A DNA stretch of 27,540 nt from a virus, in IMG/VR virus record IMGVR_UViG_3300046474_000040, positions 1 through 27,540 of that record. One strand, given 5' to 3'. How positions within the stretch are numbered: position 1 is the first letter of the stretch; each line of letters starts with the position of its first letter. The notes beneath the pieces were generated by a model, which saw nothing but the letters and a program-made list of their open reading frames with translations, ran no database searches and was not told where the DNA came from. The position numbers and the translations under genes are program-made. Positions 1 to 27,540 of the stretch are shown piece by piece.

Positions 1-2
1 GG

Positions 3-329
3 GTGTCCACAGAGACGTTCACCCGAGCAGAGATCTTCAGCATTGATACTTCGAGAGTGTCCACAGAGGCGTTCTCCAGCCCCGAGCTGTTTAGTGTGTC
101 CCTCGGTCAGGTGACCAATAATGCCTTCAGCAGAGCCGAGGTTATCAGCATCTCGGCCAGTACGGCCTATAGTGACATAGCGCACCCCACAGAGGTGATG
201 TCCTTTGACACCAGCGCCGCAAAGTCGGACGTGGCTTCGCCTATTGAGACTGTCAGCATCGACGTGTCCAGGCCCGCCACTCCAGACGCCTTCTCCAGCA
301 CTGACACAACTAGCCTAGAGCCTAACAAG
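3..329 (+). repeat. Degenerate 54-bp (18-residue) coding repeats, first block
   Basis: Six consecutive units of 18-19 residues can be read. They start VSTETFTRAE, VSTEAFSSPE, VTNNAFSRAE, AYSDIAHPTE, AKSDVASPIE and ATPDAFSSTD. The first two begin with nearly the same DNA (gtgtccacagag). A matching block returns at about 1140-1370 (VRSDTFTRVE, VFSEAVSGPE, VASDTVTDVD, IAADTFTRGE). A regular 18-residue period of alternating polar and hydrophobic positions suggests a beta-structured fibre shaft, but the fold is inferred. Confidence 0.7.
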
Positions 330-1439
330 GGCGTGGAAGACCTCATGACGGGGTCCTTCGATGATGCCCCGAGATTCGACATATATCCCTCCCTGGTGGA
401 TGTGGCGGCTTTCACTGACGACATGGATGGTTCAGCCTCTATTGAGGACGACATCTTTGCAACGGTCACAAAGGTGACCATTGACTACGCGAACATGTCC
501 GAGACCACTGCTGTGGACCTCTCGACGTCCTTCGGCTTGGCGGTCACCCGCACCGAGTATGCTATCAATGGTGGCTTCGACACGGATGTCTCCAGTTGGA
601 CTACTCTTAACTGCACGGCCACATGGGTCAGTGGAGGATGGTGTAAGCTGACTAAGACCTCGGCTAGTAGCAGTCAGCTGGCGAATCCCATACCTGTGAA
701 CTCTGTGAAGAACAAAAATCTTGCTGTGTCGGTGGACTTTAGAAACGCCACTCCTGGTAAGACGACTGGTATTCGCATCTTGAATGCCTCTCAGGGCTTC
801 TCGACGGTCGTATCCGTCACGTCCACAGCGACGTCCGGACGACTGGAATTCAGTGTACACACTCCTGTCTCTGATAACATGCAGTTCGTCATGTTCATGG
901 ATGGGGCATCGGGAGACAGCGTGGAGTTCGATAACTACTCTGTCAGGGAGATCATTGAGGCCTTTCAGAGCGTTGATGCAATCAGTATATCCCTATCCAG
1001 GCCTGCCACCGACACCTTCACCTACTCGGAGGACGTGACTTTGGCTCCCAACAAGGGTGTTGCTGAGACCGCCACAATGGGTGAGGTGGTGACTACCCTG
1101 TGGGACATCGGTCTGACGCCCGCTGACCTTGCCACTGCTGCTGAGAGCTTTAGCGTCAGTCTAAGTGCTGTCCGCTCAGACACGTTCACTCGTGTTGAGG
1201 TCATCAGCATTGACACGACTAAGGTTTTCTCAGAGGCAGTTAGTGGCCCTGAGGTGGTGTCTCTGGATAACTCCAAGGTAGCATCAGATACTGTCACAGA
1301 TGTGGATACAGCTTCTATAAGTACTGGTAAGATAGCGGCGGACACCTTCACCAGAGGTGAGAGCTTCTCGGGTGACATGCAGAGTTACTTCTCCACGGGA
1401 GATTATGTTCAGGCTGGTTACACTGGCCTCCTGTTCTAA
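3..1439 (+). CDS. Repeat-containing virion fibre-like protein (5' end outside window)
   Basis: The frame is open from the first bases and the sequence begins inside a repeat, so the true start is probably upstream and the GTG at 3 is not a reliable start. Residues 1-110 and about 320-465 are made of 18-19-residue repeats of the form V-x-S-D-x-F-[ST]-R-x-E-x-x-S-I-D-x-S-K. Between them, residues 186-315 (from NGGFDTDVSSWT to FDNYSVREI) look like a carbohydrate-binding jelly-roll of the CBM4/9 type. The C-terminus is aromatic (YFSTGDYVQAGYTGLLF), as in some phage fibre and tail proteins. There is no signal peptide or catalytic motif. By composition and neighbours it is probably a tail-fibre or virion-surface protein that may bind glycans. 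The structural class is fairly secure; the exact role is inferred. Confidence 0.6.
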   Translation: MSTETFTRAEIFSIDTSRVSTEAFSSPELFSVSLGQVTNNAFSRAEVISISASTAYSDIAHPTEVMSFDTSAAKSDVASPIETVSIDVSRPATPDAFSSTDTTSLEPNKGVEDLMTGSFDDAPRFDIYPSLVDVAAFTDDMDGSASIEDDIFATVTKVTIDYANMSETTAVDLSTSFGLAVTRTEYAINGGFDTDVSSWTTLNCTATWVSGGWCKLTKTSASSSQLANPIPVNSVKNKNLAVSVDFRNATPGKTTGIRILNASQGFSTVVSVTSTATSGRLEFSVHTPVSDNMQFVMFMDGASGDSVEFDNYSVREIIEAFQSVDAISISLSRPATDTFTYSEDVTLAPNKGVAETATMGEVVTTLWDIGLTPADLATAAESFSVSLSAVRSDTFTRVEVISIDTTKVFSEAVSGPEVVSLDNSKVASDTVTDVDTASISTGKIAADTFTRGESFSGDMQSYFSTGDYVQAGYTGLLF

Positions 1440-1458
1440 GGATTAAGGAAATAAAGAG

Positions 1459-1914
1459 ATGCATACTGAAGACTTCACGCCTAAGGGTACACTGCTCATT
1501 GAGCTGCGTGGCCCCGACGGCGGACTGAAAGACTCCATTGAGGTTGAGAACCTCGTGGTTAGTGTTGGGTTGGCGTATATTGCCTCCCGCATGAAGGACG
1601 CGACCGCCACCGCGATGACCCACATGGCTATCGGCAGTGGTGCTGTTGCGCCAGCTGCTGGTAACACCACCCTGGGCACAGAGCTGGGTCGTGTCGCTCT
1701 GGGCTCTACGTCGATCGTCACCACGAACGTCGCCAACGATGCTATCCAGTATCAGGCCACCTTCCCGGCTGGCACGGGCACTGGTGCCGTCACTGAGGCT
1801 GGCATCTTCAATGCCGGTGCTGCTGGCACGATGCTCTGCCGTACCACCTTCTCGGTGATCAACAAGGGTGCTCTTGACTCCCTGACGATCACCTGGAAAG
1901 TCACCGCTCAGTAA
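1459..1914 (+). CDS. Small beta-rich phage structural protein
   Basis: This is a 151-residue protein starting at ATG 1459 behind the purine-rich TTAAGGAAATAAAGAG stretch. It has no membrane segment or signal peptide. It is rich in Gly, Ala and Thr and reads like a small phage virion protein: a strand-rich N-terminus (LLIELRGPDG), a central IGSGAVAPAAGNTTLGTELGR segment, and a C-terminal TEAGIFNAG...INKGALDSLTITWKV segment. Similar glycine-rich patterns occur in small phage tail or fibre-associated proteins. It lies in a run of fibre- and decoration-like genes with 19 bp to the upstream stop. It could be a fibre cap, collar or decoration protein; I cannot choose between these. Confidence 0.6.
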   Translation: MHTEDFTPKGTLLIELRGPDGGLKDSIEVENLVVSVGLAYIASRMKDATATAMTHMAIGSGAVAPAAGNTTLGTELGRVALGSTSIVTTNVANDAIQYQATFPAGTGTGAVTEAGIFNAGAAGTMLCRTTFSVINKGALDSLTITWKVTAQ

Positions 1915-1929
1915 TAGAAGGGCTACTCT

Positions 1930-2355
1930 GTGGCAGACATTACAACGCGTCAAACGACAGCGACGGGTGCTACCAACAAGGGTAGCCCTCTTACTAACTC
2001 CGAACTCGACCAGAACTTCGTCAACATCAACGCCGATCTGTGTGCTCTGCCTCAGAACACCAAGAGCGCCAACTATGGTCCTGTACTGACCGACATGGGC
2101 AATAGGGAATTCTTCTTTACTGCCACGGCCGCATTTACCATCCCTGCGAACGCGGCGGTGGCCTTTCCCATTGGGACTACCTTCGAGGTCAGTGCCGACG
2201 CTGGTGCGGTGGTCACTATCGCGATCACCACGGATACGCTCCGTTGGATTCCTGTGAATAGCACGGGCTCCAGGACCCTCACTGGTCCGGGCTCTGCCGT
2301 CATTCAGAAGAAGAAGTCGGGCGAGTGGTGGATCTCTGGTGCTGGGGTGACCTGA
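1930..2355 (+). CDS. Phage virion/tail-fibre-like small protein
   Basis: GTG at 1930 is chosen because AGAAGGG (1916-1922) sits seven bases upstream. The 141-residue product has an N-terminal GSPLTNSELDQNFVNIN segment (residues 17-33). This 'E-L-D-x-N-F-x-N-I-N' pattern is common at the start of phage fibre and appendage proteins. The rest is a small beta domain with a Pro/Ala-rich strand region, ending SGEWWISGAGVT like a fibre knob. Its stop overlaps the next start in TGATG, so the two are probably translationally coupled. It is likely a virion appendage component; the partner is unknown. Confidence 0.6.
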   Translation: MADITTRQTTATGATNKGSPLTNSELDQNFVNINADLCALPQNTKSANYGPVLTDMGNREFFFTATAAFTIPANAAVAFPIGTTFEVSADAGAVVTIAITTDTLRWIPVNSTGSRTLTGPGSAVIQKKKSGEWWISGAGVT

Positions 2356-3467
2356 TGTCAGCTATAGTTCTAGCCCTCATCGCCTCCATGTTCGGTGGTG
2401 ACACGACACCTGACGCCTTCTCGTTCGGGACCATCACCAAGGCCCTGAACGCTTCGACTGTCAGTAAGCCCATCATAATCACAGGCATCAATGCTCCTGC
2501 ACCCGTCTCCATCAGCGGTGGCATTGGTGCCAGCTATAGTAAGAACGGTGGCGCGTTCACGACGTCCCCTGGAACGGTCGTCAACGGGGATGTAGTCCAG
2601 GTGACTACTAACGCGCCTTCTACGAACAGCAGCTCGACAACAGTTACGCTGACGGTGGGAGGCACTAGTGGTACCTATGTCGTTACAGCGACTTCATCGG
2701 CTATCGACCAGACGCCCACGGGCACGCCGTCCTTCGGCTCGGCTGTAACCAGCGCCGCACAGAACACCTACGTTGCTTCGGCAAGTTCATACACTGTTGC
2801 AGGCCTTGGCTCCAGTCATGGCGCTGCCTTCGCCTTCGCGGGTGACAGCGGCTTCCAGATTCAGGTCAACAGCGGCGGATGGATCGACGCTTCTAAGGTT
2901 CTAACTGGTTACTTTGATGTGAAGAACGGTGATGTCCTGCAGCTGCGGGCCTTCACTGGTGGACCGGGCACCCAGCGCACTGTGAGCGGCACCATTGGTT
3001 CGACGCAGTATACCACATGGACCTGTACGACAGCTAATGGCGGCAGTAACGTCGGCACTGGCGTCTCCTGGGCTAACATTACCAAGATCGTCAGTGGGGC
3101 CTCGGCTCCTGGCACGACTGCGACAGCGGATAACGGACCTGGCACTGCTCTGGCCGGTATGACGAACCTGGTGAGCATTAACGTCTCCGTACCCTCGGGA
3201 AGCTTCTCGAATGGTACGGTTTATGTGTACAGAAACGGCTATCAGGTAGGCTCCTTCAGCTCGGCCGGGACATCGGCGACATTCAACGCCGGTGCTGGCG
3301 ACGTGCTGTACTTTGTTGCCACCTGTCAGTCCGACAGAGCCGGGACACCGCCAGATGACACCTTCGTCGCTGGTATTGTGAATGGCACGATTACCGTAAA
3401 GAACGTCACCAACTCGAATGCTGTACTTGGCACGTGCTCTGTTGATGTTGAAGTAAACGGATTCTAA
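2355..3467 (+). CDS. Ig-like repeat virion protein
   Basis: The frame is open further upstream, but ATG 2355 overlaps the previous stop and gives a 370-residue protein, a more natural start than GTG 2325 inside the preceding gene. It appears to hold three Thr/Ser/Gly-rich beta-sandwich modules: about residues 34-107 (IITGINAPAPVSISGG to GTSGTYVVTAT), 125-225 (AAFAFAGDSGFQIQVNSGGW to GTIGSTQYTTWTC) and 265-370 (VSINVSVPSGSFSNG to the end). The phrase Y-S-K-N-G-G-A-F and its echo I-Q-V-N-S-G-G-W mark repeated modules. Phage Ig-like domains commonly decorate capsids, tails or fibres and bind cell surfaces weakly. The short hydrophobic N-terminus (SAIVLALIASMF) is not followed by a convincing cleavage site. 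Confidence 0.6.
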   Translation: MSAIVLALIASMFGGDTTPDAFSFGTITKALNASTVSKPIIITGINAPAPVSISGGIGASYSKNGGAFTTSPGTVVNGDVVQVTTNAPSTNSSSTTVTLTVGGTSGTYVVTATSSAIDQTPTGTPSFGSAVTSAAQNTYVASASSYTVAGLGSSHGAAFAFAGDSGFQIQVNSGGWIDASKVLTGYFDVKNGDVLQLRAFTGGPGTQRTVSGTIGSTQYTTWTCTTANGGSNVGTGVSWANITKIVSGASAPGTTATADNGPGTALAGMTNLVSINVSVPSGSFSNGTVYVYRNGYQVGSFSSAGTSATFNAGAGDVLYFVATCQSDRAGTPPDDTFVAGIVNGTITVKNVTNSNAVLGTCSVDVEVNGF

Positions 3468-3486
3468 TTTATTTAAGAGGATAAAC

Positions 3487-3687
3487 ATGATTACTCCTGG
3501 CACTAAGGCTCCTGAAGTGAGCCAAGAAAAAGTTCCCGAGAAGTCAGCTCTGTCGTTCAGGGATCGCACTCCCTGTAACTGGCACATTGTCGAGATCGAG
3601 AATGGTATCGTCGAGGCTGTAAACACGAACAGTCACGAGAAGTTCGAAGGTAACCTGTCGGACTTCAACAAAGCCCTGCGAGGCTAA
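3487..3687 (+). CDS. Small conserved-type phage protein, unknown function
   Basis: ATG 3487 follows AAGAGGA at good spacing. The 66-residue product has a charged, flexible first third (PGTKAPEVSQEKVPEKSA). A compact C-terminal half follows: WHIVEIENGIVEAVNTNSHEKFEGNLSDFNKALRG. That shape, a short beta hairpin with a terminal helix, is common in tiny phage genes placed between fibre and head genes. The stop lies three bases before the portal start. I do not recognise a function. Confidence 0.6.
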   Translation: MITPGTKAPEVSQEKVPEKSALSFRDRTPCNWHIVEIENGIVEAVNTNSHEKFEGNLSDFNKALRG

Positions 3688-3690
3688 TCA

Positions 3691-5274
3691 ATGGCCGTAG
3701 CGAACGCTGCTCAAGCGCCAGTAAAATCGGCTGGCGACCCTAACACCGTTTATGAGACGCTTAAGCCTCTGTGGGAGAAGAGCCGTGCTGCTTGCAGTGG
3801 GGAGCGTTTCGTAAAGGACTTTGATGAGAACATCGACAACATTGGCTTCACAAACCTCCTGATCCCCTTCTCCCCATCCATGACTCAGGAGCAGTACAAC
3901 TTCTACAAGGCTGAGGCTGAGTGGCCTGGCATCACTGCGCAGTTCTCTAAGATGCTGGTTGGAGGCCTTCTCCGAAAGCCTCCTCGACTGACATTCAAGA
4001 AAGATGTCCCTGAAGAAGCCAAGAACTGGATCCTCAACGAGTTCGGTAAGGACGGCTGCTCGCTGGTGGCCTTCCTTGACGAAGGTCTCAGTGAAGAGAT
4101 TAAGACTAGCAGGCCGTGGGTCTTCGTGGACTACCCGAAGATCGACAATCCTGATGATCTTGATGAAGAAGAGCTCAAGAAGTACACGCCTTATCCGGTA
4201 CTCCAGCCTGGGGAATCTGTCGTTAACTGGCGGGTGACCACTGATGAGTATGGAAAGTGCCGTCTCGACCGTGTCATCGTTCGAGGACTGAAAGAGTCCT
4301 ACGTTGAGAACGAATTCCACCCCACGTTCATTGACGTCGCGTATGTCCATGAACTGGTCAATGGTAAGTACCAGGTAAGAGTCTTTGAGAAGACTACTCC
4401 TGAGAGCAATGTGCCGGTCAATACTGGCCAGGTACAGCAGGACGTTAAGAGCACCACGGACACGATCTTCGTCCTTAAGCAGACGAATAGCGTGCTAGTG
4501 AATGGTGACTCTCTTGACTTCATTCCCGCCTGGCCTCTGAATGGCTGCATCAGCCCTAGAGAGCCTATCCTACTGCCGATCATCGACAAAGAGGTGGCTC
4601 TCTACAATAAGGTGAGTCGTCGCAATCACCTTCTGTATGGTGCCTCCACATATACGCCCGTCATCTTCTCTGACATGACTGACGAGGAGTTCGACGAGGT
4701 CGTTGGCGGAGGCCTCGGCACTTGGCTGCATCTCAACAAGGACGATGCTGCCGAGGTCCTGGAGACTCCTACTGCTGCTCTGCAGGACATGGAGAAAGCT
4801 ATTGCTGCAGCCATTGAGGAGATGGCTAAGCTAGGCATCAGGATGCTCACCCCAGAGGTCGAGCAGTCTGGTGTGGCTCTGGAGATCCGCAATGCCGCCC
4901 AGACGGCACAGCTCAGTACACTTAACACGAAGGTTAGCGAGACCATGCGGCAGGTGATCGTCTTCATGATCAACTGGCGTTACGAGCTCAAGCTGACTAT
5001 CGATGATGTGGAGTTCTCCCTGTCTGATGACTTCAATCCTGCGCCTCTCGGTGCTGATTGGCTTCGTCTGGCGACTGAGTGGTACCAAGCAGGGCTTGTC
5101 CCGAGGGCTGTGTGGATCACACTTCTCAAGCTGAATGATCTTCTGCCGCCTGATTATGACGACGATGAGGGTAAGAAGGAGATCAGTGCTGACGAAATCA
5201 TCCAGAATGCCCTCAGGGGCTCTGATGACTATGCTACGCAGATAGCGAACGGAAGGACTAAGAAAAAGGAGTAG
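3691..5274 (+). CDS. Portal protein (DUF4055-like)
   Basis: The 527-residue product has the length and position of a siphovirus portal, the dodecameric ring at the head vertex through which DNA enters and leaves. The N-terminal part resembles DUF4055-type portals: YNFYKAEAEWPGITAQFSKMLVGGLLRKPPRLTF (about residues 69-102), then RPWVFVDYP and GESVVNWRVTTDEYG. A long helical stretch near residues 345-425 (AALQDMEKAIAAAIEEMAKLG, then EIRNAAQTAQLSTLNTKVSETMRQV) fits the portal stem and wing helices. The C-terminus is acidic then basic (DYDDDEGKKEISADE...GRTKKKE). The MuF gene begins six bases after the stop, the usual portal-MuF order. The terminase that often precedes a portal is not in the window. 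Confidence 0.85.
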   Translation: MAVANAAQAPVKSAGDPNTVYETLKPLWEKSRAACSGERFVKDFDENIDNIGFTNLLIPFSPSMTQEQYNFYKAEAEWPGITAQFSKMLVGGLLRKPPRLTFKKDVPEEAKNWILNEFGKDGCSLVAFLDEGLSEEIKTSRPWVFVDYPKIDNPDDLDEEELKKYTPYPVLQPGESVVNWRVTTDEYGKCRLDRVIVRGLKESYVENEFHPTFIDVAYVHELVNGKYQVRVFEKTTPESNVPVNTGQVQQDVKSTTDTIFVLKQTNSVLVNGDSLDFIPAWPLNGCISPREPILLPIIDKEVALYNKVSRRNHLLYGASTYTPVIFSDMTDEEFDEVVGGGLGTWLHLNKDDAAEVLETPTAALQDMEKAIAAAIEEMAKLGIRMLTPEVEQSGVALEIRNAAQTAQLSTLNTKVSETMRQVIVFMINWRYELKLTIDDVEFSLSDDFNPAPLGADWLRLATEWYQAGLVPRAVWITLLKLNDLLPPDYDDDEGKKEISADEIIQNALRGSDDYATQIANGRTKKKE

Positions 5275-5280
5275 TGACCT

Positions 5281-8200
5281 GTGTCCACCAACGCGAATAC
5301 TAAGATTTATGACAGTGTAGTTAACCGAGCGGCCATGATCCGCTTGTACGAAAGACGTGTCAACGGTAAAGTAGAGTTGGTGCTGAATGATCACAAAGTC
5401 CGTCTGGATGAACTGATCAAGGGAGCTAACCTTTCTCAGAGTGGTGTCAGCAAGCTTAGAAAAGACATCGAGGACGAGCTTCTCGGGACGTACTCAGAGG
5501 CCTTCAGGGTCACTAAGACGTCTCTAACGGATCTCGCCCTCGATCAGCTTTCTTATACTTATCAGACCATCGAAGCCTCTATGGGGCGAATCTGGGACGT
5601 CCAACGCCCTACTAGAAGAGTCGCTGAGGAGATCGTCCTTGAACGCCCTCTGTACAATGATCGCACCTTGGCCGCAGGCTGGGCCGGTGTCAGTCGTTAT
5701 GAGAGAGTGCGCCTGGAGAGTGTGATACGTAAAGGTATCGCAGCGGGCAGAACTGCCGATGAGATTGCTCTGGATGTTCGTAAGGGTAACGTCCACAACA
5801 TCTCGTATAACCAGTCTAAGTCATTGGTGGTTACGGCGATCACCAGTGTTCATGCTCAGTCAGACCATGCCGTCTATAAGGCCAACGAGAAGGCCCTCCG
5901 GGGCTGGCAGTACGTGGCGGTCCTGGACTCCCGGACCACGCCCCTCTGTGCCCACAGGGATGGCCAGATCTACCCCGTCGGCGACGTCGAGCACCTACCC
6001 CCAGCGCACTTCAACTGCCGGTCCACGACTATCCCTGTGTTCAGGTCGTGGGCGGACCTGGCGAAGCTGGAGGGCGTGGCTGAGGTTCGTAGGCAGAACA
6101 TTTCCAAGCTCACGGACAAGCAGAAGGCCTTCTATGATGGCCAGACGCCTCTTCGTGAGAGCTATAACGACTGGCTGATGCGTCAGTCCAAGGAAGTACA
6201 GCTACAGCACCTTGGTGACTACCAGAAGGTGGACCTCTTCAGGTCTGGACAGTTGACTGTCGACAAGTTCACGAACCCTGAGGGGAATTCCATCGGCATT
6301 CGTGAACTCAGGGCCATGACGGACTCTGGATACACCATTCCTGGAGACACCGTCAAGTTTGCCAACGCGAAGGCGAGGCTGGATGCCATGCAGCTGGGTG
6401 CCTCTTCGCCTGAGAGCTTCTATAACAATCCTACCTTGAAGAAGACACTTGTTGACTACTACCTGCTACAGGCGGGTGACCTGGATGGTACGTTGTCACT
6501 GACAAATTACCGCGGTCTAGTGTTGCCTTCTAAAGCTGCGGTCAAGAAGCGTGTGCTGACGTCACCTCCGAGGGACGACCAGCTGATCTTCAACCCGCAC
6601 ACTGGGCGGTACGAGGACGTACGTCTCTACCAGCCTAATCCTGGCGTACTCAACAATAACTTGAGGCTGGTCGATGCTAGCGAGAAACTTAAGCCTTCTG
6701 ATAAGGAATTCATCAAAGCTATTGATGATGCCCTTAATGGTCGTATGGGTGTCAACCAGCGTGCTGCTGTTGTCGATAACCTACGTATCGTCTTCTCTCG
6801 ATTCCGCGATTCAGGCGAGGCTTGGACAAACTTTAAGGCCGTAGTCCAGAGCCAGATGAAGTTTGACGTGATGAACGTCTCCGACTTCATCGAGACCCAA
6901 CTACGGAGAGACACTGATGTTCTGAAGAAGCTCCTCCAGGACAACTACGTGGACCCCGTCCTTGGGCCTGTACAGCTGGACGAGCTCAGCAGGGATTTCC
7001 TGAAGAACATTCAAGCCAAGAATAGGTGGGAGGATACTGTTGCTCCGAAGATTGCTAGAGAGCTTAAGCCGCTTCTTAATAGCGAGCTCCCGATTGTTAT
7101 TCGAGATCGCCTTTCTGATCGGGATTTGCATCAGTTTTATCTCAGATTTGCTCATCGTCTCGCTCTTAATGATGGCCCTGATAGAGATTCTGTCGCAGTT
7201 GCGCTCGGTCGAGACCTTTATAACCTCGCTAATCTGAACGGTAAACGTGCCGCCTGGTACGAGCTTGGTATGAAGCTATTGAGCAGCAAGCGGGTGAGCA
7301 AGCTCTTTGAGATCGAGACCTTCGGTGTTCAGAAGAAGCGAATGAAGAGTCGCCTGAGCAACAATTACTTTGGCCCTTACTATGATACCCTTTCCTATAA
7401 CATTCGTGTTGTTGACCCACGTATACAGCTGTATTCTAAGCTCACTCGTAAGGTCGATCTGGGACTCCGAGTTGCCGTCACACGTCCTGAAAACCGACTA
7501 GTGTTCAGGAAGGGCTTCAAAACCTACTTCATCGATCGCGGTGGTCTGGGACTTGAGGACACCAGAATTCCGATCACATCCACGAGCTCCTTCTCAGACT
7601 TCCCGGAAGAGTTTGTGGACGATGACCTGGTAAATGCCCTCACTTGGGCATCCCGATCCGAGTACCGCATCGACGAGGACTACTACGACTTCGTAAAGAA
7701 ACTCCTATACTTCCAGGACGACAAGGGTGGTGCAAAGAAGTACAACGACCTGAATGAGTATCGTAAGTACATCGCTGCTCGCGGTGACGCCTACGAGAGG
7801 TTCAAGGCAATGGAGTGGCTGAGGGAGTCTGGCGATTCCTTCTCGAACCACCCTTTCATCGACCACCGTGCACGCGTGTACGAGCGTGGTCTCATTGGGC
7901 CTCAGGCCGGTGAGACGTTCCGACCCTTCTTGAACACCAAGGAGGTTAAGAAGTTCAGTCCTGAGGAGTTCAAGGATCTTCAGGATCAGATCGGCTCCTT
8001 CCTGGGCGGTCTCAACGACTACTTTGAGGGGCGCTTCAACTCGCTGACTGTCACTGGTCGCCAGAAGATCGCAGAACGCTGGCGCTCCGAGTTGGTGCAG
8101 CTTGGCAACCACATGCTTCGTGGCAAGCCTGCCAACCTGAGGGCCATCCTTGACTCTGACTTCGCCCAACGTGTCGATGGTGAGGAGCTGGGTAAATTCT

Positions 8201-9909
8201 ACAGACTTGCCATTGAGATGGCTAAGATCGATAGGTACCTGAAGGGCGACTACTCCAGGAAGGCCCTAGAGGCCCTCAGGGATTATGACATCGCTCTAGC
8301 TCTTGAGCAAGACGCATCGTCGTCTGGTGCCCAGATCATTGCGCTGACCACCAAGAATAAGCAGCTTGCTGAGCTCAGTAACGTGATCCCAACCACCCAG
8401 AAGAAGCGTCTGTACGATGAGATCGCTGGAGCGACCTATAACGATCCTCGCTTCAGGGCTCTGAATGAGAAGCTAGGTCTGACTGAAAAGGATCTGCGTA
8501 AGGCTGCCAAGGCCCAGAACATGGTAACCTTCTATGGTGCAGGTGAGCGTACCGGCATTATGAATGTGGAGGGAAAGCTCTCAAAGATTCTTGGTAGGGA
8601 CTCTGCCACCTTGGTGGTGAAGGCCTCAGACAGAGATGTAGTGCTTAACGAGATTGATGCAAGGATCGCCCGTGTCGAGAGATACGACGCAGATACTGGC
8701 ATGCAGCTTCGTGAACTTCGTCAGAATGTCCGTGATGTGTTCAACAAGGGTATGGACCCCGGCGACGACATTATGGAGCAGCTGTACTTCCTTGACACCA
8801 AGACCAAGGATCTCGTCGAGAAGATGACCAGGAGCTACGATCGTGTGGTGACTCCTGATGACTTCAAGACGATAGCTAGCATCATGAGCGAGCATCTGGC
8901 CGACCAGGTGCCCATCCTTAAGGACTTTACCAAGTTCTTCGGTAGGCTTGCCGAGGCTTACCTAGCTAATGCGAAGCCCTCTCAGGCCGACTTCGACTGG
9001 AAGACGATTGCTAAGATCAAGCTTCTGGGTAGCCGCAAGAAGGGCTACGTGCTTCCAGACTCCGTCAGTGAGTTTCTCGGACTCAAGGCAGGAGAGCCCG
9101 TCTCTGAACAGGTACTTAAACGATTCAGCTTCTGGGACCCGAAAGGGACACTTAGGGACATCATCTATGGTGTGGACTCTCCGAACAGCAGACGGACAGG
9201 CGGCAAGTACTTTAAGATCGAGTTCTTTGACCTCCTGAAGCTCAATGAGATGGAGCTGTTCTACGCCAACAAGCTACCTAAGTCTTGGACTAACGTCCCT
9301 TGGGTAAACTTCGACGGCAAGACTATCGAGCAGAACTTTACTCAGAGCTTTGAAGAGCGCCTCAGCTATCGTGACAAAGACGGTAATTGGGTGAACAATA
9401 TCCTACAGGTGCCTCAGAAGACCGAGGCCTCGTGGTGGGAGCAGGTGATCAATAAGTCTGGCAAGATCAATGACATCGCTGATGCCACCAAAGCCCGGAC
9501 AGCCTTTGCTGTTAACGGTAACCACTCCAATGATGCCACACTCGTGAAACAGTTTCACCTGTGGGGACAGCGGAATGGCATTGCCACCTCGACTATCCAT
9601 GATGCGTTCTTCACGAATGCAGCTGACATGTTGAAGGCTAGACAGGCTCTGAAGGAGATCTATGCCAGAGCCCTAAAGAGTGAGGGTGTCAAGCGTACCC
9701 TAGACGAGATGCGTGCCAGAGGTCTGCCTAAAGAAGTCTACGATGCCTTCCTCCAAGAGGCTATCGACAAGGGACTTATACCTGTAGTGGGCAAGTCACG
9801 CATCGGTGGTAAGCTCTTGACTGAAGAGGACATCCTTACAACCGATGATATTCTTGAAGAAGTTCCTGACAACTTCGAGGATGATAAGAGTTGGTACGGT
9901 ATCGGTTAA
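5281..9909 (+). CDS. MuF head morphogenesis protein fused to T7/N4-like single-subunit RNA polymerase
   Basis: GTG 5281 is chosen for AAGGAG at 5266-5271, nine bases upstream. Residues 1-345 form a complete MuF/SPP1 gp7-like protein, with the signature LDSRTTPLCAHRDG (215-228), PPAHFNCRS (240-248) and the usual family ending (SYNDWLMRQ...LFRSGQLTVDKF...GIRELRAM). Such proteins are about 350 residues; this one has 1542. The extra ~1200 residues carry the single-subunit RNA polymerase motifs in order: DHRARVY (861-867; DxRGR motif), QDASSSGAQ (1010-1018; motif A, D1011 matching T7 D537), R1073-K1077-Y1085-G1086 with exact T7 spacing (motif B, T7 R627/K631/Y639/G640), NHSND (1414-1418) and IHDAF (1439-1443; motif C, D1441 matching T7 D812). 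Both metal-binding aspartates are present, so activity is predicted. By analogy with N4 it is probably packaged and delivered with the DNA; that step is inference. Confidence 0.85.
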   Translation: MSTNANTKIYDSVVNRAAMIRLYERRVNGKVELVLNDHKVRLDELIKGANLSQSGVSKLRKDIEDELLGTYSEAFRVTKTSLTDLALDQLSYTYQTIEASMGRIWDVQRPTRRVAEEIVLERPLYNDRTLAAGWAGVSRYERVRLESVIRKGIAAGRTADEIALDVRKGNVHNISYNQSKSLVVTAITSVHAQSDHAVYKANEKALRGWQYVAVLDSRTTPLCAHRDGQIYPVGDVEHLPPAHFNCRSTTIPVFRSWADLAKLEGVAEVRRQNISKLTDKQKAFYDGQTPLRESYNDWLMRQSKEVQLQHLGDYQKVDLFRSGQLTVDKFTNPEGNSIGIRELRAMTDSGYTIPGDTVKFANAKARLDAMQLGASSPESFYNNPTLKKTLVDYYLLQAGDLDGTLSLTNYRGLVLPSKAAVKKRVLTSPPRDDQLIFNPHTGRYEDVRLYQPNPGVLNNNLRLVDASEKLKPSDKEFIKAIDDALNGRMGVNQRAAVVDNLRIVFSRFRDSGEAWTNFKAVVQSQMKFDVMNVSDFIETQLRRDTDVLKKLLQDNYVDPVLGPVQLDELSRDFLKNIQAKNRWEDTVAPKIARELKPLLNSELPIVIRDRLSDRDLHQFYLRFAHRLALNDGPDRDSVAVALGRDLYNLANLNGKRAAWYELGMKLLSSKRVSKLFEIETFGVQKKRMKSRLSNNYFGPYYDTLSYNIRVVDPRIQLYSKLTRKVDLGLRVAVTRPENRLVFRKGFKTYFIDRGGLGLEDTRIPITSTSSFSDFPEEFVDDDLVNALTWASRSEYRIDEDYYDFVKKLLYFQDDKGGAKKYNDLNEYRKYIAARGDAYERFKAMEWLRESGDSFSNHPFIDHRARVYERGLIGPQAGETFRPFLNTKEVKKFSPEEFKDLQDQIGSFLGGLNDYFEGRFNSLTVTGRQKIAERWRSELVQLGNHMLRGKPANLRAILDSDFAQRVDGEELGKFYRLAIEMAKIDRYLKGDYSRKALEALRDYDIALALEQDASSSGAQIIALTTKNKQLAELSNVIPTTQKKRLYDEIAGATYNDPRFRALNEKLGLTEKDLRKAAKAQNMVTFYGAGERTGIMNVEGKLSKILGRDSATLVVKASDRDVVLNEIDARIARVERYDADTGMQLRELRQNVRDVFNKGMDPGDDIMEQLYFLDTKTKDLVEKMTRSYDRVVTPDDFKTIASIMSEHLADQVPILKDFTKFFGRLAEAYLANAKPSQADFDWKTIAKIKLLGSRKKGYVLPDSVSEFLGLKAGEPVSEQVLKRFSFWDPKGTLRDIIYGVDSPNSRRTGGKYFKIEFFDLLKLNEMELFYANKLPKSWTNVPWVNFDGKTIEQNFTQSFEERLSYRDKDGNWVNNILQVPQKTEASWWEQVINKSGKINDIADATKARTAFAVNGNHSNDATLVKQFHLWGQRNGIATSTIHDAFFTNAADMLKARQALKEIYARALKSEGVKRTLDEMRARGLPKEVYDAFLQEAIDKGLIPVVGKSRIGGKLLTEEDILTTDDILEEVPDNFEDDKSWYGIG
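7810..9906 (+). other. Single-subunit RNA polymerase catalytic core within the MuF fusion
   Basis: This marks the part of the fusion that contains all recognised polymerase motifs, about residues 844 to 1542. Motif order and internal spacing match the T7 family. In motif A the pattern D-x-S-x-S-G-x-Q is shared with T7 (D537-Q544). In motif B the R, K, M, Y and G positions fall at the same intervals. Motif C is I-H-D-[SA]-F. The A-to-B distance (66 residues) is shorter than in T7 (94), and the B-to-C distance (364) is much longer than in T7 (181), so there is an insertion in the fingers/palm region. The amino-terminal polymerase domain probably lies between residues ~346 and 840; a weak match to T7 (RDSVAVALGRDLYNLANL, 635-652) is suggestive only. 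Confidence 0.85.
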
Positions 9910-9982
9910 CACGAACCCGTTAAATTAACCCAGGCGCGCGTTCTGGTGATTGTATTGCGAGAGCGCCGCCTAACCTTATTTC

Positions 9983-9997
9983 AGAGATTGTATCTCT
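9983..9997. promoter_or_regulatory. 3-nt-loop hairpin A, candidate phage-polymerase recognition site
   Basis: AGAGAT (9983-9988), loop TGT, ATCTCT (9992-9997) form a perfect 6-bp stem. It follows TAACCTTATTT. No T-tract follows, so it is not a typical terminator. N4 virion RNA polymerase promoters are DNA hairpins with a short stem and a 3-nt loop, so the form matches. The orientation is unclear: the central loop base is a purine (G) only on the + strand, and N4 needs a purine at the loop centre on the template strand. Confidence 0.4.
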
Positions 9998-10005
9998 AAC
10001 CTCAT

Positions 10006-10022
10006 TTTGAGTTGTACTCAAA
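10006..10022. promoter_or_regulatory. 3-nt-loop hairpin B, overlaps scaffold ribosome binding site
   Basis: TTTGAGT (10006-10012), loop TGT, ACTCAAA (10016-10022) form a perfect 7-bp stem. Its centre is 24 bp from that of hairpin A. The stem sequence differs from hairpin A but pairing and loop are kept. Its right arm overlaps the Shine-Dalgarno AAAGGA (10020-10025) of the scaffold gene, so in mRNA it could also limit ribosome access. Promoter, RNA-processing and translational roles all remain possible. Confidence 0.4.
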
Positions 10023-10031
10023 GGATCTATC

Positions 10032-10733
10032 ATGGCTACTGATAATGGTAAGAACGACGGGGAAGAGGGCAAGACTCCCGACCCCAAGGACAAGACGCAG
10101 AACACCGACGATGACAACGGAAAACAAGAGCCCACGCTTGAAGAGCGGCTTGAGGCTCTGGTGGAAGCTCGGCTGAAGCCTATTAAGGATAAGCTGGACG
10201 GTGCCTACTCACAACGTGACTCCGAGAAAGCCAGAGCTGACGCTCTTGAGAAGGAGAAGCGTGAGGCAGAACTCAAGCGTCTTGAGGACGAGGGTAAACA
10301 CAAGGAAGCTGCTGAACTCAAGGTTGCTGAAGCACAGCGCCAAGCCGACGAAGAGCGGAGGCGACGCGAAGCTGCCGAAGAAGAGAACACCAAGCTGACA
10401 CGTGACCTCGACGTCAAGAACGCCCTGAGTGGCCACAACTTCCGTAATGATAAGGCAGCTGGAACCGCCCATCGGGAAATTGTGGACGAACTGGTTAAGA
10501 ATAGCCAGGGCGTCTGGGTGCATAAGTCTGGTGCGAGCATTAAAGACTGTGTGGAGGCATTCGTCAAGGATGATGCCAACAGCTATCTCTTTAAAGCTAG
10601 AGCGTCCTCTGGTTCCGGTTCTGACACTGCAGTGCCTAGCAAAGACACCTCCAAGGGTGGCTCGCTCTTTGCGATGTCCCAAGCGGAAGTACTAGAAATG
10701 GCCGCGAAGGGGAAACTCCCCAAGCGCAAGTAA
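10032..10733 (+). CDS. Capsid scaffolding protein
   Basis: ATG 10032 follows AAGGA at six-base spacing. The 233-residue product lies directly before the major capsid gene and has scaffold composition. An acidic disordered start (GKNDGEEGKTPDPKDKTQN) is followed by a long charged coiled coil (about residues 35-135, many K/E/A heptads such as RLEDEGKHKEAAELKVAEAQRQADEERR). A compact segment around HREIVDELVKNSQGVWVHK follows, then a short basic C-terminal helix (MSQAEVLEMAAKGKLPKRK). Such basic C-terminal helices bind the coat protein in known scaffolds. Scaffolding proteins guide procapsid assembly and then leave or are degraded. No protease domain is visible here. Confidence 0.85.
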   Translation: MATDNGKNDGEEGKTPDPKDKTQNTDDDNGKQEPTLEERLEALVEARLKPIKDKLDGAYSQRDSEKARADALEKEKREAELKRLEDEGKHKEAAELKVAEAQRQADEERRRREAAEEENTKLTRDLDVKNALSGHNFRNDKAAGTAHREIVDELVKNSQGVWVHKSGASIKDCVEAFVKDDANSYLFKARASSGSGSDTAVPSKDTSKGGSLFAMSQAEVLEMAAKGKLPKRK

Positions 10734-10749
10734 ACTTTAAGGAATTGAG

Positions 10750-11931
10750 ATGACTGCCAGAACTAACGTTCCGGGCGCTACTAACGAAGTGCTCCAGTCT
10801 GCGCTCTCCGCCTACTCGGATGAAGCGTATACTAACGCAAAGAAGCTGTCGGGCACGGGCATTGTTGGCTCGAACCCCGACATCGACCCTTCCACTGAAA
10901 CCTTTATCGGTCAGGTCCGTTGGCACAAGCCGATGAACCCGGTGATCAACGTCGCGTCTCTGACTGACTCGACTGCCGGTGCCAAGACCAACTACTCGTC
11001 CGACTACCTGCGTTACGTCAAATCGGTCCGTACCCACGGCGCTGAGAAGGTGAACATGCAGAAAGTCGTCACTCAGGTCGACGGTCTGGCTAAGCTGGGT
11101 CGTGACTTCGGCGAGACTCGTGCTCAGGACGAGCACAACGCCCTCCTGGCCATCCTGAAGGGCGTCGCGATCGCGGAAGCTCTGAACGGCGCTGCTACTG
11201 GTTCTGGCTCGACCGGTCTCGGTGGCCAGACCTTTGCCAACGACCCGAGCGACAAGAAGTACGGCTTCTATGTCGATCTGGGTGCCGCCAAGAACGTCGT
11301 CGATGCGACCGCCACTGTCCAAGGTGCGGCCCGTGCCGAAGGCTTCCTGCGCGCCTTCGGTATGGCTTACAAGGACTACGAGCCCGAATATGCCTACCTC
11401 GTCACCTCGCCGGAGACGATGGCTTCGCTGCGTTCGGCCAACCTCGTTGACCAGACCAAAGTCACTGACGGTGCGATCGAATTCTCGACCATCTTCGAAG
11501 GTAAGTTCCGCCTGATCTCGTCGCGTGCTGTGACCTCGCTCACTGGCGCTGAACTGACCATGCTGAACACTGGTGCTGGTGTTGACATCGTCGGCACGAA
11601 GACCTCGTTCATCGTTCTGCCGGGCGCTATCGCCTTCCATCCGCTGGATGTGCCGGACGAGACTGAGATCACCCGTGACGGCAACGCCTATAAGGGCGGC
11701 GGCCTGACCTCGGTCTGGCACCGTTGGGGTTACGTCATGGCCCCGGCTGGCTACGACTGGATCGGCTCGGAGGACGACTTTGCCTCCGACACGACCTACC
11801 AGAGCATTGTCGAAAGCTCGACTGTCAAAGCCCTGACTGCGGTCACGACAATCGCCAATGCCAAGGGTACCTGGAACCGCAAGGCCAGCTCGGCCCTGAG
11901 CCTGGGCATCCTGCCGATCTTCCACTCGTAA
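10750..11931 (+). CDS. Major capsid protein (HK97-fold expected)
   Basis: ATG 10750 follows AAGGA (10739-10743) at six-base spacing. The 393-residue length, position after the scaffold gene and before a connector gene, and strong codon bias identify the major coat protein. Serine is mostly TCG and arginine almost only CGT/CGC, unlike the neighbours. Internal features fit an HK97-type coat: an N-terminal helical arm (NEVLQSALSAYSDEAYTNAKK), a long loop region (VRWHKPMNPVINVASLTDSTAG), a spine helix (QDEHNALLAILKGVAIAEAL, about 132-151), and a C-terminal beta region with GLTSVWHRWGYVMAPAGYDWIGSEDDFASD (about 318-347). There is no obvious N-terminal delta domain, consistent with a separate scaffold. 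The fold is inferred, not shown by a direct motif. Confidence 0.88.
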   Translation: MTARTNVPGATNEVLQSALSAYSDEAYTNAKKLSGTGIVGSNPDIDPSTETFIGQVRWHKPMNPVINVASLTDSTAGAKTNYSSDYLRYVKSVRTHGAEKVNMQKVVTQVDGLAKLGRDFGETRAQDEHNALLAILKGVAIAEALNGAATGSGSTGLGGQTFANDPSDKKYGFYVDLGAAKNVVDATATVQGAARAEGFLRAFGMAYKDYEPEYAYLVTSPETMASLRSANLVDQTKVTDGAIEFSTIFEGKFRLISSRAVTSLTGAELTMLNTGAGVDIVGTKTSFIVLPGAIAFHPLDVPDETEITRDGNAYKGGGLTSVWHRWGYVMAPAGYDWIGSEDDFASDTTYQSIVESSTVKALTAVTTIANAKGTWNRKASSALSLGILPIFHS

Positions 11932-11950
11932 GCAACGATAGGAAACACTT

Positions 11951-12430
11951 ATGGCTCTCAGTAAAAGCGTCAACTCCAACGCGACTGTCGCTGAAGCTGA
12001 TGCCTACTTCGATGGACGTCTAGATGTCGCAGCGTGGACGCAAGCGGACACGACAGAGAAAGAGAAGGCGCTTATCACAGCCACTTCCCTTCTAGACGTC
12101 CAGGAGTGGGTAGGTTCTGCTGTAAGTGTGGACCAACCTCTCGCTTTTCCGCGTGTGGGTGAGTATCTTGATCCTCGGTTGGGAATGTGTGTGCCACTAA
12201 ATGGTGCAGGCGTTCCCGACCGGGTGGTCAAGGCAACCTATGAACTAGCATACCATCTTTTGAACAATGATGGTCTTCTGGACGATACAGGCAAGGTCGA
12301 GTCCCTGAACATCGCAGGTGTGAGCCTGACGAATATTAGAGCTACTCCTAAGATTCCCGACTTCGTTAAACGTCTGATCAGGCCGCTGTTGCAAAACAAA
12401 GGCTCCAGGGCGTGGTGGAGGGCTAACTAG
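11951..12430 (+). CDS. Head-tail adaptor (DnaT-like/gp6-type connector)
   Basis: ATG 11951 follows ATAGGAAAC. The 159-residue product has the pattern of the phage 'DnaT-like' adaptor family: an N-terminal A-D-A-Y-F-D-G-R-L segment (17-25), a helix KEKALITATSLLDVQEWVG, the diagnostic LAFPRVG (64-70), and VPDRVVKATYELAYHLL (about 88-104). The database name DnaT-like is misleading: in this position the protein is the first connector ring bound to the portal, as HK97 gp6 and SPP1 gp15 are. The stop overlaps the next start (TAGTG). Confidence 0.75.
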   Translation: MALSKSVNSNATVAEADAYFDGRLDVAAWTQADTTEKEKALITATSLLDVQEWVGSAVSVDQPLAFPRVGEYLDPRLGMCVPLNGAGVPDRVVKATYELAYHLLNNDGLLDDTGKVESLNIAGVSLTNIRATPKIPDFVKRLIRPLLQNKGSRAWWRAN

Positions 12431-12795
12431 TGAGCTACCGTAACCTCGCTGACCAGCAGGTACGTCAAGCTTTTAATAAGCTGAAGGATCTGGCTGAGGA
12501 CGCCATTCTTTACAAAAAGAATGCGCTTGGCTTCAACTTCGGCGCAGGGCAGGCTATTGTCGCCGATTCCGGTTCGATAACCACAAAGGTGATTGAACTG
12601 AAGAAGGAGCGGGCATCCCAAAAGACCAACGTTACCTCAAAGACAATTATGCTGAAGTCATCTGAAGTCGGCAGTCTGACTGATTACGCTGAGATCGAAC
12701 TTGATGGTCTCAGGTGGAAGTTTGGCGACCCGATCAGAGACAGTGGTTATGTTCTCATCACTACTGTGTTCAGGGAGGCTTCAAATGGTGGGTAA
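12430..12795 (+). CDS. Probable head-closure (stopper) protein
   Basis: GTG 12430 overlaps the preceding stop and has GGAGG (12417-12421) eight bases upstream. The 121-residue product has a helical start and then a beta-rich half ending ELDGLRWKFGDPIRDSGYVLITTVFREA. Its size and slot between adaptor and tail terminator match the siphovirus stopper/head-closure protein, which keeps packaged DNA in the head. Sequence signatures are weak, so the assignment rests mainly on gene order. It could also be a neck protein of another class. Confidence 0.55.
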   Translation: MSYRNLADQQVRQAFNKLKDLAEDAILYKKNALGFNFGAGQAIVADSGSITTKVIELKKERASQKTNVTSKTIMLKSSEVGSLTDYAEIELDGLRWKFGDPIRDSGYVLITTVFREASNGG

Positions 12796-13201
12796 GTATT
12801 CAGCACTCACTGCTGACATCTTCTCGGTGTTTGACACTTCCGCATGGAAAAACGAGGGAATTAATACGTGGCCTAGTGACTTCAAACCAGATGATGCTGG
12901 TGACAAGTACGTGCGTGTTAGCATCGTTCCTAGTGGGAGAGGTCTCAACAGGACCTCAGCATCAGGTATTCTAATTATAGACATCTTCACCCCTGCAGGT
13001 TTTGGCCCACAAGCGCAGAACCAGATTGCAGATAAGCTAGATGCATATTTGACGGGTAAGTCACTGTCGACTCAGACAGGAGGCTCTACTCAGTTTCCCA
13101 AAGAGAGTGCCTTGCGCTACTTAGGGACTGACAAGGACAACCCCTCACTCAGCAGGGCTAGCTACGAGATACCTTTTAACTTTTTCGGGATGATTAACTA
13201 A
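12785..13201 (+). CDS. Probable tail terminator/completion protein
   Basis: The open frame extends upstream, but ATG 12785 is preferred: GGGAGG (12773-12778) is six bases before it, and it overlaps the preceding gene by only 11 bases. The 138-residue product begins MVGKYSALTADIFSVF and includes VRVSIVPSGRGLNRTSASGILIIDIFTPAGFGPQAQNQIADKLDAYLTGKSL. It ends SRASYEIPFNFFGMIN. A helix, a four-strand sheet and a second helix followed by a final strand are typical of the gpU/gp17 tail-terminator fold, and the slot directly before the tail tube gene agrees. The protein caps the tail tube and joins it to the head. Confidence 0.7.
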   Translation: MVGKYSALTADIFSVFDTSAWKNEGINTWPSDFKPDDAGDKYVRVSIVPSGRGLNRTSASGILIIDIFTPAGFGPQAQNQIADKLDAYLTGKSLSTQTGGSTQFPKESALRYLGTDKDNPSLSRASYEIPFNFFGMIN

Positions 13202-13800
13202 TGGCTCACATTTCCTCCATTGGCGCGGGTATGTTCTCCGACCTCGCCGTCGCTTGCCCGACTGCGGACCTGTCCGCTTCGGCGCTGGCTGCTCTCGACA
13301 CAGCTGCTGAATTCCAGGCCCTGTTTGCCTCGGAAATTCCGACTGTTGGTGGTACGAAAGCCGCCAATACCTTCTGCCGTATCACGAACATTCGTGAATT
13401 CCCGGCGATGGGTACTCCTCCGAACGTCGTCAACGTTCCGACCTATGGCTCGAAGACCTCGCGCCAGATTCAGGGTCAGTCCGACGCGCCGTCGATGGAG
13501 CTCACGCTGAACTACGTTCCGGCTGACTGGGCCAAGGATGTCACGAACATCCTCGGTTCGATGGTCGGTGACGGCATTCAGCGCGTCTTCCGCTTCTGCC
13601 TCATGAACTCGCAGCCGACTGGCTCGGGTGCTACTCAGTACGCCTCGACCACGGGCGGTATCGGTACCGTTCAGAACAGCCAGTACTACTGGGTTGGCAA
13701 GCTGGAAGCCCTCCAGGTGAACCCGCAGCTGACCGACGCCAACACGGCGACGATCACTATCACCATCCAGTCGGACTTCTATGGTGCTTACACCATCTAA
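13201..13800 (+). CDS. Major tail (tube) protein
   Basis: ATG 13201 overlaps the previous stop (TAATG). The 199-residue product has the same strong codon bias as the coat protein (TCG serine, C-ending codons), as expected for a protein made in hundreds of copies. It is rich in beta segments and includes FCRITNIREFPAMGTPPNVVNVPTYG (58-83), the loop QIQGQSDAPSMELTLNYVP and a C-terminal TATITITIQSDFYGAYTI. A central beta sandwich with long loops is expected of siphovirus tube subunits. An intrinsic terminator follows. The assignment rests on bias, length and position; no single diagnostic motif was used. Confidence 0.85.
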   Translation: MAHISSIGAGMFSDLAVACPTADLSASALAALDTAAEFQALFASEIPTVGGTKAANTFCRITNIREFPAMGTPPNVVNVPTYGSKTSRQIQGQSDAPSMELTLNYVPADWAKDVTNILGSMVGDGIQRVFRFCLMNSQPTGSGATQYASTTGGIGTVQNSQYYWVGKLEALQVNPQLTDANTATITITIQSDFYGAYTI

Positions 13801-13814
13801 GTGCTGATTACCTA

Positions 13815-13850
13815 GGGAGGGTCGGCTCAATGCTGATCCTCCCATCTTTT
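13815..13850 (+). terminator. Intrinsic terminator after the major tail gene
   Basis: GGGAGG (13815-13820) pairs with CCTCCC (13838-13843). The stem continues inward through GTCGGC against GCTGAT with two G-U pairs, around the loop TCAAT. ATCTTTT follows. This would end or reduce transcription after the abundant head and tail-tube genes. Confidence 0.75.
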
Positions 13851-13878
13851 CATCATATTATTAAGTCAGGTATTGACA

Positions 13879-14115
13879 ATGGACCAACAAGGTCAGAGGC
13901 CGTTTGATCTCGGCTATGTCGTTCGCGCTACTGTGAAGCACATGCGTAAAAGCGTGCGTATCAGTATCGATAAGACATTCGCTCGTATTTCTGAATTCGA
14001 AGGTGACGGCGTAAAGTCCGCTGAAGTTTTGCGCACGCTGTCTGTACTGCATGAAATCGATAAGCAGCTGGAAAGCATCCAGACTGCTCATCCTGAAAAT
14101 CCCCAAGGAGAATGA
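13879..14115 (+). CDS. Small unknown protein upstream of tail chaperones
   Basis: ATG 13879 is preferred to TTG 13873 because the only SD-like sequence (CAGG, 13866-13869) is too close to the TTG. The 78-residue product is mostly helical and charged, with a central FARISEFEGDGVKSAEVLRTLSVLHEIDKQLESIQ. I do not recognise a family. It lies after a terminator and its stop overlaps the region of the next start, so it is probably translated with the tail chaperone genes. It may be a tail assembly factor, but nothing in the sequence proves that. Confidence 0.55.
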   Translation: MDQQGQRPFDLGYVVRATVKHMRKSVRISIDKTFARISEFEGDGVKSAEVLRTLSVLHEIDKQLESIQTAHPENPQGE

Positions 14116-14117
14116 TC

Positions 14118-14450
14118 ATGGCTGATGTTGCCAGCAAGTCGATTAAGGCCCTCGTCGGTCGTAAGGTGACCAAGACTGTCGCATTCTGCGGTGGCGAGGT
14201 GGAAATCCAGAAGCTGAGTGTTGCTCAGGTTCAAGAGATTCAGGCGAAAGCCAAGGAAAACGAGAACAACGATGAAGGCGGCCTGGAGATGCTGCGTGCC
14301 ATCGTCTCTCTGGCCGTCGAGGGCGGCTCTGAGCTGTCTGCCGACGACTTCTCCTCGTTCCCGATCGATGAGCTCAAGAATCTGTCGGACACCATTATGG
14401 AGCACTCCGGCCTCAGCCAAGGCAACGATGAAGCGGGAAAGTCTGCCTAA
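14118..14450 (+). CDS. Tail assembly chaperone, gpG-like short form
   Basis: Two in-frame ATGs exist (14112 and 14118). AGGAG at 14106-14110 is only one base from the first and seven bases from the second, so 14118 is chosen, giving 110 residues. The protein has a small beta start (KVTKTVAFCGGEVEIQKLSVAQVQEIQ) and helical acidic segments (FPIDELKNLSDTIMEHSG), as in siphovirus gpG-type chaperones that coat the tape measure during tail assembly. A -1 slippery site lies four codons before the stop codon. The pair occupies the usual place between the tail tube and tape measure genes. Confidence 0.8.
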   Translation: MADVASKSIKALVGRKVTKTVAFCGGEVEIQKLSVAQVQEIQAKAKENENNDEGGLEMLRAIVSLAVEGGSELSADDFSSFPIDELKNLSDTIMEHSGLSQGNDEAGKSA

Positions 14451-14776
14451 CCGACGAAGAGCTTAGCATCTACGAAGTAGCATACCATCTGAAAATGACC
14501 GTAGGTAATCTCATTGAAACGATGACCTACGAGGAGCTATTAGGCTGGTATGACTACTTCGAGCGCAGGCCCGTCGGTTGGCGTGAAGACGATCGCTCAG
14601 CCAAGATCATACAGGCTCAGGGCGTAAAGTCCAAGGCCTGGGAGCTGTTCCCAACACTCAAGGCAATCTATTATCCTAGCGATCATGGAAAACCTGAGGG
14701 TGTGAGGGGCCTGCAAGGGTCCTTCCTGTTCCATAACATGCTAAACGCCAAGGGAGGGGACAAGCTCGAACTATGA
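14118..14776 (+). CDS. Tail assembly chaperone fusion, gpGT-like, by -1 frameshift
   Basis: A -1 shift on GGGAAAG (14435-14441) joins the gpG-like frame to the downstream frame, which is open from before 14441 to TGA 14774-14776. The junction reads ...NDEAGK then VCLTDEELSIYEVAYHLK. The extension includes TVGNLIETMTYEELLGWYDYFERRPVGWREDDR and ends GGDKLEL. The fused product is 219 residues. In lambda, gpGT recruits the tape measure and tail tube subunits at a low ratio to gpG. The downstream frame lacks a good start of its own (ATG 14495 has no SD), which supports expression by shifting. Confidence 0.8.
14435..14441 (+). promoter_or_regulatory. -1 ribosomal frameshift slippery site GGGAAAG
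   Basis: The bases lie in the gpG frame as G GGA AAG, the X-XXY-YYZ arrangement needed for tandem -1 slippage. The heptamer is the same as that used in lambda G/T. The zero-frame stop TAA follows at 14448-14450. No strong downstream stem is evident; a short CTAC-GAA-GTAG stem-loop lies farther on (near 14470-14480). Confidence 0.8.
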
Positions 14777-15069
14777 TAAAGATTAGGATGAAGGGCAACC
14801 TTCTCAAAGATTTCAATACAGCCGTGGAAGCTGCTAAAGCCCGAGAGATTGGCAAGATGGTGGAAGCTCTTAAAGAGAATACACCTGTCGACACCGGGAA
14901 TGCTCGTGACCACTGGCGTGCTGAAAAAGATGCTATTGTTAACGAGGTTGAATACATCGATGATCTAAACAGAGGGACTTCTGAACAAGCTCCTTCGTAC
15001 TTCATCGAGACAACACTGTTGACACAGGAGGGTGTACACCCTAGTGGTACAATAGTAAGGCCGAAATGA
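14773..15069 (+). CDS. HK97 gp10-like tail protein
   Basis: ATG 14773 overlaps the gpGT stop (ATGA). The 98-residue product has a helical N-terminus (LLKDFNTAVEAAKAREIGKMVEALKENTP) and the family-like signature TPVDTGNARDHW (about 38-49), then VEYIDDLNRGTSEQAPSYFIETTL. The V-D-T-G-x-x-R-x-x-W and L-N-x-G-T-S-x-Q-A-P motifs are those of HK97 gp10/minor tail protein Z-type proteins, which act in head-tail joining or tail completion. The usual place is before the tail tube gene; here it is between the chaperones and the tape measure. The family call is good, the role less so. Confidence 0.7.
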   Translation: MIKIRMKGNLLKDFNTAVEAAKAREIGKMVEALKENTPVDTGNARDHWRAEKDAIVNEVEYIDDLNRGTSEQAPSYFIETTLLTQEGVHPSGTIVRPK

Positions 15070-15073
15070 CCTG

Positions 15074-15103
15074 CCCCGCTAGACTCACCTCTAGCGGGGT
15101 TTT
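15074..15103 (+). terminator. Strong intrinsic terminator before the tape measure gene
   Basis: CCCCGCTAGA (15074-15083) and TCTAGCGGGG (15090-15099) form a perfect 10-bp stem around CTCACC, followed by TTTT (15100-15103). The next gene starts 20 bases after the T-run, so tape measure transcription requires read-through or an unseen start. Confidence 0.92.
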
Positions 15104-15123
15104 AAATTGCGAAAGGATATGTC

Positions 15124-18100
15124 ATGTCAGGCGTTATTATTGACGTTGAAACTAACTCGGAAGCTGCCAAACGTGACCTTCAGAGTCTCAACCAGAGACT
15201 GAAGGATATGTTCCTGGGTGCGAATCGCACTAAGGGCGCGCTGGGCTCTATCGATGGTAGCAACTTCAAGTCTATCAATAAGAATATCAAGGACACCACG
15301 GACTCCTTCAGGAACTTCCAGGTGTCTGGTGGATCGGCCATGTCGTCGATCTCTAAGAACACTCATAGCGTTGTCAAGGACATCGGACTTCTGAAGTCGG
15401 CCGTAGGAGCCACCGGCGTGGCCCTTGCTGCGTTCGGGTCGATCAAGACCTTCAACAGGATGGCTGATGATCTGACCAACGTTCAGAACCGTCTGCGTCT
15501 CGTGACCAACGATACGGACGCTCTGCTCCGCAAGCAGCGCCAGCTGTTCCTGATGTCACAGCAGACCAGGACCTCCTTCGGAGCTACTGCCAATATCTTT
15601 GTGGACTTCGTCAAGGGCCTCAAGCAATCGGGCATCGAGGAAGAGCGCGTCGTCAAGGTCGTGAAGACCATCCAGCAAGCTGGCGCACTGTCGGGCAGCT
15701 CAATGGAGACCCTGAATGCCTCTCTGGTGCAGCTGTCTCAGGGCATCGGTGCTGGGGTGCTTCGTGGTGAAGAGCTCAACTCCGTCCTGGAGGGTATGAA
15801 GTACTACGGCCAAGGACTGGCCGAGGCGCTAGGTATGACCACTGGTCAGCTGCGCCAATTCGCGATGGACGGTGGTCTGACTACGAAGACGCTCATCCAA
15901 GCCACCGAGAAGATGGCTAAGAAGACCGCCACTGACTTCCAGAAGACCACTGTCACAATGGGAGCCGCTACTGCAAACTTCCACGCGTCCGTCTCCTACT
16001 TCGTAGCTGATATCAACCAGTTCCTTGGTGTGTCCGACTTCTTCGCGAAGGGACTTAACAAGCGCGCTAATTTGCTGGCTGGAGCGAGTGACAACATCAT
16101 CACGCAGCTTACTCTCATTCGACGGGCTGCAAAGAACTACATCGATGAGATCGTTAGAGGCAACACCTTCGTAGCCACTCTGAAGGGCGTCATCAAGCTC
16201 AACATCAATCCTCTGGATGCGGTGTCGAAGTACCAGCAGCAAAAGAAAGTTAAGGAATACCTCAGAAAGGTCCATGACTTCTTCGCTAAGGAGACTGATG
16301 TTGATGTAAACGTAAAGCCCACGGGCCTGGAGAAATTGTTCAGTCGGTTCAAGATTCCCAAGGCTGACAACGAAGATGCGTCCCGCCGACTGACTGATGT
16401 GAAGACCATGCGCCAGCGTGTGGAAGAGGTGATCAATCTCTCTACTGCGATGTATGACACACTGTCGGTCACCGCTCGTAACACCCTGCACCTGTTCCCG
16501 CAGATCCAGCTTCCGATGACCCGTTATGCGGATTCCCTGAAGCGTTTTGTGTCATTTGCAGGTGTCAATATCGACTCTTGGGTGGCTAACACCATCCGAC
16601 CTGCCTCTCGTGCTGTGGAGGGGCTTCAGGAGACCCTGTCAATCTTCTCATCGGGCGATAAGCGCCTTGAGAGGGCATGGGTGTCTCTGTTCAAGTCGTC
16701 TAACATTGTCGAGTTCACCGAGAACCTCTTCAAGCTCAATAGAGCTAGAGAGTCACTCAAGCTCGATGACAAGGCCTTCTTGGGCCATGCATTTCTTGAG
16801 CGACTGGGACAAGCCTCTAAGGGTATCGACAACGTCCTGATCAAGCTTGGTTTCATGAAGAATCGCTTCAGGATCAAGGTGCCTGTGGAGGACATCAAGA
16901 AGCAGGTTGAGGCGACCGGCTCTGTGATCCAGAGAGTCTGGGAGGATGTGTTCGCGCCTAAACTCGACCCGATTCTCCGTAAGACCGCCATTCAGATCAA
17001 GACCTTTGGTGCCACTCTTAGCAACACACTTGCAGCATCTTTCACCCTGTCGAATGGCAGAGACCTCGGAGAGTCTTTCGGTAGGCTCATCGGTCTTGGT
17101 GTTCGGAAGGTCGTCAGTGGGTTTAAGTTCCTTGAGGGTGCTTCGTTCGGTGATCTACTGAACACGAGTGCGATCAAGAAGTTCGTGTCCGCTGTTGAAG
17201 GACCTCTGGAGCACCTCAAGAACTTCTTCAAAGGCTTCTTCAAGGGCATCCTGGGTGGCTTCGGTGCAGAGGCTAATAAAGGGAACTTTCTAACCAAGAC
17301 GTTCGATCAGATCAGTGAAGAGGCCGACTCTAAGCTGAAGCACGTTGAGCGTCGTATTCGTGACTTCGGAAAGTCTGTCAAGGGTGTCTTCTATGACATC
17401 TGGGACGCAGTGGTGGGTCACTCTTTCTGGCCTGACACCATCGACGGCGTGGTCAGCTACACCCACAGAATCTTTGAATCGAATAAGACTCTAAAGAAGT
17501 TCAAGGATAATGTCCTTGACATGTTCAAGAGCGTCTATGAGAGGATGAAGTCCAGCGAGTTCTTCGGCGACTTCGCCCGAAAGCTCGGCAAGATCGACTG
17601 GTCTGCTGCTCTGAAGACACTCACGGGCTCCGTCGGTAGTGCGTTAGTCGCTGGCATGTTGCTGTTCTTCGGCAACCTTCAGATGAAGCTCACGGCGCTC
17701 AGCTACTTCATCTCTCTGTTCAACGTGGCGATCGGCGGTGCCGTCAGCACCATCACCCCACACATCGCGACCCTCATGGGCACTGTGGGCGGACAGTTTG
17801 CCGAGCGTCTGCTTGAGGGTGCGGTAAGAAGCCTTGACGCACTGATTGGCGCTATACCCTCCTTTGTCCACTCGTTCCTGAATGCATTACTGCCCGCGCA
17901 GGGCATTGTGGATGCCATCTTTGCTCTATCACCTGTCGCCAGCAACCATCTACTGTGGGCCATCGGTGCCATCGCTCTTCTCTCCACCAAGGTCAAGGCC
18001 CTGAAGCCTATCAATGAGATGATCTTTGGTAAGAAGAAACTGGGTAAGGACGGCATCAAGGTTATCTCTGAAGGCATACTTCCAGTATTCCAGCAGATGA

Positions 18101-21100
18101 CCTTTGGCTGGATCGGTGAACTTCTGGGTAAGGGCGCTGTCGATGGGCTGGAGAAAGCCAGTAAGGACCTCCCCAAGGTGCTCTTCAAGGATAGCAAGCT
18201 CGCTCTGGCGGGTGCTGCGGCTCTTAGTGCTGCGATGTTGGACAGCGTCTCGATCTTCGAGGCCTCCTTCGTTGGTGTCCCTCTTCTGGCCACGGCTATC
18301 CTAGGCCCCAAGGGCGGTGTCAGATTTGTGAAGGATGTCCAGTCCACACTGATCTCGACCGTGAAGGGTGTCTTTAGCATCATCAGCACGATTGTTGCCA
18401 AGGAAGCATCCAAGAACAACCTGCTTGCTGGTACATTTCTGGATATCTCTGTCATCGTCGCCAGTCTCACTGGTAAGATGACTAAAGGTGCCAGCCCGAT
18501 CAAGAAAGCCTTCGGTGCACTCTTTAGGGACTTGTTCTCGATCCCTAGAAATCTGTCCAGGAATTCAGACGCCTACGCTGAAGGTAGCATGTCGCTGCTT
18601 GATGCGATGTTCACTCTGGACGATGGTAAGAAGGTTGCCCTCCGTAAGAGCTTTAAGGGTGCAGTCAACAGCGTCCTGACTGGTGATCTAGGTCGTGGAA
18701 ACTCGTTTAAGGATTACTTTAAGACTATCTCGACCAACTTCGCCGTTGGTGTGGCTGGCCTCAGGGCGCACTTCTCCTCTTTGAAGGGTGTCGGCACCAA
18801 ACTGACCCAGGGTCTGTCCGTAGCTTTTGAGGTGATGTCAAACAGGATCGGACGTGCCCTTCGGTTGCTTGGTGATGGCCTCAGTGTCTTTGCCGGTATC
18901 TTGAAGAACAAGTTTGCTCTTGTCAGTCTCTTCTTCCTTCTTATGGCTACGGTGGCCCATGCTGCCACATCGACCAGCGGTGCTATCGGGGACATGTCTC
19001 ATAGCCTCCTCGGGTTGGCTGGTGCTGTTGGCACTGTGGTCGCAGCCCTCGGAACTCTCGGGGTATCTGTGCGTACACTGAGGGCTTTCCAGTCTGGTAA
19101 GGATTCCTTCAAGGCTGATGCTATCCGAAAGAGCATGGATGCTTTTGAGTCTGATCGCCGTGCTCGGAAAGCGAGGGAGCTCGCTGAGTTCGCTGCCGCC
19201 ATTCCCAGAGGCTCTGTGCACCGGCAACGTGACATTAATCGTCATGACAAGCGTCTAGAAGGTGGTGTCCAACGCGATCTCGATATCAAGCTTGCCACAC
19301 TCAATAAGACTGGTGCAGCAGGGTCCACTCTGGCAGGTATCCAATCTGCTAGTGCGTATCTTGGGACGTTCTACAAGGGTGTCAGTGACCTTACGTCACA
19401 GTCTGCTCTAAACCCTGCTTGGTGGACCAGGCTCGTCAGCCCCATCAAAAATGTGGGTGGTGCTTTCAGAGGTGTCTCTGCTGCTGCGAAGGTGAACTCA
19501 TTCGCCAGCACAGTAGCAAGCGCGTCTGAGCTCGGAAAAGTTCTGGGCGGTCTGGCTGATGGTAAGGGTTTCAGGCTCGGAAAGCTTACCGATGTCTTCA
19601 AGGGTATTGGTAGCGTCGGGGGAGCAGCGTTCAAGGATGTCGGTAAAGCCATCAGTACTATGACTGTTGGTCTGGCCTCCTCTGGCGGCGTCATCAGGGC
19701 ATTCGGCGCGGTGATTACTGCCGTAATGACTGCCATTACTGACGGCATCTGGGCGGCGGTCACAGCCCTCACCACATTGATCGCTGAGGCTCTTGCACCC
19801 TTCCTGCCCATCATCGCCACCATTGGTGCGATTGTTGGCGTGGTCGGTGTGTTGGGTCTCTGGCTGTTCGGACCTGGTAACTCGTTCCTGGACAATCTGG
19901 AATGGGCCTGGGATAAGATCCGCTCGATCTTCGGGATGGAGGCTAAGTCTGATACAGGCCGCCGCTCCGCCATCGAAAAGATGTTGGGTGATCAGCAGAT
20001 TGGCAACACCAAAATCAGCTTCAAGGATGCCATCGCGTCCACAGACTTCGAGGGCATGAGTGAAGAGACCTTTGGTGTCGTCACTGAGCAAGCCAAGGAG
20101 ACTGCAGAGGCCTTTGCCAATCTTCGTAAGGAGATCATCAAGCAGGGCTACGGTCCCACAGACAGCCAGCGTAACGAGGCCAAGCGACTTGAGGAGGAGC
20201 AGAAGCGTCTTCTGGCACGACAAGCGCCGAAGAAGCCGGAGGACTTCAACAAGCAAACCGAAGAGATGCTGAAAAGCTTCTCCAAGGTGGACAACAGTCA
20301 CTGGGCCGTCCTGAAGAGGTTCAGTGGTTGGCATCCGTCCATGACTCGTCAGGACATTGAGAGCGACCCATTCTTTGCTATCAATACGACCGCCAAGAGA
20401 GCGGGCCAGGGTATCGAGCTGTTCGTAAAGACCCTAGCTAGCTCTCCTCGTATTCTGTTTAATGCTGTGGTCGGTAGCATCCCTATCCTTGTCAAGATTA
20501 TTGGCGATAAACTGAATGATGCTTTCAGCAAGCTCAAGGCTTACATCCTGTCTATCGATTGGGTGAGAGAGCGTGTCGTGCCCGCATTGAAGACCGTCGG
20601 TGATGGCATCAATGATATCGGGGACAAGATTGGGGAGAAATTCCTAAGCCTGTTTGACAGGTTCAGTCCTGAGGAGCAGAAGTACCAGCGTGGCTTCAAG
20701 AGCTCTCGTGATAGAGTATCAACGCTGGAGAACCTTCTTCCTGAGGAGAAGCAGAGGTTTGATGCTGCCAGCATTCGTGCCAGGAATGCTGATGTGGCTC
20801 TTAACGAGCTTAATAGACGCGGTGCCAGGGGCTATATCAAGACCGCCGATGGTCGCACCCAACTGGAGTCCGCTGATCAGTTCGACAAGCGTCGGGATGC
20901 TGCTAAGGCCAACAAGGCTCTCGACGAGCTTAATAGACGCGGTGCCAGGGGCTATATCAAGACCGCCGATGGTCGCACCCAACTGGAGTCCGCTGATCAG
21001 TTCGAGAAGCGTCGGGATGCCATCCAAAAGGAGGCTGCTAAGGCCAACAAGGCTCTCGACGAGCTTAATAGACGCGGTGCCAGGGGTGGTCGCACCCAAC

Positions 21101-24100
21101 TGGAGTCCGCTGATCAGTTCGAGAAGCGTCGGGATGCCATCCAAAAGGAGGCTGCTGAGGCCAACAAGGCTCTCGACGAGATGAGCCGTAAGCTGGCCGT
21201 CCTGGATGCCCGTCGGAAGAAGGCTCAGGTATTCCAGACAGCATTTAACTTGGGTGCTAAGAACATCAAGGACACCCTCGGGATCGACTTCGGCACTGAC
21301 AGCAAAGACTTCGTGGGTACTCAGCGGGACTGGGATATTCTCCAGAAGTCTCGAGAGAAGGTCTTTGAGCTCGACAAGGACATCGCCAACACCAACGACA
21401 GGATTCTGAAGGCTACAGACGGTATCACCTCTATCAATGAGAGACGTCTGAAGACCGCCCAGAGACTGTCCGAGATTGCTTTCGATGAGTCTAAGGCTGA
21501 ACAGAACAAGCAACTACAGCTGCTCGGAACTGCCTCAGACTACCTTGGTAACCTCGGAAAGACGAGTGCTAGTAGTGTTCAGGCGCAGCTGGCTGTCGAT
21601 CCTGGGACGTTCGCGCAGTTCACTGAGGCTGCTAAAGCCTACGATGATCTGAACAACCGTCTCAAGACTTTCGACTATATCCAGCCTGATGCTTCTAAGA
21701 AGTTTAATCAGCTGACAGAGGACTTGGCCAAGGCCGGTAAGGGTCTCACGGACCTGTCTCCGAAGACGGTTACTCTTGAGGACATCAATAATAGACTTCA
21801 GCAGTTCAATATTCCTCAGTTCTCCACCAGCCAGTACCTGTACATCAGTCCTCAACACATCGTTGATCTGAATAGCAAGTTCAACGCCATCACGAATGCG
21901 CAGATTGACCTTGATAAAGTGATCAAACAGGGTTGGGATGGTAGCAAGGCGAGCCTTGATCGCTACAAGAACGCGCTTGCTAATGTCGATGTCACCACCA
22001 GAGCCTTGAAGTCTGCCACAGCCACAACGCTGGCTCAGTCTATCAAGGACGCGATTGACCAGAAAGGTGCTGGTAGCATCGAGGCTGCTAGGGCGGCCGG
22101 GCTGGAAGATAACAACTATGTCTTCGGCAATAAGAAGCGTCGCGAACTCGTCACCAAGCTGACTTCCAAGAAGGCTGATGCTGATGCGGTCAAGTACGAT
22201 CCTAATGCGACAGAAGAGCAGATCACCAAGGCGGCGGCAACGTCTGCCAAATTGGAGACGCAGATCGGAGAGCTCTCATCCTCTAAGGCTGAGAACAAGA
22301 TGGCTGCGACCTTCAACGATCTACTTCAGTCACTGAACAACGTGGGTGTGGCTGTCGATGCTCTTAGCTTCAGCAAGCTAAGGAAGTCTGCCCGTGACTC
22401 GCTCACCAGCATTGGTTATGATCTTGCTAAAATTGACAAGAGGCTTGAGAAAGCCAAGCCCGGTGCTGATCTGGCCTCCATGTTCGAGGAGCGAGCCAAG
22501 CTCTACGCCAAGGCTAGAGACCTGCTTCTTGAGACCCTCCATAACACTGGTAAGGGGATCATGGAAGGCCTGTCACGTCTGGGCCTGAGTGAGGCTTCTG
22601 TCATCGGTCGAATGAAGGCTGAACAGATTAGCAACCTGCTTGAAATCGATCGACGGGTAGAGGGCTTTAAGCTTCAACTGGCGGATACGACTGACCTTGA
22701 GGAGATTGTTAAGCTCAACCAGGCCATCGCGAAGGCTGAGGCCGCTCGTGACAAGGCTATAGTTGATACCAACAGCTCCTTCGAGAGAAGGCTTGAGTCT
22801 ATCAATGACGTGTTCAAAACATCTTTGGACCAGGTGGACTACTCGTTCTTCGGTGATGAACTTACCAAGCGTCTGTTCAACATCTCGGCCATCACTAAGA
22901 AGGCCCTGATCGACTTCTATCAGACCGGGCAATCGGTACTAGGTAATACCGCACAGACCTTCTTTGAGACCCTGCGTCGTCTTGGTCAGAAGGGAGAGAT
23001 CATCTCGATCTTCCAGACCTGGAGCGATGGCATGGCCAAGGCCCTCGAAAGAGGTGCTGAGTCTGGCTTCTCGAAGTTCAAGGAGGTGTTCAGTGGTGCG
23101 ACCTTCGATGACTACCTCGGTCTGGGTAAGGCAAGACGAACGGCCATCACACAAGAGCTCGCCAGTAAGGACGCGATCAAAAGCATCCTAGACTCTCCTG
23201 GTGCTTCCGATGACATGGTTAAGACAATCAACACTATGTACGGTGCGCAGGGTAAAACGGCCACGGAGACTATCCAGGCTCTCCAGAATCTGCCTGGTTT
23301 TGACGATCAGTTCAAGAAGCTGTTGCCTCCTACGGAGCAGCTGACCGGCTCTTTGGGCAAAGCCACTGGCGCGATTAATGAGCTGACCAAGGCGATCAGA
23401 GGTGAGCCCTCAACGGCAACCGTCCCGGTCAAGCCGACACCAGGCACCACTGAAGTGAAAGGGGTCGTCGTAACAGGCACACGCCAAAAGTCGACGCCAA
23501 TTACACTACAGCCTAGGACGGTCGATCCTACTGACGAAGCCTACCGCAGGGCACACGACACTAGTGACATTGAGCGTAGTATTCTCTCTGACATCACTAA
23601 TGCGAATGGCCTGAGGGCTGGGATTCGAAATGCTACGTCCATGAATGGCATGCGCATCGATCAGTCCACGCTCAATTTGGCCAGTGATGTGCAGCTTAAG
23701 AAGCTTGCTTCTCTCTCCGAAGCTCATACCACAATGCAGGATGATCTCAATCGTCAGCTGCGGGGTGAGTCGTCTCTCACGGGCCTTGATATCACTCAAC
23801 TCCAGAAATCCATCACGATTGTTGATGAGAGCTTCCAACAGCTCGCTACCAGCATTGAGCAAGATGCTTATCGTGTCAGTAACGCCGGTAAGGAGCTTTC
23901 CGCGTCATTCAGGGATACATTCTCTAGCGGACTGAAGGATCTTCTGAAGGGTAAGAGCAGCCTCAAGGATTTCGGAAAGAGTCTTCTGGACAACATCACC
24001 AGCTCGATTGTGGACAAGTCTGTAGATGGCTTCACGTCGAACTTCACCAAGGACGGTGGATTCCTTGATAAGGGTCTTCAGTCGTTGGGTCAGATGGTGT

Positions 24101-24987
24101 TCGGTGGCGGTGGTGGTAAGACTGGCGATGGCACTGGCGATCTGCTCAGCAGCCTTGGCGGTCTGTTCGGTGTTGGCAGCACAGGCAACACTAATGTGAT
24201 GTCTGGCGACCAGCCCTCGTTCAATCCGTTCGGGGATATCCTTGGCAAGTCCTTTAATCTGGGTAGCCTCTTCGGCGGTAGCTCAGATTCCAAGCTAACC
24301 ACCGACCTGACGAAACCCTTGAATAGCGTCTCTGGAGTATTTACGGACGCTTCAAGTGTTATTGACACGACCTTCCCCGAACTTACCAACACTATCGGTA
24401 AGGCGATGCCTGATCTGACCAAGACTCTCACTGATTGTTTTGGGGCAGGTGCGTCGGGTAGTGGTGGCGGGATCATGAGCAGTCTGGGCAGCTTCTTTGG
24501 AGGTGGCGGAGGTGGCCTGTCGAGCCTCTTCAGCTCTGGAGGCTCGGGTCCTTGGGGCTTCCTTGGGACGCTCTTCGGGACGGCGATCGCTGGCGGCTTT
24601 GCTGGCGGCGGTGAAATCCGTGGACCTGGTACTGGTAAGTCAGACTCGATGCTCGCCGCTGTCTCCAACGGGGAGTTCGTCACCAATGAAGTGGCGACCA
24701 GGAAGAATCTTCCGCTCCTGAAGGCTATCAACAGCGGCAAATTCAAGCTGGGCAAGATGCCTCACTTCGCGAAGGGCGGTCTAGTATCTCAGAGTCTGAT
24801 CGCACCCATGCCCGTGTCCTCTCTGGAGGCTGCTAAGGCTCCTCCGAGGAAAGACCGAGGTGACACCCATGTCCATCTTCAGGTGATCGGTGACGTCAGT
24901 CGCCAGACCAAGTCGACTATCATTCAGATGCTTCCGAACATCGCGGAGGGTGTCAACTCTCACAACCGTGAGAAAGGCTATAAATAA
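15124..24987 (+). CDS. Tail tape measure protein, very long
   Basis: ATG 15124 follows AAAGGA at six-base spacing. The 3287-residue product is the largest in the window. Residues ~105-300 carry the N-terminal tape-measure domain (VQNRLRLVTND, LSQGIGAGVLRGEELNSVLEG, LGMTTGQLRQFAMDGGLTTKTLI). Hydrophobic segments occur near 838-880, 1026-1061, 1264-1280 and 1542-1583, as in tape measures that insert in the host membrane during DNA entry. Residues ~1600-2750 are mainly coiled coil and include a three-copy repeat. The C-terminus has a lambda gpH-like part (FRDTFSSGLKDLLKGKSSLKDFGKSLLD), a glycine-rich region and FAGGGEIRGPGTGKSDSMLA, near-canonical for the family. No lysozyme or peptidase motif was seen. 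The protein sets tail length and is ejected ahead of the DNA. Confidence 0.93.
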   Translation: MSGVIIDVETNSEAAKRDLQSLNQRLKDMFLGANRTKGALGSIDGSNFKSINKNIKDTTDSFRNFQVSGGSAMSSISKNTHSVVKDIGLLKSAVGATGVALAAFGSIKTFNRMADDLTNVQNRLRLVTNDTDALLRKQRQLFLMSQQTRTSFGATANIFVDFVKGLKQSGIEEERVVKVVKTIQQAGALSGSSMETLNASLVQLSQGIGAGVLRGEELNSVLEGMKYYGQGLAEALGMTTGQLRQFAMDGGLTTKTLIQATEKMAKKTATDFQKTTVTMGAATANFHASVSYFVADINQFLGVSDFFAKGLNKRANLLAGASDNIITQLTLIRRAAKNYIDEIVRGNTFVATLKGVIKLNINPLDAVSKYQQQKKVKEYLRKVHDFFAKETDVDVNVKPTGLEKLFSRFKIPKADNEDASRRLTDVKTMRQRVEEVINLSTAMYDTLSVTARNTLHLFPQIQLPMTRYADSLKRFVSFAGVNIDSWVANTIRPASRAVEGLQETLSIFSSGDKRLERAWVSLFKSSNIVEFTENLFKLNRARESLKLDDKAFLGHAFLERLGQASKGIDNVLIKLGFMKNRFRIKVPVEDIKKQVEATGSVIQRVWEDVFAPKLDPILRKTAIQIKTFGATLSNTLAASFTLSNGRDLGESFGRLIGLGVRKVVSGFKFLEGASFGDLLNTSAIKKFVSAVEGPLEHLKNFFKGFFKGILGGFGAEANKGNFLTKTFDQISEEADSKLKHVERRIRDFGKSVKGVFYDIWDAVVGHSFWPDTIDGVVSYTHRIFESNKTLKKFKDNVLDMFKSVYERMKSSEFFGDFARKLGKIDWSAALKTLTGSVGSALVAGMLLFFGNLQMKLTALSYFISLFNVAIGGAVSTITPHIATLMGTVGGQFAERLLEGAVRSLDALIGAIPSFVHSFLNALLPAQGIVDAIFALSPVASNHLLWAIGAIALLSTKVKALKPINEMIFGKKKLGKDGIKVISEGILPVFQQMTFGWIGELLGKGAVDGLEKASKDLPKVLFKDSKLALAGAAALSAAMLDSVSIFEASFVGVPLLATAILGPKGGVRFVKDVQSTLISTVKGVFSIISTIVAKEASKNNLLAGTFLDISVIVASLTGKMTKGASPIKKAFGALFRDLFSIPRNLSRNSDAYAEGSMSLLDAMFTLDDGKKVALRKSFKGAVNSVLTGDLGRGNSFKDYFKTISTNFAVGVAGLRAHFSSLKGVGTKLTQGLSVAFEVMSNRIGRALRLLGDGLSVFAGILKNKFALVSLFFLLMATVAHAATSTSGAIGDMSHSLLGLAGAVGTVVAALGTLGVSVRTLRAFQSGKDSFKADAIRKSMDAFESDRRARKARELAEFAAAIPRGSVHRQRDINRHDKRLEGGVQRDLDIKLATLNKTGAAGSTLAGIQSASAYLGTFYKGVSDLTSQSALNPAWWTRLVSPIKNVGGAFRGVSAAAKVNSFASTVASASELGKVLGGLADGKGFRLGKLTDVFKGIGSVGGAAFKDVGKAISTMTVGLASSGGVIRAFGAVITAVMTAITDGIWAAVTALTTLIAEALAPFLPIIATIGAIVGVVGVLGLWLFGPGNSFLDNLEWAWDKIRSIFGMEAKSDTGRRSAIEKMLGDQQIGNTKISFKDAIASTDFEGMSEETFGVVTEQAKETAEAFANLRKEIIKQGYGPTDSQRNEAKRLEEEQKRLLARQAPKKPEDFNKQTEEMLKSFSKVDNSHWAVLKRFSGWHPSMTRQDIESDPFFAINTTAKRAGQGIELFVKTLASSPRILFNAVVGSIPILVKIIGDKLNDAFSKLKAYILSIDWVRERVVPALKTVGDGINDIGDKIGEKFLSLFDRFSPEEQKYQRGFKSSRDRVSTLENLLPEEKQRFDAASIRARNADVALNELNRRGARGYIKTADGRTQLESADQFDKRRDAAKANKALDELNRRGARGYIKTADGRTQLESADQFEKRRDAIQKEAAKANKALDELNRRGARGGRTQLESADQFEKRRDAIQKEAAEANKALDEMSRKLAVLDARRKKAQVFQTAFNLGAKNIKDTLGIDFGTDSKDFVGTQRDWDILQKSREKVFELDKDIANTNDRILKATDGITSINERRLKTAQRLSEIAFDESKAEQNKQLQLLGTASDYLGNLGKTSASSVQAQLAVDPGTFAQFTEAAKAYDDLNNRLKTFDYIQPDASKKFNQLTEDLAKAGKGLTDLSPKTVTLEDINNRLQQFNIPQFSTSQYLYISPQHIVDLNSKFNAITNAQIDLDKVIKQGWDGSKASLDRYKNALANVDVTTRALKSATATTLAQSIKDAIDQKGAGSIEAARAAGLEDNNYVFGNKKRRELVTKLTSKKADADAVKYDPNATEEQITKAAATSAKLETQIGELSSSKAENKMAATFNDLLQSLNNVGVAVDALSFSKLRKSARDSLTSIGYDLAKIDKRLEKAKPGADLASMFEERAKLYAKARDLLLETLHNTGKGIMEGLSRLGLSEASVIGRMKAEQISNLLEIDRRVEGFKLQLADTTDLEEIVKLNQAIAKAEAARDKAIVDTNSSFERRLESINDVFKTSLDQVDYSFFGDELTKRLFNISAITKKALIDFYQTGQSVLGNTAQTFFETLRRLGQKGEIISIFQTWSDGMAKALERGAESGFSKFKEVFSGATFDDYLGLGKARRTAITQELASKDAIKSILDSPGASDDMVKTINTMYGAQGKTATETIQALQNLPGFDDQFKKLLPPTEQLTGSLGKATGAINELTKAIRGEPSTATVPVKPTPGTTEVKGVVVTGTRQKSTPITLQPRTVDPTDEAYRRAHDTSDIERSILSDITNANGLRAGIRNATSMNGMRIDQSTLNLASDVQLKKLASLSEAHTTMQDDLNRQLRGESSLTGLDITQLQKSITIVDESFQQLATSIEQDAYRVSNAGKELSASFRDTFSSGLKDLLKGKSSLKDFGKSLLDNITSSIVDKSVDGFTSNFTKDGGFLDKGLQSLGQMVFGGGGGKTGDGTGDLLSSLGGLFGVGSTGNTNVMSGDQPSFNPFGDILGKSFNLGSLFGGSSDSKLTTDLTKPLNSVSGVFTDASSVIDTTFPELTNTIGKAMPDLTKTLTDCFGAGASGSGGGIMSSLGSFFGGGGGGLSSLFSSGGSGPWGFLGTLFGTAIAGGFAGGGEIRGPGTGKSDSMLAAVSNGEFVTNEVATRKNLPLLKAINSGKFKLGKMPHFAKGGLVSQSLIAPMPVSSLEAAKAPPRKDRGDTHVHLQVIGDVSRQTKSTIIQMLPNIAEGVNSHNREKGYK
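20806..21180 (+). repeat. Three near-identical tandem repeats within the tape measure gene
   Basis: Copies start at 20806, 20926 and 21061, so the periods are 120 and 135 bp, with a third copy of about 117 bp. Each encodes ELNRRGARG, then GRTQLESADQF, then a KRRDA linker. Copies 2 and 3 have the added IQKEA codons (15 bp) and copy 3 lacks YIKTAD (18 bp); all differences are in frame. The DNA is almost identical, so the duplication is recent. A more diverged unit (NADVALNEL) precedes copy 1. Confidence 0.95.
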
Positions 24988-25580
24988 TGAACTACGGTAT
25001 CTATGAGAATGGAACGCTGGTAGCTCGCTTCGTGGCTCCGCTTACGATGCGCACCAACCAGCCGATTTTCAGCTCAGATACCCTTTCATTGAGGAGGCAA
25101 GTCAGTCGTAGGGCGGCTCAGAGGTGGGAAATTGAAGCCAACCTAGAGCCCCTTACGACTGATGCCAATGGGCTATTTGTCAACTTAGTGACTAAGGGTC
25201 ATTCTGAGACAGTCACCGTAAGGGTTCCTCAGAACTATGGTGTCATTCATAAAAGGACATCCAAGAGCAGCCCCACAGCCGTCGGTGCCAAGGGTGCCAC
25301 TCAGGTTGCGGTGACGGGAAATCAAGGACTAATCCCGCAGGGTACTATGGTCAGATTTGGCTCTCATAGTAAGATCTACATGACTACTGCGGACCTTAAT
25401 AATAGTGGGACACTCCAAATCTATCCAAACCTTCGGGCGGATGTGAATGGTGTCTTCAAACATCGTGATGATGTCGACATGCCATGTTACTATGACACAG
25501 ACACTATCCTCGGGATGGTGTTCGCAGATGGTATCATGATGGATGTCGGATCAGTAAAACTTATTGAGAGGCTGGCATGA
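24987..25580 (+). CDS. Probable distal tail/tail-tip protein
   Basis: ATG 24987 overlaps the tape measure stop (TAATG). The 197-residue product is beta-rich, with an N-terminal half (IYENGTLVARFVAPLTMRTN...LRRQVSRRAAQRWEIEANLEPLT) and a C-terminal half containing TQVAVTGNQGLIPQGTMVRFGSHSKIYMTTADLNNSGTLQIYPNLRADV. A gene of about 200 residues between tape measure and hub genes fits the distal tail or gpM/gpL-type tip protein that closes the tube. I see no decisive family motif; the role is by position. The stop overlaps the next start (ATGA). Confidence 0.6.
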   Translation: MNYGIYENGTLVARFVAPLTMRTNQPIFSSDTLSLRRQVSRRAAQRWEIEANLEPLTTDANGLFVNLVTKGHSETVTVRVPQNYGVIHKRTSKSSPTAVGAKGATQVAVTGNQGLIPQGTMVRFGSHSKIYMTTADLNNSGTLQIYPNLRADVNGVFKHRDDVDMPCYYDTDTILGMVFADGIMMDVGSVKLIERLA

Positions 25581-26158
25581 GACAACTTAGTGCTAACGTG
25601 CAGGCCGCGCTCGAACAGGGTAGTGATACCATTTATCTGGTACGTGTTACCGCGAGAGATGGTACTGTAATCTTTACCTCAACCACCTATCATAGTGACC
25701 TCACGCTGACCAATGGCTATGCGTATGAGGCGAATGGTCTGCTGGTGAGTGCAGATCCTCCGCAGCTTAGCACTACTGTCGATCGCGAGCAGTACCGTGT
25801 AACAGTGGCCGACCCCGAGTTCCTTGAGGGTGTGCACGCTGAAAACGGATTAACAGGGAAGATCCTAGATGTCCGCCTGGGCTTCATAAACCCGGTGACA
25901 GGACTTCCTTTCCTAGAGCCTGTCGACACGTTCATGGTCTATCGTGGGCGTGTCGATGGGTCTGCTTACAAAATTAATACGGAGGAATTTGGGGAGTCTC
26001 TGCTCCAGATCACTGGGATCAGCCCCATCCTGAGCTTGGAAATGAAGAAGGGTATCTATCTCAGCCGCGATGCCGTCAGGCAGCGCAATGCTAATGACTC
26101 CTCCTGTGACCAGCTCTATGAGGGCTCCTCCTCTGTCGTTCTCAAATGGGGTAGATAA
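25577..26158 (+). CDS. Tail-tip/baseplate hub-associated protein
   Basis: ATG 25577 overlaps the previous stop and has GAGAGG (25566-25571) five bases upstream. The 193-residue product starts MRQLSANVQAALEQGSDTIYLVRVTARDGTVIFTST and continues with beta segments. It includes DREQYRVTVADPEFL, MVYRGRVDG and a C-terminal SRDAVRQRNANDSSCDQLYEGSSSVVLKWGR. The ending 'S-C-D-x-x-Y-E-G...K-W-G' and the place before a gpJ-like gene resemble small minor tail proteins of the DUF2163/DUF1833 kind, but I cannot assign the family with confidence. It probably joins the tube end to the central hub. Confidence 0.6.
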   Translation: MRQLSANVQAALEQGSDTIYLVRVTARDGTVIFTSTTYHSDLTLTNGYAYEANGLLVSADPPQLSTTVDREQYRVTVADPEFLEGVHAENGLTGKILDVRLGFINPVTGLPFLEPVDTFMVYRGRVDGSAYKINTEEFGESLLQITGISPILSLEMKKGIYLSRDAVRQRNANDSSCDQLYEGSSSVVLKWGR

Positions 26159-27540
26159 TGGCTGTAACCACGCTAGCAATCGCTACCTTTGTGATATCTG
26201 CTGTATCGGCAGCATATCAGGTAATCCAAGCGAAGAAAATGAAGGAGCAAGCCGACAGGGCGGCTGAGGCCCGTAGAGGCTTCGAAGTCCCTGTGGAGGG
26301 TTCTGCTGCAGATCTCCCTCTCGTATATGGTATCGCAATGGTGGGCGGAGCCAGAACCTGGCATGCCACCGCGAGCGAGTACAAGCATGTAACGCCCAAT
26401 GCAGATAAGACTTTCGCCACTGGTGGTCAAAGCAGCGCTGCATACACGATGAACTACACATCATGGCCGGGAGTCATCGGTAATGTAGTGAACGTAACGA
26501 CACAGAACAACACTCTGAATGTACCTCCTGGCACTGGCAGCTACCTAGACGTGAGCCAGACTGGTAGAAAGAATGAGTATCTGTTCTTCCAGCAGGCGCT
26601 GTGCGTCGGACCGATCGGGGCCATCCATGACGTAATCATTGACGGCTCCAGGTACATCGATGATCCCGCGCTGGGCACCTATGGACACAGTGAGTCCGAT
26701 GACAAGACGCGCATCAAAGCTGCCATGCGGATCGACTGTCACTATGGTAACACGCCCATCGCCGATGCCATCGCTGGTGCAAACTTCGGTGACAGACAGA
26801 ATGCTGTCTTCCAGGACATGGCTCATATCTCAGCTGTGGTTCGTATCGACAGAGATGATCCTCAGTTCAGTGGTGTGCCGCAGCTCCAGTTCCTGATTGA
26901 GGGCCGCAAGATCTTCAAGCTTGTTGGCGGTGCTCTGGCGACCACGAGGACATACTCCAACAACCCGGCAGAGTGCCTCGTCGACTACCTCATGGACCCG
27001 ACGGTGGGCAAGGACGTACCTATCGAGGAGATCGATCTGGAGTCATTCGCCAATGCTGCTGCTATCTGTGACATCATTGCCCAGGCTGGGGTTGCTGTGG
27101 GCGGTAAGCTCTATCAGCCCACAGATGGTGCCAGGAACATCACTAGCACTAACCTGAGGCTGTACGAGTGTAATATCGTCCTTGACCCTAGAAAGCCTGT
27201 GCGCGAAAACATCGAGGCTATCTTGGCCACGATGGGTGACGCCAGACTGGTATGGTCAGCAGGTCAGTACAGGCTCAGCCTTCAGTACCCTACTAGCAAT
27301 GAGGCCATCGAACTGGATGAGGAGCTCACTGACGATGACCTGGTTCTAGGTCAGGAGATTGAGATTAACTGGCCCAGTGCCAGTGAGCGCCTAAACAATG
27401 CTACGGTGCGCTTCCACAACGCCTTTGAGAACTTCAAGGAAGACAGTGTTAGCTGGCCTCCGAAGGTCACCGACAGCTATTACAAGGGGATCGGCGGCTT
27501 CCGCTACGGTCTGCCTAACGGTAGCTGGGGTGAGGACAAG
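26158..27540 (+). CDS. Central tail hub/tip attachment protein, gpJ-like (3' end outside window)
   Basis: ATG 26158 overlaps the previous stop (TAATG). The frame stays open for 461 codons to the window edge. The first residues form a hydrophobic then charged helix (LAIATFVISAVSAAYQVIQAKK). AADLPLVYGIAMVGGARTW (about 50-68) follows, the typical opening of gpJ-like hubs ('LPVVYG...VGG'). Later come EYLFFQQALCVGPIGAIHDVIIDG and a module ending NNATVRFHNAFENFKEDSVSWPPK, again typical of this family (phage-tail_3 type). The protein would form the trimeric hub at the tail end and usually carries host-binding domains at its C-terminus, which is not in view. Confidence 0.85.
   Translation, partial: MAVTTLAIATFVISAVSAAYQVIQAKKMKEQADRAAEARRGFEVPVEGSAADLPLVYGIAMVGGARTWHATASEYKHVTPNADKTFATGGQSSAAYTMNYTSWPGVIGNVVNVTTQNNTLNVPPGTGSYLDVSQTGRKNEYLFFQQALCVGPIGAIHDVIIDGSRYIDDPALGTYGHSESDDKTRIKAAMRIDCHYGNTPIADAIAGANFGDRQNAVFQDMAHISAVVRIDRDDPQFSGVPQLQFLIEGRKIFKLVGGALATTRTYSNNPAECLVDYLMDPTVGKDVPIEEIDLESFANAAAICDIIAQAGVAVGGKLYQPTDGARNITSTNLRLYECNIVLDPRKPVRENIEAILATMGDARLVWSAGQYRLSLQYPTSNEAIELDEELTDDDLVLGQEIEINWPSASERLNNATVRFHNAFENFKEDSVSWPPKVTDSYYKGIGGFRYGLPNGSWGEDK

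Follow-up and report, generated by a model that had tools for sequence, protein, structure and literature searches.

A MuF head protein fused to a T7-superfamily RNA polymerase in uncultured siphoviruses: a candidate portal-anchored virion RNA polymerase

Until now, single-protein RNA polymerases (RNAPs) packed in the virion have been known only from the short-tailed N4 group. In N4 (Schitoviridae), a podovirus, the virion-carried gp50 is a single-subunit RNAP of the T7 fold, and a second phage RNAP is made in the cell. The N4 enzyme is 3500 aa long, with N- and C-terminal ejection and metallopeptidase regions of its own, and its promoters are hairpins upstream of the start, in which inverted repeats flank a GC-rich heptamer at -11 (PMC4496689). 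Iyer et al. 2017 describe N4-like virion RNAPs (vRNAPs) as restricted to N4-like phages (PMC5512222), and a 2025 preprint on N4 calls the large vRNAP unique to Schitoviridae (PMC12633501). Among siphoviruses, Thermus phage P23-45 carries gp96, a virion RNAP fused to the tape measure protein that transcribes the early genes, including that of a second RNAP (PMC10770324). In addition, minor head proteins of the MuF/SPP1 gp7 family, encoded beside the portal, can bear enzymatic cargo at their C-termini, with no RNAP among the fusions covered in the available part of the source (PMC5512222).

The stretch of DNA analyzed here (the window) comprises positions 1 to 27,540 of IMG/VR virus record IMGVR_UViG_3300046474_000040, and encodes, on the plus strand at 5281..9909, a MuF minor head protein fused to a single-subunit RNAP. 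The open reading frame runs from a GTG start at 5281 to a stop ending at 9909 without interruption (1542 aa), and full-length copies occur in dozens of contigs. A chimera or assembly error was ruled out as the source of the fusion, because it turns up in numerous independent contigs as well as in the genomes of cultured phages. The MuF/SPP1 gp7-like domain (residues 1-345; 5281..6315, plus strand) was matched by Pfam PF04233 at residues 146-251 (E 4.5e-13), by TIGR01641 (SPP1 gp7; E 9.4e-19) and by PHROG 241, head morphogenesis, over residues 4-346 (E 4.7e-65). The initial annotation had read this gene as a complete MuF protein, ending near residue 345, in one frame with a single-subunit RNAP, and this reading held: the frame is exact, the conserved MuF signature is present, and both families were matched on the same ORF. 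A fold search with the MuF half returned no relative of solved structure. Residues 329-358 (6265..6354, plus strand) had a pLDDT below 50 in a model of residues 1-600 and likely form a flexible linker that joins the two domains. The protein resembles the MuF effector fusions in its N-terminal domain, its place beside the portal and its enzymatic C-terminal cargo, and differs from them in that the cargo is a complete RNAP.

The polymerase domain occupies residues 346-1542 (6316..9906, plus strand), its start lying at about 346-358. A profile search and a structure prediction had been proposed as checks on this half, and both placed it in the T7 superfamily. Specifically, PF00940 (RNA_pol) matched with E 4.3e-12, its score of 46 bits exceeding the cut-off of 22, and matches to two RNA polymerase families of PHROG were also obtained (PHROG 414, E 2e-16). 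An AlphaFold model of residues 346-1542, built from 30 related sequences, had a mean pLDDT of 76 and a pTM of 0.68, and showed the right-hand fold of T7 and mitochondrial RNAPs. The best Foldseek matches listed for this model among solved structures were all T7 or mitochondrial RNAPs (E 3.5e-17 to 1e-14, probability 1.0, TM-score ~0.5 by target length). Residues 671-808 (7291-7704) also gave a phmmer match to the archaeal winged-helix protein PH1932 (E 3.9e-5; 4.3e-4 by profile), which found no backing in the fold search. The likeness to T7 gp1 and mitochondrial RNAPs extends to the fold, motifs A, B and C and DxRxR, whereas identity is only ~12% and the fusion, a late structural gene, has large extra insertions and an N-terminal head domain.

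The catalytic signatures of single-subunit RNAPs were all present, in the order and at the residues initially annotated, and were unchanged in 39 of 39 uninterrupted homologues, except for R1073 (35/39) and H862/A864. In a profile alignment with T7 RNAP, the DHRAR motif (residues 861-865; 7861..7875, plus strand) corresponds to T7 D421-R425, with D861, R863 and R865 aligned to D421, R423 and R425 and invariant. The catalytic aspartate of motif A, D1011 (8311..8313, plus strand), aligns with T7 D537 and is likewise invariant, with S1013, S1015 and Q1018 falling on 539, 541 and 544. Polymerase motif B (8497..8538, plus strand) lies outside the profile alignment and was matched by spacing: R1073, K1077, Y1085 and G1086 show the same R-4-K-8-Y-G arrangement as T7 R627, K631, Y639 and G640, as the initial annotation had claimed, with K, Y and G invariant. 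NHSND (residues 1414-1418; 9520..9534, plus strand) covers the T7 HSxD region 784-787 (H1415, S1416 and D1418 aligned to 784, 785 and 787), and H1440 and D1441 (9598..9603, plus strand) form motif C, equivalent to T7 H811 and D812; both were invariant in all 39. Judged by these retained residues, the polymerase is apparently active, as first suggested. Further, amino acid change was no faster in the polymerase core than in MuF; synonymous sites were saturated.

In several relatives, the polymerase half is interrupted by group I introns (Rfam RF00028), which fall at residue 697, within motif B (~1075-1085), ahead of NHSND (1413) and behind the catalytic HD (1441). Across the eight intron-bearing relatives, several different sites are used and cluster at active-site motifs, and the second RNAP gene described below is likewise split in several relatives. 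Group I introns favor conserved codons, and their presence in active-site codons is in line with a working active site. In EBPR siphovirus 1 (L001, 20046-25419; gp47-gp49), the fusion is annotated as two genes flanking an HNH gene; the insert lies at codon 1082/1083 and is probably an intron, because introns occupy that same codon in relatives L047 and L048. In nine other relatives, extra domains of 100-225 aa are inserted in frame, at residue ~988-998 or ~1109; those at ~988-998 are of two unrelated kinds, phrog_5043 and phrog_30942, both PHROG families of unknown function. These inserts were considered as inteins and rejected, with the frame open, no intein ends and two matching such PHROGs; they are possibly injected cargo.

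The initial annotation had further called the polymerase T7/N4-type, and the N4 half of that label fell away. A profile of 24 fusion polymerases compared with nine N4-like vRNAP cores gave E 0.35 and a probability of 0.2%, against E about 1e-10 to 1e-11 (1.2e-11) with T7-type RNAPs, while T7-type RNAPs compared with N4 gave E 7e-5. In a tree used for clade separateness only, its deep branches being long, the fusion polymerases, including that of roseophage DSS3_VP1, formed one clade (support 100), N4 vRNAPs another (100), and T7-type RNAPs with the second RNAPs a third (94). We therefore rejected membership of the N4 vRNAP family, and the missing profile match together with the separate clades suggests that single-subunit virion RNAPs probably arose at least twice. 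The layouts differ as well: whereas N4 gp50 has ~3500 aa, the fusion has 1542 aa, with MuF at the N-terminus and polymerase to the end. P23-45 offers a parallel of another kind, a siphovirus with an RNAP fused to a structural protein, a second RNAP and a conserved early motif, but gp96 is a two-barrel RNAP akin to cellular enzymes and sits on the tape measure, whereas here a T7 fold sits on MuF. The fusion has a T7 fold and no core of two double-psi barrels. A search for the two-barrel RdRP family PF05183 found no match anywhere but, run without a positive control, is uninformative. The tape measure protein is a separate gene of 3287 aa (15124..24987, plus strand; TMP_3 E 2.8e-42, with PHROG tape measure families), in which no RNAP domain was found. 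Residues 574-642 of this protein gave a weak, sub-threshold methyltransferase-like match.

Profile matches to the neighbors bore out the setting first proposed, a siphovirus head cluster with the fusion between portal and scaffold. The portal protein lies at 3691..5274 (phrog_145 E 4.3e-58; DUF4055 E 1e-10), a probable scaffolding protein at 10032..10733 (phrog_206 E 6.6e-5) and the major head protein at 10750..11931 (phrog_247 E 3.2e-17), all on the plus strand. By these matches, the order of portal, fusion, scaffold, major head protein, head-tail adaptor, major tail protein, tape measure, distal tail protein and fiber J is that of a siphovirus. A single scan of IMG/VR yielded 97 relatives, of which 80 were retained, with MuF and RNAP in one gene in nearly all of them, contig permitting. 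Judging from these sequences, about 100 contigs, the fusion typifies a large assemblage of uncultured, long-tailed phages. The named phages matched over the whole protein were EBPR siphovirus 1 (60% identity) and the roseophages DSS3_VP1 and DSS3_PM1 (31%), whose counterparts are annotated only as minor head protein-like or head protein. The same fusion occupies the same gene place in cultured DSS3_VP1 (DSS3VP1_00028) and in EBPR siphovirus 1 (gp47/gp49), the latter split by the HNH-bearing insert; in DSS3_VP1, a tRNA-Asn gene lies between portal and fusion (L002, 19813-19888). Bacterial and archaeal genomes, searched at one per species, gave no sign of an integrated form, since they matched only in a 74-kb contig and a small piece of one metagenome-assembled genome (MAG). 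The related Pelagibacter phage Kolga has both a MuF protein and a T7-like RNAP without the fusion; its 633-aa MuF protein (gp59; L123, 19995-21896) has a C-terminal half of no assigned identity where the polymerase would be.

The wide distribution and the occurrence in DSS3_VP1 are evidence from outside the window, as are the second RNAP and the pair of promoter-like motifs considered next. A second, free, canonical T7-like RNAP of ~730-790 aa, or its split pieces, was found in DSS3_VP1 and in 13 of the 14 IMG/VR relatives searched (PF00940 E down to 1e-82); none was found in G014 or EBPR siphovirus 1, both shorter or partial records. Word counts in intergenic DNA yielded two motifs, A (CCCGTTRAHTTAACCC) and B (YGCGgaAAAnnnrGTATCTTATATGAWA), which lie almost exclusively on the coding strand and for which reversed-pattern controls gave zero sites in these phage records. 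In the window, motif A (CCCGTTAAATTAACCC; 9916..9931, plus strand; 0 mismatches, 0.02 sites expected) is a candidate promoter of the second RNAP and begins 7 nt past the fusion stop, and in five of eight genomes it lies 6-9 nt past that stop. It is followed directly by an inverted repeat, AGGCGCGC...GCGCCGCCT (9932..9971, plus strand), a possible 5' RNA hairpin, and hairpins follow many other motif A sites. Relative to the second RNAP gene, motif A occurs near -3 to -6 kb, +3 to +4 kb and +17 kb, as well as before terminase, and it precedes most other operons (replication, terminase, capsid and tail genes).

Motif B is more narrowly placed: at least one copy precedes the second RNAP gene by 1.0-3.2 kb, on the gene strand, in all eight genomes, and four of these have another near +18 kb. 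It contains a T7-like TATAT|G, and RNA beginning at that G folds into a hairpin whose sequence varies between sites (z ~-1.9 at offset 9 and -1.5 at offset 11), a signal lost when the start is shifted 2 nt further. The hairpin suggests that transcription starts 1 nt past an AT-rich stretch, an arrangement shared with T7 promoters but not with sigma-70 promoters. Upstream of the presumed start, motif B lacks the inverted repeat of N4 type, a comparison that presupposes its pairing with the fused enzyme, itself drawn from position. In DSS3_VP1, although its fusion is only 31% identical, a homologous motif B pair (GTGAGAAAACTAAGGCATCTATAATGA) precedes the second RNAP gene by 6-7 kb, and a broad motif resembling A (TTACGTTAAAGAGGGGG) is present as well. 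The window, which stops short of the early region, contains no motif B, and no clear copy was found in EBPR siphovirus 1 (a partial record) or relative G012. An IMG/VR scan with motif B alone picked out 69 stretches; the fusion was present in 21 of the 25 longer contigs tested (16/16 of those of 56 kb or more) and the second RNAP in 23 of the 25. Within the 3-Mb MAG, all three perfect sites fell on a single contig, C53, presumably the 74-kb contig that bears the fusion, and Kolga, lacking the fusion, had no perfect or one-mismatch site.

We propose, with a probability of about 0.72, that the fusion is a portal-anchored virion RNAP that is ejected with the DNA and transcribes early genes, including that of the second RNAP. 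The MuF part, from what is known of its family, would dock the polymerase at the portal vertex inside the head, so that the fusion itself plausibly explains packaging. The polymerase part would exit with the DNA and start transcription in the cell without waiting for the host enzyme, most likely from early promoters of the motif B type, which lie ahead of the second RNAP gene. The free RNAP would then read the wider motif A set before replication, terminase, capsid and tail genes. Late in the infection, new fusion protein would be synthesized and packaged. We infer packaging, ejection and early transcription by analogy with N4 (PMC4496689) and P23-45 (PMC10770324), whereas the positions of the motifs make it rather probable that B belongs to the fused enzyme and A to the second RNAP. 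Against this reading, passing a polymerase of ~1200 residues through a siphovirus tail is demanding, although the tape-measure-fused RNAP of P23-45 takes that route; EBPR siphovirus 1 and G012 lack a clear motif B, and the deep tree is long-branched.

Several other readings were weighed against this one. The pairing could be reversed, with the virion enzyme reading motif A and the free RNAP motif B, given that both motifs resemble single-subunit RNAP promoters with 5' hairpins and stand in tandem at several sites; we consider this unlikely, as A precedes late capsid and terminase operons while B marks only the second RNAP and one further region, and an injected enzyme needs few early sites. 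In a variant of the injected enzyme that we regard as similarly doubtful, the polymerase would stay tethered via MuF at the portal or tail exit while transcribing, so that early transcription would pull the genome into the cell. It is less probable again that host RNAP starts early transcription at motif B, leaving the fused polymerase a later or auxiliary role. Some copies do show TATGAT ~16 nt after TTGCGG, and DSS3_VP1 has TATAAT there, but the hexamer's final base, critical for sigma-70, varies among T, A and G, while the spacer GTATCTTA is nearly invariant. The hairpin, moreover, puts the start 1 nt past the AT-rich stretch and not 6-8 nt, and the confinement of perfect sites in the MAG to one presumed phage contig also argues against the host enzyme.

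The location of the gene in the late head cluster would suit a polymerase produced late and acting in the cell that made it, in late transcription or packaging, fused to MuF but never ejected. This we find very improbable: a free RNAP is already encoded, SPP1 gp7-type MuF proteins belong to the structure of the head, and MuF fusions are regarded as vehicles for effectors (PMC5512222). That the domain is a catalytically dead structural remnant could be argued from its weak PF00940 match beside that of the second RNAP (~1e-8 versus 1e-65), but hardly squares with both aspartates, K, Y, G, DxRxR and HSND being invariant down to 31% identity, with a catalytic part that changes no faster than MuF, or with the introns in active-site codons.

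Full-text literature searches found no description of the MuF-RNAP architecture; a mention is possible in the paper describing Naomviridae, reportedly that of Rihtman et al. 2021. The fusion would represent a second solution to the single-subunit virion RNAP, with a sequence kinship to the N4 enzyme that is unrecognizable beyond the shared T7 superfamily. Its carriers are siphoviruses common in environmental viromes, and its delivery device would be a simple one, fusion to a portal-associated head protein. The proposal predicts early transcription independent of host RNAP in the cultured phage DSS3_VP1, supplies two phage-specific candidate promoters, and opens the ejection of protein through a siphovirus tail to experiment. 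If the polymerase does remain tethered while transcribing, it would constitute a third, independently evolved virion RNAP system, one that couples DNA entry to transcription in siphoviruses.

Follow-up and report, generated by a model that had tools for sequence, protein, structure and literature searches.

A putative RNA operator of paired NGU-triloop hairpins in the scaffold/capsid mRNA leader of a large group of tailed phages

Comparative analysis indicates that two short hairpins lying side by side in front of the head scaffolding gene of a tailed phage very probably form an RNA element in the mRNA of the scaffold/capsid operon and are not promoters of the neighbouring polymerase. Across many phages the stems drift in sequence but preserve their pairing, their loop and their spacing from the scaffold start. 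Our main reading, to which we assign a probability of roughly 0.6, is that of a cis-acting RNA element in the scaffold/capsid mRNA leader, with putative protein-recognised loops that would control ribosome entry. Since the hairpins are kept as folded RNA in the messenger of many phages, they probably help to set the amounts of scaffold and capsid protein.

The window, i.e., the whole stretch of DNA analysed, comprises positions 1 to 27,540 of the IMG/VR virus record IMGVR_UViG_3300046474_000040, and the gene content of these 27,540 bases indicates a tailed phage. The genes are arranged in the order portal, MuF-polymerase, a gap of 122 nt, scaffold, major capsid, and then connector and tail genes (Table 1). 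The MuF-polymerase gene is the upstream neighbour of the hairpins and lies outside the element, and hairpin 2 adjoins the scaffold gene's Shine-Dalgarno sequence, AAAGGA, with which it overlaps in part. The twin hairpins reported by the first-pass annotation are confirmed, both being perfect, with TGT loops and centres (9990 and 10014) 24 bp apart. That annotation also proposed a scan of the whole genome for further 3-nt-loop hairpins; among the 34 perfect ones with at least 5 bp found in the window, TGT occurs as the loop only in hairpins 1 and 2. The accompanying repeat flank TAACCT[TC]ATTT is present in exactly two copies (9971 and 9997), with no third exact copy in the window, but it is not conserved in the alignment of relatives, and with up to two mismatches allowed its frequency does not exceed chance (8 matches vs 6.2 expected), so that the flank looks incidental. 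A third hairpin of this type, which the first-pass annotation had missed in the window, is optional and was found in 6 of the 75 usable sites, the window's own included. The fold energy of the leader is mildly better than that of shuffles in the window (z -1.7), and the stretch from -13 to -5 has a mean unpaired probability of 0.49, i.e., it is about half paired.

Table 1 Features of the window and of related records, with the evidence for each
Feature	Position	Strand	Evidence
Portal gene	3691-5274		
MuF/SPP1-gp7-type minor head protein fused to T7-family single-subunit RNA polymerase, 1542 aa	5281-9909	+	phrog_241, phrog_414, PF04233, PF00940, TIGR01641, fold
CGTTAAATTAACCC palindromic element, candidate promoter of the stand-alone polymerase	9918-9931	+	
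Optional third hairpin, longer, imperfect stem, same U-[UGU]-A tip	9938-9966	+	RNA fold
Hairpin 1, AGAGAU-UGU-AUCUCU, 6 bp stem, UGU loop closed by U-A, loop centre 9990	9983-9997	+	
Hairpin 2, UUUGAGU-UGU-ACUCAAA, 7 bp stem, loop centre 10014	10006-10022	+	
Shine-Dalgarno AAAGGA of the scaffold gene	10020-10025	+	sequence; inferred from position
Head scaffolding protein gene, 233 aa, presumed controlled gene	10032-10733	+	phrog_206, E 6.6e-05
Major capsid protein gene, next after scaffold	10750-11931	+	phrog_247, E 3.2e-17
TATCTTATATGATA-like string in related records	G001:69035, G002:63342, G003:54264, G009:35632, G013:46031, G014:62376; reverse-complemented G012 529, 76103		

Covariation indicates a conserved structure. 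The alignment used contains 65 sites selected for a YYGTR core and at least 4 pairs, with 3 Watson-Crick pairs next to the loop; because of this selection the inner pairs lean towards pairing, and the outer pairs are unselected. Changes on both sides are seen in all 12 stem pairs, seven aligned pairs in hairpin 1 and five in hairpin 2, and the claim that structure is kept rather than sequence, originally made from the window, thus holds across phages. Paired cells amount to 96.0%; shuffles give 71.5%, and shifting the partner by 1-3 columns gives 27-58%. Cells with a double change number 231 vs 70 in shuffles. A capsid-protein tree, which covers 59 of the 65 sites, requires at least 128 replacements of one Watson-Crick pair by another (Fitch minimum), and RNAalifold recovers the same 12 pairs. 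By selection, all 65 sites share the G and U of the loop, and the first loop base changes at least 7 and at least 11 times on the tree. Conservation in related phages, on which the first-pass annotation had let its proposal depend, is thus strong, with 65 relatives aligned. The aligned stems also contain wobbles, 34 of them G.T and 8 of them A.C (p 7e-5 for a departure from equal chance, kinship ignored); since a G.T on the + strand is G.U in the mRNA and would be A.C on the - strand, this bias suggests that the structured strand is most likely the mRNA strand.

The constraint on the loop was assessed in a census of relatives. Viral contigs were scanned with the MuF-polymerase and with the capsid protein (80 loci each, overlapping), and 86 unique pre-scaffold sites were extracted from the two scans. 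YGT-loop hairpins with at least 4 pairs within 260 nt number two in 57 sites, three in 16, one in 8 and none in 5, where some of the sites with three include chance hairpins far upstream. The 170 hairpins thus collected have the loop TGT in 141 cases and CGT in 29, and the closing pair is T-A in 109 and C-G in 56. A second census allowed any 3-nt loop in 75 sites, i.e., the 86 minus 11 in which the start was wrongly assigned or the contig incomplete. In the hairpin-2 slot, the longest 3-nt-loop hairpin has TGT or CGT in 74 of the 75, and the remaining site, L067, also carries one there. The hairpin-1 slot holds TGT or CGT in 67 sites, GGT, AGT and AAT in one each, and none in 5; inspected by eye, these five have near-forms in which, e.g., the loop is UGUU (L046) or the position next to the loop has a mismatch, a bulge or a wobble. 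One site, L083, has AGT loops in both hairpins. In general, the loop is NGU, mostly UGU and then CGU, with a closing pair that is nearly always U-A or C-G. The loop types of the two hairpins are linked within a phage (48 TGT/TGT, 6 CGT/CGT and 11 mixed among 65; Fisher p 0.002, kinship ignored), as expected if one protein reads both. Single Y-YGT-R hairpins with at least 5 pairs also occur elsewhere in the genomes, at chance level.

The element is tied to one gene. With a covariance model, each of 15 near relatives yields a single good site (E 2.3e-4 or better). This site lies just upstream of the scaffold gene or, where the scaffold start is unlocated, in the interval from the polymerase gene to the capsid gene; an additional, weak match (E 0.3) is present in G015. 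The two strands of nine long related records (64-78 kb) hold 627 mechanical ORFs with a length of 100 aa or more. A search for a Y-YGT-R hairpin of at least 4 bp at 10-24 nt upstream of these picked out eight, all of them scaffold genes, and the ninth record is the one with AGT loops. Across 70 loci, in which it was sought at 10-24 nt, the hairpin-2 loop lies 10-22 nt from the scaffold start codon (s.d. 2.3), and without this limit the same range holds for 69 of 73 sites; measured from the polymerase stop, hairpin 2 lies at 22-929 nt in the 70 loci (s.d. 159). In nine loci with gaps of 311-951 nt the hairpins stay beside the scaffold gene, and 9 of the 70 loci have a gap of only 39-64 nt in all, which leaves little room beyond both hairpins. 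A protein-free pattern for hairpin 2 and its Shine-Dalgarno sequence, TGAGYYGTRCTCAAAGG, was also scanned in viral contigs, and at least 119 stretches matched. A scaffold ORF follows directly in 69 of 80 loci among the matches listed, where the AAAGG contained in the pattern favours gene starts of any kind; of the other loci, one contig ends after the motif and 10, which have no scaffold, look like chance. Inspection by eye of the scaffold leaders of Seurat, Siara, PaMx25, SETP7, Bacillus 279BB001 and pVco-14 revealed no Y-YGT-R hairpin, and the element therefore does not seem to be general for scaffold genes.

More distant relatives carry recognisable forms of the arrangement. The roseophage DSS3_VP1 (L189, Naomviridae), the MuF-polymerase of which is 31% identical, has GUAAGU-UGU-ACUUAC before the scaffold Shine-Dalgarno sequence together with a G.U-rich hairpin 1, with a weak covariance-model score (E 0.5). 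According to the available text of PMC12697855, DSS3_VP1 has deoxyuridine DNA. Two DSS3-like contigs, L274 and L281, show an AGU loop in hairpin 2, and EBPR siphovirus 1 has GUGU-UGU-ACAC before the Shine-Dalgarno sequence of gp51. In the Pelagibacter phages Aegir and Kolga and their relatives, GGCCGUGUCC precedes the scaffold Shine-Dalgarno sequence in 25 of 27 unique sites, the start being wrongly assigned in the remaining 2; with wobble allowed, no more than 14 of the 27 form as many as 4 pairs, and the covariance-model scores are weak (E 0.1-0.7). The scaffold site is the sole model match in Aegir, Kolga and G018 and the second of two weak matches in G016; in G017 it is unmatched, and the one weak match lies elsewhere. 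These observations are suggestive of a related but weaker form of the element in Pelagibacter phages. The MuF protein of Aegir (633 aa) has no polymerase match, and Kolga and Aegir carry a stand-alone polymerase. A short phage-polymerase promoter, ATATAAC..GG, considered for the Pelagibacter phages was dropped, the combined pattern occurring once in Kolga and giving no support. A search for a host link, in which bacterial genome contigs were scanned for close relatives of the MuF-polymerase, gave 9 pattern matches, none of them confirmed.

That a nearby gene encodes a polymerase was correctly recognised from the window; its product is a fusion of a MuF head protein with a single-subunit RNA polymerase. 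An AlphaFold2 model of the polymerase domain (mean pLDDT 74.9) matches T7 and mitochondrial polymerases best (Z about 24, rmsd 5-9 A, about 600 residues), and N4 vRNAP scores lower (Z about 12-15; mini-vRNAP Z 14.7, rmsd 4.4, 525 residues). In a phmmer search the best chain is the archaeal regulator 1uly (E 2.8e-05, 25 bits), taken as unrelated, followed by mitochondrial polymerases at E 0.1; N4 vRNAP is not listed at E up to 1. The strings DASSSGAQ, RKAAKAQNMVTFYG and HDAF, which we take to resemble polymerase motifs, are present in the consensus of the MuF-polymerase alignment and suggest that the fusion is probably an active virion polymerase. The gene is interrupted in some relatives: group I introns are found in the MuF-polymerase gene region of G014 (L185:15298-15536 and 17152-17415), and an HNH endonuclease gene splits it in EBPR siphovirus 1 (JF412302.1 gp47-gp49). 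A second, stand-alone T7-type polymerase was identified in 9 of 9 near relatives tested and in DSS3_VP1, where it matches T7 RNAP with E 1.8e-58; it was not found in EBPR siphovirus 1 (a partial record) or in the Pelagibacter contig G018.

The presence of the fused polymerase had led the first-pass annotation to consider the hairpins as its cognate DNA hairpin promoters, as in N4. The neighbouring polymerase has the expected fold, with N4 mini-vRNAP among its matches, and the DNA of both strands can fold into the hairpins. The N4 promoter template, as given in the available text of PMC4496689, needs A or G at -11, G at -10, G at -8, C at +1 and a 3-base loop. With the + strand as template the central loop base is a purine, which would mean leftward transcription; as had been pointed out, this is the only orientation in which the central-purine rule holds, -11 being C on the - template. 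Position -8, which we mapped to the second stem pair, is G on either strand in hairpin 2 of 64 and in hairpin 1 of 28 of the 65 sites. The -10 G, however, fails on both strands, being a pyrimidine with the + template and A with the - template. A C at +1, present in the window's hairpin 2 with the + strand as template, occurs in that orientation in 9 of 60 hairpins 1 and 6 of 76 hairpins 2, and with the - template in 3 of 60 and 15 of 76, respectively. As the hairpins do not follow these base rules as a set, they are not classed as N4-type promoters. Such promoters would further be expected in several copies in the early region, whereas there is one good site per record, among the structural genes before the scaffold; the hairpins track the scaffold start and not the polymerase gene, a related sequence is kept in Pelagibacter phages that lack the fused polymerase, the wobble bias favours one strand, and the polymerase fold, closer to T7 than to N4, also speaks against the proposal. 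We regard it as largely refuted and reject it as very improbable.

Among the readings that leave the hairpins in the mRNA, the second choice is a boundary of mRNA processing or stability, a ligand-free structural role in which the hairpins would mark or protect the 5' end of an abundant scaffold/capsid message against a little-needed MuF-polymerase message. MuF-type proteins are low in copy number in virions, and the position of the hairpins between a minor-protein gene and the scaffold gene, in a gap that in 9 of 70 loci holds little else, agrees with this. Plain end protection, however, does not account for the constraint on the loop, for the way the closing pair is oriented or for the tight distance to the Shine-Dalgarno sequence, and we consider the boundary unlikely. 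Twin hairpins also resemble the put sites of HK022, and two adjacent hairpins heading a long structural operon, with one good site per record, could be a put- or nut-like antitermination signal, the nascent hairpins loading a factor or modifying the polymerase for the late operon. Such a signal does not require a fixed distance to one start codon, and the nine near relatives tested have their own stand-alone T7-type polymerase; antitermination thus appears distinctly improbable. Finally, the mRNA would carry a queuosine-type base if the hairpins were substrates of a host tRNA-guanine transglycosylase, an enzyme that, according to the available text of PMC10103133, needs a UGU hairpin loop and acts best on loops of 7 nt. 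UGU is the commonest loop (141 of 170), both loops of the window are UGU, and the enzyme family is present in 14 of 14 control genomes. The needed U, however, is absent from the CGU loops (29 of 170) and from the AGU loops of L083, L274 and L281, the loops here have 3 nt and not the optimal 7, and the enzyme gene was absent from all 18 phage records searched. With this loop variation, and the enzyme gene not found in the phages, the transglycosylase reading was rejected as the least probable of all.

An RNA element controlling scaffold/capsid expression, which the first-pass annotation had named as the other possibility, is supported by covariation, wobble bias, position and gene specificity. 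In such a translational operator, the + strand RNA would fold into two short stem-loops with an NGU triloop and a pyrimidine-purine closing pair, a protein would recognise the paired, sequence-constrained loops beside the Shine-Dalgarno site, and the bound protein would control ribosome entry on the scaffold message and, by coupling, on the capsid message. The constrained loop, the oriented closing pair, the tandem arrangement, the linked loop types and the fixed place at the Shine-Dalgarno sequence are consistent with a paired site for recognition by a protein. The most plausible binder is a product of the phage itself, with self-repression by the scaffold or capsid protein as the leading guess. 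Seven scaffold proteins computed for charge are acidic overall, the last 40 residues being weakly basic in six, and an alignment of 34 scaffolds has no clear basic domain; the alignments speak neither for nor against feedback of the scaffold on its own translation. A more specific version, which we put forward tentatively, is that the NGU-triloop pair is read cooperatively by the scaffold or capsid protein so that assembly feeds back on scaffold translation, from the window's group to the marine Naomviridae and in reduced form in pelagiphages.

The gap in front of the scaffold gene contains a further conserved feature, a palindromic CGTTRANTTAACCC element that is found in 13 of 15 related records (G001-G009 and G012-G015; none in G010 and G011) in 1-8 copies, on one strand per record. 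Its consensus, from 40 copies, is A.CCCGTTAAATTAACCC, and the strict pattern GTTRANTTAACC lies within 260 nt upstream in 46 of the 86 sites, several others having one-base variants and others none. In the contexts inspected by eye the element lies between genes. In 7 of 9 records, the end of the match to the stand-alone polymerase is followed 0.6-1.2 kb downstream by one copy. We regard it as a candidate promoter of the stand-alone T7-type polymerase; if the window's copy were the start of the scaffold message, the hairpins would fall in the 5' leader. In a subset of copies (G003:62719, G009:48395, G002:381 and, reverse-complemented, G012:529), a stretch rich in pyrimidines (e.g., AGGACGTTCTCCCT in G003) and one rich in A and T come after the element, and this is possibly an origin or end region. 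Downstream of one palindrome copy a string near TATCTTATATGATA is conserved, which in 6 of 7 records precedes a gene with a product starting like MELKQVFTTPDGK.

A compact covarying element that keeps a fixed place at the scaffold start throughout a large group of phages is a directly testable site, and it offers a possible new RNA-protein recognition pair as well as a marker for finding scaffold genes. To our knowledge, no widespread RNA operator of scaffold synthesis is known in tailed phages. Rfam 15 has no match in the window (best sub-threshold match 15.4 bits vs a gathering threshold of 40), and in 80 kb from four relatives it returns only two group I introns. The element is undescribed in the open-licence literature searched, including the available text of PMC5512222, PMC4496689, PMC10103133, PMC3748129, PMC2864571 and PMC12697855; most subscription papers lie outside this search, and the negative result is therefore weak evidence of novelty. 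A cis-acting RNA operator is a known kind of element, and the recognition pair is possibly new.

Several known systems can be compared with the element. Outside phages, the tip of hepatitis B virus epsilon is closed by C-G, and iron-response elements have NGU-triloop tips too. The available text of PMC3748129 describes epsilon as having a pseudo-triloop with UGU. An NGU loop closed by C-G is thus shared with the phage hairpins, in which U-A is also used, and for the Pelagibacter sequence a drawing is possible in which an extra U follows the closing pair on its 3' side; the likeness is one of the tip only and does not imply common origin. The pan RNA motif, as far as the available text of PMC2864571 describes it, differs in structure, genes and hosts. 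With the N4 vRNAP promoters the element shares a small 3-nt-loop hairpin in a phage with a probable virion polymerase, and it differs from them in two of the four base rules, in copy number and in gene location. In P22, scaffold synthesis is self-regulated after transcription, as known from genetics, and post-transcriptional control of this kind would need such a leader element; we compare the two by description only and do not know of a P22 operator in the form of a hairpin pair. The coat operator of MS2/Qbeta and the leaders of T4 gp32 and gp43 are translational operators of phage RNA-binding proteins. In these, as here, a short hairpin whose loop is constrained lies next to or over the ribosome-binding site, and the gene concerned is a structural or replication gene; unlike them, the element occurs in a dsDNA phage with siphovirus-type tail genes and consists of two tandem hairpins with an NGU triloop, which would be read by a putative binder.
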